Shown piece by piece: positions 1 through 64,000 of a stretch of DNA of 64,000 bases. The first letter of the stretch is position 1; every line of letters starts with the position of its first letter. The notes beneath the pieces are model-generated. The model saw only the letters and a program-made list of their open reading frames with translations. It had not been told where the DNA came from and did not search any database. Position numbers and translations under genes: made by a program. Origin of the DNA: Actinobacteria bacterium OV450 (GTDB lineage: Bacteria > Actinomycetota > Actinomycetes > Streptomycetales > Streptomycetaceae); the NCBI GenBank assembly GCA_001298555.1, contig LJCW01000131.1:62001-126000 (forward strand), written 5' to 3'.

Positions 1-471
1 CTTCGACTCCGGCTTCACGTACTGGCCCCCGTCGAGGATGTTGTCGAGGAAGTTGCGGGCGGTGCTGTCGTCGACCTGCGCGAAGCCGGTGCCGGTGGTC
101 TTGAGCTTGGTGGCCAGGGCGGCGAACAGGTTGATCGTGTCCTTGAACTGGTCATCGGCGAAGCGGGCGAAGCGCAGGGCCTGCGCCGAGACGTCCGCGT
201 GGGCCCGCGGGGCGCGGGCCATGGTGCTCGCGTCCCCGTCGGGGCGGCCCTCGTGGAGGAGCGCGGCGATCTCGATCAGCAGGTTGGCGTTGCCGTTGAT
301 GGACTGCGCCCCGGCGACGAGGCTCCCGGCCGGGCTCCCCGTCGTGCTCGCGTCGGCGGGCACGTGGTTGAGGCGCATGGCGGGTGACTGCTGCGCGAGT
401 ACGGCGGCCTTGTGCTGCGCCCATTCCGCGTCGAACGACATGTGTCCCCTGGTGAGTTGAACGTCGGACAT
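1..471 (-). CDS. Unknown protein, C-terminus cut off by window edge
   Basis: An open frame of up to 157 codons runs from an ATG at 471 (or 441) to the left edge with no stop, so the C-terminus is missing. The ATG at 441 is the better start: AGGGGA lies a few bases upstream, while the ATG at 471 has no ribosome binding site and sits inside an inverted repeat (466-495). The visible part is Ala-rich and helical, without signal peptide or membrane segment. Residues near the edge (FADDQFKDTINLFAALATKL, then a D-D-S-T-A-R-N stretch) recall the helical hairpin of WXG100/ESX-type substrates, but no W-x-G motif is visible. Family not recognised. It is divergent from the secreted protein gene at 519. 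Confidence 0.55.
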   Translation of the reverse strand, partial: MSDVQLTRGHMSFDAEWAQHKAAVLAQQSPAMRLNHVPADASTTGSPAGSLVAGAQSINGNANLLIEIAALLHEGRPDGDASTMARAPRAHADVSAQALRFARFADDQFKDTINLFAALATKLKTTGTGFAQVDDSTARNFLDNILDGGQYVKPESK

Positions 472-495
472 GGCTAGGATTCGATGGTCATGTCC
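466..495. promoter_or_regulatory. Inverted repeat in divergent intergenic region
   Basis: GGACATG (466-472) and CATGTCC (489-495) form a perfect 7-bp inverted repeat separated by 16 bases, between the divergent genes at 441 and 519. A -10-like TAGGAT (475-480), oriented toward the + gene, lies between the arms. The placement suits a repressor site acting on one or both promoters. This is inference; no regulator is identified. Confidence 0.35.
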
Positions 496-518
496 ATGCT
501 AATACGGGGAAATCGCAC

Positions 519-917
519 ATGAAGTTCCGCAACACGCGGCGAGCACTGGCCGGATTCGGTGCCGCCGTGACCCTGCTGGCCGGCTTCTCCGGAACCGCGC
601 AGGCCTCCTCCACCGCCCCCTCCATCGGCTACGGCTACTCCACCTCCGGTCCGGGCGTGAAGTGCGCCCAGATCTTCGCCAACCGCTACGGCGGGTACTC
701 GGGGCATATCCAGGAAGACGGCCGCTACGGGTCTGAGACGCAGACGGCGATCAAGCAGTTCCAGGCCCGCGCGCGCCGGGCGCCGTACAACTACCCGCTG
801 TCGGTCGACGGCGTGGTCGGCAAGCAGACCGGCACGGCCATGCTGCGGATCGCCCGTGACGACCACGACCTCGAACCGTGGATCTACGACACCTGCGTCC
901 ACCACCTGCCCAGCTGA
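519..917 (+). CDS. Secreted peptidoglycan-binding domain protein
   Basis: A 132-residue exported protein. Residues 1-30 form a Sec signal peptide: positive N-terminus (MKFRNTRR), hydrophobic core, and an AQA cleavage site followed by Ser. The mature part (about 45-115) matches a PG_binding_1 fold, with the typical pattern of a conserved Gly-Tyr-Gly segment, a D-G-x-Y-G-x-x-T turn, A-I-K-Q-F-Q, then V-D-G-x-V-G. Such domains bind cell-wall peptidoglycan and usually accompany a hydrolase; no catalytic domain is present here. GGGGAAA eight bases upstream supports the ATG. Two Cys residues (in VKCAQ and DTCVH) could form a disulfide outside the cell. Family assignment is fairly secure; a biological role cannot be given. 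Confidence 0.8.
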   Translation: MKFRNTRRALAGFGAAVTLLAGFSGTAQASSTAPSIGYGYSTSGPGVKCAQIFANRYGGYSGHIQEDGRYGSETQTAIKQFQARARRAPYNYPLSVDGVVGKQTGTAMLRIARDDHDLEPWIYDTCVHHLPS

Positions 918-1003
918 ACCGGCCCATGGGCGCTCCCTCGGCCACCCGAACACCCCGCTAGACTCGGCCGGCTGCTGATCAACTGACCTGCTACGGGGGA
1001 CTG

Positions 1004-1678
1004 GTGACGGTACGGGAGTTGCGCACCGCGGCCCGGGTGATCGGACGCCGCAACGCATTGCGCTACCTGGCGATCGGGGTCGGGGCCTCACTGGCCGCGG
1101 CGTGCACGGGCAAGGGCGAAACGCCGACCGCGGTCACCGGGGGCGCGGCCGCACCGTTCTCGGCTCCGGTTCCCGGGCCGAAGGGCGCCGGGGCCGGCTC
1201 CTCCCCCTCCGCGCCCCCGGCTCCAGCCCCGTCCGGCCCGGGCGTGGTGGCCCGGGCCTTCGACGCCTTCATCGGCGGCACCTGGAAGATCGAGTCGACC
1301 ACCCCCGGCAGCAAGACCGTGCACGGCACGGCCACCGTGACGGCCCCGCCGGGCGGGAACGGCGGCTTCACCATCGTCTGGGACGCCGACGGCACCCCGG
1401 TCACATGGACCGGAGGCTGGCTGCTGCGCGGCGGCCACCTGCGCACCGACGTGTTCGAGGGCGGCAAGGAACTGAGGAAGCTGAGCGGCGGCGAGGCCCT
1501 GACGGTGCCGGGGACCGTCGAGAACACCGTCTCGCTCGCCCTCCCGTGGAAGCCGCCGGGCGCGGGCGGCACGGGCGACGGCCAGCAGTTGAAGGTGACC
1601 TACAAGGACAAGGTCCTGCGCATCGTCCACGACGACGGCCACGGCAGCGAGTCGGTGCACATCTGCACCCGTGCCTGA
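1004..1678 (+). CDS. Putative lipoprotein with twin-arginine-like signal
   Basis: A 224-residue protein starting with GTG behind a GGGGGA ribosome site. The N-terminus carries twin arginines (GRRNALRYLAIG) before a hydrophobic run ending in LAAAC, which reads as a lipobox, so the protein is probably Tat-exported and lipid-anchored at Cys34. A Pro/Ala/Gly-rich spacer (about 40-80) precedes a compact beta-rich domain (about 85-224) with a G-T-W-K motif, the sort of small barrel seen in lipocalin-like or DUF-type lipoproteins. I do not recognise the family. A -10-like TAGACT at 959-964 would put transcription about 33 bases upstream of the start. The next gene is convergent. Confidence 0.7.
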   Translation: MTVRELRTAARVIGRRNALRYLAIGVGASLAAACTGKGETPTAVTGGAAAPFSAPVPGPKGAGAGSSPSAPPAPAPSGPGVVARAFDAFIGGTWKIESTTPGSKTVHGTATVTAPPGGNGGFTIVWDADGTPVTWTGGWLLRGGHLRTDVFEGGKELRKLSGGEALTVPGTVENTVSLALPWKPPGAGGTGDGQQLKVTYKDKVLRIVHDDGHGSESVHICTRA

Positions 1679-1687
1679 GGGCCGTCG

Positions 1688-1879
1688 TCAGATGCCGGAC
1701 GCGTGGGCCACGAACCCGGCCCAAGCGCCGGACCCGACCGTCAGGTGGGCCCGCTCGATGTCCTTGGAGTCCCGGACCAGGACGGCGTCGGCGGTGGCAG
1801 CCACCTCGACGCAGTCGTTGATGTTGCTGCTGTCGCTGTAGCTGCTCTTGAACCACTCCAGCTCGGGGTTGTGGATCAT
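1688..1879 (-). CDS. DUF397 small protein (whiJ-locus type)
   Basis: A 63-residue acidic protein with the DUF397 signature: W-F-K-S-S-Y-S near residues 9-15, C-V-E-V-A in the middle, V-R-D-S-K, then a W-x-x-F near the end. DUF397 proteins are encoded next to XRE/DUF5753 regulators throughout Streptomyces and are thought to work with them in developmental control. Its ATG overlaps the stop of the upstream regulator (ATGA, 1876-1879), so the two are probably translationally coupled. It would be the second gene of that unit. Confidence 0.85.
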   Translation of the reverse strand: MIHNPELEWFKSSYSDSSNINDCVEVAATADAVLVRDSKDIERAHLTVGSGAWAGFVAHASGI

Positions 1880-2736
1880 GTCTCTCCCAGCAGTTTCTCG
1901 ACGAAGGCCCGTGACTCCCGGGGCGAGAGAGCCTGGGCCCGGATCATGCCATATTGCAACTCAAGGATTCGGAGCTGCTTCGGATCGGAGACCGGGCGAC
2001 CGTTGAAGATGCCCTCGCCGCGTCCCACCGCCGAACCGTCCGCGAACTTCAGCACTTGGATCAGGCCCTCCATTCCGGCGTGATCGTCACAGTTGGTCGG
2101 CATCACCTGGATCGTGACATTCCGCAACTGGCTCAACTCCAACAGGCGTTCGAGTTGAGCGCGCCGAACCATTGTGCCCCCGATGGTGCGCCGCAGGGTC
2201 ACCTCTTCTTGGACGAAACTGAGCGCAGGGCCGGGCGACCGCTCGAAGATCGTCTGCCGCGCAAGCCGGGCGGCGACTCCCCGCTCCACCTCCTCCGGCG
2301 ACTGCGGAGGCTGCGCCATCTCGAACAGCGCCCGGGCGTAACTCTCGGTCTGCAACAGGCCATGAATGTTGTGGTTGCCGTAGGCGGCGAGTTCGACCGC
2401 CTTCCCCTCCATCTTCGCCAGGGCTCGGACCTTCTTCGGGTACCGGACCTGTTCCAGGTCCACCTTCATCGCGGCGATCCTGCCGCCCGCCTTCAGTACG
2501 GCGTCCGCCTTGTCCAGGTACTCGGGGCGGGGGATCCGCTTGCCCGCCTCGACCTTGCGGACCTGGTCCTCCCCGTACCCGACCGCCGTGCCGAACTCGG
2601 CCGCCCGCATGCCGGCGGCCTCGCGCCAGGCCTTGAGCTGGCGGCCCAGCGCGGCCACCACGGCCACGCCCTGTTCGTCCTCCGGGTCCACGTCCCAGCC
2701 GGGCTCTTCCGTACCGTCACTGCTGTCCACGCTCAT
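1876..2736 (-). CDS. XRE-family regulator with DUF5753 domain (WhiJ-like)
   Basis: A 286-residue cytoplasmic DNA-binding protein. Residues about 25-80 form a Cro/C1 helix-turn-helix (GRQLKAWREAAGM, EFGTAVGYGEDQVRKVEAG). The rest is DUF5753, with the typical G-L-L-Q-T-E-S-Y-A-R-A-L and Q-V-M-P motifs. The ATG at 2736 is chosen over upstream in-frame starts because GGAGGT lies nine bases before it and the upstream extension looks non-coding. It overlaps the DUF397 gene by four bases and is divergent from an ATP-binding protein gene. This three-gene layout is that of the S. coelicolor whiJ locus, whose regulator represses development. The presence of mqnC and nuo downstream is compatible with orthology, but many paralogous sets exist, so the symbol is withheld. 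Confidence 0.85.
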   Translation of the reverse strand: MSVDSSDGTEEPGWDVDPEDEQGVAVVAALGRQLKAWREAAGMRAAEFGTAVGYGEDQVRKVEAGKRIPRPEYLDKADAVLKAGGRIAAMKVDLEQVRYPKKVRALAKMEGKAVELAAYGNHNIHGLLQTESYARALFEMAQPPQSPEEVERGVAARLARQTIFERSPGPALSFVQEEVTLRRTIGGTMVRRAQLERLLELSQLRNVTIQVMPTNCDDHAGMEGLIQVLKFADGSAVGRGEGIFNGRPVSDPKQLRILELQYGMIRAQALSPRESRAFVEKLLGET

Positions 2737-2892
2737 GCCGCGCCCACCTCCGACGAGCCGATGTCCTCCGCGCCCCGTACCCGGCGGCCCCGTCCGGACA
2801 GCCCGGACAGGGCCGGACAACCACCGGACAGACGCGGGACGTACGGGCGGTGCCGCTTCTCACGTTACGCACGGGCCGCCACGCTGAGTGAC

Positions 2893-3300
2893 GTGATTCC
2901 TCAACTCGTCGACTTTCACGTCCAGCTGTCCGCCACGCCGCGCGGGGCTCGACTCGGCCGGGTGCTCGCCGCCGAACAACTGCGCTCCTGGGGGCTGCCC
3001 TTGGAGGTGCCCGCGCAGATCATCGCGGAGCTCGCCACCAACGCGGTGACCCACGGGCGGGTGCCCGGACGGGACTTCCGGCTGGCACTCACGGTCACCC
3101 CCGACACCCTGCTCATCGAGGTGACGGACCCCCGGGGCGACCGGATCCCGCAGATCCGCGAGCCGGGGCGGGGGCTCGTGCTGGTCGAGGCGCTCGCGGA
3201 GCGTTGGGGCGTACGGGAAGGGCCGGCCCCCTGCAAGGTGGTGTGGGCGGAGGTGCCGCTCGCCACCGTCCCCCGGGGCGTCGCGATCCGGCGCGCTTAG
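2893..3300 (+). CDS. ATP-binding protein, RsbW/SpoIIAB-type HATPase
   Basis: A 135-residue GHKL-type ATPase domain. The N box reads E-L-A-T-N-A-V-T-H-G, the G1 box D-P-R-G-D, and a G-R-G-L-x-L-V segment follows, as in anti-sigma-factor kinases of the RsbW/SpoIIAB class and the many single-domain Streptomyces relatives. The likely start is GTG 2893, giving M-I-P-Q-L-V-D-F-H-V-Q-L, which matches how these proteins begin; the open frame upstream has no credible start. It is divergent from the WhiJ-like regulator, 156 bases away, as in whiJ-type loci. Partner and substrate are unknown. Confidence 0.8.
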   Translation: MIPQLVDFHVQLSATPRGARLGRVLAAEQLRSWGLPLEVPAQIIAELATNAVTHGRVPGRDFRLALTVTPDTLLIEVTDPRGDRIPQIREPGRGLVLVEALAERWGVREGPAPCKVVWAEVPLATVPRGVAIRRA

Positions 3301-3526
3301 ACGCATAAGGACCAAAGCACCGGTGGGAAGAACCAACCCACCCACCCCACCCCACCACCGTCGGACCCCCGTCGCCCGGTCGGGTGAACTGTGCCAACCG
3401 GGCTGGATTCGAAGATGGTTGGCGGGCATATGCTCGGCCCCGACAACGACCACAGACATGAGACGGCCCCCGGCGGGACTGGCATCCCGGTCGAGGGCCT
3501 GACCAAGTAGGAAGCAGCCCTTCCTC

Positions 3527-4933
3527 ATGGCTCTTCGGCAGCCTAGCGTGCCTTCGCGCGACTCGTCCCGGGTTCCCGCCGGGACTCCCCGATCCGGTGT
3601 CATCCACGTCAACACGTGGCACGCCAGTCACTACACCGTGATCGGCAATCACCTCCTCCAGCACCGCGAGCTGTCGGCGACGGCCATCGGGATCGCGGGG
3701 CACATCCAGTCGCTGCCGGGCGGCGCCCCGGTCGGCATCAGGGCGCTCATGCACCGGTTCCCGGAGGGCGAGAAGCGCATCAGCGCAGCCCTGCGGGAGC
3801 TGGAGCGGTGCGGTTACCTGGAACGCCGGACCGAGCGGCTGGCCACGGGCCGGGTGGTGACCCGCACGTACTCGTACAACAAGCCGCGGACCGGCCCGGA
3901 CGAGCCGCCTCCTCCGCCCCCGCCACCTCCGCCCTCGTGCAGCGAGCCCGCCCCGGATCCGGCCCCGGCCGCAGCCGCAGGCCGGGCCCCTGACTCGGAC
4001 GCGGCCGCGGCCGCGGCCCCGTGCCTGGACGCGGACCCGGCCCTGGCCCCAGACGCGGCCCTGGCCCCGGGCCCGGGCGCGGACCGGGAGCCGGACCTGA
4101 CGTCGGACCAGGGCGCGGGCGCGGCTCCGGCACTGGGCGCGGACCCGACGCCAGACCCGGCCCCGTGCCCGTGTTCGGCCCCGGACCGGGAGCCGACCCC
4201 GACGTCGGACCCGACGTCGGACCCGACCGCGGACCCGGCCCCGGACCCGGCCCCGGCCCCGGCCCCGGGCCCGGACGTGGACCCGGGCCCGGCCGCCGAC
4301 CGGGAGCCGACCCCGACCCCGACGCCGGACCCGGCCCCGGACCGGGAGCCGACCCCGACGCCGGACGCGGACGCGGATCCTGGCTCGTGCCCGGCCCCGG
4401 ACCGGGAACCGCACTCCGGCCCGACCCCGGATTCCGGCCCGACCCCGGGTTCCGGCCCGAGCTGGGATCCTGCTCGGGGGCCGGCCGCGGGGGTGGACAC
4501 CGGTGCGGGGCCGGGCCACGGGACGGACTGGGGCCCGGTTTCCGGATCCTGGCCCGCACCGCGGCACCTGCACCCCGGGGCGGCCGATCTGCTCGCCGGT
4601 CTGCGGCACCTCGACCCGCGCCTGCTCCTGGCCGCGCGCGACGTGGAACGCCTCGCACCCGGCGTATCGACCTGGCTGGACCGGGGCGCGGACCCCGAGG
4701 CGGTCGGGCTGGCCCTGACCACGAACCTCCCGGAGCCGATGCGCAGCCCCGCCGCGGTACTGGCGTACCGCCTCAAAGAGCTGCTCCCACCCCACCTGCC
4801 ACAGGCCTCGGCGTCGAAGCCCGCCAGACGCCCGGACCCCTTCCAGACCTGTGACGGCTGCGAACGCGCCTTCCGTTCCCCGCACCCGGGCCGCTGCCGC
4901 GACTGCCCGCCGCCGCCCGCAGCGGCCGCTTAG
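3527..4933 (+). CDS. Winged-helix protein with Asp/Pro-rich linker and Cys4 tail
   Basis: A 468-residue protein in three parts. Residues 20-125 resemble a helix-turn-helix domain common in Streptomyces: V-I-H-V-N-T-W-H, then ALRELERCGYLERR and GRVVTRTYSYN, the recognition helix and wing of a replication-initiator-like winged helix. Residues about 125-345 are low complexity (Pro, Asp, Ala, Gly) with five D-R-E-P repeats. Residues about 350-468 form a folded helical domain (L-H-P-G-A-A-D-L-L, D-P-E-A-V-G-L-A-L) ending in C-x2-C ... C-x2-C (CDGC, CRDC), a probable zinc knuckle. The family is widespread in streptomycetes but I know of no assigned function. AGGAAG lies upstream of the ATG. Confidence 0.75.
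   Translation: MALRQPSVPSRDSSRVPAGTPRSGVIHVNTWHASHYTVIGNHLLQHRELSATAIGIAGHIQSLPGGAPVGIRALMHRFPEGEKRISAALRELERCGYLERRTERLATGRVVTRTYSYNKPRTGPDEPPPPPPPPPPSCSEPAPDPAPAAAAGRAPDSDAAAAAAPCLDADPALAPDAALAPGPGADREPDLTSDQGAGAAPALGADPTPDPAPCPCSAPDREPTPTSDPTSDPTADPAPDPAPAPAPGPDVDPGPAADREPTPTPTPDPAPDREPTPTPDADADPGSCPAPDREPHSGPTPDSGPTPGSGPSWDPARGPAAGVDTGAGPGHGTDWGPVSGSWPAPRHLHPGAADLLAGLRHLDPRLLLAARDVERLAPGVSTWLDRGADPEAVGLALTTNLPEPMRSPAAVLAYRLKELLPPHLPQASASKPARRPDPFQTCDGCERAFRSPHPGRCRDCPPPPAAAA
3900..4560 (+). repeat. Low-complexity GC repeat encoding Asp/Pro/Ala linker
   Basis: About 660 bases built from short variants of gac-ccg-gcc and gcc-ccg-gac, encoding runs such as D-P-A-P-D-P-A-P and five D-R-E-P-containing units. 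The pattern leaves several frames open on both strands over the same interval, a by-product of composition rather than evidence of overlapping genes. Slippage is likely to make the length vary between strains. Confidence 0.85.
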
Positions 4934-4939
4934 CCGCGC

Positions 4940-5329
4940 TTAGCCGAGCTTGGTCGTGTAGTCGGAGTAGAAGGTCTTGCCCGAGGTGTGGTCGATGACC
5001 TTGGCCCGGCAGGTGCCGCGGGCGCCGACGGCGAAGACGTAGCTGCGGGTCTGGTTCGGGCTGATCCAGAAAGCACCCTGGTCGCCGTAGGTGTAGCCGT
5101 TCTGGCATTCGAGGTTGAAGTCGACGTAGTGGGCCTTGCCGTCGTCCCACGGCCGGATCCACTCGGCGTCGTAACCGTTGTCCACGGTGCGGACGCAGGA
5201 GTTGCCCTCGTTCCAGAAGCGGCACTTCCACGAGCCTGCCGCCTCGGCCGAGGAAGCGAAGGCGACCGTGCCGGTGACGACGGTGAGGGCGGCGGCAGCC
5301 AGTGTGCCGATGCGCTTGGCGATGTTCAT
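4940..5329 (-). CDS. Small secreted protein, unknown function
   Basis: A 129-residue exported protein. The ATG at 5329 is preceded by AGGGGGA at good spacing. Residues 1-31 form a Sec signal peptide (MNIAKRIG, hydrophobic core, A-E-A-A cleavage region). The mature part is about 98 residues, Trp/Tyr-rich with four Cys (CRFW, SCVRT, LECQ, TCRA), likely two disulfides, and ends in TTKLG. It probably forms a small beta domain. I do not recognise the family. The stop lies seven bases past the stop of the convergent winged-helix gene, leaving no room for a separate terminator. Confidence 0.75.
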   Translation of the reverse strand: MNIAKRIGTLAAAALTVVTGTVAFASSAEAAGSWKCRFWNEGNSCVRTVDNGYDAEWIRPWDDGKAHYVDFNLECQNGYTYGDQGAFWISPNQTRSYVFAVGARGTCRAKVIDHTSGKTFYSDYTTKLG

Positions 5330-5517
5330 GTGGTCCCCCTGGATGCCTCTGATACGGCATGTCGAACGGACGCCGGGCAGCGTGCACCGGCCGCGGCGTG
5401 ATTCCGACGTTGATTCGAACTTACCAACGGGGACTGACAGTTCAGGCAGTTCGACACGTCTGCCGGACAGGGGGGACGCGCGTCCCGCCGGGCCGCGGGT
5501 GTGGCAGCCTGGGCCGC

Positions 5518-5868
5518 ATGGCTTCTGTACTGGTGATCGGTTACGACCCGCAGGCGATACCGGGTGTCGACGGGGTGGCGCTCCGCGCAGCCCTCGACGC
5601 CGAGCTGGACCGGTTCGGAGAGCACGGCATCGACGCGGCCATGGCGCTGGTCGTCTTCGACGGGTCGACCGAGGCCGCACTCGTCGCGACGCTGGGCGAA
5701 CGGCCGTGGGACGTGGTCGTCGTCGGAGGCGGGATCCGCAAGGCGGAGCAACTGCTCGCCCTCTTCGAGCGGATCGTGAACCTGATCCGCACCCACGCCC
5801 CCCAGGCGGCCATCGCGTTCAACACCAACGGCGGCGACAGCGTCGAGGCGGCCCGGCGCTGGCTCTGA
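5518..5868 (+). CDS. Conserved hypothetical cytoplasmic protein
   Basis: A 116-residue soluble protein beginning MASVLVIGYDPQAIPGVDG. It alternates beta strands (A-L-V-V-F-D, W-D-V-V-V-V-G-G-G-I-R) and helices as a small Rossmann-like fold, and ends with I-A-F-N-T-N-G-G-D-S-V-E-A-A. Close relatives occur widely in actinomycetes as hypothetical proteins. The motif D-V-V-V-V-G-G-G-I-R-K suggests a phosphate- or ligand-binding loop, but no catalytic residues can be named. ATG 5518 is the first start with coding-like sequence after it. A stand-alone gene. Confidence 0.7.
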   Translation: MASVLVIGYDPQAIPGVDGVALRAALDAELDRFGEHGIDAAMALVVFDGSTEAALVATLGERPWDVVVVGGGIRKAEQLLALFERIVNLIRTHAPQAAIAFNTNGGDSVEAARRWL

Positions 5869-5984
5869 GCCAGGCCGCGACCTGCGGTTTTCCCTGGACA
5901 GCGGAGGTCGGTCCGACATAGCTTCCCCCCGCACCCCTTCTGTGGGCGCTCTTCCGTTTCCGTGCCCAGGGGGTCCGTACCGTC

Positions 5985-6665
5985 ATGTCCGCTTCCGGTG
6001 TTCTCCGTCCACGCCCACCCTTCCCCGGCCGGGCGGCCGGCCGGAGGGACGCCCTGCTCACGGGTGTATGCGCCGCGCTGGCGGCGGTGGCCGCCGGTGA
6101 CGCGTTCTCCGTGTACGTCGGGATCCGCGCCCGTGCGGGAGTGAACGGGGGCGAGGGCTTCGCCTTCGCCTCGCAGGACCACCTGAACGAGACCGATCGG
6201 CTGTTCCACGTGTCGGACCAGATCCACGCGATCGCGCTGCTGGCCTGCGCGGCGGTCTTCATCACCTGGTTCCACCGCGCGCGCCGCACGGCCGGCGCGC
6301 AGGCGCCCGGCCGCTTCGACAAGGGGCCGGGCTGGGGCATCGGAGCCTGGTTCATCCCCTTCGCCTGCCTGTGGCTCCCGTACCGGATGGCCGTGGACAT
6401 GTGGTCGGAGGGCCTGCGGCAGTCGCCCGCCGATGCGGCCGGCAGCGGCTCCTTCTGGCCCGTCAACCTCTGGTGGGGCTCGTTCGTCGGTTCGAGCCTG
6501 CTCCAGCAGTACGCCACGCTGAACTACCGCTCGGCGGCGGATCTCGACGCCCTCCTGGACGCCGTGACGCTGGGCATGACCGCCGACGCCCTGCACATCG
6601 CGGCGGCCGCTGCGGCGGCCCACTTCGCGGTCCGCCTCACCGGCATGCAGGCCCGTCACGCCTGA
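5985..6665 (+). CDS. DUF4328 membrane protein
   Basis: A 226-residue integral membrane protein. Hydrophobic segments lie at about 24-46, 76-93, 112-132 and 150-168, with a fifth weaker one near 195-217. The segment G-W-G-I-G-A-W-F-I-P-F-A-C-L-W-L-P-Y, followed by M-W, is the hallmark of DUF4328, a streptomycete-enriched family of unknown function. An AGGGGG lies 12 bases before the ATG, slightly far for a ribosome site. No operon partner; the following gene is convergent. Confidence 0.8.
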   Translation: MSASGVLRPRPPFPGRAAGRRDALLTGVCAALAAVAAGDAFSVYVGIRARAGVNGGEGFAFASQDHLNETDRLFHVSDQIHAIALLACAAVFITWFHRARRTAGAQAPGRFDKGPGWGIGAWFIPFACLWLPYRMAVDMWSEGLRQSPADAAGSGSFWPVNLWWGSFVGSSLLQQYATLNYRSAADLDALLDAVTLGMTADALHIAAAAAAAHFAVRLTGMQARHA

Positions 6666-6750
6666 CGCGGGCCGCGAAGCGGTCGGCGTCCGGCCTCGGC
6701 GGGGGCGGTGTCAGGTGTCCCCGCCGGGGCCGGGAGGCCGGGGTCGGCGG

Positions 6751-7101
6751 TCAGTCGGTGAAGACGACCGAGCGGAGCTTGAGGCGCTCCGAGCCGTAGC
6801 CCGTGTATGCGCGCAGGGTGAAGTGCGCGCCCTCGCAGCCCGGTTCGGTGAAGACGGTCGCCGGCCTGTCGGTCCGGTTGCGCGGGGAGAAGGCCGGTTC
6901 GCTGGCGTTCGGGTCGGCCACCTCCGGCAGGGTGATGCACTCCCAGTCCGCCGGGTCGACGAGCGCCGCCTGCTGAGGGCCGCCGTCGAGGCCGACGTAC
7001 GAGTACCGGAACTCGCCGGTCGCGGCCGAAGCGGACGTCGGGAGGGTCAGGGCAAGGGTGAAGGCGCCGAAGGCGGCGACGGCGGCATTGCGAAGACGCA
7101 T
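6751..7101 (-). CDS. Small secreted protein, unknown function
   Basis: A 116-residue exported protein. A Sec signal peptide occupies residues 1-26 (MRLRNAAVAAFGAFTL, ending A-S-A-A). The mature region has two Cys (WECIT, EPGCEG) and a beta-rich profile. Its layout, ECITLPEV... then EPGCEG..., matches small secreted actinomycete proteins of beta/gamma-crystallin-like or unknown type. ATG 7101 is selected because the signal peptide starts there and GAGGGA lies about ten bases upstream. No enzymatic motif. Confidence 0.7.
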   Translation of the reverse strand: MRLRNAAVAAFGAFTLALTLPTSASAATGEFRYSYVGLDGGPQQAALVDPADWECITLPEVADPNASEPAFSPRNRTDRPATVFTEPGCEGAHFTLRAYTGYGSERLKLRSVVFTD

Positions 7102-7300
7102 CAGGGTTTTCCCTCGGGAGAGCGACAACGTGCAGGCACCACCTTTCCGCGCCCGGCGCGGCCCGGTCACCGGTCACCCGCCGCTGAATCGATCCGCCCT
7201 CGCCCGAACGGCGCAGCCGGGGCTCCTGTGGCGCCCGGGGGGTCGTGGTGCGCGGGGTGTGGAGGAGTCGGGTGGGTTCGGGTCGGACCGCTCGAAGGGC

Positions 7301-7340
7301 TGGTCAGAGGGGTTGTCCGTCCGTAGATTACCGGCGGTAA
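7301..7340 (+). promoter_or_regulatory. Predicted promoter and overlapping palindrome upstream of acyl-CoA synthetase
   Basis: TGGTCA (7301-7306) and TAGATT (7324-7329), separated by 17 bases, fit a vegetative promoter. A perfect palindrome TTACCGGCGGTAA (7328-7340) overlaps the end of the -10 box and the expected start point near 7336, about 32 bases before the GTG. That is the classic position for repression. The regulator is unknown; a TetR-type fatty-acid regulator is a guess. Confidence 0.45.
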
Positions 7341-7371
7341 CTCCGAGTCGAGCCGAGCCGAGGAGAGCGCC

Positions 7372-9255
7372 GTGGATGGAGTGGGAGCCGAACCCCGTCT
7401 GGTCCGCCCCGTGTTGACCGTCGTCGACGGGGTCGTACGGGAGGCGGAGGTACCCGCGCTGGCCGGGGTGCCGGTGAGCGGCTCGCTCGGGGACGTCCCG
7501 TTCCAGAACGCCCGCGAGTACCCCGACGAGGTGGTCCTCGCCCGCAAGGAGCGGGACGGGAGCTGGCGGGACGTGACCGCCGCCGAGTTCGCCGCCGAGG
7601 TCATGGCCGTCGCCAAGGGCCTCATCGCCGAGGGCCTGCGCGAGGGCGACCGGCTGGCCATCATGGCCCGGACCACCTACGAGTGGACCCTGCTCGACTT
7701 CGCCGGATGGGCCGCCGGGCTGGTCACCGTACCGATCTACCCGACGTCGTCCGCATTCCAGGCCCGCTGGATCATCCACGACTCCGGCGCCGTGGCCTGT
7801 GCCGTCGAGGACACGGCGCAGGCCCGTCTCATCAGCGCCGAACGGGCCCACCTGCCCTGGCTGGCGCACCTGTGGGAGTTCGACACCGGCGCCGTGTCGC
7901 GGCTGGTCAAGGCCGGTGAGGACCTTCCCGACGCCGTCGTCCACGCGCGCCGGTCCGTCCGTACGCCGGACTCCGTGGCCACGCTCATCTACACCTCCGG
8001 CACCACCGGACAGCCCAAGGGCTGTGTGATCACCCACGCCAACTTCTTCTCCGACGCCGACAACGCGGTCGGACTCCTCCACCCCGTCTTCAAGTCGGTC
8101 AGCAAGGACCCGGCCTCCACCCTGCTCTTCCTGCCGCTCTCGCACGTCTTCGGGCGGATGGTGGCCGTCGGCTGCATGCGGGCCCGCGTGAAGCTCGGGC
8201 ACGCGCCGAGCATCCGGACCGAGGACCTGCTGGCCGACCTCGCCGGGTTCCAGCCGACGTTCCTGCTGGCCATCCCGTACGTCCTGGAGAAGGTCTACAA
8301 CACCGCCCGCGCCACCGCCGAACGCATGGGCCGGGCCTCCTCCTTCGACCGGGCCGCCCGGATCGCGCAGCGGTTCGGGGAGACGGCCGGGGGCAAGACC
8401 CCCGGCATGGGCCTGCGCGCGGCGCGGGCCCTGTACGACCCGCTCGTCTACCGGCGGATCCGGGCGGCGCTGGGCGGGCGCGTGCGGTACGTCCTGAGCG
8501 GGGGCTCGCCGCTCGGGCGGCGCCTCGCCGCCTTCTACACCGGCGCCGGCATCGAGGTCTTCGAGGGGTACGGGCTCACCGAGACGACCGGCGCCAGCAC
8601 CGTGACCCCGCCGCTGCAGCCGAGGCTCGGCACGGTGGGCTGGCCGCTGCCGGGCACGGCGGTGCGGATCGCGGAGGACGGGGAGGTGCTGCTGCGCGGG
8701 CGGCACGTGTTCGCGGGGTACTGGAACAGCGCCGCGCAGGAGGTGGTGGGCGGCGGGGCATGGCTCGCCACGGGGGACATCGGCGAGCTGGACGCGGAGG
8801 GGTACCTGACGATCACGGGCCGGAAGAAGGACCTGATCATCACCTCCGGCGGCAAGAACGTGGCCCCGGCGCCCCTGGAGGACTGGCTGCGGGCCCACCC
8901 GCTGGTCGGCCAGTGCATGGTGATCGGCGACAACCGGCCGTACGTGACGGCGCTGATCACCCTGGAGCCGGAAGGGCTGGCGCACTGGCGCCAGATGCGG
9001 AAGAAGACGGCGGTGCCGATGCGGGAGCTGGTGGAGGACGAGGAACTGCGGGCGGACCTCCAACGGGCGGTGGACGAGGCGAACCGGCTGGTGTCACGGG
9101 CGGAGTCGATACGCCGCTTCGCGGTGCTGCCGGGGGAGTTCACGGAGGCCTGGGGGTACCTGACGCCGTCCCTGAAACTGAAGCGGGGCGCGATAGCCCG
9201 CGACTTCGAGCGGGAGATCGACTCCCTCTACCGCCCCACCCCCCACGGCCTCTGA
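7372..9255 (+). CDS. Long-chain acyl-CoA synthetase (AMP-forming)
   Basis: A 627-residue member of the ANL superfamily that activates fatty acids with ATP and CoA. The P-loop signature Y-T-S-G-T-T-G-Q-P-K-G lies near residues 204-214, Y-G-L-T-E-T-T-G near 400, T-G-D-I-G-E-L-D near 465, and the hinge/lysine region G-R-K-K-D-L-I-I-T-S-G-G-K-N at about 482-495. Length and the C-terminal T-P-S-L-K-L-K-R-G motif are typical of bacterial FadD/FACL proteins. GAGGAGAG precedes the GTG start. It is transcribed alone. A shorter paralogue is at 18117. Substrate chain length cannot be told from sequence. Confidence 0.92.
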   Translation: MDGVGAEPRLVRPVLTVVDGVVREAEVPALAGVPVSGSLGDVPFQNAREYPDEVVLARKERDGSWRDVTAAEFAAEVMAVAKGLIAEGLREGDRLAIMARTTYEWTLLDFAGWAAGLVTVPIYPTSSAFQARWIIHDSGAVACAVEDTAQARLISAERAHLPWLAHLWEFDTGAVSRLVKAGEDLPDAVVHARRSVRTPDSVATLIYTSGTTGQPKGCVITHANFFSDADNAVGLLHPVFKSVSKDPASTLLFLPLSHVFGRMVAVGCMRARVKLGHAPSIRTEDLLADLAGFQPTFLLAIPYVLEKVYNTARATAERMGRASSFDRAARIAQRFGETAGGKTPGMGLRAARALYDPLVYRRIRAALGGRVRYVLSGGSPLGRRLAAFYTGAGIEVFEGYGLTETTGASTVTPPLQPRLGTVGWPLPGTAVRIAEDGEVLLRGRHVFAGYWNSAAQEVVGGGAWLATGDIGELDAEGYLTITGRKKDLIITSGGKNVAPAPLEDWLRAHPLVGQCMVIGDNRPYVTALITLEPEGLAHWRQMRKKTAVPMRELVEDEELRADLQRAVDEANRLVSRAESIRRFAVLPGEFTEAWGYLTPSLKLKRGAIARDFEREIDSLYRPTPHGL

Positions 9256-9703
9256 CCCCGGCCCGGGAGCCCGGCCTCGGCTCGACGACGGCGAGTGCAT
9301 CCACCACGCAGTGGAGGCGGTCATGACGGGCACCCGGGACGGGACGACGGTGGTGGTGGTCCTCACCGGCGTGGACGACGGGCCGCAGGCCGCGGACGGC
9401 ATCGGGCGCGGCGGGCATGGGCGGCCGCGGGCCTGCCTGCGGCGCATGCCTCGCAGGCAACCGGCACCGTCCACCGGAACCACCGCCGTCCCCCGAGCGC
9501 CGTCCAGGCTGAAGGGGCGGGCGAGCAGGTTCATCATGTCCACGGGGATGACCGTGCCGTCTCGGGTAACCCAAGAGTCAACGCCCGGGCCCGAGCCGGC
9601 CCCCCGTCTGAGACCCGCCCTGTGCCTGGCCGGCCGGTGCGGCCGGCTGACCCCGCGCCCGGGTCGACTCTGCGCCCGGATCGACTCCGTGCCCGGGCCG
9701 GCC
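9256..9703. other. 448-bp gap without a convincing gene
   Basis: Between the acyl-CoA synthetase and the convergent GlcG-like gene. Several frames stay open but none has a good start, ribosome site and coherent composition together. One minus-strand stretch (about 9460-9580) reads like real protein (T-V-I-P-V-D-M-M-N-L-L-A-R-P-F) before becoming Arg/Pro-rich, so decayed coding sequence is possible. Confidence 0.5.
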
Positions 9704-10156
9704 CTACGCCGGGATCGCGGCCAGGCCCGCTTCGGCGATCTTGACGTCGTCCGACCAGTGGCCGCCCGAGACGCCGATACCGCCCACCAGGTGGCCGTCC
9801 ACGACGATCGGCAGCCCGCCGCCGAACGTGACCAGGCGGTCGATCCCCGTGCGGGCCCCCACCGCAAGCTGCGCGTCGTTCTCGACGAACTCGTGCCAGC
9901 CAGACGTGCTCAGGCCGAAGGCGGCCGCCGTGTAGGCCTTGTCCTGGGCTATCTGAATGGTCATCAGGCCTGAGCCGTCCATCCGTGCGAACGCGCTGAG
10001 GTGGCCGGATTCGTCGACGACGGCGATGGCGAAGTAGAGGTCGGTCTCCCGGGCGGCGGCGAGGGCCGCGTCGACGATCGCACGGGCGAGGTCGTTGCCG
10101 AGGGCCGGGCGAGTGCGGACGGCAGGGACGGCAGGGACGGCAGGGACGGCAGACAT
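9704..10156 (-). CDS. GlcG/HbpS-family heme-binding-like protein
   Basis: A 150-residue protein of the GlcG/HbpS family (Haem_degrading, PF03928). It shows the family pattern A-I-A-V-V-D-E-S-G-H-L near residue 45, a D-K-A-Y-T-A-A segment, F-G-G-G-L-P-I and G-x-I-G-V-S-G-G near the end. HbpS of Streptomyces reticuli is a secreted heme sensor; this protein has no signal peptide, so a cytoplasmic role is more likely. The N-terminus contains a V-P-A repeat encoded by a 9-bp tandem repeat. ATG 10156 has GAGGGGG at good spacing. It is divergent from a MarR regulator that may control it. Confidence 0.8.
   Translation of the reverse strand: MSAVPAVPAVPAVRTRPALGNDLARAIVDAALAAARETDLYFAIAVVDESGHLSAFARMDGSGLMTIQIAQDKAYTAAAFGLSTSGWHEFVENDAQLAVGARTGIDRLVTFGGGLPIVVDGHLVGGIGVSGGHWSDDVKIAEAGLAAIPA
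10117..10152. repeat. Four exact copies of a 9-bp tandem repeat inside a gene
   Basis: The unit GGACGGCAG is repeated exactly four times (10117-10125, 10126-10134, 10135-10143, 10144-10152). On the minus strand it encodes the V-P-A repeats just after the start codon of the GlcG-like gene. Being a multiple of three, copy-number change would alter length without frameshift. Confidence 0.9.
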
Positions 10157-10215
10157 GGAGGTACCCCCTCGAAGAGAAGTGCAGGACACGAGGCGCTAGT
10201 AGTTCGTGTGCTTGT

Positions 10216-10289
10216 AGCTAACAACATGCTGATAGGTATCTGCAAGCGTACTGATGCCATTGGTGAGGGCTGGCGTCCGCTCCTACACT
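10216..10289. promoter_or_regulatory. Divergent promoter region, GlcG-like / MarR
   Basis: For the minus gene, TTGCAG (complement of 10240-10245) and TTAGCT (complement of 10216-10221) are 18 bases apart. For the MarR gene, TTGGTG (10260-10265) and TACACT (10284-10289) are also 18 apart, which puts the transcription start at or next to its ATG (10296): a probable leaderless transcript with no ribosome site. GATAGGTATC (10231-10240), with 4-bp inverted arms, lies within the minus promoter and is a candidate operator. Confidence 0.45.
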
Positions 10290-10295
10290 CACCCC

Positions 10296-10727
10296 ATGCA
10301 CTACTCCGAGCGCCTGCTGATCCACATCAAGCAGGCCGAACGCATCACGCAGGCCGCCAAGGAGGCCGCGGTGCGCGAGGCCGGGATCACCGCTGCCCAG
10401 CAGGCGGCGCTCGCCGTGCTCAGCGACAACCCCGGCATCAACGCCGCCGAGCTCGCGCGCCGCCTCTCGGTCACCCCGCAGACGATGAACAGCCTGCTCG
10501 GCAGGCTGGAGGCCCGCGGCCTCATCGCGCGCACCCCGCACCCGATCCACGGCACGCTCATCGAGATCCGGATGACCGAGCGCGGAGCGGAGGTGTTCGC
10601 CGCCGCGGACGCGCTCGTGGCGAAGCTCGACGCCAGGCTGGCCGAAGGCCTCTCCGAGGCCGAGACGGCCGCCGTACGGGACCTGCTCGCCCGGATCATC
10701 CGCAACGCGGAGGCCCCCGGCCGCTAG
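10296..10727 (+). CDS. MarR-family transcriptional regulator
   Basis: A 143-residue winged-helix repressor. The central region has the MarR layout: I-T-A-A-Q-Q-A-A-L-A-V-L, N-A-A-E-L-A-R-R-L-S-V-T-P-Q-T-M-N-S-L-L-G-R-L-E (recognition helix, about 60-82), G-L-I-A-R, then a wing and the L-x-x-I-I-R dimer helix. The start is ATG 10296; there is no Shine-Dalgarno, but a -10 box lies seven bases upstream, consistent with leaderless translation. Divergent from the GlcG-like gene, its likely target. The effector is unknown. Confidence 0.88.
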   Translation: MHYSERLLIHIKQAERITQAAKEAAVREAGITAAQQAALAVLSDNPGINAAELARRLSVTPQTMNSLLGRLEARGLIARTPHPIHGTLIEIRMTERGAEVFAAADALVAKLDARLAEGLSEAETAAVRDLLARIIRNAEAPGR

Positions 10728-11157
10728 GGCGTGCCGTTTGGCTTGCTCGCCGGTTGCTCGAATGCGTCCGTCCGGCGAGTGATTGCGATGAGGCGTGAGC
10801 TCGCATCGCGCCGCTGATGCCGGCCGATCGGCGGTGCGGAGCATGGTTCATCGGCCCGGAGTCTGCGCCTCCACGATCGGCCGGAGGTTGACTGGTCGGT
10901 GATCGAGAACAGGACAGCCGCCGCGAACGTGCACCTCAGGTCGGGATAGCCGGGCCGGTCACGGGTCTCTATGGAGCGGTCGAGTGTCGCGCCGAGGCGG
11001 TCGCGAATGGAGCGCGCTCGGTCGACAGGTCGAACCCGTGTCCCCCACACAGGTTCATCGCGCTCGGCGGTGACTACTGACCGTATTGAATCTAGTGCAT
11101 TGAGTGACGGTCTCTTTATGGTCAAAGCGTCGCCAACACCGCATCCCTGGAGGATTC
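10728..11157. other. 430-bp gap without a convincing gene
   Basis: No credible gene on either strand. A minus-strand frame of about 130 codons (10724-11125) is Arg-rich, lacks a ribosome site and has no recognisable domain. The last 80 bases are more AT-rich than the surroundings and presumably carry the promoter of the SGNH hydrolase gene. Confidence 0.5.
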
Positions 11158-12123
11158 ATGGCCCGCTTCCGTGCTCGTCTGGCCCTGCTCGGTTCGGCCA
11201 CAGCTCTCGCGGCAGGCGCTCTCGTCCCCGCCCAGTTCGCCGGGGCGCACCCTGCCGTCGCCGCGGACCGCCAGTGGGTCGCCCTGGGTGACTCCTACAC
11301 CGCCGGGGTCATTCCGGCTGCGGGCGACGTATTCGAAGTCCCCCGTGACGGCTGCGACCGCACCGACCGGTCCTACCCCCAGGTCATCGACCGGGACCTC
11401 GGCGGTCTCTTCTCCCTGACCAACGTCAGCTGTGGCGCCGCCACCATCGAGAACGTCACGGACGCACCCCAGCACCCGATCGGCCGTCACCTGCCGCCCA
11501 TCTCCGAGGATCCGGACTACCCCTTCCCCGCCGTGCCCCCTCAGTCCGAGACCGTGGAGCCCGGCACCGACGTCATCACCGTCGGCGTGGGCGGAAACAC
11601 CCTCGGCTTCGCCGGCATCCTCATGAAGTGCCCGCAGTTGGGCGGCGAAAGCAGCGGCAAGGGCACCCCGTGCAAGGACGCCCTGGGCGCCGGCATCCCT
11701 GCCCGGCTGAAGAAGGTGCGCCAGGAGTACGACCGGATGCTCGCCGTGCTGCACGAGCGCGCCCCGCACGCGAAGATCCTGGCGGTCGGCTACCCCACGG
11801 TCATCCCCAAGGACACCTCGAAGTGCGGCTTCGGCGACCTGACACAGTTCGGCACGATCACCCAGGGTGACCTGGCCTGGCTGCGCCAAGACGTTCTGGA
11901 GCCCCTCAACAAGGCCATCGACGACTCGACCGGCACGCAGGAAGCCGCCAGCTTCGTCGATCTCTACGCCTCCTCCCGCAACCACAGCGTCTGTGACGAC
12001 AGCAAGTGGGTGGAAGGCTTCATCACCCTCCCTGACCAGCTGTCCTTCGTGCACCCCAACGCCCTCGGCCACCGCAACGCCGCCGACCACGTCGAAGAAG
12101 CGATGCTGAACGCCATCAGCTGA
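11158..12123 (+). CDS. Secreted SGNH-fold esterase/lipase (GDSL family)
   Basis: A 321-residue exported hydrolase. The ATG at 11158 follows a clear TGGAGGA. Residues 1-36 are a signal peptide (RFRAR, hydrophobic core, A-V-A-A). Block I reads G-D-S-Y-T (44-48, nucleophile Ser46), the oxyanion region G-V-G-G-N-T follows in the middle, and the catalytic Asp/His region H-P-N-A-L-G-H sits near residue 300. Several Cys (DGCD, VSCG, MKCPQ, PCKD, KCGF, VCDD) fit the disulfide-rich pattern of Streptomyces extracellular SGNH lipases. The lipid or ester substrate cannot be specified. Terminated by strong hairpins downstream. Confidence 0.9.
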   Translation: MARFRARLALLGSATALAAGALVPAQFAGAHPAVAADRQWVALGDSYTAGVIPAAGDVFEVPRDGCDRTDRSYPQVIDRDLGGLFSLTNVSCGAATIENVTDAPQHPIGRHLPPISEDPDYPFPAVPPQSETVEPGTDVITVGVGGNTLGFAGILMKCPQLGGESSGKGTPCKDALGAGIPARLKKVRQEYDRMLAVLHERAPHAKILAVGYPTVIPKDTSKCGFGDLTQFGTITQGDLAWLRQDVLEPLNKAIDDSTGTQEAASFVDLYASSRNHSVCDDSKWVEGFITLPDQLSFVHPNALGHRNAADHVEEAMLNAIS

Positions 12124-12131
12124 GCCGACCC

Positions 12132-12166
12132 GCACCCGGCACCCGGCACCCGGCACCCGGCACCCG
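12132..12166. repeat. Five exact copies of a 7-bp tandem repeat
   Basis: GCACCCG is repeated five times without interruption, starting eight bases after the stop of the SGNH hydrolase and just before two hairpins. Non-coding; likely variable by slippage. Confidence 0.9.
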
Positions 12167-12184
12167 GCCGACGAACCCACAGCG

Positions 12185-12216
12185 AACTGGCCTCCGGAAC
12201 CACCCGGAGGCCAGTT
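12185..12216. terminator. Perfect 13-bp hairpin between convergent genes
   Basis: AACTGGCCTCCGG (12185-12197) pairs perfectly with CCGGAGGCCAGTT (12204-12216) around a six-base loop. No T-tract follows, which is normal for streptomycete terminators. It sits between the converging SGNH hydrolase and secretory lipase genes. Confidence 0.8.
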
Positions 12217-12253
12217 CCTGTTTGCCCGGGTACGCCCGCCCCGGGCAAACAGG
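12217..12253. terminator. Perfect 14-bp hairpin, immediately following the first
   Basis: CCTGTTTGCCCGGG (12217-12230) pairs perfectly with CCCGGGCAAACAGG (12240-12253), nine-base loop. It abuts the preceding hairpin with no spacer. Read from the minus strand it is the first hairpin after the lipase gene, so one structure may serve each direction. Confidence 0.8.
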
Positions 12254-12265
12254 AGGCCGGCTATG

Positions 12266-13471
12266 TCAGCAGTTGGGGTGCGTCGGGTGGTTGGTGAAGC
12301 GGTCGGCCAGCCAGTCGCCGGCTGTCGGGGAGTGGGTGATCACGCCGCTGACGTGCTCACCGACCCAGACGGTGTCCCACTCCACGTTCGCCCCCTTCGC
12401 ACACCACTCCGCCCGCAGCTGCCGCCCGACGGCGTACGGGATGAGCTCGTCGCCGACCGCGTGGTACTGGTACACCGGCGCGGCCGGGGGCGTCCGCCCG
12501 AGCCGGCTCTGGTTCAGCCGGGCCTGCCAGTCGGGCTGTTCGAGGGGGTTGCGGGTGGTGAGGTCGGAGATCCGCTTGAAGGAGCCGGCGATGGCGTCGA
12601 TGGCGACGCAGCCGTCCTTCATGCCCGCCACCAGGGCCTTGCCCGCCGGGTTGAGGTAGGAGTCGAGCCGGAGTTCGGGGAAGGCGGCGTCCTGCCCGGC
12701 GGCTGCCATGAAGATGAGGCCCGAGCCGTACGAGCCGTTGTTGGCCTCGGCCACCTTCATCAGGTCCGCCGGGACCCCACCGGTCGCCGTGCCCTTGACC
12801 CGCAACTCCGGTGCGTACGAGCCCTGCAGCTCGGCGGCCCAGCTGCTGGCCTGGCCGCCCTGGGAGTAGCCCATGATGCCGACCGGCGTGTCCGCCGACA
12901 GCCCCGCCTCCGGGAGCCGCTCGGCGGCGCGGGCGGCATCGAGCACCGCGTGACCGGCCGAGGGGCCGACCGTGTAGGTGTGGACCCCCGGCGTGCCGAG
13001 GCCCTCGTAGTCGGTGACGACCACGGCCCAGCCGCGCAGCGTGAGCTGCTGGATGAGGTTGGCCTCCATGGCGGTGCCGTAGGGGAGGTTGTTGCTCGGG
13101 GCGCAGGAGTCGCCCATGCCGACGGTGCCCACGGCGTACGTGACGAGCGGGCGCGGGCCGGTCCGGCCGTCCTGGGGGACGATCACGGTGCCGGAGACGG
13201 TGTTCGGGGCGCCGTCGGCGGTGGTGGAGCGGTAGTGGATCTTCCAGGCCCTGGTGTTGGTCGGCTGGCCGGGCAGCGGATGGAAGGCGGAGGGCACGGA
13301 GCCGACGATGTCCCCCGGCCGTCCTGCATCGGAGGCGGCGCCGGAGGTGGACGCGGCGGCGCCGGAGGCGGAGGCGGTGACCGGCGTTCCCACCGACACG
13401 GCCAGAGCGGCGGCAGCGGTGACGGCGGCGGCGACGGTCCTGCGGGTGCGCGTGGGGGTACGGAAACGCAT
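12266..13471 (-). CDS. Secretory triacylglycerol lipase-family alpha/beta hydrolase
   Basis: A 401-residue exported protein of the LIP/secretory lipase family (PF03583). The ATG at 13471 is chosen because the signal peptide (MRFRTPTRTRR, Ala/Val core, A-S-A-S) begins there and GGGAGA lies upstream. The nucleophile elbow is G-Y-S-Q-G-G with Ser203; G-D-E-L-I-P probably carries the Asp and G-E-H-V-S-G the His. Cys pairs (DSCAP, DGCVA, AEWCAKG, PNC) suit an extracellular enzyme. Likely substrates are acylglycerols or other esters. Convergent with the SGNH hydrolase, so two secreted esterases sit tail to tail. Confidence 0.88.
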   Translation of the reverse strand: MRFRTPTRTRRTVAAAVTAAAALAVSVGTPVTASASGAAASTSGAASDAGRPGDIVGSVPSAFHPLPGQPTNTRAWKIHYRSTTADGAPNTVSGTVIVPQDGRTGPRPLVTYAVGTVGMGDSCAPSNNLPYGTAMEANLIQQLTLRGWAVVVTDYEGLGTPGVHTYTVGPSAGHAVLDAARAAERLPEAGLSADTPVGIMGYSQGGQASSWAAELQGSYAPELRVKGTATGGVPADLMKVAEANNGSYGSGLIFMAAAGQDAAFPELRLDSYLNPAGKALVAGMKDGCVAIDAIAGSFKRISDLTTRNPLEQPDWQARLNQSRLGRTPPAAPVYQYHAVGDELIPYAVGRQLRAEWCAKGANVEWDTVWVGEHVSGVITHSPTAGDWLADRFTNHPTHPNC

Positions 13472-13681
13472 GGGGGCTCTCCCAACGGAACGTTTCGTGT
13501 GGGGGCGGGTGAGGAGAAGGTAGTGACCGGCCGGCCGCAAGGTCGCTGACCGTGCAGCTCACCTTTCCTGGCCGGGATTCGCACGCACGGCCGCCACGCA
13601 CTCGTCCGGGAGGGTGAACCCGGGCGTGCCCCGCCGCGCTGCCGGGGGCGCTGCGGGGGCACCGGGGAAGATCCTGGAGCG

Positions 13682-16201
13682 GTGATCCATCTCAGGCGTC
13701 ACATGCTGCTCGCCGTGCTCGTGCTGCTCCTGTCCCTCTTCCTGCCGAGCCCCGCCCGCGCCGCGGATCCCCCTCGGGGCCAATCCTGCGATCCCGACCG
13801 GCTCGCCGGCGCGAAGGTCACCACGTCGGCGGAGTTCGTCCACCGCGGACAGGACACCAGCGTGCTCACCAGCGTCACGGACATCACGGTTCCGGCGGGC
13901 TGGGGGCGGACCTCCGACCTGCTCCTCGACACGCACGCTCCGCTCTACCGCGACGCGCTGCGCTGCCTCTTGGGAAAGGGGCTTCCCGTCCAGGCGTACC
14001 TGCTCGGAAAGCGGTACGAGGACGCCGAATGGCGGTTGAAACCGCTCTCGGTGAAGCTTTCCGGCACCTGGGTCACCGTCCACTACGAGGCCGTCGACTG
14101 GATCCAGGGACTCGGCACCTATGACGTGGGCCTGTGGACCCTGATCGCAGGGAAGAACGAGTGGGAGATCCGGCTGCGAGCTCCCCCGAGTCTCGCCAAG
14201 GCGACCTGGGAGAACGTACGCGTACGGCTGGGCGGTCCGGCCGCCATGTCGGCCTGGCCGCCGCCGACGTTCGGTGCGGACCGCACGGAACTGAGCTGGC
14301 ACAACCGGACGCAGATCGCTGTCCCCGACGTACCCGACATCGCCTTCAGGCCACCTGCGGCGCAACAGTGGGCGGCCCGGACCCAGACGGACGGGGATGC
14401 CTGGCAGGCACTGGGCGCCCTCGGAGCGTCGGGGGCGTTCGGGGGGGTCGCGACCGCCGTGCTGGCGCTCGTCGCCGGCCGGCGGCTGCGCCAGGGCCTG
14501 GGGCGCCCTCCCCTCCCGGCAGAGGCGCAGGCGCTCCGGGGGCTGCGCTCATGGTCGCTGCTCCTGGTGCTGATCACTCTGGTCGCGTACATGGGTGATG
14601 ACCTCTACCGGTTCCTTCAGGGCAGCTTCGGGTGGAAGGGCGGCTACGAGCCGACGGTCGACCTGTTCTCGGTGCTGTTCATCGGAACCGTCCTGTGCTT
14701 CTTCGGGCAGCTGAAGAGATGGCTGCTCGTCGTCGTGTGCGTACTCGTCGCGGGTACGGCCGCCCTCTGCGTGGCCGCCGAACTGTCCCGTTCGGGGCTG
14801 CTCCCCACCAGTGACGTCGAGATCCAAGGTGTCGGTCTGGGGCTGGCGGTACTGCTCGATTCCCTGCCGGTCTTCCTGTGCTGCCTGGGCTTGGTCGCCA
14901 GTGGGCAACGCCTCCTGCTGCTGGGCGGCAGGGGTCTGTCGCAAGGGGGGCAGCTGGGGGTCGCGGCCGGGACGACGGCCATGGCCATGCTCTGGGCGTC
15001 CGTGGCCCTGAACCGCAGCTGGGAGCGGAGATCCTGGCTCAACGACGCCGTGCCGGCCCCCTTCGGCTCGCCGTGGGTCACGGCCTACGACACCTGGTGG
15101 TGGTGGTTCTCGACGAACGCGCTGTTCGCGCTGGCGGACATCGCCGTCTTCCTGGCGCCGCTGGCTTTGGTGGGAGCCCTGCGGGTGTGCAGGGCCGAAC
15201 AGTACGAGGCCGACTCCTTCACGCCCGACGCGTCGGAGAGATCCGTGTTCGTGATCTTCTTCGCCATCACCGTGGTCCCCAATTTCGCATGGTACTTCGG
15301 TTTCTCCGGCTACATCACGACGCTGACCCTGGGTATCGCCGCGGCATGGGCCCTGCTGGTCCTGGGGCGGTCGAAGTCGGTGCTGGAACAGCCGACCGAG
15401 GACAATGCCCCGCTGGGCAAGGCCATTTCGCGGACCGACCGGTCCCAATGGCTGCGCCTCGCACGCCACTACCGGGAGCTGCAGGCCCGGCTGCACCACC
15501 CCGGTCCGGGATCCGCGGCCGAACAGTCCGCCTCGCAGGAGGCCGTCGAGCGGGAGATCGACCAGCTGGACCAGTGCCTGCCCGAAGGGGTCAGGCCCAT
15601 CGACCTGCCGTTCGCCATCGGACCCATGGCCACGTGGTGGGGCAATGCCTGCCGGTGTGCGCTCATCGCCTGCTTCGTGGGCCTCCCCGCCACCGGGCTG
15701 ATGTACTGGATCGATTTCGTCCGGGGTGACGCCTGGACCGTGATGGCGGAGAACCCCACCGGGTTCCTCCAGGCGGTCCTGGAGGTCATCTACTGGCATG
15801 TGACATGGGTGGGCGGAGGCTTCTTCCTGGGCGGGCTGTGGCGTGACCTGCCCGGCCGGCACGGGCCGATGAAGGCCCTGTACGTGGCCGTCGCCTTCGC
15901 CGTGCCGATCGGGTTCCACCAGCTCATCGCCCAGATCACCGGCGGCGCCATGCAGGGCACGATCGCCGCCATCGCCGCGTTCGCGTCCGTGCTGACCTGC
16001 ACCGGGCTGGTCATGGACCTCCAGACGTTCGCGAGCGAACGCCGCTACTGGCCGTCCAGTGCCAGCCTGGTGGTGTACGTCTACCAGATGCGCTTCGCCT
16101 CGGTGGCGTTCTGTCTGGCGCAGCTCGTGGCGCTGGCCACGATCTGGAAGGCGTTCCGCGAGGGCGGCTCGACGGCGCCCATCCCCCGAAAGGGGGGCTG
16201 A
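13682..16201 (+). CDS. Large multi-spanning membrane protein, DUF6185-like
   Basis: An 839-residue protein. A signal peptide (about 1-27) is followed by an extracytoplasmic beta-rich domain (about 28-235; S-C-D-P-D-R-L-A-G-A, V-T-D-I-T-V-P). The remainder holds many transmembrane helices in two blocks (about 245-575 and 655-835) separated by a soluble helical stretch (about 585-650). The N-terminal pattern resembles the actinobacterial DUF6185 family; function unknown. No transporter, kinase or protease motif is visible. The GTG at 13682 has GGGGAAGA upstream; an ATG seven codons later is possible. It stands alone, divergent from the lipase. Confidence 0.65.
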   Translation: MIHLRRHMLLAVLVLLLSLFLPSPARAADPPRGQSCDPDRLAGAKVTTSAEFVHRGQDTSVLTSVTDITVPAGWGRTSDLLLDTHAPLYRDALRCLLGKGLPVQAYLLGKRYEDAEWRLKPLSVKLSGTWVTVHYEAVDWIQGLGTYDVGLWTLIAGKNEWEIRLRAPPSLAKATWENVRVRLGGPAAMSAWPPPTFGADRTELSWHNRTQIAVPDVPDIAFRPPAAQQWAARTQTDGDAWQALGALGASGAFGGVATAVLALVAGRRLRQGLGRPPLPAEAQALRGLRSWSLLLVLITLVAYMGDDLYRFLQGSFGWKGGYEPTVDLFSVLFIGTVLCFFGQLKRWLLVVVCVLVAGTAALCVAAELSRSGLLPTSDVEIQGVGLGLAVLLDSLPVFLCCLGLVASGQRLLLLGGRGLSQGGQLGVAAGTTAMAMLWASVALNRSWERRSWLNDAVPAPFGSPWVTAYDTWWWWFSTNALFALADIAVFLAPLALVGALRVCRAEQYEADSFTPDASERSVFVIFFAITVVPNFAWYFGFSGYITTLTLGIAAAWALLVLGRSKSVLEQPTEDNAPLGKAISRTDRSQWLRLARHYRELQARLHHPGPGSAAEQSASQEAVEREIDQLDQCLPEGVRPIDLPFAIGPMATWWGNACRCALIACFVGLPATGLMYWIDFVRGDAWTVMAENPTGFLQAVLEVIYWHVTWVGGGFFLGGLWRDLPGRHGPMKALYVAVAFAVPIGFHQLIAQITGGAMQGTIAAIAAFASVLTCTGLVMDLQTFASERRYWPSSASLVVYVYQMRFASVAFCLAQLVALATIWKAFREGGSTAPIPRKGG

Positions 16202-16236
16202 CGCTGACCACCTGCGAGTCAGGCCGCCAACGTCTC

Positions 16237-16251
16237 CCCGGCCCCGCCGGG
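16237..16251. terminator. Short GC hairpin between convergent genes
   Basis: CCCGGC (16237-16242) and GCCGGG (16246-16251) pair around a three-base loop, with partial extension outward. It lies between the stops of the DUF6185-like and AhpD-like genes. Modest stem, so only a candidate. Confidence 0.4.
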
Positions 16252-16262
16252 AGGCGGTCCGG

Positions 16263-16736
16263 TCAGGCGAACTGGCCCGGCTGGTAGTCGCCCGCCGGCT
16301 GCTGGACGATCACGTTCATCCGGTTGTAGGCGTTGATCAGGGCGATCAGCCCGACCAGCGCCGCCAGCTGGTCCTCGTCGAAGTGCTTTGCGGCCTCGGC
16401 CCAGGCCTCGTCCGTGACCCCGCCCGCCGCGTCGGCGATGCGGGTGCCCTGCTCGGTGAGCTCCAGGGCCGCCCGCTCGGCGTCGGTGAAGACCTTCGCC
16501 TCGCGCCAGGCCGCGACCAGGTTCAGGCGCAGCGCCGTCTCCCCGGCGTGCGCGGCGTCCTTGGTGTGCATGTCGAGGCAGAAGCCGCAGCCGTTGATCT
16601 GGCTGGCCCGGATCTTCACCAGTTCCTGCGTGGAGGCCGGGAGGGTCGAGTCGCTGACGACCTTGCCGGCCGAGTTGATGTACCGGGCGAACTTGCCGGC
16701 CACCGCGTTGCCGTAGAAGTTGAGGCGAGCTTCCAT
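16263..16736 (-). CDS. AhpD-like alkylhydroperoxidase / carboxymuconolactone decarboxylase family protein
   Basis: A 157-residue single-domain protein. The core motif N-G-C-G-F-C-L-D-M-H-T provides Cys50, Cys53 and His57, the redox pair and general base of the AhpD/CMD superfamily. It therefore probably reduces peroxides or relays electrons as an antioxidant, although many members have no proven substrate. AAGGAG precedes ATG 16736 at ideal distance. Length is typical. The nearest upstream gene on the same strand, an AraC regulator, is 240 bases away, so co-transcription is doubtful. Confidence 0.88.
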   Translation of the reverse strand: MEARLNFYGNAVAGKFARYINSAGKVVSDSTLPASTQELVKIRASQINGCGFCLDMHTKDAAHAGETALRLNLVAAWREAKVFTDAERAALELTEQGTRIADAAGGVTDEAWAEAAKHFDEDQLAALVGLIALINAYNRMNVIVQQPAGDYQPGQFA

Positions 16737-16978
16737 CGTGGACTCCTTGGGATGTCGACCGTTACACAGCACTGACCCGGCGCGCGGCCCGGATGTGACA
16801 GAACGGCGGACATGGAGAAGGGTGACCTGCGTCACACCCCGCCTCCGGCGGTGTCCGCGAGGGCAGGCCCGGCCGGCATCGGTCAGCGACCGGCCCGCCC
16901 ACCGGGCCCCGCCGCCCGCTCCGGCCCCGCCGTCGGACCGGCCCCGCCACCCACCCCGGCGGCGTCGGTGCCTCTGCG

Positions 16979-17992
16979 CTAGGTCCCGCCCGATGCGATG
17001 CGGTATGCGCCCGGTGTGGTGCCCGTCCAGCGGCGGAAGGCCCGGTGGAAGGCGGTGTCCTCCGAGAAGCCGAGGCGGGCCGCCAGTTCCGCGATCGGTT
17101 CGCTGCTTTCGGCCAGGCCCGCGATCGCCGCGTCCCGCCGGACGTGGTCCTTCAGCTGCTGGAACGAGGTCCCCTCCTGCTGGAGCCGGCGCCGCAGCGT
17201 CGCCGGGGACACCGCCAGCCGCGCCGCCACCTCCCCGAGCGCCGGCAGCCGCGGCGAGGTCCGCAGCTGCCGGGCGAGGGCCCGGCGGACCTGTTCCGAG
17301 ACCGTCGTGCCGTACTCCGGCCGCGACAGCAGGTCGAAGGGGGCCCGGCGCAGCATCCCGTCCAGCTCGGCCTCGTCCCGTACGAGGGGTGCGGCCAGCC
17401 AGCGGGCGTCGAAAGCGGCGCCCGTACGGTCGGCCCCGAAGCGGACCGGACAGTCGAACAGGACCTCGTACTCGGCCTCGTGAGGCGGCGGCGGGTAGGC
17501 GAACGCGGCGTACGCGAGCGGGATGCGCCGCCCGACCAGCCAGCTGCTCAGCCGGTGCCAGATGGCGAGCACGCACTCGGTGAGGAAACGCTCCTCGTCG
17601 CGCACGAAGTCGTTGCGGACGGTGAACCGGGCCTCGCCCCCGCTCACTTCGAGGGCGAGCTCGGGGCCGCCCGCGAACAGGCCGTAGAAGGTCGCGGCCC
17701 GTTCCACGGCCGCGCCCAGGTCACGGCAGCCGAGCGAGGCGTGGCACATCATCGCGAAGGTGCCCGGGCGGCTCGGGACCGCCGAGAGGCCGAGGAACTC
17801 GTCCTGCGTGGTCCGGTACAGCGCCCGGAACAGCCGGGCGAACTGCGCCGGGGTGATCCGCGCCCGGTCGTCGCCGAGCAGCAGGGGCGGGATCTGTGCC
17901 TCCTGGAGCAGCGGCACGGTGTCGAAGCCGCCGCGCGCCGCCCCCGCGAGCACGGCACGGACATGGTGCACGGTGATCGTCCGCCTCCCCAT
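16979..17992 (-). CDS. AraC-family transcriptional regulator with N-terminal ligand domain
   Basis: A 337-residue regulator. Residues about 20-205 match the Arabinose_bd-type N-domain found in OruR/ArgR-like AraC proteins (P-L-L-Q-E-A, Q-F-A-R-L-F-R-A-L, the F-Y-G-L-F region, V-L-F-D-C-P-V-R-F). The C-terminal two-HTH AraC domain includes A-A-R-L-A-V-S-P-A-T-L-R-R-R-L and I-A-E-L-A-A-R-L-G-F-S-E-D-T-A-F-H-R-A-F (about 300-320), ending F-R-R-W-T-G-T-T-P-G-A-Y-R. It is divergent from an acyl-CoA synthetase gene 124 bases away. A lipid-related effector and control of that gene are reasonable inferences, not demonstrated. Confidence 0.87.
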   Translation of the reverse strand: MGRRTITVHHVRAVLAGAARGGFDTVPLLQEAQIPPLLLGDDRARITPAQFARLFRALYRTTQDEFLGLSAVPSRPGTFAMMCHASLGCRDLGAAVERAATFYGLFAGGPELALEVSGGEARFTVRNDFVRDEERFLTECVLAIWHRLSSWLVGRRIPLAYAAFAYPPPPHEAEYEVLFDCPVRFGADRTGAAFDARWLAAPLVRDEAELDGMLRRAPFDLLSRPEYGTTVSEQVRRALARQLRTSPRLPALGEVAARLAVSPATLRRRLQQEGTSFQQLKDHVRRDAAIAGLAESSEPIAELAARLGFSEDTAFHRAFRRWTGTTPGAYRIASGGT

Positions 17993-18023
17993 GGGGTCGA
18001 CGGTAGCCCCAATGAGCGCTGGG

Positions 18024-18038
18024 GTCAGCGGTGCTGAC
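18024..18038. promoter_or_regulatory. Palindrome between AraC regulator and acyl-CoA synthetase
   Basis: GTCAGC-GGT-GCTGAC is a perfect 6+6 inverted repeat, 32 bases upstream of the AraC-family start and 79 upstream of the synthetase start. A candidate operator for the divergent pair. AraC proteins more often use direct repeats, so another regulator is possible. Confidence 0.35.
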
Positions 18039-18116
18039 GCTTCCGGTCATGTCGGCCGGCGCCCGCGGGTGCCTAGCGTCGGGTGCGTCGGGGGTCACCC
18101 ATCCGGAGGGGAAGCC

Positions 18117-19847
18117 ATGGACGGTCGGCCGCACACGCTGGCGGTGTTCACCCAGTGGACCGAGGAGAGGTACGGACGGGAGACCGCACTGCGGTTCCGG
18201 TCGCCGGACGGCGGGTGGGAGACCCGGACGTACGCGGAACTCGGCGCGGCGGTGCGGCGGACGGGCCGGGCGCTGCTCGGTCTGGGGGTCGCGGCGGGCG
18301 AGCGGGTGGCGGTGCTGGCCGAGACCCGGCCGGCGTGGACGTACACGCACTTCGGGATCCTGGCGGCGGGTGCGGTCCTCGTGCCGGTGTACCCGACGGC
18401 GGGGGACGAGGAGCTGGCCTGGGTCCTCGCGGACTCGGAGGCGGTGGTCGTGGTCTGCGACGAAGCGGCGCAGGCGGACCGGGTGGAGGCGCTGCGGGCG
18501 AAACTGCCGGCCCTGAGGGCGGTCGTACGGATGGACGCGCTTCCCGGGCTCGAAGCCGGCCCGGAGGCGGAACTCCTGGAGCGGGCCCGGCGGGTGACCC
18601 CGGACGCGGACGCGTCGATCGTCTACACCTCGGGGACGACGGGCCTGCCGAAGGGCTGCCGCATCACGCACGGCAACACGGGCGCCATCCAGGACGCGAC
18701 GCGCCCGCTGATCCACGGCGGACCGGGCGACTCCACGTACCTGTACCTGCCGCTTGCGCACGTGCTGGCACAGCTGATCCAGTTCACGACCCTGCTGGAG
18801 GGCGGGGAGCTGTGCTACTTCGGCGGCCGCATCGAGGACGTGCTGTCCGAGCTGGGCGAGGCGAAGCCCACCCATCTGCCGTCCGTGCCGCGCCTGTTCG
18901 AGAAGGTGCACTCGGTGGTGCTGTCGATGGCCGAGTCCCAGGAGGGCGGCGCCGAGCGGTTCCGGGAGGCGGTCCGGATCGGGGTGCTCGCGGCGGAGGG
19001 GCGGCTGCCCGACTCCGACCGCCCGGCGTACGAGGAGGCGGAGAAGAACCTGTACTCGCTGGTCAGGGCGGCCTTCGGGGGCCGGCTGAACCAGGCGGTG
19101 ACCGGTGCGGCGCCGATCGCCCCGGCGACCATGGACTTCCTGCGGGCCTGCGGAATCACCATCTACGAGGGCTACGGCATGACCGAGACCGCGGGGCTGA
19201 TCAGCATGAACCACGCGGAGGCCGCCCGCCACGGCACGGTCGGCAAGCCCATCGCGGGCTGCGAGGTCCGCATCGCCGAGGACGGCGAGATCCTGGTCCG
19301 CGGGCCGATGGTCTTCCCGGGCTACCACGCGAACCCGGCCGCGACGGAGCGGGCGCTGGACGCGCAGGGCTGGCTGCACACCGGGGACCTGGGGGAGCTG
19401 GACGACGACGGGTTCCTGTCGATCACCGGCCGCAAGAAGGAGCTGATCATCACCTCGGCGGGGAAGAACATCACCCCGACGGAGGTCGAGTTCGCCGTCC
19501 AGCGCTCCCGGTACGTGTCACGGGCGGTCCTGATCGGCGACCACCGGCCCCACCCCGTCGCCCTGATCACCCTGGACGCGGAGGAGGTCACGGCCTGGGC
19601 GCGGCGCGAGGGCCTCGACCTGGACCTGCCCCGGGCGGCCGCGCACCCCGCGGTCCGCGCCCTGGTCGAGGAGGCGGTCACTGCGGCCAACGGGACGGTC
19701 TCCCGGCCGGCCCGCATCCGCGCCTTCCACGTCCTGCCGGAGGACTTCAGCGTCGAGGCGGGCACCCTGACCCCGACCCTGAAGCTGCGCCGCACGGCGG
19801 TGGCACAGCGCTACGCGGCGGAGATCGACGCACTGTACGGGGGCTGA
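18117..19847 (+). CDS. Long-chain acyl-CoA synthetase (AMP-forming), second paralogue
   Basis: A 576-residue ANL-superfamily ligase forming acyl-CoA from fatty acid, ATP and CoA. Y-T-S-G-T-T-G-L-P-K-G lies at about 168-178, Y-G-M-T-E-T-A-G near 351, H-T-G-D-L-G-E-L-D near 421, and G-R-K-K-E-L-I-I-T-S-A-G-K-N near 438. GGAGGGG just upstream fixes ATG 18117. It is about 50 residues shorter than the paralogue at 7372, mostly at the N-terminus and before the A3 motif. The divergent AraC regulator suggests inducible control, unlike the constitutive-looking promoter of the other copy. Confidence 0.92.
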   Translation: MDGRPHTLAVFTQWTEERYGRETALRFRSPDGGWETRTYAELGAAVRRTGRALLGLGVAAGERVAVLAETRPAWTYTHFGILAAGAVLVPVYPTAGDEELAWVLADSEAVVVVCDEAAQADRVEALRAKLPALRAVVRMDALPGLEAGPEAELLERARRVTPDADASIVYTSGTTGLPKGCRITHGNTGAIQDATRPLIHGGPGDSTYLYLPLAHVLAQLIQFTTLLEGGELCYFGGRIEDVLSELGEAKPTHLPSVPRLFEKVHSVVLSMAESQEGGAERFREAVRIGVLAAEGRLPDSDRPAYEEAEKNLYSLVRAAFGGRLNQAVTGAAPIAPATMDFLRACGITIYEGYGMTETAGLISMNHAEAARHGTVGKPIAGCEVRIAEDGEILVRGPMVFPGYHANPAATERALDAQGWLHTGDLGELDDDGFLSITGRKKELIITSAGKNITPTEVEFAVQRSRYVSRAVLIGDHRPHPVALITLDAEEVTAWARREGLDLDLPRAAAHPAVRALVEEAVTAANGTVSRPARIRAFHVLPEDFSVEAGTLTPTLKLRRTAVAQRYAAEIDALYGG

Positions 19848-19958
19848 GGGCCGACGGCCCCGCCACCGGCCCCGGCACCGCCCCTCGGCACCGGCCCTCG
19901 GCACCGGTCCCAGCACCGGTCCCGGGGCGTTGTCGGTGGGCCGGGCTACGGTGCCGCC

Positions 19959-20639
19959 ATGGCGAACTACGTACTGGTGGCAGGCACATGGCTCGGCTCG
20001 TGGGCGTGGGAGGAGGTGGCCGCGCAGCTGCGCGCGGCGGGGCACGGCGTCCACCCGCTGACGCTGTCCGGGCTGGCCGAACGGCAGGGCGAACCGGCCG
20101 GACAGCAGACGCACGTCCAGGACATCGTGTCCGAGGTCGAGCGCCTCGACCTGCGCGAGGTGGTCCTGGTCGGCCACAGCTACTCGGGCATCCCGGTCGG
20201 CCAGGCCGCCGAGCGGATCGGCGGCCGGCTGGCCCGGGTGGTGTTCGTGGACGCCATCGTCCCGGTGGACGGCCAGGCCTTCGAGGACGCGTGGTCGGTG
20301 CAGGCCGAGATCGCCGCCCACGGAGGCTTCTGGCCCCCGCTGACCGCCGGGGACTTCGAAGGCCAGGGCCTGACCGCGGAGCAGATCGACCGCCTCGTGT
20401 CGGGCGCGACCCCGCACCCGGGTGCCACCCTCACGGAGCCGGCGCAGCTCACGGGCGCGCTGCCCGGGCTCCCGGCCGTGTACGTGAAGTGCCTGCTGGA
20501 CGGTGAGGACACGGGCCCGGTGGTGGCGGCGCTCCTGGAGGGCGAGCGGTGGAGCCTGGTGCGGATGGGGACGGGCCACTGGCCGATGTTCTCGCAGCCG
20601 GCGGAACTGGCGCAGGTGCTGGCCGACGCCGCGCCGTAG
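19959..20639 (+). CDS. Alpha/beta hydrolase, EstE/salicylate-esterase-like
   Basis: A 226-residue cytoplasmic hydrolase. The nucleophile elbow G-H-S-Y-S-G places Ser74. F-V-D-A-I-V-P follows, and the C-terminal G-T-G-H-W-P-M-F holds the catalytic His. The N-terminal V-L-V-A-G-T-W-L-G-S-W-A-W is the oxyanion strand typical of the methyl-esterase/hydroxynitrile-lyase-like branch of small alpha/beta hydrolases. Substrate unknown. It lies 111 bases downstream of the acyl-CoA synthetase on the same strand; the gap is GC-repetitive (ggcaccggccc units) and could hold a terminator, so co-transcription is uncertain. Confidence 0.85.
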   Translation: MANYVLVAGTWLGSWAWEEVAAQLRAAGHGVHPLTLSGLAERQGEPAGQQTHVQDIVSEVERLDLREVVLVGHSYSGIPVGQAAERIGGRLARVVFVDAIVPVDGQAFEDAWSVQAEIAAHGGFWPPLTAGDFEGQGLTAEQIDRLVSGATPHPGATLTEPAQLTGALPGLPAVYVKCLLDGEDTGPVVAALLEGERWSLVRMGTGHWPMFSQPAELAQVLADAAP

Positions 20640-20666
20640 CCGGGCCGGCGCCGTCCGCGCCCGTAC

Positions 20667-21359
20667 TCAGTCGCGGGCGTACGAGCCGAGGCCGACCAGG
20701 CAGTACACGTACTCGTTGAGGGTGACCCCGCCCCGGCTGTAGCGGTACGAGAACGCGTACTGGGTCTTCGGATTGCCGTTGCAGCGCTCCAGCTCCGACG
20801 TCAGGGGGATGCTCTCGATCACCTTGTAGTGCGCGTCGGACGCCGAGCAGGGCACCTCCTCGACGCCGGTGACCCGCTGGGCGGTCGTCGAGTCGGGGAG
20901 CGTCCCGTTGAGGCAGGTGCCCCGGTCGAAGGGGCTGGGGGCCGGCTCCTCGGACGCCGGGGTGAGCGGACCGGCCGAGGTGTCCACCGGGGGAGCGGCC
21001 GGGACCGGGGGCGGGGACCAGGCGCTGTAAGAGGGGGTGGACCGCGGAGAGGCGGTCGGCCCCTCGCCGTCGTCCCCGCTGTTCAGCAGGACCACTGCGA
21101 CGATGACGGCGACGGCGACGCCGAGCGCCACCAGGCACCCCCGCGCGTTCGACACGGGCGCCTGCCCGGGTGCGACCCGGATGCGCAGCAGCACCTCGCC
21201 GTCGCCGACCCGGGCCCGGACGAGGTCGCCGTCCGCTGCGGGCGGGATCCTCAGCCGCGCCGTTCCGGTCGGCAGCGCGATGGTCAGGATCACGCCGTGG
21301 GCGGCCTGCTGCGGGGTGATCGTGATCGGGATTTCCTGAGACTCCACCGGCTGCTCCAC
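20667..21359 (-). CDS. LppU/SCO3897-like membrane-anchored protein
   Basis: A 230-residue protein. Residues 10-62 form a small cytoplasmic domain resembling the DnaJ C-terminal substrate-binding fold (I-T-I-T-P-Q-Q-A-A-H-G, L-R-I-P-P-A-A-D-G-D). One transmembrane helix follows (about 74-93), then a Pro/Ser-rich linker (95-145) and an extracytoplasmic domain with four Cys (TCLNG, VPCSAS, ERCNG, VYCLVG) that matches the LppU/SCO3897 family. Function is unknown; the topology links a cytoplasmic chaperone-like module to an exported Cys domain. It converges on the hydrolase at 19959 with a 27-base gap. Confidence 0.75.
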   Translation of the reverse strand: MEQPVESQEIPITITPQQAAHGVILTIALPTGTARLRIPPAADGDLVRARVGDGEVLLRIRVAPGQAPVSNARGCLVALGVAVAVIVAVVLLNSGDDGEGPTASPRSTPSYSAWSPPPVPAAPPVDTSAGPLTPASEEPAPSPFDRGTCLNGTLPDSTTAQRVTGVEEVPCSASDAHYKVIESIPLTSELERCNGNPKTQYAFSYRYSRGGVTLNEYVYCLVGLGSYARD

Positions 21360-21589
21360 GGGTTGGGGGCGGGCGTGGGACTAGGTCTGACGAACCCTCA
21401 TGAAGTGTGCAGGAAAGGCTGATTGGGACGCAGTGGTTCCGCGGGGGCGTCCGGATGTGCGATGGAGGCAAAGGCTCCATTTCATGATCGAAGTCTGAGG
21501 AACCCTTGAGCCGGAAGCGCTTGGTCCGCTGCTTGACTGACGTCGCACCAAGCCAAGCCACCCCCCAAACCCGAGAGGGTCAGTCACCC

Positions 21590-22327
21590 ATGTCCATGGC
21601 CACCACCCGCCGCCTCGCCACCACGGCCCTTGTCGGCATCGCCGCCGCAGCACTGCTGGGTACGGGAACCGCCAACGCCTCGATCATCTCCGGCGACGGC
21701 ATGCGCATCGCCTCCTACGAGAACAGCCTGAAGAACAGCACCGAGCCGGAGGCCGCGGCCACCCTCAAGGAGTTCGACGCGCTGGCGCACGACAAGAAGA
21801 TCAAGTTCCTCGACTACACCGAGGACCCCGAGAACCTCAAGGCGCTGCTCCAGGAGGCCGCCGACGTTCCCGAGGCCGGGAAGTCCGTGCACTCGCTCGT
21901 GAACCTCAAGGACGGCGACGTCCAGATCCAGGCCGACAGCGACGCCACCTTCAAGCCCGACGCCGATGCCGACGGGGTCGCGGCCGGCGGCAAGCTGTCG
22001 CGCGGCTGGTGGGAGACCACGTACTCGGTGAAGCAGAAGATCTTCGGCGTGACGGTCACCAAGCTCAGCCTGTGGGTGAACTACTACACCAACGGCTCGA
22101 CCATCACGAAGGTCGACCACGCGGACTGCGGCAAGCGCAACTACAACGCCGCCGTGTCCATCGGCCACAGCGTCCCGAAGGCGCAGCTGGCCAGCGGTAC
22201 GGCCATCGGCGAGGTGATCTGGGAGGGATCGATCATCTACCGGGGCTTCGGCATCGAGATCGACAAGCGGCACCAGGTCAAGGCCAACGCGTACGGGTTC
22301 AAGAGCGGCTACCTGAAGAACATCTAG
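21590..22327 (+). CDS. Secreted protein, unknown function
   Basis: A 245-residue exported protein. The start at 21590 (M-S-M-A-T-T-R-R; an ATG two codons later is also possible) begins a signal peptide ending in A-N-A-S near residue 30, with GAGAGGG upstream. The N-terminal half is charged and helical; the C-terminal half is Tyr/Trp-rich beta sequence (W-W-E-T-T-Y-S-V-K-Q-K-I-F-G, N-Y-Y-T-N-G-S, I-Y-R-G-F-G-I-E-I-D). I do not recognise a family. A single Cys after the signal peptide. Followed by a good hairpin terminator. Confidence 0.7.
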   Translation: MSMATTRRLATTALVGIAAAALLGTGTANASIISGDGMRIASYENSLKNSTEPEAAATLKEFDALAHDKKIKFLDYTEDPENLKALLQEAADVPEAGKSVHSLVNLKDGDVQIQADSDATFKPDADADGVAAGGKLSRGWWETTYSVKQKIFGVTVTKLSLWVNYYTNGSTITKVDHADCGKRNYNAAVSIGHSVPKAQLASGTAIGEVIWEGSIIYRGFGIEIDKRHQVKANAYGFKSGYLKNI

Positions 22328-22334
22328 CCGGTGC

Positions 22335-22368
22335 CGGCCCAGGGCGACCACGGGGGTGCCCTGGGCCG
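22335..22368. terminator. 11-bp hairpin between convergent genes
   Basis: CGGCCCAGGGC (22335-22345) pairs perfectly with GCCCTGGGCCG (22358-22368) across a 12-base loop, eight bases after the stop of the secreted protein gene and just before the stop of the convergent DUF397 gene. Probably serves both directions. Confidence 0.7.
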
Positions 22369-22378
22369 CACCACCCCG

Positions 22379-22618
22379 TCAGAGGGTGACCCCGCCGAGG
22401 AAGGCGGCCCAGGCGGCGGGAGCCACGGCCAGCTCCGGACCGGCGGTCACCTTGGAGTCCCGGACGTGCACGGTGTCGGCGCAGGCGGCCACCTCGACGC
22501 AGTTGCCGCCTTCGCCGCTGCTGTAGCTCGACTTCCGCCAGGCATAGGCGACTTCGACGCACTCGCCGCCCTCGCCGTCGCTGTAACTGCTCTTGAACCA
22601 GGCCAGTTCCCTGTTCAT
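22379..22618 (-). CDS. DUF397 protein with internally duplicated motif
   Basis: A 79-residue acidic protein in which the DUF397 opening is present twice: W-F-K-S-S-Y-S-D-G-E-G-G-E-C-V-E-V-A (about 6-23) and W-R-K-S-S-Y-S-S-G-E-G-G-N-C-V-E-V-A (about 27-44). It then finishes with V-R-D-S-K and W-A-A-F as usual. Normal DUF397 proteins carry one copy, as at 1688. The ATG overlaps the upstream regulator's stop by four bases (ATGA), indicating coupling. Confidence 0.85.
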   Translation of the reverse strand: MNRELAWFKSSYSDGEGGECVEVAYAWRKSSYSSGEGGNCVEVAACADTVHVRDSKVTAGPELAVAPAAWAAFLGGVTL

Positions 22619-23484
22619 CTTTCTCCCAGCATCTTCTCGATCAAGGCCAGGGACTCGTGGGGCGTGAGCGCCTGTGCCCGGATGATCCCATAGCGCTCGC
22701 TGTAGATCCTTACCTGTTCTGGGTCGGTGATGAGGTTCGCGTGGCCATATGTCTCGGTGTAGGCCACCTCGTTGCGCCCCTTGGGGCGCAGGAGTGTGAA
22801 CGAACTGTCGAGACAGGGGTGTTCGTCTTGTTTCATTGGCATCACTTGCAAGTGCACGGTGCGAAGTCGGCCCACTTCAAGAAGCCTTCGTAGCTGCGCG
22901 CGGTGGACTGCTTCGCCGCCCATGGGGCGATGCAGGATGGACTCCTCCAGCACGAAGCTGAAGGTCGGTGCGGGCCATCGGTCCAGGATCACCTGGCGGG
23001 CGAGACGGTCCGCGACACGTTTTTCGATGGTTTCCTCGTCCAGGACGGGCCGACGATGGCGAAAGAGCGCCCGCGCGTAGTCCTCGGTCTGCAGCAGGCC
23101 AGGCACCGCTTGGACCTCGTAGTAGTGCAGGGCTACCGAGGAGGCCTCTGCCTCCGCGAACTTGCGGAACCAATCCGGATGCCGGGTCCGCGCCCGCCGC
23201 TGGGCCTCCTTCACCTCCGGGATCGCCGCCAGCAGGACCCCGTTGGCGCCCAGCGCCCGGTCCGCGTTCTCCAGGAAGTCGGGCTGGGGGACGCGCACTC
23301 CCCGCTCGATGGAGGAGATCAGCTCCTCGCTCACCCGGACCCGGGCGGCCAGTTCCTTCTGCTGGAGGCCCGCCGCTTCCCTTAGCGCCTTGATCATCTT
23401 GCCGAGTGCTTTGAAGAGGTACGTGGTGCCGTCGGCCTCCACGGGCCGCTCCGGCTGTTCCTCGCGGTCTGACAGGTCGTTCAC
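22615..23484 (-). CDS. XRE-family regulator with DUF5753 domain, second locus
   Basis: A 289-residue regulator. The helix-turn-helix lies at about 25-80 (G-L-Q-Q-K-E-L-A-A-R-V-R-V-S-E-E-L-I-S-S-I-E-R-G). The DUF5753 domain follows, with V-P-G-L-L-Q-T-E-D-Y-A-R-A-L and Q-V-M-P motifs. GTG 23484 is preferred (M-N-D-L-S-D-R-E), with GAGGG about 11 bases upstream; a TTG at 23523 is the longest alternative. Paired with a DUF397 gene exactly as at 1876, but no ATP-binding gene lies next to this set. Such pairs are amplified in streptomycetes and implicated in development and antibiotic control. Confidence 0.85.
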   Translation of the reverse strand: MNDLSDREEQPERPVEADGTTYLFKALGKMIKALREAAGLQQKELAARVRVSEELISSIERGVRVPQPDFLENADRALGANGVLLAAIPEVKEAQRRARTRHPDWFRKFAEAEASSVALHYYEVQAVPGLLQTEDYARALFRHRRPVLDEETIEKRVADRLARQVILDRWPAPTFSFVLEESILHRPMGGEAVHRAQLRRLLEVGRLRTVHLQVMPMKQDEHPCLDSSFTLLRPKGRNEVAYTETYGHANLITDPEQVRIYSERYGIIRAQALTPHESLALIEKMLGER

Positions 23485-23605
23485 AGGCTGAACCGCCCTC
23501 GTCCGTACGGGCCGTACACGCAATGCCGAAAAGCGTACGGCGGGTCCGACACGCTCGGTGAGGGGATGGCCGAAATCAGTGACATTGCACCCGGGGGCCG
23601 TCAGA

Positions 23606-24175
23606 TCACGACTTCAGGGTGAAGCCGCCGCTCACGACCTTGTCGAACGGGGCCGGGGCCATGCACTTGGACAGGGTCATGTCCGCCGCACCGGACAGTC
23701 CGACGCGGGCGGGGCCGGCGGCGCCCTTGCCGGGCACGTAGAAGCTCATGCCCAGGCGGACGTGGTCCTTCAGCATGGCCGGGAAGGGATCGCCGGGATT
23801 GTTGCTGGCGGCCACGATCCGCCCGGTGACCGTGGCGTTGGGGCCACCCGTCGTCAGGCAGTCGACCTCCATCTCGGCCCAGTAGGTGCGCGACGAGCCG
23901 TCCGGCTGGGGAATGGTGTGCGAGAGGCGGAAGGTGCCCTCGGTCTTGGTGGGGTACCAGGGGCTGTCCTTGGTGAAGGTGGCGCGGGCGTCGACGCTGA
24001 CCCGGATCTCCTCGTTGGCCACGGGGTAGTCGAGGTGGGCCGAGCCCTTCAGGCGGGCGGTGCTCTCCGCGGCCGGGGGCGGCGGCGGGGTCGAGGCCGA
24101 GGCGGTGGCCGTCGTGCCGGTCAGGGCCGCGGCCAGGGCGAGGAGGGCAGCGACGTGCAGGGTCCTTCGGCGCAT
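23606..24175 (-). CDS. Secreted protein, unknown function
   Basis: A 189-residue exported protein: a signal peptide at 1-28 (MRRRTLHVAALLALAAALTG, then A-S-A-S), then a Pro-rich spacer (P-P-P-P-P). The mature beta-rich domain runs from about 40 to 189 with two Cys (V-D-C-L-T and S-K-C-M-A) likely joined. The alternation of short strands (A-H-L-D-Y-P-V, I-R-V-S-V-D-A-R-A-T-F) suggests a sandwich or barrel. I cannot place it in a named family. The ATG is the only plausible start upstream of the signal peptide. Monocistronic between minus-strand neighbours. Confidence 0.7.
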   Translation of the reverse strand: MRRRTLHVAALLALAAALTGTTATASASTPPPPPAAESTARLKGSAHLDYPVANEEIRVSVDARATFTKDSPWYPTKTEGTFRLSHTIPQPDGSSRTYWAEMEVDCLTTGGPNATVTGRIVAASNNPGDPFPAMLKDHVRLGMSFYVPGKGAAGPARVGLSGAADMTLSKCMAPAPFDKVVSGGFTLKS

Positions 24176-24325
24176 GGCGGTGGTGCTCCGTCCGGATCGG
24201 GGAGGGGCCGGGTCCGTGTGTCCACGGGCCCGTGCGGTCCCCTCGATCCTCGCGAGCGGGGGTGGCCCGCACGTCCGCCGCCGGGGTGATGTGCCTCCCC
24301 CGCCCGGGGGAGGGGCCGGGAGTGG

Positions 24326-24799
24326 TCAGTCGGAGCCCGTGAGGACCTCGTCCTGCCGCTCCAGGATCTGCTGCCAGGCGGCCTCGTGCCGGTCGCGGGC
24401 GGTCTCGTCGGGGAAACCCGCGTGGGTCAGGCGCAGGTGCGTGCCGATGGGGTGGGGGAGGAGCTCGACGGTGACCACCGTCTCGGCGCCCTCCGTGCCA
24501 CCCCGGCCCGTCACCCAGGTCAGCTCCACGAGGTGGTCGGGGACCAGCCGCAGGAAGCGGCCGTAGTGCGGGTGGCGGGCCGGCGTGGCCCCCGGCTCCG
24601 GCGCGGACTCCGTCTCGAAGAAGAACGGCGCGTTGACCTCGGCCCGCATCAGGACCGAGCCGGGTGCGGCGAACCAGCGGTCGAACTCCTCGGTCCAGCC
24701 CGCGTACAGGGTGTGCTCGCCGGCGATCATCGAGCGCTCGACGGTCAGCCGGTGGGGGCGGTCCGACAGGTCGGGGACACGGATCGGATCGGTGGTCAT
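24326..24799 (-). CDS. SRPBCC / AHSA1-like START-fold protein
   Basis: A 157-residue protein of the Bet v 1-like SRPBCC superfamily, closest to AHSA1/CalC types: L-T-V-E-R-S-M-I-A near the start, W-T-E-E-F-D-R-W-F-A-A-P-G, H-Y-G-R-F-L-R-L-V-P, a V-E-L-T-W-V strand, and L-T-H-A-G-F-P-D-E near 125. These proteins bind hydrophobic ligands in a helix-grip pocket; some give resistance or act as cyclases, but most are unassigned. It lies 58 bases downstream of the VOC gene on the same strand and is probably co-transcribed with it under the divergent MarR regulator. Confidence 0.85.
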   Translation of the reverse strand: MTTDPIRVPDLSDRPHRLTVERSMIAGEHTLYAGWTEEFDRWFAAPGSVLMRAEVNAPFFFETESAPEPGATPARHPHYGRFLRLVPDHLVELTWVTGRGGTEGAETVVTVELLPHPIGTHLRLTHAGFPDETARDRHEAAWQQILERQDEVLTGSD

Positions 24800-24857
24800 G
24801 GCGACGACCCTAGTGACCGGGGCTCCCCGCGGGCGGGTGCGACGCGGGACGCTCCCG

Positions 24858-25256
24858 CTAGTACGACTGGAGCTCCCACAGGTTGCCCTCGGGGTCGCGG
24901 ACGTGGGCGCTGCGCAGGGTCGGGCCCCACTCCGGGCGGTCGGCGGGCGGGCCCGCCGGGTTGGCGCCGCGGGCCAGGCAGGCGGCGTACGCGGTGTCCA
25001 CGTCGGGGACGCGGCTGACCAGCACGGTCCGGTCGTCGGTGCCGGCGGTGCCGGCGAGGGAGGAGACCGTGGCGGCCATCGCCGTGCGGTCGAACAGTGC
25101 GAGCACGCCCTGGCCGTTCACGTCCCAGGAGGCGTACGGGCCGTCGGCGCCGCCGCGCGTGCGCTGCGCGCCGAGCAGGCCGGGGAGCAGGGCGTCGTAG
25201 AAGCGGAAGGTCTCGCCGAAGCGGGTGACGAGGAGTCGGGGGTGCAGCGCGTCCAT
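24858..25256 (-). CDS. VOC-family (glyoxalase/bleomycin-resistance fold) protein
   Basis: A 132-residue vicinal-oxygen-chelate protein. L-L-V-T-R-F-G-E-T-F-R-F-Y-D begins the first beta-alpha-beta-beta-beta unit. The end has H-V-R-D-P-E-G-N-L-W-E-L-Q, the usual second-module signature with the metal-binding Glu. ATG 25256 is chosen over an upstream TTG because GGAG lies seven bases before it. Members include glyoxalases, dioxygenases and antibiotic-binding proteins; which applies here is unclear. Divergent from a MarR gene and leading an SRPBCC gene, suggesting a small drug- or aldehyde-response unit. Confidence 0.85.
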   Translation of the reverse strand: MDALHPRLLVTRFGETFRFYDALLPGLLGAQRTRGGADGPYASWDVNGQGVLALFDRTAMAATVSSLAGTAGTDDRTVLVSRVPDVDTAYAACLARGANPAGPPADRPEWGPTLRSAHVRDPEGNLWELQSY

Positions 25257-25270
25257 ACGGGGCTCCGTCA

Positions 25271-25319
25271 ATCAGTAGGATCAGTAGGTGTGAACCAATG
25301 ATTGGTGTCACCCTACAAT
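25271..25319. promoter_or_regulatory. MarR operator and leaderless promoter region
   Basis: ACCAAT-G-ATTGGT (25294-25306) is a perfect palindrome lying between a weak -35 (25291-25296) and a strong -10 TACAAT (25314-25319). The -10 places transcription start at the A of the MarR ATG (25326), so that mRNA should be leaderless. Adjacent are two exact copies of ATCAGTAGG (25271-25279, 25280-25288), just upstream of the VOC start on the other strand. The arrangement suits autorepression plus control of the VOC-SRPBCC operon. Confidence 0.55.
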
Positions 25320-25325
25320 GTGTTC

Positions 25326-25778
25326 ATGCTGCCGTCCTCCACGCCCCGACTGACCGCCCTCACCCCCTACTTGCTCTCCACGGTCGGCAAGGAGGCCCGC
25401 ACCCTCGTCGGTGACCGGCTCGCCGCGCGCGGGCTGCGGCTGTGGGACATGGCCGTGCTCGCCGCCCTCGCCGATCACGGGCCGCAGCCGCAGCGCGACC
25501 TCGCCGAGCGGCTCGACGTGCACCCGAGTGACGTGGTCAAGGTCCTCGACGGCCTCGCCCGGCTCGGGTGCGTCGGCCGGGAGCGGGACACGGCCGACCG
25601 GCGGCGGGTCCTGGCGAGCATCACCGGGCCGGGCAGGGAGCTGCTGGACGGACTGGCGGCGGACACCGAGGGCGTCGGCGAGCGTCTGCTGGCCCCGCTC
25701 GACGCGGCCGAACGGGACACTCTGCACGCGCTCCTGGCGCGCGTGCACGCCCATGCGCAGACGGGCGCGGGAGGGTGA
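25326..25778 (+). CDS. MarR-family transcriptional regulator
   Basis: A 150-residue winged-helix repressor: L-W-D-M-A-V-L-A-A-L-A-D-H-G, then Q-R-D-L-A-E-R-L-D-V-H-P-S-D-V-V-K-V-L-D-G-L (recognition helix about 60-80), and the wing R-D-T-A-D-R-R-R-V, which carries the conserved D-x-R of MarR proteins. ATG 25326 is taken as start because a TACAAT -10 box lies seven bases upstream, implying leaderless translation. It probably represses itself and the divergent VOC-SRPBCC pair through the palindrome at 25294-25306. Confidence 0.88.
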   Translation: MLPSSTPRLTALTPYLLSTVGKEARTLVGDRLAARGLRLWDMAVLAALADHGPQPQRDLAERLDVHPSDVVKVLDGLARLGCVGRERDTADRRRVLASITGPGRELLDGLAADTEGVGERLLAPLDAAERDTLHALLARVHAHAQTGAGG

Positions 25779-26010
25779 ATCCGGCCCAAGGCGGCAACTC
25801 GGTCTGAACCGGGGGTCTTCGGGGTCTTTCCGGCGGCCTTCGGGGCCGGGTGTGCGTTCGGTCGTGAGGACCCGGTGAAGCCGAGACGAATGGTGTGTCA
25901 TATCTGCCGGGCTGGCGGCGAGTCGCGTCGGAATACCTGATAGACAGTGGATATCCACGGCTCGACCCGCCGTAGTACCTTGTCGGCCGCCTTGGGGGGA
26001 TCGCCGCACT

Positions 26011-27765
26011 GTGAAGCCGCTTCACCGTCACCTCGTCAACACCTCGCGCAAGGTCCTGTGCACGGCCGCGCTCGCGGCCAGCCTGACGACCGCCGCCGTG
26101 GTGACCAACACGTCCGCCGCCGATGCGGGGGAGTCCGAGCCGACCCCGGACAGCCCCCAGGCCACCGACCGCGGCGACGCCCGCCTCGATCTGCCCGACC
26201 CGCTCGCCGACCCGGCCGTACCGCCCACCACGGGCGCGGCCGAGGGCGCCAGCGGTATACCCGCGACCGCACTCGACGCCTACAAGCGCGCCGAGGTCTC
26301 GGTGGGCGCCGCGCTGCCCGGCTGCAAGCTGCCCTGGCAACTCCTCGCCGGCATAGGCCGGGTCGAGTCCGTGCACGCCTCCGGCTACGGCCTCAAGGCG
26401 GACGGCTACACCGAGAAGCCGATCCGCGGCCCGCGCCTCGACGGCAACGGCTTCGCCGAGGTCAAGGACACCGACAAGGGCGAGTTCGACGGGGACGCCG
26501 TCTACGACCGCGCGGTCGGCCCGATGCAGTTCATCCCGTCGACCTGGGCCACCTGGGGCGCCGACGGCAACGGGGACTCCAAGCGCGACCCGAACAACAT
26601 CTACGACGCGGCGCTCGGCGCGGGCCTCTACCTGTGCGCCGGTGACCGGAACCTGTCGGACCAGGCGCAGCTCGACCGGGCGATCCTCAGCTACAACAAC
26701 TCCCGCGAGTACGTGAACACCGTGGTCGGGTACATGCACCAGTACCAGAACGGTGCCGCCGGAGTGCCGAACCCGCCCGTCGGGAACTACCCGACGCCGC
26801 CCGTCACGACGCTGCCCACGCCGAGCCCGACGACGCCGACGCACACCTCGCGGCCGAACCCGACGCCGACCCCGACGCCCACCCCGTCGAAGCCGGCCGA
26901 GCCCCAGAAGCCCACGCCGCCGGCGCCGGCCCTGGCCAAGCTGGAACTGCTCGGCAGCGCGGAGCTCAAGGCCGAGGCCGGGTCCGCGTTCGCGACGGCC
27001 CCGCGGGTCAAGGCGCTGCTCAGCGACGGCAAGCCGGCCGCCGCCAAGCCGATCCTGTTCGAGCTCAAGGACGACACCACGGGCTCGTCCATCGGCGCGC
27101 AGGACAAGAAGTTCCTCGTCGTCGACACCGACGCCGAGGGCGTCGCCACCCTGCCCGGCCTGAAGGCCGGAGCCAAGGCGGGCGGTTTCACCCTGCGCGT
27201 CGCGGCCTACAACACCTCGGCGCAGCTCACCGTCAGCTTCACCGGCACCGTCACGGCGAAGCCGGCCCCGGTCGCGGACAAGCTGACCCGCACCGACGCC
27301 GGCGCGGCGAAGCCGCTGGAGGTCGTCGCGGGCAAGAGCTTCACCGGTGTGGAGGTCACGGCCACCGCCCAGGACAAGGCGGTGGAGGGTACGCAGGTCA
27401 CCGCCGGGCTGGTCGAGCAGAACGATGCCGGCGCGTGGGTACCGGTGGACCCGGAGAAGTCCAAGGGCCCCTGGTTCAAGGACAAGGACGGCAAGAAGGT
27501 CACCAGCCTGCTCCTGGCCCCGACCGGCGCCGACGGCAAGATCGCGCTGCCGGAGCTGTTCACCACGGACGTGGCCCCCGGCACGTACCGCCTGCGCCTG
27601 ATCACAAAGGACAACGTGGTCCTGATCCTGGACCTCAAGATCACGCCTGCCCCGACGTCGACGCCCACGCCGACGACGCCCACGCCGACGACGCCCACGC
27701 CGACGACGCCCCCGACGACGACGCCTCCGGCGACGCCAACGCCGACGACGTCCGCCAAGCAGTAA
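26011..27765 (+). CDS. Secreted lytic murein transglycosylase with Ig-like C-terminal modules
   Basis: A 584-residue exported protein. A signal peptide (about 1-37) precedes an SLT_2/MltB-type transglycosylase domain (about 80-250). There G-I-G-R-V-E-S carries the probable catalytic Glu119, and V-G-P-M-Q-F-I-P-S-T-W with the D-G-N-G-D-S-K-R-D-P-N segment is diagnostic. It would cleave the MurNAc-GlcNAc bond in peptidoglycan. A Thr/Pro linker (about 255-305) leads to two beta-rich modules (about 308-415 and 425-545) resembling bacterial Ig-like surface domains, then a second Thr/Pro tail. The GTG start has GGGGGGA upstream. No sortase motif at the end. Confidence 0.88.
   Translation: MKPLHRHLVNTSRKVLCTAALAASLTTAAVVTNTSAADAGESEPTPDSPQATDRGDARLDLPDPLADPAVPPTTGAAEGASGIPATALDAYKRAEVSVGAALPGCKLPWQLLAGIGRVESVHASGYGLKADGYTEKPIRGPRLDGNGFAEVKDTDKGEFDGDAVYDRAVGPMQFIPSTWATWGADGNGDSKRDPNNIYDAALGAGLYLCAGDRNLSDQAQLDRAILSYNNSREYVNTVVGYMHQYQNGAAGVPNPPVGNYPTPPVTTLPTPSPTTPTHTSRPNPTPTPTPTPSKPAEPQKPTPPAPALAKLELLGSAELKAEAGSAFATAPRVKALLSDGKPAAAKPILFELKDDTTGSSIGAQDKKFLVVDTDAEGVATLPGLKAGAKAGGFTLRVAAYNTSAQLTVSFTGTVTAKPAPVADKLTRTDAGAAKPLEVVAGKSFTGVEVTATAQDKAVEGTQVTAGLVEQNDAGAWVPVDPEKSKGPWFKDKDGKKVTSLLLAPTGADGKIALPELFTTDVAPGTYRLRLITKDNVVLILDLKITPAPTSTPTPTTPTPTTPTPTTPPTTTPPATPTPTTSAKQ
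27661..27705 (+). repeat. Three exact copies of a 15-bp tandem repeat
   Basis: The unit ACGCCCACGCCGACG is repeated three times in the last codons of the transglycosylase gene, encoding T-P-T-P-T blocks, with degenerate copies after it. In-frame, so copy-number change would only alter tail length. Confidence 0.9.
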
Positions 27766-27844
27766 CGGCCCCGGGCCCGGCTCCGGGCCCCAGCTCCCGG
27801 ACTTCGGGGCCGTGGGCCCGGAGCCCGGGCCCGCGGGTCCGCCC

Positions 27845-27901
27845 GCGAACGGCCTGTGGCCCGGTCACCGTGCAACGGTGACCGGGCCACAGGCCGTTCG
27901 C
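27845..27901. terminator. Perfect 27-bp hairpin
   Basis: Bases 27845-27871 are an exact reverse complement of 27875-27901, leaving a three-base loop (GCA). It lies 80 bases past the transglycosylase stop and 115 bases from the stop of the convergent cold-shock gene. The stem is far longer than termination needs. Bidirectional terminator most likely. Confidence 0.85.
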
Positions 27902-27930
27902 CCCGCCCCCCCACCCGGGAGGGAAAAGGC

Positions 27931-27974
27931 AGGAGCCCTGCCTCCTCCGCGTGAACGGAGGAGGCAGGGCTCCT
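27931..27974. terminator. Perfect 19-bp hairpin
   Basis: AGGAGCCCTGCCTCCTCCG (27931-27949) pairs exactly with 27956-27974 around CGTGAA. It is nearest to the cold-shock gene, which is transcribed toward it, and is probably its terminator. GGGAAAA precedes the stem on the plus strand. Confidence 0.85.
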
Positions 27975-28015
27975 TGGGTACTGCTATCCAACCGCGATTA
28001 GGTTGGCCCAGGCGA

Positions 28016-28219
28016 CTAGGCCGGGGTGACGTTCTCCGCCTGCGGGCCCTTCGGACCCTGCGTGACGTCGAAGTTCACCATCTGGTTCTCCTCGAGGGAG
28101 CGGAAGCCAGAGGCGTTGATCGCGGAGTAGTGGACGAAGACATCCGGGCCGCCGCCGTCCTGGGCGATGAAGCCGAAGCCCTTTTCAGCGTTGAACCACT
28201 TCACGGTTCCGGTAGCCAT
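28016..28219 (-). CDS. Cold-shock protein, CspA family
   Basis: A 67-residue OB-fold protein binding single-stranded RNA/DNA. It has the RNP1 motif K-G-F-G-F-I (about 13-18) and RNP2 D-V-F-V-H-Y (about 27-32), starts [10 protein letters not shown] and ends N-V-T-P-A. AGGAGGG sits before ATG 28219. Actinobacterial members act as RNA chaperones in cold and stationary phase. The upstream region to 28456 probably includes a long leader with a hairpin, as expected for cold-shock mRNAs. Confidence 0.95.
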
Positions 28220-28286
28220 GAGCCCTCCTATGGGCCAAAGGGTCGCCCTGCTCCAGAACCTGCTAAGAAGTCTGAAAACTACAAAA

Positions 28287-28312
28287 GCCTGCGGGTCACA
28301 TTCTCCGCAGGC
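28287..28312 (-). promoter_or_regulatory. Hairpin in the cold-shock gene leader
   Basis: GCCTGCGG (28287-28294) pairs with CCGCAGGC (28305-28312), 68 bases upstream of the cold-shock start codon. The surroundings are A/T-rich by local standards. It may be part of a structured 5' leader; function inferred only from position. Confidence 0.35.
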
Positions 28313-28447
28313 CTCGTACTGCAAGGGAAACCAAACTGCAACTTGCGTCGAGCCTAGCACGCAGAGTGCGGCCGAGACCAGAGGGAAAGATCACGTCACC
28401 CGGACGTTTGAGACCCGCCTGAAGGCTGACGCGGACCCGGCGGCTAG

Positions 28448-29318
<871 letters not shown>

Positions 29319-29320
<2 letters not shown>

Positions 29321-29335
29321 TCACTTCCCGTGATC
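29319..29335. terminator. Short hairpin overlapping the mqnA stop codon
   Basis: GATCAC (29319-29324) and GTGATC (29330-29335) pair across TTCCC; the left arm contains the last two bases of the TGA. Weak as a terminator; it could alternatively be an operator for the kinase gene downstream. Confidence 0.35.
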
Positions 29336-29568
29336 GGTAAACCGGGTGGTAGCCAGGGTTCCGGTACCGGGATATGGCGTTTCCCGAGAATTACCCCTCT
29401 TTTCGCTTTCCGGACCAGCGGGCAGGAATGTGGAGAGCCCCATTCGGCGGAGCGCGGCCCGGCGCGCTCCGGCACGCCGGAACGGCCACCGCGGATCCGC
29501 CCCGGCGGGCAGGCGGCGGCTCTAAGGTGCTCTTGGCGATCAGTCACCGAACGGGGGAGGGGGACGTG

Positions 29569-31476
29569 ATGCAGCCGCTTGAGGCGGGCGAACCGCGGAC
29601 CATCGGCGCGTACCGGCTGCTCGGCCGGCTCGGCTCGGGCGGCATGGGCCGGGTCTACCTGGGCCGCAGCGCGGGCGGCCGGACCGTCGCCGTCAAGATC
29701 GTGCACCCGCACTTCGCCTCCGACGAGGAGTTCCGCGCCCGGTTCCGCCGCGAGGTCGAGGCCGCGCGGCGCGTAGGCGGCGAGTGGACCGCACCCGTAC
29801 TGGACGCCGACCCGGAGGCGGCCGTGCCGTGGGTGGCGACCGGGTACGTGGCGGGGCCCTCGCTGGGCGGCGCCGTGGCCGCGCACGGGCCCCTTCCGGA
29901 GGCCTCCGTACGGGCCGTCGGGGAAGGCCTGGCCCGCGCCCTGGTGGCCGTCCACGGGCTGGGCCTCGTCCACCGGGACGTGAAGCCGTCGAACGTCATG
30001 CTGTCCCTCGACGGCCCCCGGCTGATCGACTTCGGCATCGCGCGCGCCACCGACGGGACCGCCTCGCTCACCTCCACCGGCGTCTCCATCGGCTCCCCCG
30101 GCTACATGTCCCCCGAGCAGATCCTCGGCAAGGGGATCAGCGGCGCCTCGGACGTCTTCTCGCTCGGCGCGGTGCTGGCTTTCGCGGCGACCGGGCAGCC
30201 GCCGTTCACCGGGGACAACTCGGCGACCCTCCTCTACAAGGTGGTCCACGAACCGCCCGAACTCGACGCGGTCCCGGCCGGCGGGCTGCGGGCCCTGATC
30301 GGGGCCTGCCTCGCCAAGTCGGCCGCCGACCGCCCCGCCCCGGAGGCGGTCGCGCAGGAGCTGGCCGGCTCGCTGCACGGCTCGGGCTGGCTCCCCGCGC
30401 CCCTGGTGGAGGAGGCCAGCCGCGCGGCGGTCGCCCTGCTGGACCTGGAGGCCGATCCCTCCGCTGGTGGTGCGGATGCCACCGGGGGCGCGGGCTTCGG
30501 GGCACCCGACCCGTCGTACGGGCGGTCCCCGTACGACGTCCCGTCCGCGGCCGGTTCCCTCGGCGGGCCCGTCAGGGGCGTCACCGAGAGCGCTTCGGGG
30601 CCCGTGCCCTTCGCCACCGCCGGTGGCGCGGGCGCCTCCGGTGGTGGGGGCTTCGGCGCGGCCGACCCCTCGTACGGGCGGCTCCCGTACGACACGCCGT
30701 CCGCGGCCGGCAGCGGCGGTGCCGGGTTCGAGAGGCCCGGGGCCGACGTCTTCGCCGCGGGCCGCGGGCAGAACCCGTACGGGCCCTACGGGCCGCCGCC
30801 GGGCGTCGGCCGCGGCGGTCCCACCGAGACCGCGGGCGGCGGCGTGCCGCAGCCGCGGACGGCACCCGACGCGGGCCGCCAGGTCACCCTCAGCGCCGCC
30901 GGACGTCGCTTCAGCTGCTCGCTGGTCGTCGCGGCGACGGCCGTGCTGGCCGTACTGTCCGGGGGCGGCCTGTACGGGCTCGGGCTGCTGCCGGGCACGG
31001 GAGACAGCCGCGACCAGCACGCGTCGGGCGACTCCGCCGCCACACCCCCGAAGGCCTCGGGCGCGGCCTCGGCGGCCGGCACCCCCGCCCCCTCGGCGGC
31101 GCCGAGCGGCACCCGGGCCGACGTGCCCGCGGAGCTCACCGGCACCTGGAAGGGCACGGTCACCACCGCCCGTGCGGGCCTCGCCAGCGAATTCCAGATC
31201 ACCATAACGACGGGCAAGGTCGGTGACGTCGTCGGCCGGGACAAGTCGATCCTGCCCGTCCTCGGCACCGACTGCAGCGGTGACTGGAGGCTGGCCTCCG
31301 CCACCGACCGCTCCCTCGTCCTGGACACCGCGGGCGGCCCCAACCCGGCCCCCGGCATCTGCTCCAACGGCTCCGCGGACGAGCGCTTCACCCTCAACGC
31401 CAACGGGACACTCCACTACAAGTCGGGCGATGCCCCGGCCGGAAACCCCGAAGGCGACCTCACCCGTATCCCCTGA
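29569..31476 (+). CDS. Membrane Ser/Thr protein kinase with extracytoplasmic domain
   Basis: A 635-residue Hanks-type kinase. The Gly loop is G-R-L-G-S-G-G-M-G-R-V-Y, the ATP lysine Lys43, the catalytic loop H-R-D-V-K-P-S-N (135-142), the metal-binding D-F-G at 154-156, and an activation segment with G-S-P-G-Y-M-S-P-E. A Gly/Ala/Pro/Tyr-rich linker (about 300-440) contains a duplicated S-Y-G-R-x-P-Y-D unit. One transmembrane helix (about 447-470) leads to an outer domain (about 520-635) with G-T-W-K-G-T-V and two Cys, like a small lipid-binding barrel. No PASTA repeats. GGGGGAGGGGG precedes the start. Signal and substrates unknown. Confidence 0.9.
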   Translation: MQPLEAGEPRTIGAYRLLGRLGSGGMGRVYLGRSAGGRTVAVKIVHPHFASDEEFRARFRREVEAARRVGGEWTAPVLDADPEAAVPWVATGYVAGPSLGGAVAAHGPLPEASVRAVGEGLARALVAVHGLGLVHRDVKPSNVMLSLDGPRLIDFGIARATDGTASLTSTGVSIGSPGYMSPEQILGKGISGASDVFSLGAVLAFAATGQPPFTGDNSATLLYKVVHEPPELDAVPAGGLRALIGACLAKSAADRPAPEAVAQELAGSLHGSGWLPAPLVEEASRAAVALLDLEADPSAGGADATGGAGFGAPDPSYGRSPYDVPSAAGSLGGPVRGVTESASGPVPFATAGGAGASGGGGFGAADPSYGRLPYDTPSAAGSGGAGFERPGADVFAAGRGQNPYGPYGPPPGVGRGGPTETAGGGVPQPRTAPDAGRQVTLSAAGRRFSCSLVVAATAVLAVLSGGGLYGLGLLPGTGDSRDQHASGDSAATPPKASGAASAAGTPAPSAAPSGTRADVPAELTGTWKGTVTTARAGLASEFQITITTGKVGDVVGRDKSILPVLGTDCSGDWRLASATDRSLVLDTAGGPNPAPGICSNGSADERFTLNANGTLHYKSGDAPAGNPEGDLTRIP

Positions 31477-31550
31477 AATCCACGGCCGGGCCCTGGCGTA
31501 GGCTGGATCGGTCCGTACCTCTTGACACACCGCCGAAAGGTGACGCACCG

Positions 31551-32750
31551 GTGACCGACCAGGCCGCTCTCCAGTCTGTCCTCGACCGCGCCGCCGCAGG
31601 GGGCCGGATCACCAGGGAAGAGGCGCTCGACCTCTACCGGCACGCCCCGCTGCACGCGCTCGGCCAGGCCGCCGACGCGGTGCGCCGCCGCCGCTACGCC
31701 GGCACCGAGCACATCGCGACGTACATCATCGAGCGCAACATCAACTACACCAACGTGTGCGTCACGGCGTGCAAGTTCTGCGCCTTCTACGCGGCCCCCA
31801 AGGACACCAAGAAGGGCTGGTCCCGCGGTCTCGACGACATCCTGCGCCGCTGCGCGGAGACCGTCGAGCTCGGCGGCACGCAGATCATGTTCCAGGGCGG
31901 ACACCACCCGGACTACGGCGTGGAGTACTACGAGGAGCACTTCTCCGCCATCAAGAAGGCGTTCCCGCAGCTGGTCATCCACTCCCTCGGCGCGTCCGAG
32001 GTCGAGCACATGGCCCGCATCTCCGGCGTCTCGGCGGAGGAGGCCATCCAGCGGATCCACGCCGCCGGCCTCGACTCCTTCGCGGGTGCCGGCGCCGAAC
32101 TCCTCCCGGAGCGGCCGCGCAAGGCGATCGCCCCGCTCAAGGAGTCCGGCGAGCGGTGGCTGGAGATCATGGAGATCGCCCACAAGCTGGGCGTGGAGTC
32201 CACCTCCACCATGCTGATGGGCACCGGCGAGACCAACGCCGAGCGCATCGAGCACATCGCGATGATCCGCGACACCCAGGACCGCACGGGCGGCTTCCGC
32301 GCCTTCATCCCGTACACGTACCAGCCCGAGAACAACCACCTCAAGGGCCGGACCCAGGCGACGGTCTTCGAGTACCTGCGGATGATCGCGATCGCGCGGC
32401 TCTTCCTCGACAACATCGCCCACATCCAGGGCTCCTGGCTCACCGTCGGCAAGGAGGCGGGCCAGCTCTCGCTGCACTACGGGGCGGACGACCTCGGCTC
32501 GATCATGCTGGAGGAGAACGTGGTCTCCTCGGCCGGTGCCAAGCACCGCTCGAACCGGCAGGAGATCATCGACCTGATCCGCAAGGCGGGCCGCGTCCCC
32601 GCGCAGCGCGCGACGACGTACGAACACCTCGCCGTGCACGAGGACCCGGCGAACGACCCCGTCGACGACCGCGTGGTGTCGCACATCTCCTCCACCGCGA
32701 TCGAGGGCGGCACGGCGCACCCCGAGCTGAAGCTCATCTCGACGAACTGA
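31551..32750 (+). CDS. mqnC: Cyclic dehypoxanthinyl futalosine synthase
   Basis: A 399-residue radical SAM enzyme. Cys70, Cys74 and Cys77 (C-V-T-A-C-K-F-C) bind the 4Fe-4S cluster; G-G-T-Q-I-M-F-Q-G-G-H-H-P and S-L-G-A-S-E-V are typical of MqnC. It cyclises dehypoxanthine futalosine, the third enzymatic step of the futalosine menaquinone pathway. The GTG start has AAAGGTGA upstream. The following gene begins six bases after the stop and is almost certainly co-transcribed. Confidence 0.95.
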   Translation: MTDQAALQSVLDRAAAGGRITREEALDLYRHAPLHALGQAADAVRRRRYAGTEHIATYIIERNINYTNVCVTACKFCAFYAAPKDTKKGWSRGLDDILRRCAETVELGGTQIMFQGGHHPDYGVEYYEEHFSAIKKAFPQLVIHSLGASEVEHMARISGVSAEEAIQRIHAAGLDSFAGAGAELLPERPRKAIAPLKESGERWLEIMEIAHKLGVESTSTMLMGTGETNAERIEHIAMIRDTQDRTGGFRAFIPYTYQPENNHLKGRTQATVFEYLRMIAIARLFLDNIAHIQGSWLTVGKEAGQLSLHYGADDLGSIMLEENVVSSAGAKHRSNRQEIIDLIRKAGRVPAQRATTYEHLAVHEDPANDPVDDRVVSHISSTAIEGGTAHPELKLISTN

Positions 32751-32756
32751 GGCCGT

Positions 32757-33407
32757 GTGCTGACGCTTCACACCGCCGACCTCCTCCTCGCCGGACCGGG
32801 GGCCGCGCCGCTGCCCGGCGGGGCGGTCCTCGTCGAGGGTGACCGGATCAGCCGCGTGGGCCCGTACGAGGAGCTTGGCGCGGCCTGGCCGCACGCGCGC
32901 CTCCGGCGCTGGCCCGGGGTGCTGACGCCGGGGCTGCTCGTGCACGGGGCGGACGCGCTGCTGGAGCGCACGTACTACCCGGACGACCCGTACGAGACCG
33001 CCGAACTCGGCGCTGAGCCCCTGAGCGGGGCCGAGGCGCTGGCAGGGCTGGCGATGACCGAGTCCCGCTGGGGCAACAGCGCCCGCCGGGCCACGCAGAA
33101 GCTGCTGGCCCGCGGGGTGGTGGCGGTGACCGGGAGGCTCACGGTCCCCGCGGTCCGCACCGCGGTGATCCGCTCCGGCCTGACGCTCCTCCCGCCGACG
33201 GCGGCGGTGCCCCCGGCCCCGCCGTCCCTGGACCCGTTCGCCGGCCGGGACACGGCCGAGCAGGCCTTCTTCGGCACCCTGGAACCGAACGCCCCGGCCC
33301 GCTTCGCGGTGTTCGCGTCCCCGGACGCGGAAGCCCTCCTCGAACAGGGCGCCACCACCTGCGTGGCCACGGTCATCACGGGCCGCCTCCTCCACCGCCG
33401 CCGCTAG
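32757..33407 (+). CDS. Imidazolonepropionase-like domain protein, probably non-catalytic
   Basis: A 216-residue protein resembling the beta-sandwich (composite) domain of amidohydrolases: L-T-L-H-T-A-D-L-L-L-A-G, G-A-V-L-V-E-G-D-R-I-S-R-V-G and a T-P-G-L-L-V-H-G motif. Real amidohydrolases continue T-P-G-L-x-x-x-H-x-H with metal-binding His; here the second His and most of the barrel are missing. It is less than half the length of the enzyme family. The gene is tightly coupled to mqnC (6-base gap, GTG start), suggesting an accessory role in menaquinone synthesis that is not established. A palindromic element begins right after the stop. Confidence 0.75.
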   Translation: MLTLHTADLLLAGPGAAPLPGGAVLVEGDRISRVGPYEELGAAWPHARLRRWPGVLTPGLLVHGADALLERTYYPDDPYETAELGAEPLSGAEALAGLAMTESRWGNSARRATQKLLARGVVAVTGRLTVPAVRTAVIRSGLTLLPPTAAVPPAPPSLDPFAGRDTAEQAFFGTLEPNAPARFAVFASPDAEALLEQGATTCVATVITGRLLHRRR

Positions 33408-33410
33408 GTC

Positions 33411-33574
33411 GTGTCGTCAAAGTCCCGTCTGGCCGGCGGGGCCTGGTACGCACGCTCGCCGCGTTGTCGTCGGTCACCGACGCTCCGCGTCGATTCCCTC
33501 CTCCGCCTTGCGATCGCACGCACCAGGCCCCGCCGGCCCCGCCCTTCGGGCGGCCGACGCTACTTTGACGACAC
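33411..33574. mobile_element. 164-bp palindromic MITE-like element
   Basis: The ends are perfect 13-bp inverted repeats, GTGTCGTCAAAGT (33411-33423) and ACTTTGACGACAC (33562-33574). A second, inner perfect 17-bp inverted repeat pairs 33431-33447 with 33522-33538. There is no coding capacity. This is the design of a non-autonomous miniature transposon whose ends would be recognised by a transposase elsewhere. No clear target duplication is visible; partial AGG symmetry extends just outside. It starts four bases after the stop codon of the mqnC partner gene and could also act as its terminator. Confidence 0.65.
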
Positions 33575-33663
33575 TCCCTGGGCGCCCGGCGCGCCGCGCC
33601 GTGACGTGGATCACCGGAAAAGGGTGACACGCTGGTGTCGCCGAAGGCTGCGACCGTCGGCAC

Positions 33664-34602
33664 ATGACGATCACAGATCAGGACTGCCTCGCCGAGACCC
33701 TGGCGTTCAACGAGCAGTTCGAGACCGCCGCCGCGAACCGCCCGGCCCGCGGACAGGACCTCGACGCCTCCCTGCTGGCCGGACTGCGCCGCAACCGGCT
33801 CGGCGGCGACACACCCCCCGTGAGACTGCCGCACGGACGGGACCGCTTCATCGCGGGCGGCGTGCGGCTGCGGACCTTCGCGGGGGACCGCGTCGACGGC
33901 GTGTACCTGCACGTGCACGGCGGCGGCTGGGCGTTCGGGTCCGCCGACGGCCAGGACGAGAGGCTGTGGCGACTCGCCGTCGAGGCACGGCTGGCCGTCG
34001 TGAGCGTGGACTACCGCCTCGCGCCGGAACACCCCTTCCCCGCCGGACCCGACGACTGCGAAGCGGCCGCCCGCTGGCTGATCGACCACGCCGAAGCCGA
34101 GTTCGGCACCCGGCGGCTGCTGATCGGCGGCGAATCGGCCGGCGCCCACCTGAGCGTCCTGACCCTGCTGCGCCTGCGCGACCGGCACGGCATCACCGGC
34201 GCGTTCCGGGCCGCCAACCTGCTCTTCGGCCCGTACGACCTGTCGATGACACCGAGCCAGCGGTCGTTCGGCTCCCGGCGGCTGCTGAGCAACACCGACT
34301 CCCTCCGGGGCAGCTACGAGCTGTTCACACCCGGGACGGGCCCGGAGCAGCGCCGCGACCCCGGTCTCTCGCCGCTGTTCGCCGACCTGACCGGCCTGCC
34401 GCCCGCCCGGATCGTCGTCGGTACCGAGGACCCGCTGCTGGACGACTCGCTGTTCCTGGCCTCGCGCTGGCAGGCGGCGGGCGCGCCCGTACGGCTCGGC
34501 GTCGTCGCCGGTGCGATGCACGGCTTCACGCTGTTCCCGCTGACCGTCACCGAGCGGGAACAGGAGCGCCAGCAGGAGTTCCTGGCCGCCGCATGCCGGT
34601 AG
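33664..34602 (+). CDS. Alpha/beta hydrolase, hormone-sensitive-lipase type
   Basis: A 312-residue esterase of the HSL/bacterial family IV group. H-G-G-G-W (85-89) forms the oxyanion hole, G-E-S-A-G carries nucleophile Ser158, G-T-E-D-P-L-L the Asp, and A-M-H-G-F the His near the end. V-S-V-D-Y-R-L-A-P-E-H-P-F-P is the usual family stretch. It has no signal peptide, so it acts inside the cell on short-chain or aryl esters. The next gene, a WYL regulator, starts ten bases after the stop on the same strand, so the two are likely co-transcribed. Confidence 0.9.
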   Translation: MTITDQDCLAETLAFNEQFETAAANRPARGQDLDASLLAGLRRNRLGGDTPPVRLPHGRDRFIAGGVRLRTFAGDRVDGVYLHVHGGGWAFGSADGQDERLWRLAVEARLAVVSVDYRLAPEHPFPAGPDDCEAAARWLIDHAEAEFGTRRLLIGGESAGAHLSVLTLLRLRDRHGITGAFRAANLLFGPYDLSMTPSQRSFGSRRLLSNTDSLRGSYELFTPGTGPEQRRDPGLSPLFADLTGLPPARIVVGTEDPLLDDSLFLASRWQAAGAPVRLGVVAGAMHGFTLFPLTVTEREQERQQEFLAAACR

Positions 34603-34612
34603 CGTCGGCCCC

Positions 34613-35320
34613 GTGAACCGCACGACTCGGCTCTATGCGCTGGTGGAAGAGCTGCGCGCGAACGCGCCGCGACCGGTCACGGTCGCCGCGCTCGCCGCAC
34701 GCTTCGAGGTCAGCACGCGCACGGCGCAGCGCGACCTCCAGGCGCTGATGGAGTCCGGTGTCCCGGTGCGCACCACACCCGGGCGCGGCGGCGGCTGGAC
34801 GATCGACCCGGCGATGACCCTGCCCCCCGTCCACTTCACGGCCGAGGAGGCCGCGGCGCTGACCGCCGCGCTCGCCGCGGCCGGCGCCGGCGCCCCCTAC
34901 GCCGGTGCCGCCCGCACGGCCCACCAGAAGCTCACGGCGTCGATGACGGGCCCCGCCTCCGCCCCCCCCCGGACCCTGGCGGCCCGGATCGTCGCCCTGC
35001 CGGCGCCGGCCCCCTCCGCGGTCCGCGCGGCGGTGGAGCGGGCCGTCGCGGGCAACCTGGTGCTGGGCCTGCAGTACGTCGACGCGGCAGGACGCGGAAC
35101 CGAACGCGTGGTGGAGCCGGCCGGGCTGCTCACCGCCGGCGGCCACTGGTACCTCATCGCCTGGTGCCGCGCCCGGCGGTCCGGCCGCGGCTTCCGGCTG
35201 GACCGGATCGCGGCGGCGGCCCCCACCGGCGAGCAGGCGCACCCCCGCGACCTGGCGGAACTGCTGCGCGGCTCGGTCGCCGCGGCCGCGGTGCAGCCCC
35301 TCGCGCCGGCTACGCCCTGA
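34613..35320 (+). CDS. WYL-domain transcriptional regulator (YafY/DeoR-like HTH)
   Basis: A 235-residue regulator. An N-terminal winged HTH (about 5-55: T-V-A-A-L-A-A-R-F-E-V-S-T-R-T-A-Q-R-D-L) is followed by P-G-R-G-G-G-W. The C-terminal WYL domain (about 150-220) contains G-H-W-Y-L-I-A-W-C-R and R-S-G-R-G-F-R-L-D-R-I, the ligand/nucleic-acid-binding signature. GTG start, ten bases after the hydrolase. It lacks the longer C-terminal extension of PafBC-type proteins. It probably senses a small molecule; control of its own operon is plausible. Confidence 0.88.
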   Translation: MNRTTRLYALVEELRANAPRPVTVAALAARFEVSTRTAQRDLQALMESGVPVRTTPGRGGGWTIDPAMTLPPVHFTAEEAAALTAALAAAGAGAPYAGAARTAHQKLTASMTGPASAPPRTLAARIVALPAPAPSAVRAAVERAVAGNLVLGLQYVDAAGRGTERVVEPAGLLTAGGHWYLIAWCRARRSGRGFRLDRIAAAAPTGEQAHPRDLAELLRGSVAAAAVQPLAPATP

Positions 35321-35334
35321 GGGCTGTCCCGGGC

Positions 35335-35643
35335 CTAGGCGCTCCGGCGGGCGTCGAGGGCGTGCGCGGCCTTCGGGCCGGGGACGCCCTCGCGGGCCAG
35401 GGCGGCCAGGAGGCAGGCCTGGAGGCGGCTGATGCCGCCCAGCTTCGCTCTTATGTTGTGGACGTGGAACTTGACCGTGCTGACGGACAGTTGCAGCTCC
35501 CCGGCGAGTTCCGCGTTCGAGGCGCCGGTCGCCAGACACAGGAACACCGTCGACTCCTGTTCGGTGAGCTGGACCTCCCGCCGCACCTCCTCCCCCGTGC
35601 GGGGCGGGAACCAGGCGGGGACGCTGAAGCTGACGACACGCAT
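35335..35643 (-). CDS. Small LuxR-type (GerE) HTH regulator
   Basis: A 102-residue single-domain regulator. The LuxR/GerE helix-turn-helix occupies about 22-85: L-T-E-Q-E-S-T-V-F-L-C-L-A-T-G-A-S-N-A-E-L-A, then L-S-V-S-T-V-K-F-H-V-H-N-I-R-A-K-L. No receiver or ligand domain precedes it. ATG 35643 is selected because GAGGAG lies eight bases upstream and the sequence before it is the intergenic region of the DUF3152 gene. Such short proteins may be autonomous activators or remnants of larger response regulators. Confidence 0.82.
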   Translation of the reverse strand: MRVVSFSVPAWFPPRTGEEVRREVQLTEQESTVFLCLATGASNAELAGELQLSVSTVKFHVHNIRAKLGGISRLQACLLAALAREGVPGPKAAHALDARRSA

Positions 35644-35702
35644 GGATTCCACTCCTCGCCCCCGGCCGGTGCGATGGTCGACGCATCGGCTCTGCCTGTG
35701 CC

Positions 35703-36674
35703 CTAAGGGACGGGTGGTCCTGACAGGTAGGTTCCATTTCCGTCGAACGGCCAGGCATTGGCCACGCAGCCGAGCAGTCCCTTGATCTGCTGCATCATCG
35801 CGGGAGCGGGCTTTCCGGGGCCCGGACAGGTCTCGTGGTCGCGGCCTATCTCGTGGCCCACCTCGTGGTTGACGATCAGCGCCCGGTACTCCTCCACGGC
35901 CCCCTTGAACTGCGGTGATCCCTCCAGCCAGCGCTTGAGGTTCACCACCACCGTGTGGCCGGCCCGGCAGTTCGTCTCGCCGATGAGTTCGGGGGTGACC
36001 ACCTCGCACAGCCGGTCGGTGGTCCTGGGTGTGGCGATCTTCACCGTGAAGTCCACCGGCTGGCCGGCGCCGACGAGCTGGAACCCGTACGCCGGGTCCT
36101 TGATCCAGCCGCGCGGGTCCCCGAGGATCTTCTCCACCGACTGGGCGGCGGTGTTCGCGTCGACCCCGCTGCCGTCCTCGACCTCGATCCGCCACCTGCG
36201 GGCGGGCCCCCTGCCCTGCGGCTGCCCCGACCGGGAGGACGCCGAGAACACCCCCGGCCCGGACTGGGGTACCGCGGAACCGGACCCGCCGCCCGGCTTG
36301 GCCTCCGGGGGCTGCGGCTTCTGCGCCGCCTCGGAGGGCTTGCCGGCCTCGGGTGACCCGGAGGAAACCGGCGGGGACGGCGCGGCGACGGAATCCTGCA
36401 CGGGCGGCGGGGCGGCCGGCGCGGCCACGCTGTCGGAGACGGTCTCGGCGTCGTCCAACGGCACGACCGCGTACGCGGTGGCCGCTAGGGCGGCGACCAG
36501 CGCGGCCGAGCCGAGGAGCGTGCGGTGCAGCCGCTTGCGCCGCTCGGCCCGGCGCCGGGCGCGGGGGCCGAGGCCGGCACCGCTACTCGCAGCGCTGCTC
36601 GCACCGCGCCCGGAGCTTCGGCCGGAGCCTCGGCCGGTGGAACGGTCTCGACCGGTGGGATGGCCTGCCGGCAT
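35703..36674 (-). CDS. DUF3152 membrane-anchored putative metalloprotease
   Basis: A 323-residue protein. A basic cytoplasmic N-terminus (1-50) precedes one transmembrane helix (about 52-71) and a Pro/Ser-rich linker (75-150). The exported DUF3152 domain (about 155-323) contains V-N-H-E-V-G-H near 270, a zincin-like H-E-x-x-H motif, followed by R-D-H-E-T-C as the likely third ligand region. Metallopeptidase activity is therefore expected but unproven for this family. The Cys residues (LCEV, TNCRA, ETCPG, LGCV) suggest disulfides. Next to the LuxR-type gene on the same strand, 59 bases apart. Confidence 0.82.
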
Positions 36675-36926
36675 ACATGGAGCCCTTTGTTCGGGAATAT
36701 CGTGTTTCGGCGGCCCTTGTCGGACCGTTTCGGCCAGTCAACGCGGACGCGCGTGCCCCGCGTAACTGTCCATCGGGCCAGTTGTCCCGCCGTACCGCGG
36801 CCGCTCCGCCGGGTGAGCGGGCCGGGCGGCCCGGTCCGTGGGGCCCGGACCGGAGGGCGGACCGGGCCTGAGAGGATGGTTTCCGTTGACCGCCGATCCG
36901 CATCGCACACCGAGGGGCGAACGCCA

Positions 36927-37619
36927 GTGACAAGGGCTTCCCTGGACAAGCAGCCGCACGAAGTCGCCTCCATGTTCGACGGTGTGGCGGCGAACTACGA
37001 CCTCACCAACGACGTCCTCTCCCTCGGGCAGTCCCGCCTGTGGCGCAAGGAGGTCGCCAAGGCGGTCGGTGCGCGCCCCGGGCACACGGTGCTGGACCTC
37101 GCCGCCGGAACCGCGACCTCCTCGCTGCCGTTCGCCGCGACCGGCGCGTACGTCGTCCCCTGCGACTTCTCCCTGGGCATGCTCCGCGAGGGCAAGAAGC
37201 GCCATGGCTGGCTGCCGCTGACCGCGGGTGACGCGACCAGGCTGCCGTTCAGGGACGACGTCTTCGACACGGTGACGATCTCCTTCGGCCTGCGCAACGT
37301 CCAGGACACCGACGCCGCGCTGCGCGAGCTGTACCGGGTGACCAAGCCCGGCGGGCAGGTCGTCATCTGCGAGTTCTCGCAGCCCACCTGGGCGCCGTTC
37401 CGGACGGTGTACACGGAGTACCTGATGCGCGCCCTGCCGCCGGTGGCCCGCGCCGTGTCCTCCAACCCCGACGCGTACGTCTACCTCGCCGAGTCGATCC
37501 GCGAGTGGCCCGACCAGCCGGCGCTGGCCGCGCTGCTGCAGAAGGCCGGCTGGGCCAAGGTCGCCTGGCGCAACCTGAGCGGCGGCATCGTCACGCTGCA
37601 CCGCGGCTTCAAGGCGTAA
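36927..37619 (+). CDS. menG: Demethylmenaquinone methyltransferase
   Basis: A 230-residue SAM-dependent methyltransferase of the UbiE/MenG family, catalysing the last methylation that gives menaquinone. Motif I is [10 protein letters not shown]; further signatures are [13 protein letters not shown] near the N-terminus, I-S-F-G-L-R-N-V and [11 protein letters not shown] 36927 is chosen with GAGGGG upstream; longer in-frame extensions have no coding character. The glutaminase gene starts six bases after its stop. Confidence 0.93.
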
Positions 37620-37625
37620 GGACCG

Positions 37626-38537
37626 GTGGAGTACCAGGAGCTTCTGGAGCGGATCGCGGCGGACGTCGCCCCCCTGGTGGGCAGCGGCACGCCCGCCGAG
37701 TACATCCCGGCGCTGGCGTCCGTGGACGCCGGGCAGTTCGGGATGGCCCTCGCCGATCTCGAAGGCAACGTGTACGGGGTGGGGGACTGGCGGGTCCCGT
37801 TCTCCGCGCAGTCCATCACCAAGGTGTTCGCCCTGGCCCTGGCGCTGGCCGAGGGCGGCGACAGCCTGTGGGAGCGGGTGGGGCGGGAGCCGTCCGGCAA
37901 CCCGTTCAACTCCCTGGTGCAGCTGGAGTACGAGAACGGCATTCCGCGCAATCCGTTCATCAACGCGGGGGCGCTCGTCGTCACCGACCGGCTGCAGACG
38001 CTGACGGGCGACGCGAGCAGCGAGCTCCTGGAGTTCCTGCGGCAGGAGAGCGGCAACCCGGACCTCGGGTTCGACGCGGAGGTCGCCGCGTCCGAAAGCG
38101 AGCACGGCGACCGCAACGCCGCGCTCGCGCACTTCATGGCCTCGTACGGGAACATCGACAACCCCGTGCCGGCGCTGCTCGACCACTACTTCTGGCAGTG
38201 CTCGATCGAGATGAGCTGCGCCGACCTGGCGCGCGCCGCGCGGTTCCTGGCCCGGCACGGGCTGCGGGCGGACGGCTCCCGGCTCCTCACCCGCAGCGAG
38301 GCGAAGCAGGTCAACGCGGTGATGCTGACCTGCGGGACGTACGACGCGGCGGGGGAGTTCGCCTACCGGGTGGGTCTGCCGGGCAAGAGCGGCGTGGGCG
38401 GCGGGATCGTGGCGGTCGTCCCGGGCCGCTGCACGCTGGCCGCGTGGAGCCCGGGCCTGGACCCCCACGGCAACTCGGTGGCCGCGGCCGCCGCCCTGGA
38501 CCGCTTCACCACCCTGACGGGGCTTTCCGTCTTCTAG
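37626..38537 (+). CDS. glsA: Glutaminase
   Basis: A 303-residue serine-dependent beta-lactamase-fold glutaminase converting glutamine to glutamate and ammonia. The catalytic S-I-T-K motif is at 63-66. N-P-F-N-S, N-P-F-I-N-A-G-A, S-E-x-x-x-x-D-R-N and G-L-P-G-K-S-G-V-G-G-G-I are all present as expected for GlsA. Length is typical of the bacterial enzyme without STAS extension. The GTG start lies six bases after menG, so they probably share a transcript even though the reactions are unrelated. Followed by a GC hairpin. Confidence 0.93.
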   Translation: MEYQELLERIAADVAPLVGSGTPAEYIPALASVDAGQFGMALADLEGNVYGVGDWRVPFSAQSITKVFALALALAEGGDSLWERVGREPSGNPFNSLVQLEYENGIPRNPFINAGALVVTDRLQTLTGDASSELLEFLRQESGNPDLGFDAEVAASESEHGDRNAALAHFMASYGNIDNPVPALLDHYFWQCSIEMSCADLARAARFLARHGLRADGSRLLTRSEAKQVNAVMLTCGTYDAAGEFAYRVGLPGKSGVGGGIVAVVPGRCTLAAWSPGLDPHGNSVAAAAALDRFTTLTGLSVF

Positions 38538-38544
38538 GGCCGGC

Positions 38545-38576
38545 CCGGGCCCCGTGCGGGCCCCGTGCGGGCCCGG
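38545..38576. terminator. GC-rich hairpin with tandem 11-bp repeat in loop region
   Basis: CCGGGCCC (38545-38552) pairs with GGGCCCGG (38569-38576). The interval contains two near-identical gggccccgtgc units. It lies between the convergent glutaminase and acetyltransferase genes; a terminator by position. Confidence 0.5.
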
Positions 38577-38613
38577 CGCGGGGCGGGGGGCCGGGCGGCC
38601 GGCCCCGCCCGGG

Positions 38614-39132
38614 TCATCCGGCCTGGAGGGTGAGTTCGTAGCGGCGGCCGTAGGAGTGGCCGTTCGGGAGGAGGAAGCGGTCGGCCAGGGTCATGCCCAG
38701 GCGTTCCGCGACCGCGATCGAGCGCAGGTTCTCGTCGTTGATCATCGCCACCACGCGCGGAACGCCCGCCGCACGCACCCGCTCCAGCGTCGCCAGCGCC
38801 GCGGCGTACGCGTACCCCCGGCCCCACGCGGAGCGGGCCAGGCGCCAGCCGATCTCCGTCTCACCGACCGGGCCCCACGCCTTCTCCTGCGGCCACGGCT
38901 GCGCACCGGTGAAGCCGATCACCGCGCCCTGCTCGTCCAGCAGCGTCCACAGGCAGTAGCCGAGCTGTGCGTCGTGCATCCGCTGCCGCGCGGTGAACTC
39001 CTCGTACAGGGACAGCTCGGCGGGACCGCCGAGGAACTCCATCACGTCGGGGTCGTCGAAGACCCCGTGCCAGGCCCGCGCATCCTCGTGGGTGGGCACG
39101 CGCAGCTCTACGGCAGGGAGCGAGGTGGTCAT
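38614..39132 (-). CDS. GNAT-family N-acetyltransferase (RimJ/RimL type)
   Basis: A 172-residue acetyl-CoA-dependent transferase. E-I-G-W-R-L-A-R-S-A-W-G-R-G-Y-A-Y-A-A is the acetyl-CoA loop of the RimJ/RimL-like subgroup; N-x-x-S-I-A-V-A-E-R-L-G-M follows. ATG 39132 has GAAGGG upstream and marks the start of family similarity. The substrate may be a protein N-terminus or an antibiotic-like amine. Divergent from the reductase gene at 39230. Confidence 0.9.
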   Translation of the reverse strand: MTTSLPAVELRVPTHEDARAWHGVFDDPDVMEFLGGPAELSLYEEFTARQRMHDAQLGYCLWTLLDEQGAVIGFTGAQPWPQEKAWGPVGETEIGWRLARSAWGRGYAYAAALATLERVRAAGVPRVVAMINDENLRSIAVAERLGMTLADRFLLPNGHSYGRRYELTLQAG

Positions 39133-39229
39133 CGGGCAGCCCTTCGGGTTCGTGATCTCTCTCGCTGCATAGACTGCACATGTCCTGTGCCGTTGGGCAC
39201 CCTTTATCGAGCCTTCGGGAGACCCCGCA

Positions 39230-40513
39230 GTGACCGAGCCCCTCTCCGAACACTCCGCGGATGTGATCGTCGTCGGGGCCGGACCCGCCGGCTCGACCAC
39301 CGCCTACTACCTCGCCAAGGCGGGACTGGACGTCCTGCTGCTGGAGAAGACGGCGTTCCCGCGCGAGAAGGTCTGCGGTGACGGTCTGACCCCGCGTGCG
39401 ACCAAGCAGCTCGTGGCGATGGGCATCGACATCTCCGAAGAGGCCGGGTGGCTCCGCAACAAGGGCCTGCGGATCATCGGCGGCGGCCAGCGGCTCCAGC
39501 TGGACTGGCCGGAACTCGCCTCCTTCCCGGACTACGGACTCGTCCGCAAGCGCGACGACTTCGACGAGACCCTGGCCCGCCAGGCCCAGAAGGCCGGCGC
39601 CCGCCTGTACGAGCGCTGCAACGTCGGCGAGCCCGTCCGGGACCCGCGCACGGGCCACATCACGGGCGTGCAGGCCAAGCTCGGCGAGGAGAAGACCCCG
39701 GTCACCTTCCACGCCCCGCTCGTCGTCGCCGCCGACGGCAACTCCTCCCGCCTCTCGCTGGCGATGGGCCTGCACCGGCGCGAGGACCGGCCGATGGGCG
39801 TGGCCGTGCGGACGTACTTCACGTCCCCGCGCCACGACGACGACTACCTGGAGTCCTGGCTGGAGCTGTGGGACCGGCGCGGCCCCCAGGACCGGCTGCT
39901 GCCCGGCTACGGCTGGATCTTCGGCATGGGCGACGGCACGTCCAACGTCGGCCTCGGCATCCTCAACTCCTCCTCCGCCTTCCGGGAGCTGGACTGGCGC
40001 GAGGTCCTCAAGGCCTGGTGCGCGTCCATGCCGGAGGACTGGGGCTACACCCCCGAGAACATGACGCAGCCCATCCGCGGCGCGGCCCTGCCGATGGCCT
40101 TCAACCGGCAGCCGCACTACACCAAGGGCCTGCTGCTGGTCGGTGACGCGGGCGGCCTCGTCAACCCGTTCAACGGCGAGGGCATCGCCTATGCGATGGA
40201 GTCCGGCCAGATCGCGGCCGACGTCATCGTGCAGGCCCACGCCCGGGCCACCCCGGCGCAGCGCGAGCTGGCCCTGCACAGCTACCCGAAGGTGCTCAAG
40301 GAGACCTACGGCGGCTACTACTCGCTGGGCCGCGCGTTCGTGAAGCTGATCGGCAACCCGAAGGTGATGAAGGTCGCCACCCAGCGCGGCCTGACGCACC
40401 CGGTGCTGATGCGCTTCACGCTGAAGATGCTGGCCAACCTGACCGACCCGGCGGGCGGCGACGCGATGGACCGCATCATCAACGGCCTCTCCAAGGTGGC
40501 CCCGAAGGCCTGA
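39230..40513 (+). CDS. Geranylgeranyl reductase family FAD protein, probably MenJ-like
   Basis: A 427-residue flavoprotein. The FAD dinucleotide motif V-G-A-G-P-A-G-S lies at 15-22, F-P-R-E-K-V-C-G-D-G-L-T-P near 43-55 is the hallmark of the geranylgeranyl reductase family, and G-D-A-G-G-L-V-N-P-F-N-G-E-G-I near 305-320 is the second FAD site. In actinobacteria, members such as mycobacterial MenJ saturate an isoprene unit of menaquinone. The position beside menG and nuo strongly suggests that role here. GTG start; a -10-like TAGACT lies at 39170-39175. Confidence 0.88.
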   Translation: MTEPLSEHSADVIVVGAGPAGSTTAYYLAKAGLDVLLLEKTAFPREKVCGDGLTPRATKQLVAMGIDISEEAGWLRNKGLRIIGGGQRLQLDWPELASFPDYGLVRKRDDFDETLARQAQKAGARLYERCNVGEPVRDPRTGHITGVQAKLGEEKTPVTFHAPLVVAADGNSSRLSLAMGLHRREDRPMGVAVRTYFTSPRHDDDYLESWLELWDRRGPQDRLLPGYGWIFGMGDGTSNVGLGILNSSSAFRELDWREVLKAWCASMPEDWGYTPENMTQPIRGAALPMAFNRQPHYTKGLLLVGDAGGLVNPFNGEGIAYAMESGQIAADVIVQAHARATPAQRELALHSYPKVLKETYGGYYSLGRAFVKLIGNPKVMKVATQRGLTHPVLMRFTLKMLANLTDPAGGDAMDRIINGLSKVAPKA

Positions 40514-40522
40514 CGGCCGACG

Positions 40523-40852
40523 TCAAGGAGCGGGTCGAGTCGGCTTTTTGCCGGTTCGGCCCGTTTCGGCGTTTCCGGGGCCCGCGTACGACGGGGACTC
40601 CTCGGCGCCGTGGACGGCACGGACGCAGCGGGCCAGCAGGACCGTGCCGCACAGCAGCAGGCCGAGCGCAACGGCCCAGCCGAGCCCCAGAATGACGGGA
40701 TGTCCGGGTTTGTGCCACGGCCGCGCGGTGTTCAACAGCCAGCCGCCGACGGCGAGCAGGAACAGCCCGGTGGCGGCCGGTGCGGCGGTGGGGTCGACAC
40801 CGGGGCCGGCGGTCGGACCGCCGGAGCCGTGCTCCTCGTACGCGTCGGCCAT
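40523..40852 (-). CDS. Small membrane protein, unknown function
   Basis: A 109-residue protein with two predicted transmembrane helices (about 26-42 and 52-76) and Gly/Pro-rich tails. ATG 40852 has GGAGGACC upstream; a longer start is less likely. The C-terminus ends R-T-G-K-K-P-T-R-P-A-P on the cytoplasmic side. No motif is recognised. Its stop lies only nine bases from that of the convergent reductase gene, so the two transcripts must overlap or share a cryptic end. Confidence 0.65.
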   Translation of the reverse strand: MADAYEEHGSGGPTAGPGVDPTAAPAATGLFLLAVGGWLLNTARPWHKPGHPVILGLGWAVALGLLLCGTVLLARCVRAVHGAEESPSYAGPGNAETGRTGKKPTRPAP

Positions 40853-41055
40853 CACGGTCCTCCACCTCCCGGACTGCATCGGACACCGTGTCCCGCCATC
40901 TTCTCAGGGACCCGGCGGGAGCGGTACGCCGAGCCCGTTGCAGCGCGAAGGGCCGGCACTCCGGCCCCTGGGGGCGCCTCCCGGCGGTAGCGGGGGGAGG
41001 GGGAGTTGCCGGCCCTCGGGCCGTACTGAGAGGGGCTCAGAGGCCCCTGGGAGCC

Positions 41056-41889
41056 TCAGAGGATGCGGACGGCGCCGGTCGGCGGGTCGTAGCTCAGCGA
41101 GCGCTCGACGATGCCCGTGCTGGAGTTCTGGGCGCCCACGAACTTGCCGCCGCCGACGTAGATGGCGACGTGGTAGGCGCTGCCGCGGGAGCCCCAGTAC
41201 AGGACGTCGCCCGGCTGCAGGGCGCTCAGGGAGACGGAGCTGCCCCGCGCGGACTGGTCCTGGGACACGCGCGGCAGGGAGATCCCGGCCTGGCGGTAGG
41301 CCGCCTGGACGAGGCCGGAGCAGTCGTACGCGGAGGGGCCGGTGGCGCCGCTGATGTAGGCCTTGCCGACCTGCGCACGGGCGAAGTTGACGATGGCGGC
41401 GGCGGAGCCGGTCGCCGGGGCGGTGACGGTGCCCGAGCCCAGCTCGTCGGACGCGGCGGCGGAGGTGCTCTTCAGCGAGGTGCGGTCGGAGCCGCGGGTG
41501 GCGCGCTCGGCAGCGGCCTTGCGGTCCGCCTCGTCCTTCGCCTTCTTCTCGGCGTCGGCCTTCTCGGCGTCTTCCTTGGCCTTCTTCGCCTCGGCGGCAG
41601 CGCCCGTGCGGGCCTGCTCCTCCTGAGTGCGCAGTTCGCCGGTGACGGCGGCGGCGGCCGTGTTCTCGGCGGCGGTGGTGACGGCGGAGGAGACCTCGGC
41701 GGCCAGGTCCAGGTTCAGGACCGGCATTTCGAGCGTCGTCTCGGTCACGGGCTCGGACGGGGACGCGCTCGCCGTGCCGGCCATCGCCAGGGTGCTGAGG
41801 ACGCCACCGGCAACTCCGGCGCGGACCGCGAGCTTCGAGGCGGAGCGGCGGGGCTTCCGGTGGCTGGGTATGTGAGCGGTGTGGGACAT
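41056..41889 (-). CDS. Secreted NlpC/P60 peptidoglycan endopeptidase
   Basis: A 277-residue exported cell-wall hydrolase. A basic N-terminus and signal peptide (about 1-43) precede a long charged coiled-coil (about 85-130, rich in A-K-K-A-K-E). The C-terminal NlpC/P60 domain (about 163-277) has Y-D-C-S-G-L-V with catalytic Cys190, and H-V-A-I-Y-V-G-G with the His. It likely cleaves stem peptides between gamma-D-Glu and the diamino acid. ATG 41889 starts the signal peptide though its ribosome site is poor. Located just before nuoA and divergent from it, as in S. coelicolor. Confidence 0.9.
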   Translation of the reverse strand: MSHTAHIPSHRKPRRSASKLAVRAGVAGGVLSTLAMAGTASASPSEPVTETTLEMPVLNLDLAAEVSSAVTTAAENTAAAAVTGELRTQEEQARTGAAAEAKKAKEDAEKADAEKKAKDEADRKAAAERATRGSDRTSLKSTSAAASDELGSGTVTAPATGSAAAIVNFARAQVGKAYISGATGPSAYDCSGLVQAAYRQAGISLPRVSQDQSARGSSVSLSALQPGDVLYWGSRGSAYHVAIYVGGGKFVGAQNSSTGIVERSLSYDPPTGAVRIL

Positions 41890-41932
41890 GAGGACAACCG
41901 CTATCAGGGGGTCCGGGTTCCCTTCAAGAAAC

Positions 41933-41946
41933 GTGGTCTGCGCCAC
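41933..41946. promoter_or_regulatory. Crp-like palindrome upstream of NlpC/P60 gene
   Basis: GTGGTCTGCGCCAC fits GTG-N6-G-N-CAC, the consensus I recall for Streptomyces Crp, and has 4-bp perfect arms. It lies 44-57 bases upstream of the NlpC/P60 start. Low information content, so chance is possible. Confidence 0.3.
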
Positions 41947-42568
41947 AGTTGCGCGGAAAGTGAGTTAACCGGGCGCGCCGCGCGTCTTATTGACGCCGTA
42001 ACGGGCGAATCGGACACGCCCTCACAAGGCTGTGATCAAGGGGTTTCAGTAATTAGTCCGAAATGATCCACGGACTACCATCCCGGCGCACAGATGGCCA
42101 AGCCCTCTTTCGGAGGCGCGAATTCGGTGTGGCGCAGGTCACAGGAACGTCTCGCCGTGAGGGCGTTGTGCCCCGTCCGTGATCTCGCCGTGAACTTGGC
42201 GTGCGGCCGGGGGGGCGGCGCTCGTGAACGCGTGCACGCATCCTCTTCCCCGTCCGCTCCCGTTCATCCCCGTCCACTCCCGTCCGCGGGGCCTCCCCCG
42301 ACCGGGCGACGGCGATTCCCTTTACCGTGCAAGCCTTGATCCCGCAAATTTGCCTGCACCGGACATCGTTTGATAGTGCCATCCGCCTTCTACCTGCGGT
42401 AACAGGGTCGGATGTCACCTTTGGTGATCATGTGGATGCTTCGCGTATGAAGATCACGGCTCATCGGGCTTCATGATCGTTCGTCAGGTGGTGGAGATCA
42501 CAAACTCGTTGTTGTTACCCGTGTCGCAGATCACAGACCGCCGGGCATAGGATGCGCAGCAGTCCGGC

Positions 42569-42586
42569 TTGTGAACTGCCTCACAT
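42569..42586. promoter_or_regulatory. Rex operator (ROP) upstream of nuoA
   Basis: TTGTGAACTGCCTCACAT matches the Rex operator TTGTGAA-N4-TTCACAA in 12 of 14 defined positions, with the complete left half. It lies 97 bases before the nuoA start and about 15 bases after a -10-like TAGGAT (42548-42553), so bound Rex would block early transcription. Rex is the NADH/NAD-sensing repressor known to control nuo in S. coelicolor. The match is seen here; the regulation is inferred. Confidence 0.75.
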
Positions 42587-42682
42587 GCGATCTCTCGAAG
42601 TTGGGCGATCTTCGCGGGGCGGCTCGCTCGGTGCCGGCACGGCGGTCCAACGGTCAAGGACGACTGGAAGGAGCTGAGGAGC

Positions 42683-43042
42683 GTGAATGCGTACGCGCCC
42701 ATCCTCGTGCTCGGAGCCCTCGGCGCAGGGTTTGCGATCTTCTCCGTGGTCATGGCCACGCTGATCGGCCCGAAACGGTACAACCGGGCGAAGCTCGAGG
42801 CGTACGAGTGCGGCATCGAGCCGACGCCCACGCCGGCCGGCGGCGGTCGCTTCCCCATCAAGTACTACCTGACGGCGATGCTCTTCATCGTCTTCGACAT
42901 CGAAGTTGTCTTCCTCTACCCCTGGGCGGTCACCTTCGACTCCCTGGGGATCTTCGGGCTCGTCGAGATGCTGCTCTTCGTGCTCACCGTCTTCGTCGCC
43001 TACGCCTACGTGTGGCGCCGCGGCGGCCTGGAATGGGACTGA
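42683..43042 (+). CDS. nuoA: NADH-quinone oxidoreductase subunit A
   Basis: A 119-residue membrane subunit of complex I with three transmembrane helices (about 5-29, 62-83, 88-110). Family motifs K-R-Y-N-R-A-K-L-E-A-Y-E-C-G-I-E-P, F-P-I-K-Y-Y-L-T-A-M-L-F-I-V-F-D-I-E-V-V-F and the terminal W-R-R-G-G-L-E-W-D are complete. The loop Cys sits near the quinone entry. GTG start behind AGGAGCTGAGGAG-like sequence. First gene of the nuoA-N operon; 14 bases to nuoB. Confidence 0.97.
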   Translation: MNAYAPILVLGALGAGFAIFSVVMATLIGPKRYNRAKLEAYECGIEPTPTPAGGGRFPIKYYLTAMLFIVFDIEVVFLYPWAVTFDSLGIFGLVEMLLFVLTVFVAYAYVWRRGGLEWD

Positions 43043-43056
43043 GGGGCTGAATTCCC

Positions 43057-43611
43057 ATGGGACTGGAAGAGAAGCTGCCGAGCGGCTTCCTGCTGACCAC
43101 CGTCGAACAGGCCGCGGGCTGGGTGCGCAAGTCATCCGTCTTCCCCGCGACCTTCGGCCTGGCCTGCTGCGCCATCGAGATGATGACCACCGGAGCGGGC
43201 CGGTACGACCTGGCCCGCTTCGGCATGGAGGTCTTCCGAGGCTCACCGCGCCAGGCCGATCTGATGATCGTGGCCGGGCGGGTCAGCCAGAAGATGGCGC
43301 CGGTGCTGCGGCAGGTGTACGACCAGATGCCCGCTCCCAAATGGGTCATCTCCATGGGGGTTTGCGCATCCTCGGGCGGAATGTTCAATAACTACGCGAT
43401 CGTCCAGGGCGTCGACCACATCGTCCCGGTGGACATCTATCTGCCCGGCTGCCCGCCCCGCCCCGAGATGCTGATGGACGCGATCCTCAAGCTCCACCAG
43501 AAGATCCAGGGCGGAAAGCTCGGCGTGAACCGGGAAGAGGCGGCGCGCGAGGCGGAGGCGGCGGCCCTCAAGGCCCTCCCCACCATCGAGATGAAGGGGC
43601 TCCTCCGGTGA
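43057..43611 (+). CDS. nuoB: NADH-quinone oxidoreductase subunit B
   Basis: A 184-residue peripheral-arm subunit carrying cluster N2, the last Fe-S centre before quinone. [11 protein letters not shown] gives the tandem Cys; [12 protein letters not shown] and L-P-G-C-P-P-R-P-E supply the other two. The C-terminus is extended by a Glu/Ala-rich tail. Its stop overlaps the nuoC GTG by four bases. Confidence 0.97.
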
Positions 43612-44330
43612 GCCAGACCTCCCCAGACAACGGGAACAACGTTCCTGCCCCCAGGGACTCCGCCGGCGGCCCCGAGGTGATCGGCGTCCGCAAGGGCATG
43701 TTCGGAGCGCGGGGCGGTGGCGACACCAGCGGCTACGGCGGCCTCGTCCGCACGGTCGCGATGCCCGGCGCGAGCCGGCGCCCGTACGGCTCCTACTTCG
43801 ACGAGGTCGTCGACGAACTCGAAGGGGCGCTGGAGGAGCAGGACCTGCTCCCCGGGAACGCGATCGAGAAGGTCGTCGTCGACCGGGGCGAGCTGACGCT
43901 CCACGTCGCGCGCGAGCACCTGCTGCGCGTGGCCTCCACCCTGCGCGACGACCCCGCCCTGCGCTTCGAGCTCTGCACCGGCGTCTCGGGGGTGCACTTC
44001 CCCGAGGACAAGAGCCGCGAGCTGCACGCCGTCTACCACCTGCGCTCGATCACCCACGGCCGCGTGCTGCGCCTGGAGGTGTCGGTCCCCGACGCCGACC
44101 CGCACGTCCCGTCGCTCGTCTCCGTCTACCCGACGAACGACTGGCACGAGCGCGAGACGTACGACTTCTTCGGCCTGGTCTTCGACGGGCACCCGGCCCT
44201 CACCCGGATCATGATGCCGGACGACTGGCAGGGCTTCCCGCAGCGCAAGGACTACCCGCTCGGCGGCATCCCCGTCGAGTACAAGGGTGCCCAGATCCCG
44301 GCTCCCGACCAGCGGAGGTCGTACAGCTGA
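43608..44330 (+). CDS. nuoC: NADH-quinone oxidoreductase subunit C
   Basis: A 240-residue peripheral-arm subunit (30-kDa type). The conserved core is [14 protein letters not shown], then [15 protein letters not shown] and the end [21 protein letters not shown] Gly/Asn-rich N-terminal extension of about 60 residues precedes the fold, as in other streptomycetes. Not fused to nuoD. TGATG links it to nuoD. Confidence 0.97.
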
Positions 44331-45679
44331 TGAACGCCCAGAACGCATCGTCCCACGCGTCCTCGAACCCCGCGGCCTCCCGGGAGACCACCGAGGGCAC
44401 CGTCTACACCGTCACCGGCGGGGACTGGGACGAGATCGTCCAGTCCGCGGCCAAGGCCGACGACGAGCGGATCGTCGTCAACATGGGCCCGCAGCACCCG
44501 TCCACCCACGGCGTGCTCCGCCTGATCCTGGAGATCGACGGCGAGACGGTCACCGAAGCCCGCTGCGGCATCGGCTACCTGCACACAGGCATCGAGAAGA
44601 ACCTCGAATTCCGGAACTGGACGCAGGGCACCACCTTCGTGACGCGCATGGACTACCTGACGCCCTTCTTCAACGAGACGGCGTACTGCCTCGGCGTCGA
44701 GAAGCTGCTCGGCATCACCGACCAGATCCCCGACCGCGCCACGGTCATCCGCGTCCTGCTGATGGAGCTCAACCGGCTCTCCTCCCACCTGGTGTGCATC
44801 GCCACCGGCGGCATGGAGCTGGGCGCGACCACGATCATGATCTACGGCTTCCGGGACCGCGAGCTGATCCTCGACATCTTCGAGCTGATCACCGGCCTGC
44901 GCATGAACCACGCGTTCGTCCGCCCCGGCGGCCTCGCCCAGGACCTGCCCCCGGGCGCCGTGGACCAGCTGCGCGACTTCCTCAAGACCATGAAGAAGAA
45001 CCTGCCGGAGTACGACAAGCTCGCCACCGGCAACCCCATCTTCAAGGCCCGCATGCAGGACGTCGGCTACCTCGACCTCACCGGCTGCATGGCGCTGGGC
45101 GCCACCGGCCCCATCCTGCGCTCCGCCGGCCTGCCGCACGACCTGCGCAAGGCGGACCCGTACTGCGGCTACGAGACCTACGAGTTCGACGTGCCGACCA
45201 CCGAGAGCTGCGACTCGTACGGGCGGTTCCTGATCCGCCTGGAGGAGATGCGCCAGTCCCTGCGGATCGTCGAGCAGTGCCTGGAGCGGCTGGAGCCCGG
45301 CCCGGTCATGGTCGCCGACAAGAAGATCGCCTGGCCGGCCCAGCTCGCGATGGGCCCGGACGGCCTCGGCAACTCGCTCGATCACATCAAGAACATCATG
45401 GGCACCTCCATGGAGGCCCTCATCCACCACTTCAAGCTGGTGACCGAGGGCTTCCGGGTACCGGCCGGGCAGGCCTACGCGGCCGTCGAGTCGCCCAAGG
45501 GCGAGCTCGGCGTCCACGTCGTCTCCGACGGCGGCACCCGCCCCTACCGGGTCCACTTCCGCGACCCGTCCTTCACCAACCTGCAGGCCATGGCCGCGAT
45601 GTGCGAGGGCGGCCAGGTCGCCGACGTCATCGTCGCCGTCGCCTCCATCGACCCCGTGATGGGAGGCGTCGACCGATGA
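44330..45679 (+). CDS. nuoD: NADH-quinone oxidoreductase subunit D
   Basis: A 449-residue subunit forming the quinone pocket with Nuo[25 protein letters not shown] and the C-terminal D-P-V-M-G-G-V-D-R are invariant features. The [NiFe]-hydrogenase-like fold lacks metal Cys, as expected. ATG overlaps the nuoC stop by one base, and its stop overlaps nuoE by four. Confidence 0.97.
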
Positions 45680-46440
45680 CAGCCAATCCGACCGGTCAAG
45701 GGGTGGGTCTGGGCATGCCCCAGCTTCCGGCCCCCGACTTCCCGGCCGACGTGCGCGCCCGGCTCGAAGCGGACGCGAAGGACGTCATCGCCCGCTACCC
45801 CGACAGCCGTTCCGCGCTGCTGCCGCTGCTGCACCTGACGCAGGCCGAGGAGGGCTTCGTCTCGCGCACCGGCATCCGGTTCTGCGCCGAGGTACTGGGC
45901 CTGACCACCGCCGAGGTCACCGCCGTCGCCACCTTCTACACGATGTACCGGCGCAAGGCCTCGGGCGACTACCAGGTCGGCGTGTGCACGAACACCCTGT
46001 GCGCGGTCATGGGCGGCGACGCGATCTTCGACGAGCTCAAGGCGCACCTCGGGGTCGGCAACAACGAGACCACCCCCGACGGCAAGGTGACGCTGGAGCA
46101 CATCGAGTGCAACGCGGCCTGCGACTACGCCCCCGTGGTGATGGTCAACTGGGAGTTCTTCGACAACCAGACCCCCGAATCCGCCAAGGCCATGGTCGAC
46201 GACCTGATCGCCGGCCGGCCCGTCGCGCCGACCCGGGGCGCGCCGCTGTGCACGTACAAGGAGACCGCCCGGATCCTGGCCGGCTTCCCGGACGAGCGCG
46301 AGGGCGCGGTCGAGGCGAGCGGCGGCGCCGGCCCCGCGTCCCTCATCGGCCTGCGCATCGCGCGCGGCGAGACCCCGCAGCTCGGCAAGGTCGTGCACCC
46401 GCGTGGTGAGGCTGCGGCTTCCACCGAGGAGGGGGAGTGA
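45676..46440 (+). CDS. nuoE: NADH-quinone oxidoreductase subunit E
   Basis: A 254-residue thioredoxin-like subunit binding 2Fe-2S cluster N1a through V-C-T-N-T-L-C and [15 protein letters not shown] precedes the cluster. It has a C-terminal extension of about 70 residues ([11 protein letters not shown] ... E-E-G-E) absent from the short enterobacterial form. Overlaps nuoD and nuoF by four bases each. Confidence 0.96.
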
Positions 46441-47786
46441 TGACGGTGACCGCCGAAATGCACGAGAACGGCGCCCCGGAGAAGCTGCTGGCACCCGTGC
46501 TGTCGGCCTTCTGGGACGAGCCGCAGTCGTGGACGCTGGAGACCTACCGGCGCCACGAGGGGTACGAGGGCCTGCGCAAGGCGCTCGCCATGACCCCGGA
46601 CGACCTCATCGCGTACGTGAAGGACTCAGGTCTGCGCGGCCGCGGCGGCGCGGGCTTCCCCACCGGAATGAAGTGGCAGTTCATCCCGCAGGGCGACGGA
46701 AAGCCGCACTACCTCGTCGTGAACGCGGACGAGTCGGAGCCGGGAACCTGCAAGGACATCCCCCTCCTCTTCGCCAACCCGCACTCCCTCATCGAGGGAA
46801 TGATCATCGCCTGCTACGCGATCCGGTCGGAGCACGCCTTCATCTACCTGCGCGGCGAGGTCGTGCCAGTGCTGCGGCGCCTGCACGAGGCGGTGCGCGA
46901 GGCGTACGAGGCCGGCTACCTCGGGGAGGACATCCTCGGGAGCGGACTGAAGCTCGACATCACGGTCCACGCGGGCGCGGGCGCGTACATCTGCGGTGAG
47001 GAGACGGCACTCCTCGACTCCCTCGAAGGCCGGCGCGGTCAGCCCCGGCTGCGTCCTCCCTTCCCCGCCGTCGAGGGGCTCTACGCGTGCCCCACTGTCG
47101 TCAACAACGTCGAATCCATCGCTTCGGTTCCCGCGATCCTGAACAAGGGCAAGGACTGGTTCAAGGCGATGGGGACCGAGAAGTCCCCCGGCTTCACCCT
47201 GTACTCGCTCTCCGGGCACGTCGCGGGCCCCGGCCAGTACGAGGCCCCCCTCGGGATCACCCTGCGCCAGCTGCTCGACATGAGCGGCGGGATGCGCCCC
47301 GGACACCGCCTGAAGTTCTGGACCCCGGGCGGCTCCTCCACCCCGATGTTCACGGACGAGCACCTGGACGTCCCGCTGGACTACGAGGGCGTCGGCGCCG
47401 CCGGCTCCATGCTCGGCACCAAGGCGCTCCAGTGCTTCGACGAGACGACCTGCGTGGTGCGGGCCGTCACCCGCTGGACCGAGTTCTACGCCCACGAGTC
47501 CTGCGGCAAGTGCACACCGTGCCGCGAAGGCACGTACTGGCTGGTCCAGCTGCTGCGCGACATCGAGGCGGGCAAGGGCGTCATGTCCGACCTCGACAAG
47601 CTGAACGACATCGCCGACAACATCAACGGCAAGTCGTTCTGCGCGCTCGGCGACGGCGCCGCCAGCCCCATCTTCTCGTCGCTCAAGTACTTCCGCGCGG
47701 AGTACGAGCAGCACATCACGGGCCGGGGCTGCCCCTTCGACCCCAGGAAGTCGACCCTCTGGGCTGACACGGAGGTGAACGCATGA
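46437..47786 (+). CDS. nuoF: NADH-quinone oxidoreductase subunit F
   Basis: A 449-residue flavoprotein, the NADH entry point. [13 protein letters not shown] binds [13 protein letters not shown] and [13 protein letters not shown] belong to the FMN site; [12 protein letters not shown] with a distal Cys binds cluster N3. Start codon GTG (46437), with ATG directly after it; AGGGGG precedes. Confidence 0.97.
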
Positions 47787-50290
47787 CCGTCACCACTCAT
47801 GCTCCGACCGGTGGCGGAGAGGCCGCCGTACCGCCCGAGGACCTGATCTCCCTGACCATCGACGGCGTCGAACTGTCGGTGCCCAAGGGCACCCTGGTCA
47901 TCCGGGCCGCCGAGCAGATCGGCATCGAGATCCCCCGGTTCTGCGACCACCCCCTCCTCGACCCGGTCGGCGCCTGCCGCCAGTGCATCGTCGAGGTCGA
48001 GGGCCAGCGCAAGCCGATGGCCTCCTGCACCATCACCTGCACCGACGGCATGGTCGTCAAGACGCAGCTGACCTCCCCGGTCGCCGAGAAGTCACAGCGC
48101 GGCGTGATGGAGCTGCTGCTCATCAACCACCCGCTGGACTGCCCGGTCTGCGACAAGGGCGGCGAGTGCCCGCTGCAGAACCAGGCGATGTCCCACGGGC
48201 AGAGCGACTCGCGTTTCGAGGGCAGGAAGCGCACCTACGAGAAGCCCGTCCCCATCTCCACGCAGGTGCTGCTGGACCGCGAGCGGTGCGTGCTGTGCGC
48301 GCGCTGCACCCGCTTCTCCACCCAGGTCGCCGGCGACCCGATGATCGAGCTCCTGGAACGCGGCGCGCTCCAGCAGGTCGGCATCGGCGAGGGCGACCCC
48401 TTCGAGTCGTACTTCTCCGGCAACACCATCCAGATCTGCCCTGTCGGCGCCCTCACCTCGGCGGCGTACCGGTTCCGCTCCCGCCCGTTCGACCTCGTCT
48501 CCTCCCCGAGCGTGTGCGAGCACTGCGCGGGCGGCTGCGCGACCCGGACCGACCACCGCCGCGGCAAGGTGCTGCGCCGCATGGCCGCCGAGGACCCCGA
48601 GGTCAACGAGGAGTGGATCTGCGACAAGGGCCGCTTCGGGTTCCGCTACGCGCAGCGCCCGGACCGGCTCACCACCCCGCTGGTGCGCGGCACCGACGGG
48701 GTCCTCGCCCCGGCGAGCTGGCCCGAGGCCCTGGAGGCCGCGGCCGCCGGGCTCGCCGCCGCGCGCGGCCGGGCCGGCGTCCTGACCGGCGGCCGGCTCA
48801 CCGTCGAGGACGCGTACGCGTACGCCAAGTTCGCGCGGGTGGTCCTCGACACCAACGACATCGACTTCCGGGCCCGGATCCACAGCGCGGAGGAGGCCGA
48901 CTTCCTCGCGGCCACCGTGGCCGGCACCGGCAAGGACCTCGACGGCAGCGGCGTCACGTACGCGAAGCTGGAGGCGGCGCCCGCCGTCCTGCTCGCCGGC
49001 ATCGAGTCCGAGGAGGAGGCCCCCGGCGTCTTCCTGCGGCTGCGCAAGGCCCACCGCAAGCACGGGCAGCGGACCTTCGCCCTCGCCCCGTTCGCCACCC
49101 GCGGCCTGGAGAAGGCGGGCGGCACCCTGCTCGCCGCCGCCCCCGGCACCGAGCCCGAGTGGCTCGCCGCCCTTGCCTCCCGGACCGGACTGGAGGCCGG
49201 CGGGGCCGAGGCCGCCGACGCGCTGCGCGCCCCCGGCGCGGTCATCGTCGTCGGGGAGCGCCTGGCCGGCGTGCCCGGCGCGCTGACCGCCGCCGTACGG
49301 GCCGCAGCCGCGACCGGCGCAGGGCTGGTGTGGATCCCGCGCCGGGCCGGGGAGCGGGCCGCCGTCGAGGCGGGCGCCCTGCCGTCCCTGCTGCCGGGGG
49401 CCCGGCCGGCCACCGACCCGCGGGCCCGCGACGAGGTCGCCACCGCCTGGGGGCTGGACGAACTCCCGCACCGCTACGGCCGCGACACCGGCCAGATCGT
49501 CGAGGCCGCCGCCGGCGGCGAGCTCTCCGCCCTGCTGATCGCGGGCGTGGAGATCGCCGACCTGCCGGATCCCGCACGGGCGCTCGTCGCCCTCCAGGAG
49601 GCCTTCGTCGTCTCCCTGGAACTGCGGCCCGGCCAGGTCACCGACCACGCGGACGTGGTCTTCCCGGTCGCCGCCGTCGCCGAGAAGGCGGGCGCGTTCA
49701 TCAACTGGGAGGGCAGGGTCCGGCCGTTCGAGGCCGCGCTCAAGCCCGAGCAGATGACCCGCCGGCTCGCCCCCGCCGACGCCCGCGTGCTGCACATGCT
49801 GGCCGACGCCGCAGACCGGCCGATCGCGCTGCCCGACGTGCACGCCGTACGCCGCGAGCTCGACGCGCTCGGCCCGTGGGCCGGGGTGCGCGCCTCCGAG
49901 CAGTCCGCGGACACCGCGCCGCTGCCCCGCCCCGGCGCGGGCGAGGCCGTCCTCGCGGGCCACCGGCTCCTCCTCGACCAGGGCCTGCTCCAGGAGGGCG
50001 ACGACGCCCTCGCCGGCACCCGGCACGAGGCGAGCGCCCGGCTCTCGGCCGCCACCGCCGCCGAGACCGGCGTCAAGGACGGCGACGTCCTCGCGGTGAC
50101 CGGCCCGGCCGGCTCCGTGGAACTCCCGCTGCGGATCACCGAGATGCCCGACCGCGTGGTCTGGCTCCCGCTGAACTCCACCGGGCACGGCGTCCTCGCC
50201 GACACCGGGGCCCACCCGGGCACCCTCGTGCGGATCGGCCCGGCCGGGACCGGCCCGGCGGCCGGCGGGGACGCGGAGGTGCGGCCGTGA
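47783..50290 (+). CDS. nuoG: NADH-quinone oxidoreductase subunit G
   Basis: An 835-residue Fe-S subunit. The N-terminal 2Fe-2S ferredoxin domain has [25 protein letters not shown] and [10 protein letters not shown] bind further clusters, and C-E-H-C-A-G-G-C begins the molybdopterin-oxidoreductase-like region. The C-terminal half is Ala-rich and diverged, as in other actinobacteria. Its stop overlaps the GTG of a 31-codon mini-ORF (50287). Confidence 0.97.
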
Positions 50291-50382
50291 ACGCGAGCGC
50301 TGCGCGGCACCCGGCGCCGCCGACCCATGTCCTTCGGCCGGGCGGAGCCCCGGCCCCCGTACGGGAGGTGCGAGCATGCTGA
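50287..50382 (+). CDS. 31-codon mini-ORF bridging nuoG and nuoH
   Basis: A GTG at 50287 overlaps the nuoG stop (GTGA), and the frame ends with TGA at 50380-50382, seven bases inside nuoH. The predicted 31-residue peptide ([10 protein letters not shown] ... VREVRAC) has no domain. It fills the only sizeable gap (85 bases) in an operon whose other junctions are 14 bases or less, and would carry ribosomes from nuoG to nuoH. nuoH also has its own GGGAGG ribosome site, so the ORF may be incidental. Confidence 0.35.
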
Positions 50383-51788
50383 ACCACATCGCCCAGCTCG
50401 CTCGGATCACGGCCCAGCCGCAGCCGCACGTCCTCGCGGCCGAGGACCTCAGCCTGTTCGGCCGCGACGTGTGGTGGCTGGTCCTGCTGAAGGCGGTCTT
50501 CTGCTTCGCCTTCCTGATGGTGACCGTGCTCTTCTCCATCGTGTGGGAGCGCAAGGTCGTCGCCTGGATGCAGCTGCGCATCGGGCCCAACCGGCACGGC
50601 CCCTGGGGCATGCTCCAGTCGCTCGCCGACGGCGTGAAGCTCATGCTCAAGGAAGACATCATCGTCAAGCGGGCCGACAAGGTGGTGTACGTCCTGGCCC
50701 CGGTCATCGCGGCGATCCCGGCCTTCATGGCCATCGCGGTGATCCCCTTCGGCCCCGCCGGCGACGAGGTCTCGATCTTCGGGCAGCGCACCACGATGCA
50801 GCTCACCGACCTGCCGATCGCGATGCTCTACATCCTCGCCGTCGCCTCGGTCGGGATCTACGGCATCGTCCTCGCCGGCTGGTCCTCGGGCTCGACGTAC
50901 CCGCTGCTCGGCGGCCTGCGCTCCTGCGCGCAGATGATCTCGTACGAGATCGCGATGGGCGCGGCCTTCGCCTCCGTCTTCCTCTACTCCGGGTCGATGT
51001 CGACCTCGGCGATCGTCGAGGCGCAGGCGGACCGCTGGTACATCGTGCTGCTGCCGGTGTCGTTCATCATCTACGTCGTCACCATGGTCGGCGAGACGAA
51101 CCGCGCGCCGTTCGACATGCCGGAGTCCGAGGGCGACCTCGTCGGCGGCTTCAACACCGAGTACTCCTCCATCAAGTTCGCGCTGTTCATGCTGGCCGAG
51201 TACGTCAACATGGTCACCGTCTCGGCGGTCTCGGTCACCCTCTTCCTGGGCGGCTGGCGGGCCCCCGCGCCGATCTCCACGTACTGGGAGGGCGCGAACC
51301 ACGGCTGGTGGCCGATGCTCTGGTTCGTCATCAAGGTCCAGCTGCTGCTGTTCTTCTTCATCTGGCTGCGCGGCACGCTGCCCCGCGTGCGCTACGACCA
51401 GCTGATGAAGCTCGGCTGGAAGGTCCTGATCCCGGTCTCCGTGCTCTGGCTGATGCTGGTCGCGACCGTCCGGGCGCTGCGCAACGAGCGCTACGACTTC
51501 TCGCAGATCGTCCTGTACGTCGGCGGTGCGGTCGTCGCGATCCTGCTGCTGTCCTTCGTCGCGGACCTGTTCCGCGACCGGAAGGAGAAGGCGGCCGCCG
51601 GCCGGGCCGGTGAGGCCGCCGCGGCCGAGCCCTTCGACCCGCTGGCGGGTGGGTTCCCCGTACCGCCCAAGCCCGGCCAGCAGCTCGCACCCGTACCCCG
51701 CAGGCGGCCCCGCCGGGAGCGGGAGCTGATTGTCAGTGGCGGGACGAATACTGACAGTGACCGAGAGGAGGGTGCTGAGAATGCCTGA
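50376..51788 (+). CDS. nuoH: NADH-quinone oxidoreductase subunit H
   Basis: A 470-residue membrane subunit joining the arms at the quinone channel. [21 protein letters not shown] is diagnostic, followed by [19 protein letters not shown] and [13 protein letters not shown]. About eight transmembrane helices. A hydrophilic C-terminal tail of about 60 residues is longer than in E. coli. GGGAGG precedes the ATG; overlaps nuoI by eight bases. Confidence 0.97.
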
Positions 51789-52386
51789 CGCGGAGCAGAA
51801 CGAGAAGTGGCAGAACCCGGTGGCCGGCTTCGGCGTGACCTTCAAGGCCATGTTCAAGAAGCGCCTCACCGAGCAGTACCCGGAGCAGCAGAAGACCACC
51901 GCTCCGCGCTTCCACGGACGGCACCAGCTGAACCGGCACCCGGACGGTCTGGAGAAGTGCATCGGCTGCGAGCTGTGCGCCTGGGCCTGTCCCGCCGACG
52001 CCATCTACGTGGAGGGCGCGGACAACACCGACGAGGAGCGCTACTCGCCGGGCGAGCGGTACGGCCGGGTCTACCAGATCAACTACGCCCGCTGCATCCT
52101 GTGCGGGCTGTGCATCGAGGCCTGCCCGACCCGGGCGCTGACGATGACGAACGAGTTCGAACTGGCCGACTCCAGCCGCGAATCGCTCATCTACACCAAG
52201 GAACAGCTGCTCGCGGGCCTGACCGAGGGCATGGTGGAGGCACCGCACTCGATCTTCCCGGGCACCGACGAGCAGGACTACTACCGCGGTCTGGTCACCG
52301 GGGCGGCCCCCGGCACCGTCCGGCAGGTGGCGGTCTCCAAGGGCGAGACCGCCCCCGCGCCCGACGCCGAGGAGGTGCAGGCATGA
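51781..52386 (+). CDS. nuoI: NADH-quinone oxidoreductase subunit I
   Basis: A 201-residue ferredoxin-type subunit carrying N6a and N6b, via [12 protein letters not shown] and [21 protein letters not shown]-like sequence precedes the clusters. ATG 51781 lies within the last codons of nuoH; the GTG further upstream would add 17 residues without family similarity. Overlaps nuoJ by four bases. Confidence 0.97.
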
Positions 52387-53192
52387 GCGCCCTCGCAGCG
52401 GCCACCCAGACCTCCGTGGGCGAAGCGGTCCAGTTCTGGGTGCTCGGCACCGTCGCCGTCGTCGGCGCGCTGTCCACGATCCTGATGAAGAGGGCCGTGC
52501 ACAGCGCTCTGAGCCTGGCCGGGACGATGATCATCCTGGCGGTCTTCTACCTCGCCAACGGGGCGTACTTCCTGGGCGTCGTCCAGGTCATCGTCTACAC
52601 CGGCGCGATCATGATGCTCTTCCTCTTCGTGGTCATGCTCGTCGGCGTCACCGCCGCCGACTCGCTGAAGGAGACCATCAAGGGGCAGCGCTGGCTGGCC
52701 GCCCTGTGCGGACTCGGCTTCGGCATCCTGCTCATCGCGGGCATCGCCCACGCCGGGCTCAGCCACTTCAACGGACTCGGCCGGGTCAACTCCGCCGGGC
52801 ACGTGGAGGGGCTGGCCACGCTGATCTTCACCAAGTACGTGTTCGCCTTCGAGATCACCGGCGCGCTGCTGATCACGGCCGCCGTCGGCGCGATGGTCCT
52901 CACCCACCGCGAGCGCACCGAGCGGGCCGCCACGCAGCGTGAACTCGCCGAGCGGCGTGTGCGCGAGGGCGTGCAGGTCCCGCCGCTGCCCGCGCCCGGC
53001 GTCTACGCCCGGCACAACGCGGTGGACGTCGCCGGTCTGCTGCCGGACGGCACCCCGTCCGAGCTGACCGTCAGCAAGACGCTGCGGGCCCGCGGCCAGA
53101 TCCGGGACGTGTCGAACGAGGCACTGGAGGACCTGAAGGCGCTGGAACAGCGGTCGGCCGAGCGGCTCGGCCGTGAGGAGGCCTCGAAGTGA
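52383..53192 (+). CDS. nuoJ: NADH-quinone oxidoreductase subunit J
   Basis: A 269-residue membrane subunit with five transmembrane helices in the first 175 residues, including the [17 protein letters not shown] segment with its pi-bulge helix. A charged C-terminal tail of about 95 residues ([12 protein letters not shown]) is an actinobacterial extension. Overlaps nuoI and nuoK by four bases. Confidence 0.96.
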
Positions 53193-53488
53193 ACCCGGTG
53201 AACTACCTGTACCTGTCGGCGCTGCTGTTCACCATCGGCGCCGCCGGAGTGCTGATCCGGAAGAACGCGATCGTGCTGTTCATGTGCATCGAGCTGATGC
53301 TCAACGCCTGCAACCTCGCCTTCGTGACCTTCTCCCGGATGCACGGCAACCTCGACGGCCAGATCATCGCCTTCTTCACGATGGTCGTCGCCGCCGCGGA
53401 GGTCGTGGTGGGCCTCGCGATCATCGTGTCGCTGTTCCGTACCCGCCACTCGGCTTCGGTCGACGACGCCAGCCTGATGAAGCTGTAA
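53189..53488 (+). CDS. nuoK: NADH-quinone oxidoreductase subunit K
   Basis: A 99-residue membrane subunit with three helices, homologous to MrpC. The two buried Glu residues of the proton path are in [11 protein letters not shown] and [13 protein letters not shown] start overlapping the nuoJ stop. Confidence 0.97.
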
Positions 53489-53500
53489 GGGGCGCTCACA

Positions 53501-55396
53501 GTGGAGAATCTGATTGGGCTGCTGATCGCGGCGCCCCTGCTCGGAGCGGCGGTGCTGCTGTGCGGCGGCCGGCGCCTCGACAAGGCCGGCCACTGGCTCG
53601 GCACCCTGCTCGCCGCCGCCTCCTTCGGCATCGGCGTGGCCCTGTTCACCGACATGCTCGGCCGCAGCGCCGACGACCGGACGCTGCACCAGAAGCTGTA
53701 CACCTGGATCCCGGTCGAGAACTTCCAGGCGGACGTCGCCTTTCAGCTGGACCAGCTGTCGATGACCTTCGTCCTGCTGATCACCGGAGTGGGCACGCTC
53801 ATCCACGTGTACTCGATCGGGTACATGGAGCACGACGAGCGCCGCCGCCGCTTCTTCGGCTATCTGAACCTGTTCCTCGCGGCGATGCTGCTGCTGGTCC
53901 TCGCCGACAACTACCTGCTGCTGTACGTCGGCTGGGAGGGCGTGGGCCTCGCCTCGTACCTGCTCATCGGCTTCTGGCAGCACAAGCCCAGCGCGGCCAC
54001 CGCCGCGAAGAAGGCCTTCCTGGTCAACCGGGTCGGCGACATGGGCCTGTCGATCGCGATCATGGTGCTGTTCACCACCTTCGGGACCTTCGCCTTCGGA
54101 CCGGTCTTCGCCTCCGTGGGCAACGCCACCGAGGGCAAGCTGACGGCGATCGCCCTGATGCTGCTGCTCGCCGCATGCGGCAAGTCGGCCCAGGTGCCGC
54201 TCCAGTCCTGGCTCGGTGACGCGATGGAGGGCCCGACCCCGGTCTCGGCCCTGATCCACGCGGCGACCATGGTCACCGCCGGCGTCTACCTCATCACCCG
54301 CTCCGGCGCGGTCTTCAACGCGGCGCCGGACGCGCAGGCCGCGGTCGTCGCGGTCGGCGCGGTCACGCTCCTCTTCGGTGCGATCGTCGGTTGCGCGAAG
54401 GACGACATCAAGAAGGCCCTCGCCGGCTCGACGATGTCGCAGATCGGGTACATGATCCTGGCCGCCGGCCTCGGCCCCGTCGGCTACGCCTTCGCGATCA
54501 TGCACCTGGTGACGCACGGCTTCTTCAAGGCCGGCCTCTTCCTCGGCGCGGGTTCCGTGATGCACGGGATGAACGACGAGGTGGACATGCGGCGCTACGG
54601 TGGCCTGCGCCGGTACATGCCGGTCACCTTCGTCACCTTCGGCCTCGGCTACCTCGCCATCATCGGCTTCCCGGGCCTGTCCGGCTTCTGGTCCAAGGAC
54701 AAGATCATCGAGGCGGCCTTCGCGAAGGGCGGGACCGAGGGCTGGATCCTCGGCGCGGTCACCCTGCTGGGCGCGGCCATCACCGCGTACTACATGACCC
54801 GCGTGATGCTGCTGACCTTCTTCGGCGAGAAGCGCTGGCAGCCCGACGGGCACGGCCACGAGCCGCACCCGCACGAGTCCCCGAAGTCCATGACCCTCCC
54901 GATGGTCGTACTGGCCTTCGGATCGGTCTTCGCGGGAGCCCTCTTCAGCCTGAACGAAGCCTTCGTGAAGTGGCTGGAGCCGGTCACCTCCTTCGAGCAC
55001 GGGAACCCGCCGCTGAGCGCCGCCGCCATCACCGCCTCGACGGTCGTGGTCCTGCTCATCGGCGTGGGCATCGCCTACGCGCAGTACGGCAGGAAGCCCG
55101 TCCCGGTCGTCGCCCCGCGCGGCAGCCTGCTCACCCGGGCCGCCCGCCGGGACCTCTACCAGGACGACTTCAACCACGTCGTGCTGGTGCGCGGAGGCGA
55201 GCACCTGACCCGCTCGCTCGTGTACGTCGACCACACCCTGGTCGACGGGGTGGTCAACGGGACGGCCGCCGCGGTCGGCGGCGCGTCGGGCCGGCTGCGC
55301 AAGCTGCAGAACGGCTACGCCCGCAGCTACGCGGTCTCGATGTTCGGGGGAACGGCGGTCCTGATCGCCGCGACCCTGCTGATGAGGGCGGTGTGA
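53501..55396 (+). CDS. nuoL: NADH-quinone oxidoreductase subunit L
   Basis: A 631-residue antiporter-like proton-pumping subunit with about 15-16 helices. [18 protein letters not shown] carries the TM5 Glu; [27 protein letters not shown]-type sequence holds the key Lys and His. The C-terminal lateral helix region is present. GTG start, 12 bases after nuoK; one base separates it from nuoM. Confidence 0.96.
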
Positions 55397-55397
55397 G

Positions 55398-56990
55398 ATG
55401 AGTTTCCCGCTTCTGACGGTGACGGCCGCGGTCCCCGCGGTCGGCGCCGTCCTGACGGCGGCCGTCCCGGCCGCCCGCAGGACCGCCGCCAAGTGGCTGG
55501 CGCTGCTCTTCTCCCTGGCGACGCTGGCCCTGGCCGTGCTCGTCGCGGTCCGCTTCGAGCCCGGTGGCGCCCGCTACCAGCTCACCGAATCGCACGCCTG
55601 GATCCCCGACTTCGGCGTCCGCTACGAACTGGGCGTCGACGGCATCGGGGTGGCGCTCATCGCGCTGACCGCGCTGCTGATGCCCTTCGTGATCGGGGCC
55701 GGCTGGCACGACGCCGACCCCCTGGAGACCTCCTCCTCGCGGTGGCGGCCCACCCAGGGCTTCTTCGCCCTGATCCTGGCGGTCGAGGCGATGGTGGTGA
55801 TCTCCTTCGAGGCCACCGACGTCTTCCTCTTCTACATCTTCTTCGAAGCCATGCTGATCCCGATGTACTTCCTCATCGGCGGCTTCGGGGACCGGGCCCA
55901 CGCCGGGACCGACGAGAACGCGGCCGCGCAGCGCTCGTACGCGGCGGTCAAGTTCCTCCTCTACAACCTGGTCGGCGGACTGATCATGCTGGCCGCCGTC
56001 ATCGGGCTCTACGTGGTCGCCGGGAACTTCTCGCTCCAGGAGATCACCGCCGCCCGCGCCGCCGGCACCCTCGACATGGCGACCAACACCGAGAGGCTGC
56101 TGTTCCTCGGCTTCTTCTTCGCCTTCGCGGTGAAGGCCCCGCTGTGGCCGCTGCACACCTGGCTGCCCAACGCGATGGGCGAGTCCACCGCCCCCGTCGC
56201 CGTACTGATCACCGCGGTCGTCGACAAGGTCGGCACCTTCGCGATGCTCCGCTTCTGCCTCGGACTCTTCCCCGACGCCAGCAAGTGGGCCACGCCCGCG
56301 ATCCTCGTCCTCGCCCTGATCAGCATCGTCTACGGCGCACTGGTCGCGGTCGGGCAGCGCGACATCAAGCGGCTGGTCGCGTACGCCTCGATCTCCCACT
56401 TCGGGTTCATCATCATGGGCATCTTCGCGATGACCTCCCAGGGGCAGTCGGGCGCAACGCTGTACATGGTCAACCACGGGCTCTCGACGGCCGCGCTGAT
56501 GCTGGTGGCCGGCTTCCTGATCTCGCGGCGCGGCTCCCGGCTCATCGCCGACTACGGCGGCGTGCAGAAGGTGGCCCCGGTCCTCGCCGGCACCTTCCTG
56601 ATCGGCGGCCTCGCCACCCTCTCGCTGCCCGGCCTCGCGCCGTTCGTCAGCGAATTCCTGGTCCTGGTCGGCACGTTCGCCCGGTACCCCGTCATCGGCG
56701 TCATCGCCACCATCGGCATCGTGCTGGCCGCGCTCTACACGCTGGTGCTCTACCAGCGCACGATGACCGGCCCCGTCAAGGAGGAGGTCCGCACCATGCC
56801 GGACCTGCACCTGCGGGAGGTGCTGGTGGTCGCCCCGCTGATCGTGCTGCTGATCGCGCTGGGCGTGTACCCGAAGCCGCTCACCGCGATCGTCAACCCG
56901 GCCGTGGAGCAGACCATGTCCGACGTACACCAGAAGGACCCGAAGCCCGAAGTGGCTGTCGAGGCCAAGAACGGGGAGGCGGCGAAGTGA
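55398..56990 (+). CDS. nuoM: NADH-quinone oxidoreductase subunit M
   Basis: A 530-residue antiporter-like subunit with about 14 helices. F-F-E-A-M-L-I-P-M-Y-F-L-I-G carries the conserved Glu; K-A-P-L-W-P-L-H-T-W-L-P-N-A-M-G-E-S holds the Lys of the proton channel; A-S-I-S-H-F-G-F follows. A short charged tail ends the protein. Overlaps nuoN by four bases. Confidence 0.96.
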   Translation: MSFPLLTVTAAVPAVGAVLTAAVPAARRTAAKWLALLFSLATLALAVLVAVRFEPGGARYQLTESHAWIPDFGVRYELGVDGIGVALIALTALLMPFVIGAGWHDADPLETSSSRWRPTQGFFALILAVEAMVVISFEATDVFLFYIFFEAMLIPMYFLIGGFGDRAHAGTDENAAAQRSYAAVKFLLYNLVGGLIMLAAVIGLYVVAGNFSLQEITAARAAGTLDMATNTERLLFLGFFFAFAVKAPLWPLHTWLPNAMGESTAPVAVLITAVVDKVGTFAMLRFCLGLFPDASKWATPAILVLALISIVYGALVAVGQRDIKRLVAYASISHFGFIIMGIFAMTSQGQSGATLYMVNHGLSTAALMLVAGFLISRRGSRLIADYGGVQKVAPVLAGTFLIGGLATLSLPGLAPFVSEFLVLVGTFARYPVIGVIATIGIVLAALYTLVLYQRTMTGPVKEEVRTMPDLHLREVLVVAPLIVLLIALGVYPKPLTAIVNPAVEQTMSDVHQKDPKPEVAVEAKNGEAAK

Positions 56991-58642
56991 GCACCATGGC
57001 TGCTGCCCAAGGGCTGCTGACGCTGGCGGCCGCGGAACCGGCCGACCGGATCCCGGCCCCGCACATCGAGTACGCGCAGCTCGCGCCCACGCTGATCGTG
57101 GTGGGCGCGGCGGTCCTCGGCGTCCTCGTCGAGGCCTTCGTACCGCGCAGGTCCCGCTACCACGTCCAGGTGTTCCTCGCCGTCGCCGCGCTGGCCTCGG
57201 CCTTCGCGGCAGTCGTCGGCCTCGCCGCCGGCGGGTACGGCGGCGACAAGGCGCACATCGCGGCGATGGGCGCCGTGGCCGTCGACGGTCCGGCGCTGTT
57301 CCTGCAGGGCACCATCCTGCTCGCCTCGGTCGTCGCGGTCTTCACCTTCGCCGAGCGGCGCCTGGACCCGGCCGCCCACGGCAACCGGGTGGACTCCTTC
57401 GCCGCCCAGGCGGCGTCCGTACCGGGCAGCGACAGCGAGAAGGCCGCCGTCAAGGCGGGCTTCACCACCACCGAGGTCTTCCCCCTGGCCCTGTTCGCGA
57501 TCTCCGGCATGCTGATCTTCCCGGCGGCCGACGACCTGCTGACGCTGTTCGTGGCCCTGGAGGTCTTCTCCCTCCCGCTGTACCTGCTCTGCGCCGTCGC
57601 CCGCCGCCAGCGGCTGATGTCGCAGGAGGCGGCGGTCAAGTACTTCCTGCTCGGCGCCTTCTCCTCGGCCTTCCTCCTCTTCGGCATCGCCCTGGTCTAC
57701 GGGTACGCGGGCTCGGTCTCGTACGCGGCCATCGCCGACGTCGTCGACGGCACGGTCACGAAGATCGACCCCGCGCTCGCCGACACCATGGGCAACGACG
57801 TGCTGCTCCTCATCGGCGGGGCGCTGATCCTGATGGGCCTGCTCTTCAAGGTCGGCGCGGTCCCGTTCCACATGTGGACCCCGGACGTCTACCAGGGGGC
57901 CCCGACCCCGGTCACGGGCTTCATGGCGGCCGCGACGAAGGTCGCCGCGTTCGGCGCGCTGCTCCGCCTGCTGTACGTCGTCCTCCCCGGCCTGCGGTGG
58001 GACTGGCGGCCGGTGATGTGGGGCGTGGCCATCGTGACCATGCTGGCCGGTGCGGTGATCGCGGTGACCCAGACCGACGTCAAGCGCCTGCTCGCCTACT
58101 CGTCGATCGCGCACGCCGGGTTCATCCTGGCCGGTGTGATCGCGACGTCGGCGCAGGGCGTCCAGTCCGTCCTCTTCTACCTGGGCGCGTACTCCTTCGT
58201 GACGATCGGCGCGTTCGCCGTGGTCACGCTGGTGCGCGATGCGGGCGGCGAGGCCACCCACCTGTCCAAGTGGGCGGGCCTGGGCCGCCGTTCCCCGCTG
58301 ACGGCGGCGGTCTTCGCGGTGTTCCTGCTGGCTTTCGCCGGCATCCCGCTGACCTCCGGCTTCGCCGGGAAGTTCGCCGTGTTCAGGGCGGCGGCGGAGG
58401 GCGGCGCGGGCGTGCTGGTCGTGGTCGGTGTCATCTCGTCCGCGATCGCCGCGTTCTTCTACATCCGGGTGATCGTGCTGATGTTCTTCAGCGAGCCGAA
58501 GGCGGACGGCCCGACGGTGGCCGTCCCGTCACCGCTGACGATGACGACGATCGCGGTCGGCGTGGCCGTCACCCTGGTCCTGGGCGTGGCCCCGCAGTAC
58601 TTCCTGGACCTGGCGGGCCAGGCGAGCACGTTCGTCCGCTGA
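56987..58642 (+). CDS. nuoN: NADH-quinone oxidoreductase subunit N
   Basis: A 551-residue antiporter-like subunit, last gene of the operon. L-F-V-A-L-E-V-F-S-L-P-L-Y-L-L has the TM5 Glu; F-K-V-G-A-V-P-F-H-M-W-T-P-D-V-Y-Q-G-A-P has the Lys; Y-S-S-I-A-H-A-G-F follows. A polar insert near residues 120-165 (D-P-A-A-H-G-N-R-V ... S-D-S-E-K-A-A) is seen in actinobacterial NuoN. GTG 56987 overlaps the nuoM stop; an ATG three codons on is possible. A strong terminator follows. Confidence 0.96.
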   Translation: MSTMAAAQGLLTLAAAEPADRIPAPHIEYAQLAPTLIVVGAAVLGVLVEAFVPRRSRYHVQVFLAVAALASAFAAVVGLAAGGYGGDKAHIAAMGAVAVDGPALFLQGTILLASVVAVFTFAERRLDPAAHGNRVDSFAAQAASVPGSDSEKAAVKAGFTTTEVFPLALFAISGMLIFPAADDLLTLFVALEVFSLPLYLLCAVARRQRLMSQEAAVKYFLLGAFSSAFLLFGIALVYGYAGSVSYAAIADVVDGTVTKIDPALADTMGNDVLLLIGGALILMGLLFKVGAVPFHMWTPDVYQGAPTPVTGFMAAATKVAAFGALLRLLYVVLPGLRWDWRPVMWGVAIVTMLAGAVIAVTQTDVKRLLAYSSIAHAGFILAGVIATSAQGVQSVLFYLGAYSFVTIGAFAVVTLVRDAGGEATHLSKWAGLGRRSPLTAAVFAVFLLAFAGIPLTSGFAGKFAVFRAAAEGGAGVLVVVGVISSAIAAFFYIRVIVLMFFSEPKADGPTVAVPSPLTMTTIAVGVAVTLVLGVAPQYFLDLAGQASTFVR

Positions 58643-58648
58643 CACCTG

Positions 58649-58694
58649 CGACAAGACTGGGCCCGGCTCCCGATGGGGGCCGGGCCCAGTGTCG
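58649..58694 (+). terminator. Terminator of the nuo operon
   Basis: ACTGGGCCCGGC (58656-58667) pairs perfectly with 58679-58690. The stem continues inward to a GAT loop and outward through CGAC/GTCG (58649-58652 with 58691-58694) past a small bulge. It starts seven bases after the nuoN stop and is a strong intrinsic-type structure without T-tract. Confidence 0.85.
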
Positions 58695-58931
58695 TGCGCG
58701 GAACCGCGCCCGACATGCCCCGCCAACCGTGAAACCAACCCGAACGATCGGCTGTCGGACTGGCGGGCCGACGTGCTCGCCGTCATGGAGCGGGCCGTAC
58801 CGGACCCGCGCGGGTGGGCCGGGCTCGACGACACCGTGGACGACCCCGAACGCTTCTACTGGGAGGACTCGGGCCTGGTCGTCGTCTCCGACATCGAGGT
58901 CGGGCTCTTCTGGAACTTCGCCGACCAGTGA
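58689..58931 (+). CDS. Small acidic protein, possible immunity-protein remnant
   Basis: A frame of up to 80 codons ending F-W-N-F-A-D-Q. The first GTG (58689) lies inside the nuo terminator stem, so it is unlikely to be the true start; a GTG at 58773 would give 52 residues. The core (W-R-A-D-V-L-A-V-M-E-R-A-V-P-D-P, E-R-F-Y-W-E-D-S-G-L-V-V-V-S-D-I-E) looks like real, acidic protein. Such small acidic proteins often serve as immunity partners to toxins, and a toxin-like fragment follows. Identity uncertain. Confidence 0.35.
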   Translation: MSCAEPRPTCPANRETNPNDRLSDWRADVLAVMERAVPDPRGWAGLDDTVDDPERFYWEDSGLVVVSDIEVGLFWNFADQ

Positions 58932-58962
58932 GCACGGCAGGGGGCTTTGAGAGGACGAGGCA

Positions 58963-59100
58963 ATGCCGACCCGTTCCGCCACCTACCCCGACCGGGAGAC
59001 CGCACAGTGGGCCACCCGGCAGGTGGTGACCGCCAATGAGCAGGCCATCGACCGCCGGCCGGCCCAGGGAAGCCGGGCCCGCCTGACCGTCCCGGGACCG
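58963..59100 (+). pseudogene. Fragment resembling a bacterial RNase A-like toxin domain
   Basis: The frame begins M-P-T-R-S-A-T-Y-P-D-R-E-T-A-Q-W-A-T, then V-T-A-N-E-Q-A-I-D-R and G-S-R-A-R-L-T-V. This resembles the C-terminal half of the CdiA-CT RNase A-type toxin domain (S-x-Y-x-D-x-x-T-A then A-N-x-x-x-I). The upstream half of the domain is missing and a stop (58948-58950) precedes it in frame; the sequence after about 59100 decays into low-complexity Gly/Ala. Read as a decayed toxin cassette, by recall rather than search. Confidence 0.35.
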
Positions 59101-59246
59101 TGCGGTGCGGCGGCTCTAGGAGGTGTTGCCGGTGAGGCCGAGGCCGGGGCCGGTGGGGTGCGGGCGCAGGGCGCCCCCGGCCGGTGGTGTTGCGGCAGTG
59201 CCGCGCCACCACGAGCCCTCAGCCGCGCCGCTGTGGACTGCTACGA

Positions 59247-59280
59247 CACCGGGGTGGCGGAAAGATCCGGCACCCCGGTG
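59247..59280 (-). terminator. 10-bp hairpin downstream of fumarylacetoacetase gene
   Basis: CACCGGGGTG (59247-59256) pairs perfectly with CACCCCGGTG (59271-59280) across a 14-base loop, 25 bases beyond the stop of the minus-strand gene at 59305. Probable terminator. Confidence 0.6.
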
Positions 59281-59304
59281 AGGGCGTTCGTCCCGAGGGG
59301 CGGA

Positions 59305-60528
59305 CTAGCGGGCTCCCACAATGCGGCCGGTGACCTCGCCGAGGCCGACCCGGGTGCCCTCGGGGCCCGGCGCCCAGGCGGTGAGGGTGACGGTGTCGCC
59401 GTCCTCGAGGAAGGTGCGCTTGCCGTCGGCGAGCTCGATGGCGTCGCGGCCGTTCCACGTCAGCTCCAGCAGCGAGCCGCGCTGGGCGACCTCGGGGCCG
59501 CTGACCGTGCCGGAGCCGTAGACGTCACCGGTGCGCAGGGAGGCGCCGTTGACGGTCATGTGCGCGAGCTGCTGGGCGGCAGTCCAGTACATCGTCGCGA
59601 ACGGCGGCTGCGCCACCTCCTGCCCGTTGATGGAGACGCTGATGTGCAGGTCGAAGCCACCGGGCCGGTCGGCGTCGGCGTCGTCGAGGTAGGGCAGCAG
59701 CGGGAAGTCGCGGGCGGGCGGGGCGACCCGGGCCGCGTCCAGGGCCTCCAGCGGGGTGACCCAGGCGGAGACGGAGGTGGCGAAGGACTTGCCGAGGAAG
59801 GGGCCCAGCGGCACGTACTCCCAGGCCTGGATGTCGCGCGCCGACCAGTCGTTGAGCAGGAAAAGCCCGAAGACGTGGTCCTCGAACTCGGCCAGCGGGA
59901 CCGGGCGGCCCAGCTCGGAGGGGGTGCCGACGACGAAGCCGACCTCCGCCTCGATGTCGAGCTTCACGGACGGGCCGAAGACGGGCACCGGGTCGGCGGG
60001 GGTCTTGCGCTGCCCGGAGGGGCGGACGACGTCCGTGCCGGAGACGACGATCGTGCCGGAGCGGCCGTGGTAACCGATCGGCAGGTGCTTCCAGTTGGGC
60101 GTCAGGGCGTCGCCGTCCGGGCGGAACATCCTGCCGACGTTGGTGGCGTGGTGCTCGCTCGCGTAGAAGTCGACGTAGTCGGCGACCTCGTACGGCAGGT
60201 GCAGCGAGACGGCGTCGAGCGGGTGGAGGTGCGGCTCCACGGTCTCCCGGTGGCCGGGGTCGGTCACCCAGGCGGTCAGCGCGCGGCGCACGTCGCGCCA
60301 GGCGGTGCGGCCGGCGGCCAGCAGCGGGTTGAGCGAGGACTGCCCGAGGAGCGCCGCGTACGGGGAACCGAGCGCGGCCGCGGCCGCCCCGGCGTCGAGC
60401 ACGTGTCCGCCGATGCGCACACCGATGCGGCGGCGCGGTTCCCCGGAAGTGGAGAAGACGCCGTACGGGAGGTTGTGCGGCCCGAACGGGTCGCCCTCGG
60501 GGACATCGAGGGGGCTCTGCTGGGGCAT
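59305..60528 (-). CDS. fahA: Fumarylacetoacetase
   Basis: A 407-residue enzyme hydrolysing fumarylacetoacetate to fumarate and acetoacetate, the last step of tyrosine/homogentisate breakdown. An N-terminal SH3-like domain (about 1-115) precedes the catalytic fold. F-Y-A-S-E-H-H-A-T-N-V-G is the catalytic His loop, K-L-D-I-E-A-E-V-G-F has the metal-binding Glu residues, and N-D-W-S-A-R-D-I-Q-A-W-E supplies the Asp. ATG 60528 starts M-P-Q-Q-S-P-L-D-V-P. Homogentisate dioxygenase is not in the window. Divergent from a HAD hydrolase gene. Confidence 0.94.
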   Translation of the reverse strand: MPQQSPLDVPEGDPFGPHNLPYGVFSTSGEPRRRIGVRIGGHVLDAGAAAAALGSPYAALLGQSSLNPLLAAGRTAWRDVRRALTAWVTDPGHRETVEPHLHPLDAVSLHLPYEVADYVDFYASEHHATNVGRMFRPDGDALTPNWKHLPIGYHGRSGTIVVSGTDVVRPSGQRKTPADPVPVFGPSVKLDIEAEVGFVVGTPSELGRPVPLAEFEDHVFGLFLLNDWSARDIQAWEYVPLGPFLGKSFATSVSAWVTPLEALDAARVAPPARDFPLLPYLDDADADRPGGFDLHISVSINGQEVAQPPFATMYWTAAQQLAHMTVNGASLRTGDVYGSGTVSGPEVAQRGSLLELTWNGRDAIELADGKRTFLEDGDTVTLTAWAPGPEGTRVGLGEVTGRIVGAR

Positions 60529-60630
60529 GGGGTACTGCCTCGCTTTCGACGCGGTCCGGGGGTGTCCCGGTGGCTGGTTGATACGTTACGTGCCCAGTGG
60601 GGCCTGTGGGAGGCCGGATTCGGGCGCTAT

Positions 60631-60668
60631 TTGTAGGACTTGTCCAATGGGGTCCGTATCCTTGCGCC
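60631..60668 (+). promoter_or_regulatory. Leaderless-type promoter and palindrome before HAD gene
   Basis: TATCCT (60657-60662) lies seven bases before the GTG at 60669, implying a leaderless mRNA; a weak -35 (TAGGAC, 60634-60639) is 17 bases upstream. GGAC-TT-GTCC (60636-60645) overlaps the -35 and is a candidate operator, possibly shared with the divergent fumarylacetoacetase gene. Confidence 0.4.
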
Positions 60669-61487
60669 GTGACTTCCGCCCGGCTTTCGGCCCTCCCTTT
60701 TTCCCTTGTCGCCACTGACCTGGACGGGACCCTGCTGCGGGCCGGAGACACCGTCTCCGCGCGCTCGTACGCGGCGCTCGCGACGGCGCGCGCCGCCGGC
60801 GCCCAGCACATCATCGTCACCGGACGCCCCGTCCCACAGGTCCGGCACGTGCTGGACGACCTCGGCTACACAGGGCTTGCGGTGTGCGGGCAGGGCGCGC
60901 AGGTGTACGACACGGCGCGCGGACGCCTGCTGCACTCCGTGGAGATGGACCGGGAGCTCGCGGAGGTGGCGCTCGGGAAGATCGAGGCGGAGATCGGAGA
61001 GGTCTACGCGGCGGTCGACCGGGAAGGGGTGGACGCCGAGATGCTGATGGCGCCCGGCTACCGGATGCCCCACCCGCACCTGCCGACGGTGCGGGTGCCG
61101 CGCCGGTCCGATCTGTGGAGCGCCCCCATCAACAAGGTGCTGCTCCAGCACCCGGAGCTCGACGACGACGAACTGACCCGGGTGGCCCGCGGGGTCGTCG
61201 GCCACATGGTCAACGTGACGATGGCGGGGGAGCACACGGTGGAGCTCCAGCCGCCGGGCGTCAGCAAGGCGAGCGGGCTGGCCCTGGCGGCGCACGCGCT
61301 GGGCGTCGGCCCGGAGTCGACGATCGCCTTCGGCGACATGCCGAACGACATCCCGATGTTCGCGTGGGCGGCGCACGGGGTCGCGATGGCCAACGCCCAC
61401 CGCGAGCTGGTGGCCGTGGCCGACGAAATGACGCTGTCCAACGAGGAGGACGGCATCGCGGTCGTCCTGGAACGCCTCTTCGCCTGA
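60669..61487 (+). CDS. HAD-superfamily phosphatase, Cof type
   Basis: A 272-residue hydrolase. D-L-D-G-T-L-L gives nucleophile Asp17 and acid/base Asp19. V-T-G-R-P, N-K-V-L-L-Q (motif III Lys region) and F-G-D-M-P-N-D-I-P-M-F (motif IV) follow; the cap in the middle is the C2B type of the Cof/YbjI group. It probably dephosphorylates sugar phosphates or nucleotides. GTG 60669 appears leaderless. Its stop is four bases from that of the convergent hydrolase. Confidence 0.9.
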   Translation: MTSARLSALPFSLVATDLDGTLLRAGDTVSARSYAALATARAAGAQHIIVTGRPVPQVRHVLDDLGYTGLAVCGQGAQVYDTARGRLLHSVEMDRELAEVALGKIEAEIGEVYAAVDREGVDAEMLMAPGYRMPHPHLPTVRVPRRSDLWSAPINKVLLQHPELDDDELTRVARGVVGHMVNVTMAGEHTVELQPPGVSKASGLALAAHALGVGPESTIAFGDMPNDIPMFAWAAHGVAMANAHRELVAVADEMTLSNEEDGIAVVLERLFA

Positions 61488-61491
61488 CGCG

Positions 61492-63522
61492 TCAGCCCGC
61501 GGCGCGCGGCAGGCGGCGCTCCCACGTCCGGTGGAAGACGACCTCCTCGCCCTCCCGGCACACCAGCTCGTTCGACGTCACGAAGCCGCCCTCGTCACAG
61601 GAGATCTCCGAGTGGGTCTCCACCCGTACGTCCCAGGCCGACTCGGGCCGGTGCAGCCGGATCCGCCAGTCCGAGCGGGTCCGCGCCGACAGCGGGTCCG
61701 CCGAGTCGATCTCGTACACCTCCAGCGCGTCCTCGCCGTACTCCAGGCCGTCCGGGTACATCCGCGTCCCGCCGTACCGGGGGTCGACCTCCAGCCGCCA
61801 CCGGCCGCGCCCGACGTCCCGCACCACCAGCCGCTCCGGCCTCGGCTCGTCCAGGGTCGCCGGGTACGACACGCCGAGCGGCTCCGACTGCTCCGGCGGC
61901 CCGAACGTGATCGCGTCGCCGTCCTCGGGGCCCGCGGACGACCGGACCGGAAGGACCAGCGCGCTGCCGGCCGGGTCCAGGGTCCAGCCGGCCCCGGAGC
62001 CGGCGCGCGGCCAGATCCACGGCCAGTACGCCGAGGACAGCGCGAGCCGGATCCGGTGGCCGGCCGCGAAGCGGTGCCCGGTGCCGTTCAGCTCGAAGAC
62101 CACGTCCTCGTACGCGCCCACCGGCCACGGCACCGCCTTGTCCCGGCCCAGGCGGGCGGAGAGGTTCAGCGCGCCCCGGGTGACCAGCGTCGAGGAGCCG
62201 TCGGGCGCCACGTCGCACAGGCGGGCCACCACCTGGCCGTACGGGACGTCCATCCGCAGCCGGGCCGTCACCCGCGCGCGGCCCAGGACCTCCACCGGTT
62301 CGCGGCCCACCGGGAACTCGAAGCAGGCGGACTTCGCGTCCTCCTCCCGCTGGTCGGGCGGCAGGTCCGCGGAGTTGCCGAACGGGAGGAACCGTCCCGC
62401 GTCCAGCCCCGTGTGCTGGGGGGACGCCACGGCCACGGGCGCGCCCTGGAGCGCGTACGTGACGGGCGTGACCGCGGGGGAGGGCCAGGCGGCGTCCCCG
62501 ACCCAGCGGCCCGGCAGCACCTCGTACGTGGTCGCCGGCGGATGGGACTCCGAGATCCACGAGCGCAGCAGGGGCTCGTCCATCACCCCGTTGCCGCCCG
62601 CGCCGGCGGCGCTGTCGGAATCGGTCTTCAGCCAGTGGTCCCACCAGCGCAGGGTCTCCTGGAGGAAGCCGATCGACGGGCCGGGCGGCAGTCCCCGGTC
62701 CGGGTACTGGTGCGACCACGGGCCGATCAGCCCGCGGACCCGGTCGGCGGGCAGGTGGGAGACCAGCCGCAGGACCGCGTCCCGGTGCGGGTCGTGCCAG
62801 CCGCCGACCGCGAGCACGGCCGCGCCGATCGCCCCGTAGTCCTCGCAGACGCTGCCGTGGCGCCAGTAGTCGTCCCGGGTCTGGTGCGCCAGCCAGGTGT
62901 GGATCAGGGGTTCGACGGCTTCCAGCCGGGTCAGCCACTGCGCGCGCCAGCCGTCGCCGGCGAACAGCGGGTCCGGCGGGCGGGCCGCGAAGGCCAGCAT
63001 GGCCGCCGCCCGCGCGTGCATGTCCACGGCGAGCACCGAGCCGCCCATGTAGTGGCCGTCGTTGTCGTACCGGTCGTCCGTCGAGCAGACCGTGACGACG
63101 GCCTTGAGGGCCTCGGGGGCGAGCGCCGCGATCTGGAGGGAGTTGCACCCGCCCCACGAGATCCCGAACATCCCCACCGACCCCGTGCACCACTCCTGCG
63201 CCGCCAGCCACTCCACCACCGCGACCCCGTCGGCCAGTTCCCGCGCGTCGTACTCGTCGCCAGGATCGCCGCCGCTGCAGCCGTGGCCCCGTACGTCCAC
63301 CCGGACCGAGGCGTAGCCGTGGCCCGCGTACCAGGGGTGGCGCTGCCAGTCGCGCGGCGCGGTCCAGTCGGTCAGCCGGTGGGGCAGGTACTCCAGCAGG
63401 GCCGGGACGGGCTCGTCCGTCACGGGGCGCCAGATCCGGGCGTACAGCTCCACGTTGTCCGGCATGGGGATCCGTACGTCCTCGTGGACCGTCGCGTACG
63501 GGAACTCGGTACGGATGATCAT
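61492..63522 (-). CDS. CocE/NonD-family hydrolase (X-Pro dipeptidyl-peptidase S15 type)
   Basis: A 676-residue serine hydrolase. The alpha/beta core (about 1-330) has V-R-V-D-V-R-G-H-G-C-S-G-G, then M-F-G-I-S-W-G-G with nucleophile Ser122, and G-P-W-S-H-Q-Y with the probable His. The C-terminal jelly-roll (PepX_C, about 360-560) has G-R-A-R-V-T-A-R-L-R-M and F-A-A-G-H-R-I-R-L. The last 110 residues form an additional beta domain that standard CocE proteins lack. It has no signal peptide. Likely an acylase or dipeptidyl peptidase; substrate unknown. Confidence 0.9.
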   Translation of the reverse strand: MIIRTEFPYATVHEDVRIPMPDNVELYARIWRPVTDEPVPALLEYLPHRLTDWTAPRDWQRHPWYAGHGYASVRVDVRGHGCSGGDPGDEYDARELADGVAVVEWLAAQEWCTGSVGMFGISWGGCNSLQIAALAPEALKAVVTVCSTDDRYDNDGHYMGGSVLAVDMHARAAAMLAFAARPPDPLFAGDGWRAQWLTRLEAVEPLIHTWLAHQTRDDYWRHGSVCEDYGAIGAAVLAVGGWHDPHRDAVLRLVSHLPADRVRGLIGPWSHQYPDRGLPPGPSIGFLQETLRWWDHWLKTDSDSAAGAGGNGVMDEPLLRSWISESHPPATTYEVLPGRWVGDAAWPSPAVTPVTYALQGAPVAVASPQHTGLDAGRFLPFGNSADLPPDQREEDAKSACFEFPVGREPVEVLGRARVTARLRMDVPYGQVVARLCDVAPDGSSTLVTRGALNLSARLGRDKAVPWPVGAYEDVVFELNGTGHRFAAGHRIRLALSSAYWPWIWPRAGSGAGWTLDPAGSALVLPVRSSAGPEDGDAITFGPPEQSEPLGVSYPATLDEPRPERLVVRDVGRGRWRLEVDPRYGGTRMYPDGLEYGEDALEVYEIDSADPLSARTRSDWRIRLHRPESAWDVRVETHSEISCDEGGFVTSNELVCREGEEVVFHRTWERRLPRAAG

Positions 63523-63938
63523 GCGGAACCGCCTCGTCGCCTCGTTCTCCTCAGTGGACGGGGTGCATCGTGCGCCGCGGCCACGGCGCCGGCGCGGTCA
63601 CCGGGACGAGCGTCGGCAGGTCGACGAAACGGCCCGGCGTCAGCCACCCGACGGCGGCCGGACGGGTGGGTCCGGCGAACCTCCCGGAGGTCCGGTCCGG
63701 ACGGCGTGGCGAGGCCCCGGGGATGCCCGGGGAAGGCGTGGCCGTCGGAGGGCGGCGGCCGGCCCGCCTCCGGACCGACCGGCCCCGGCGGCTCGTCGAT
63801 TGCACTGCCAGTTCTGGACAAAACTCATTCTCCGGTTTTTTTCGGCTCCTTCTGAACATACCGGTGCGCATCGGGCAGCGCGTGAGTGGCGACATGACGG
63901 GCGCTCTCGGTGATCGAAAACAGACCGGATACGCTGGC
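63523..63938. other. 416-bp region without a convincing gene
   Basis: A minus-strand frame ending at 63551 closes with V-G-W-L-T-P-G-R-F-V-D-L-P-T-L, which recalls the C-terminal G-x-L-x-P-G-x-x-A-D-L of amidohydrolases. The sequence before it is Arg/Pro-rich and not protein-like, so at most the tail of a decayed gene is present. The section 63805-63850 is T-rich (a seven-T run). Confidence 0.45.
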
Positions 63939-64000
63939 TTGAGTGAAGGCAGCGACACATCGACAATCCAGGTGATCGTCACCGTGATCGTCAGCAGACA
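63939..64000 (+). CDS. Possible start of a gene running off the right edge
   Basis: A TTG at 63939 opens a frame (M-S-E-G-S-D-T-S-T-I-Q-V-I-V-T-V-I-V) to the window end. A -10-like TACGCT (63930-63935) lies just upstream, so the transcript could be leaderless. Only 20 codons are visible; product unknown and the start codon is a guess. Confidence 0.3.
   Translation, partial: MSEGSDTSTIQVIVTVIVSR

Follow-up and report, generated by a model that had tools for sequence, protein, structure and literature searches.

The stretch of DNA analyzed here (the window; 64,000 nucleotides from Actinobacteria bacterium OV450, a member of the Streptomycetaceae) carries mqnC at 31551-32750 (TIGR03699), an ORF at 32757-33407 without an NCBIfam hit and, beginning at the stop codon of this ORF, a palindromic element. 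An earlier note on this DNA placed the element directly behind an mqnC operon; mqnC does lie upstream, but the ORF at 32757-33407 intervenes, making mqnC one ORF further upstream. In an inverted-repeat check of the window, we found both perfect repeats described in that note, with arms of 13 bp (33411-33423 and 33562-33574) and inner arms of 17 bp (33431-33447 and 33522-33538), as well as longer imperfect arms around the element. A search of the window detected no second case of such nested inverted repeats, and 100 dinucleotide shuffles produced none. The fold computed for the plus strand of 33400-33590 has an energy of -115.4 kcal/mol (z = -7.7). Based on other copies and on the terminal repeats, the element is longer than the 164 bp first proposed, spanning 172 bp (33407-33578) from GG to CC and ending in terminal repeats of 24 bp that match at 19 of 24 positions, with the 13-bp word as their perfect part. 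Nor does it start four bases after the stop codon, as had been thought; rather, the TA at 33405-33406 and the first G of the element make up the TAG stop codon itself. The features are as follows:

33405-33406, no strand: left copy of the TA target duplication, which with 33407 makes the TAG stop of the upstream ORF, within CTAG
33407-33578, no strand: whole element, 172 bp, ends GG...CC, set by comparing copies and terminal repeats
33407-33430, plus strand: left terminal inverted repeat, 24 bp, 19/24 match to the right repeat
33555-33578, minus strand: right terminal inverted repeat, 24 bp, 19/24 match to the left repeat
33411-33423, plus strand: perfect 13-bp part of the left repeat, a word that also terminates IS5-family elements elsewhere
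33562-33574, minus strand: perfect 13-bp part of the right repeat, inverted match to the left part
33431-33447, plus strand: left inner 17-bp arm, perfect match to the right arm
33522-33538, minus strand: right inner 17-bp arm, perfect match to the left arm
33436-33533, minus strand: conserved hairpin core, delimited by blastn matches in other genomes (query positions 32-129); the minus strand folds better (G-U pairs)
33579-33580, no strand: TG of the right flank, read as a decayed right TA copy; an intact TAG stands here in 84/130 copies

Only mechanical ORFs of the GC-rich sequence cross the element and none is supported as a gene, consistent with the lack of coding capacity proposed earlier. 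A known RNA family was rejected as the identity of the element, as Rfam gave no match over it at the gathering threshold (best, CRISPR-DR20 with E = 0.26); kink-turn and ribozyme ideas were also considered and not taken up. Elsewhere in the window, the plus strand of 3284-3525 matches RF02673 (scr4677, a Streptomyces sRNA) with 102.5 bits.

The earlier note recognized the design of a MITE and proposed to look for further copies with the same ends, for empty sites in relatives, and for a transposase gene bordered by the 13-bp ends; all three were found. The host genome (390 contigs) contains a 99% identical copy on contig C368, partial copies, short forms that keep mainly the ends, and other subfamilies, and the end word TGTCGTCAAAS occurs 52 times in it vs once for the reversed control. 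Scoring 150 of 22720 candidates with the covariance model R1 placed the core at 40 or more positions in the host genome (E ≤ 0.1); at E ≤ 1e-6, this model detected the core in at least 101 of the 121 genomes of the host's genus, including the host's own. All 34 plasmid records matching the element are from Streptomyces, which, together with the named loci, suggests that the genus is Streptomyces. No record in the phage collection matched it, and on this basis a phage origin was rejected.

DNA matching the upstream ORF over some length is present in 140 of 150 genomes. The core was found in none of 29 loci of this ORF from other genomes, while the locus in the window has it; in G095, the same ORF end ...CCGCCGCTAG is uninterrupted, with CTAG intact and no insert. 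In the gatC leader, the core is present in two of 30 loci (G005 and G020), and a short palindrome resembling the outer arms in G077 is read as a remnant; the site is empty in G019, G029, G076, G080, and G081, whose gatC is 98-99% identical to that of G005. At L365, L366, L393, and other gatC loci, the filled, remnant, and empty states lie between a promoter-like CATAGGAT and gatC.

Several further observations concern the arrangement of copies. In a genome of another family in the same order (G047), a related element lies, by eye, at the stop codon of an mqnC-like end (L054); this insertion near mqnC is apparently independent of that in the window. Paired core matches lie ~50-60 bases apart within one locus at L311, L342, and L349. 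By eye, a second palindromic repeat (CCCCCAG...GGGAGGTGCCCCC-like) is present in the loops or arms of the cores at L003, L040, L043, L184, L192, L200, and L214; this short repeat appears to have inserted there, giving hairpins nested in hairpins.

To describe the insertion sites, we used 130 of 138 core hits, having dropped eight with weak or over-long ends or repeated flanks. The left boundary reads CTA in 85 of these copies and the right boundary TAG in 84; at L397, the flanks read CTA and TAA, arguing that the duplication is TA rather than CTAG. Based on our own codon score, trained on six ORFs of the window, 119 gene ends face an element, and the boundary itself is a TAG stop codon in 60 of them and TAA in seven. 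CTAG occurs 21 times in the window vs 166 expected from base composition. As CTAG is scarce and TAG stop codons frequently supply it, copies come to lie exactly behind genes. The insertion site in the gatC leader is an exception to this target rule, and several other copies are also not at CTAG.

Scanning the genome collection for TAGGNNGTGTCGTCAAAGT yielded 73 stretches, many of them from unrelated bacteria without further likeness and most with one end only. An IS5-like transposase match accompanies the 13-bp end in 17 of the 73, six of these in one Chloroflexi genome. The arrangement is complete in Streptomyces sp. RPT161 (L238), in which a 1264-bp element carries the word at both ends and lies between CTA and TAG; its two frames match NF033580, the IS5 family transposase, and we take this two-frame type to be the IS427 group. 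Both ends are also present in L213 (Amoebophilaceae), one with a mismatch. IS5-like elements of the host genome (916, 899, and 1093 bp) carry ends that are related to those of the element but not identical, the family assignment having been checked for the 916-bp element alone; no IS5 element with exactly the ends of the element was found in this genome. At ~3275-3525 of L060 (G000:C83), a broken copy of the element runs into an IS5-like transposase remnant. L003 was considered as the parent insertion sequence and rejected, being a broken copy with the other short repeat in its loop beside an IS5-like remnant. From the shared ends, we infer that the element would be mobilized in trans by IS5-type transposases. 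Altogether, the element is short and non-coding, with terminal inverted repeats, dispersed copies, a TA duplication, and ends shared with IS5 elements, and we firmly conclude that it is a MITE with IS5-type ends.

Cores that are 92-96% identical carry either class I (...GGATCA) or class II (...AAAGT) ends, e.g., L031/L305 and L276/L246. The comparison of end classes comprised 76 elements with TA on both sides, of which 12 were placed in a class "other", most of them resembling class II; from this comparison, only named class I/class II pairs are counted as evidence of end exchange. By eye, L254 (G000:C329:29490) is also chimeric: its two ends belong to different classes, and CTAG stands at either side of it. 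The combination of one core with several end types presumably points to movement by different transposases.

The core is a hairpin of ~98 nt between the terminal repeats. Model R1 scores the window with 111.1 bits on the minus strand vs 22.4 on the plus strand. In an alignment of 100 distinct copies fitted to the model, in which the copies are related so that shuffle counts are not probabilities, 98.2% of the stem cells are paired (83.7% shuffled), 286 cells are changed on both sides (81.8 shuffled), and the covariation score is 0.429 (0.160 shuffled), none of these values being reached in 500 shuffles; pairs altered at both positions number 11 vs 9.5 shuffled, a count that 51 of 500 shuffles reach and that is no clear excess. 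Mismatches on the better-folding (strong) strand are 441 G-U vs 18 A-C, and 122 vs 17 outside majority-wobble pairs. An unfitted alignment gave 23 pairs, 10 with double changes, on the strong strand, the other strand folding much more weakly; here, G-U outnumber A-C mismatches 135 to 11, and modestly, 23 to 11, outside majority-wobble pairs. This strand is the better folder in all 30 cores of one set and, with both RNA and DNA parameters, in all 91 of another, the mean advantage with DNA parameters being -7.4 kcal/mol; for these strand energies, the 138 hits were reduced to 99 elements and 91 distinct cores, and the two sets of cores overlap and are related. In subfamily B of the host genome, the hairpin is plain and the conserved bulges are missing; this subfamily has nevertheless spread, arguing that the bulges are not needed for spread.

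The orientation of the core tends to follow replication. Among the matches listed, which are the strongest copies and do not include weaker ones, the strong strand is plus to the left of dnaA or minus to its right in 171 of 241 cases from 19 genomes (p = 6e-11). This rule held, among the matches listed, in 133 of 199 cases when G081, the most biased genome (38:4, i.e., 38/42), was left out, and in 102 of 141 when G090 (31:27) was left out as well. The counts cover dnaA-bearing contigs, leaving out G019:C2, G025:C2 and C3, G004:C1, and others, and for G093, the best of three DnaA-like hits was taken. G012, in which dnaA lies far from the middle, was balanced at 25:25 in both layouts tried and was kept out of the 19-genome count; with it, 16 of 20 genomes lean to the rule, two lean the opposite way (G073 and G125), and two are tied (G012 and G124). 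In contrast, the matches listed for IS5 transposase genes in these 19 genomes were split 64:65 (Fisher p = 7e-5 vs the MITEs), this control lumping many IS5 types. For forks leaving oriC, these data suggest that the strong strand serves as leading-strand template and the weak one as lagging-strand template.

The CTAG palindrome has no direction of its own. Relative to the facing gene, the strong strand is sense in 47 and antisense in 72 of the 119 cases. Of the 47 elements with both kinds of data, 38 follow the replication rule, and 13 of these 38 have the gene facing the sense side; data for the other nine are few. With 72 of 119 antisense and 13 of 38 facing the sense side, we rejected gene orientation as a sufficient cause of the replication bias. 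In G081, twenty copies at different sites are nearly identical, and with DNA parameters the strands of this element differ little (-60.5 vs -57.3). By eye, the copies at L396, L400, L410, and L414 of this genome adjoin one repeated sequence (CAATGCCGTTCGG...), pointing in either direction relative to it and in one direction relative to dnaA. Because the G081 family is young and strongly biased and its strands differ little, the evidence leans toward a direction set at insertion rather than toward the loss of misplaced copies.

Altogether, we consider it probable that this is an IS5-moved, CTAG-targeting MITE with a strand-specific, end-exchanging core, the insertion or survival of which is coupled to fork polarity. 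According to this model, the non-autonomous transposon would be moved in trans by IS5-family transposases and would insert at CTAG-like sites with duplication of the central TA; its core, folding better on one strand, would combine with different terminal repeats; and the insertion or survival of new copies would be coupled to the polarity of the fork, such that the weak-folding strand comes to lie on the lagging-strand template. Our preferred guess is that the core makes the near-symmetrical element directional at the fork. We speculate, with considerable doubt, that the core is a selfish unit that outlives its drivers by swapping IS5-type ends, and that its one-sided hairpin, and not the transposase ends, sets the direction of DDE insertion at forks.

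The strongest competing explanation, which we regard as possible although the odds are against it, is that orientation arises after insertion, copies with the strong strand on the lagging-strand template being lost by hairpin cleavage or slippage. Lagging-strand hairpins are unstable, the strong strand is also the better DNA folder in all 91 cores, and the direction of the bias, with the weak strand inferred to be on the lagging template, is as such loss would leave it. The G081 copies argue against this explanation, since they are nearly identical and hence young, yet are oriented 38:4 with little difference in energy between their strands. Somewhat more doubtful is an ordinary MITE with an ancestral, functionless asymmetry and a hitchhiking core, in which the bias would come from the behavior of some IS5 transposase at forks. 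A review (PMC5371812) describes orientation bias and clamp binding for multiple insertion sequence families, and subfamily B has spread without conserved bulges; however, pairing has been kept through many changes (the 286 double-change cells), derived mismatches are mostly G-U (122 vs 17 outside majority-wobble pairs), and the IS5 transposase genes listed for the same genomes are unbiased.

We think it improbable that the element transposes as a single, folded strand in the manner of IS200/IS605 or REP. IS200/IS605-like elements are without terminal inverted repeats and without target duplication, and REP/REPIN have a tetranucleotide foot at a short hairpin and a RAYT gene. Orientation that follows replication, as in Tn7, IS200/IS605, and REP, and the use of strand-specific hairpins, as in IS608, ISDra2, and REP-like elements, are features the element shares with these systems as far as the accessible parts of the papers describe them (PMC5371812, PMC6006769). 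However, they use different transposases, the terminal inverted repeats and the TA duplication of the element are those of DDE-type IS5 elements, and its strong strand appears, from the position of dnaA, to lie on the leading and not the lagging template. Co-option by the upstream operon, either as a terminator, as the earlier note suggested for the mqnC unit, or as a 3'-end RNA element, is very improbable. The position at a stop codon and the very stable hairpin would suit such a function; however, the CTAG target accounts for this position, the facing gene mostly has the strong strand in antisense rather than sense, and no copy exists in the 29 matching loci. Moreover, an intrinsic terminator is a GC-rich stem followed by a T run, and there is neither a terminator-like site at 33250-33750 nor a T run at the element; from these sequence features, we rejected a terminator for the mqnC unit. 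Finally, although the stems covary across copies, the dispersed multi-copy family and its absence from the 29 loci leave practically no chance for a fixed, single-copy structured RNA at this locus. This last alternative had been offered as the case that would refute mobility; a single fixed copy was not seen, yet compensatory changes are abundant, and the choice between a mobile element and a structured RNA is a false one, as mobility and conserved structure coexist.

Among known systems, the Correia elements/NEMIS of Neisseria resemble the element in being small and non-coding, with terminal inverted repeats, TA ends, and a target duplication, and the accessible parts of the papers report that they form a stable hairpin in transcripts with RNase III processing (PMC2229807, PMC10969869). 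The element differs from them in sequence and host, in its IS5-type ends at CTAG, in having varied ends round one core, in the strand-specific G-U core, and in its replication-linked direction. The pneumococcal RUP is similarly moved in trans by an insertion sequence with like ends and has a TA target; unlike in our case, the partner is of the IS630 type, and no functional signature beyond the ends is reported in the accessible part of the paper (PMC2229807). BOX and SPRITE of pneumococcus are modular or terminator-like structured repeats near genes, SPRITE being, as far as the accessible part of the paper describes it, terminator-like and AT-rich, whereas the element is GC-rich and has no T-run (PMC3049150). 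IS5-family elements (NF033580) have the same 13-bp end and the CTAG/TA target in the case of L238, and those of the host genome have related ends; unlike them, the element has no transposase and carries a hairpin core. Among titles and abstract starts of the open-access literature, we found no report on this family, although this does not prove that none exists, and the word Streptomyces does not occur in the main text of a 2024 MITE review as accessible (PMC10969869).

Two features beyond those of an IS5-type MITE are unusual: the core, which is strand-specific, occurs with different ends, and its direction follows replication. MITEs are usually viewed as passive remnants of one insertion sequence. 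The rarity of CTAG and its supply by stop codons offer a simple explanation for hairpins at TAG stops, copies of which annotators may mistake for terminators or conserved regulatory RNAs. This element family links mobile DNA, strand folding, and replication, and its widespread, end-swapping, structured, and oriented core provides a testable case for how non-coding mobile DNA persists and for fork-coupled transposition.
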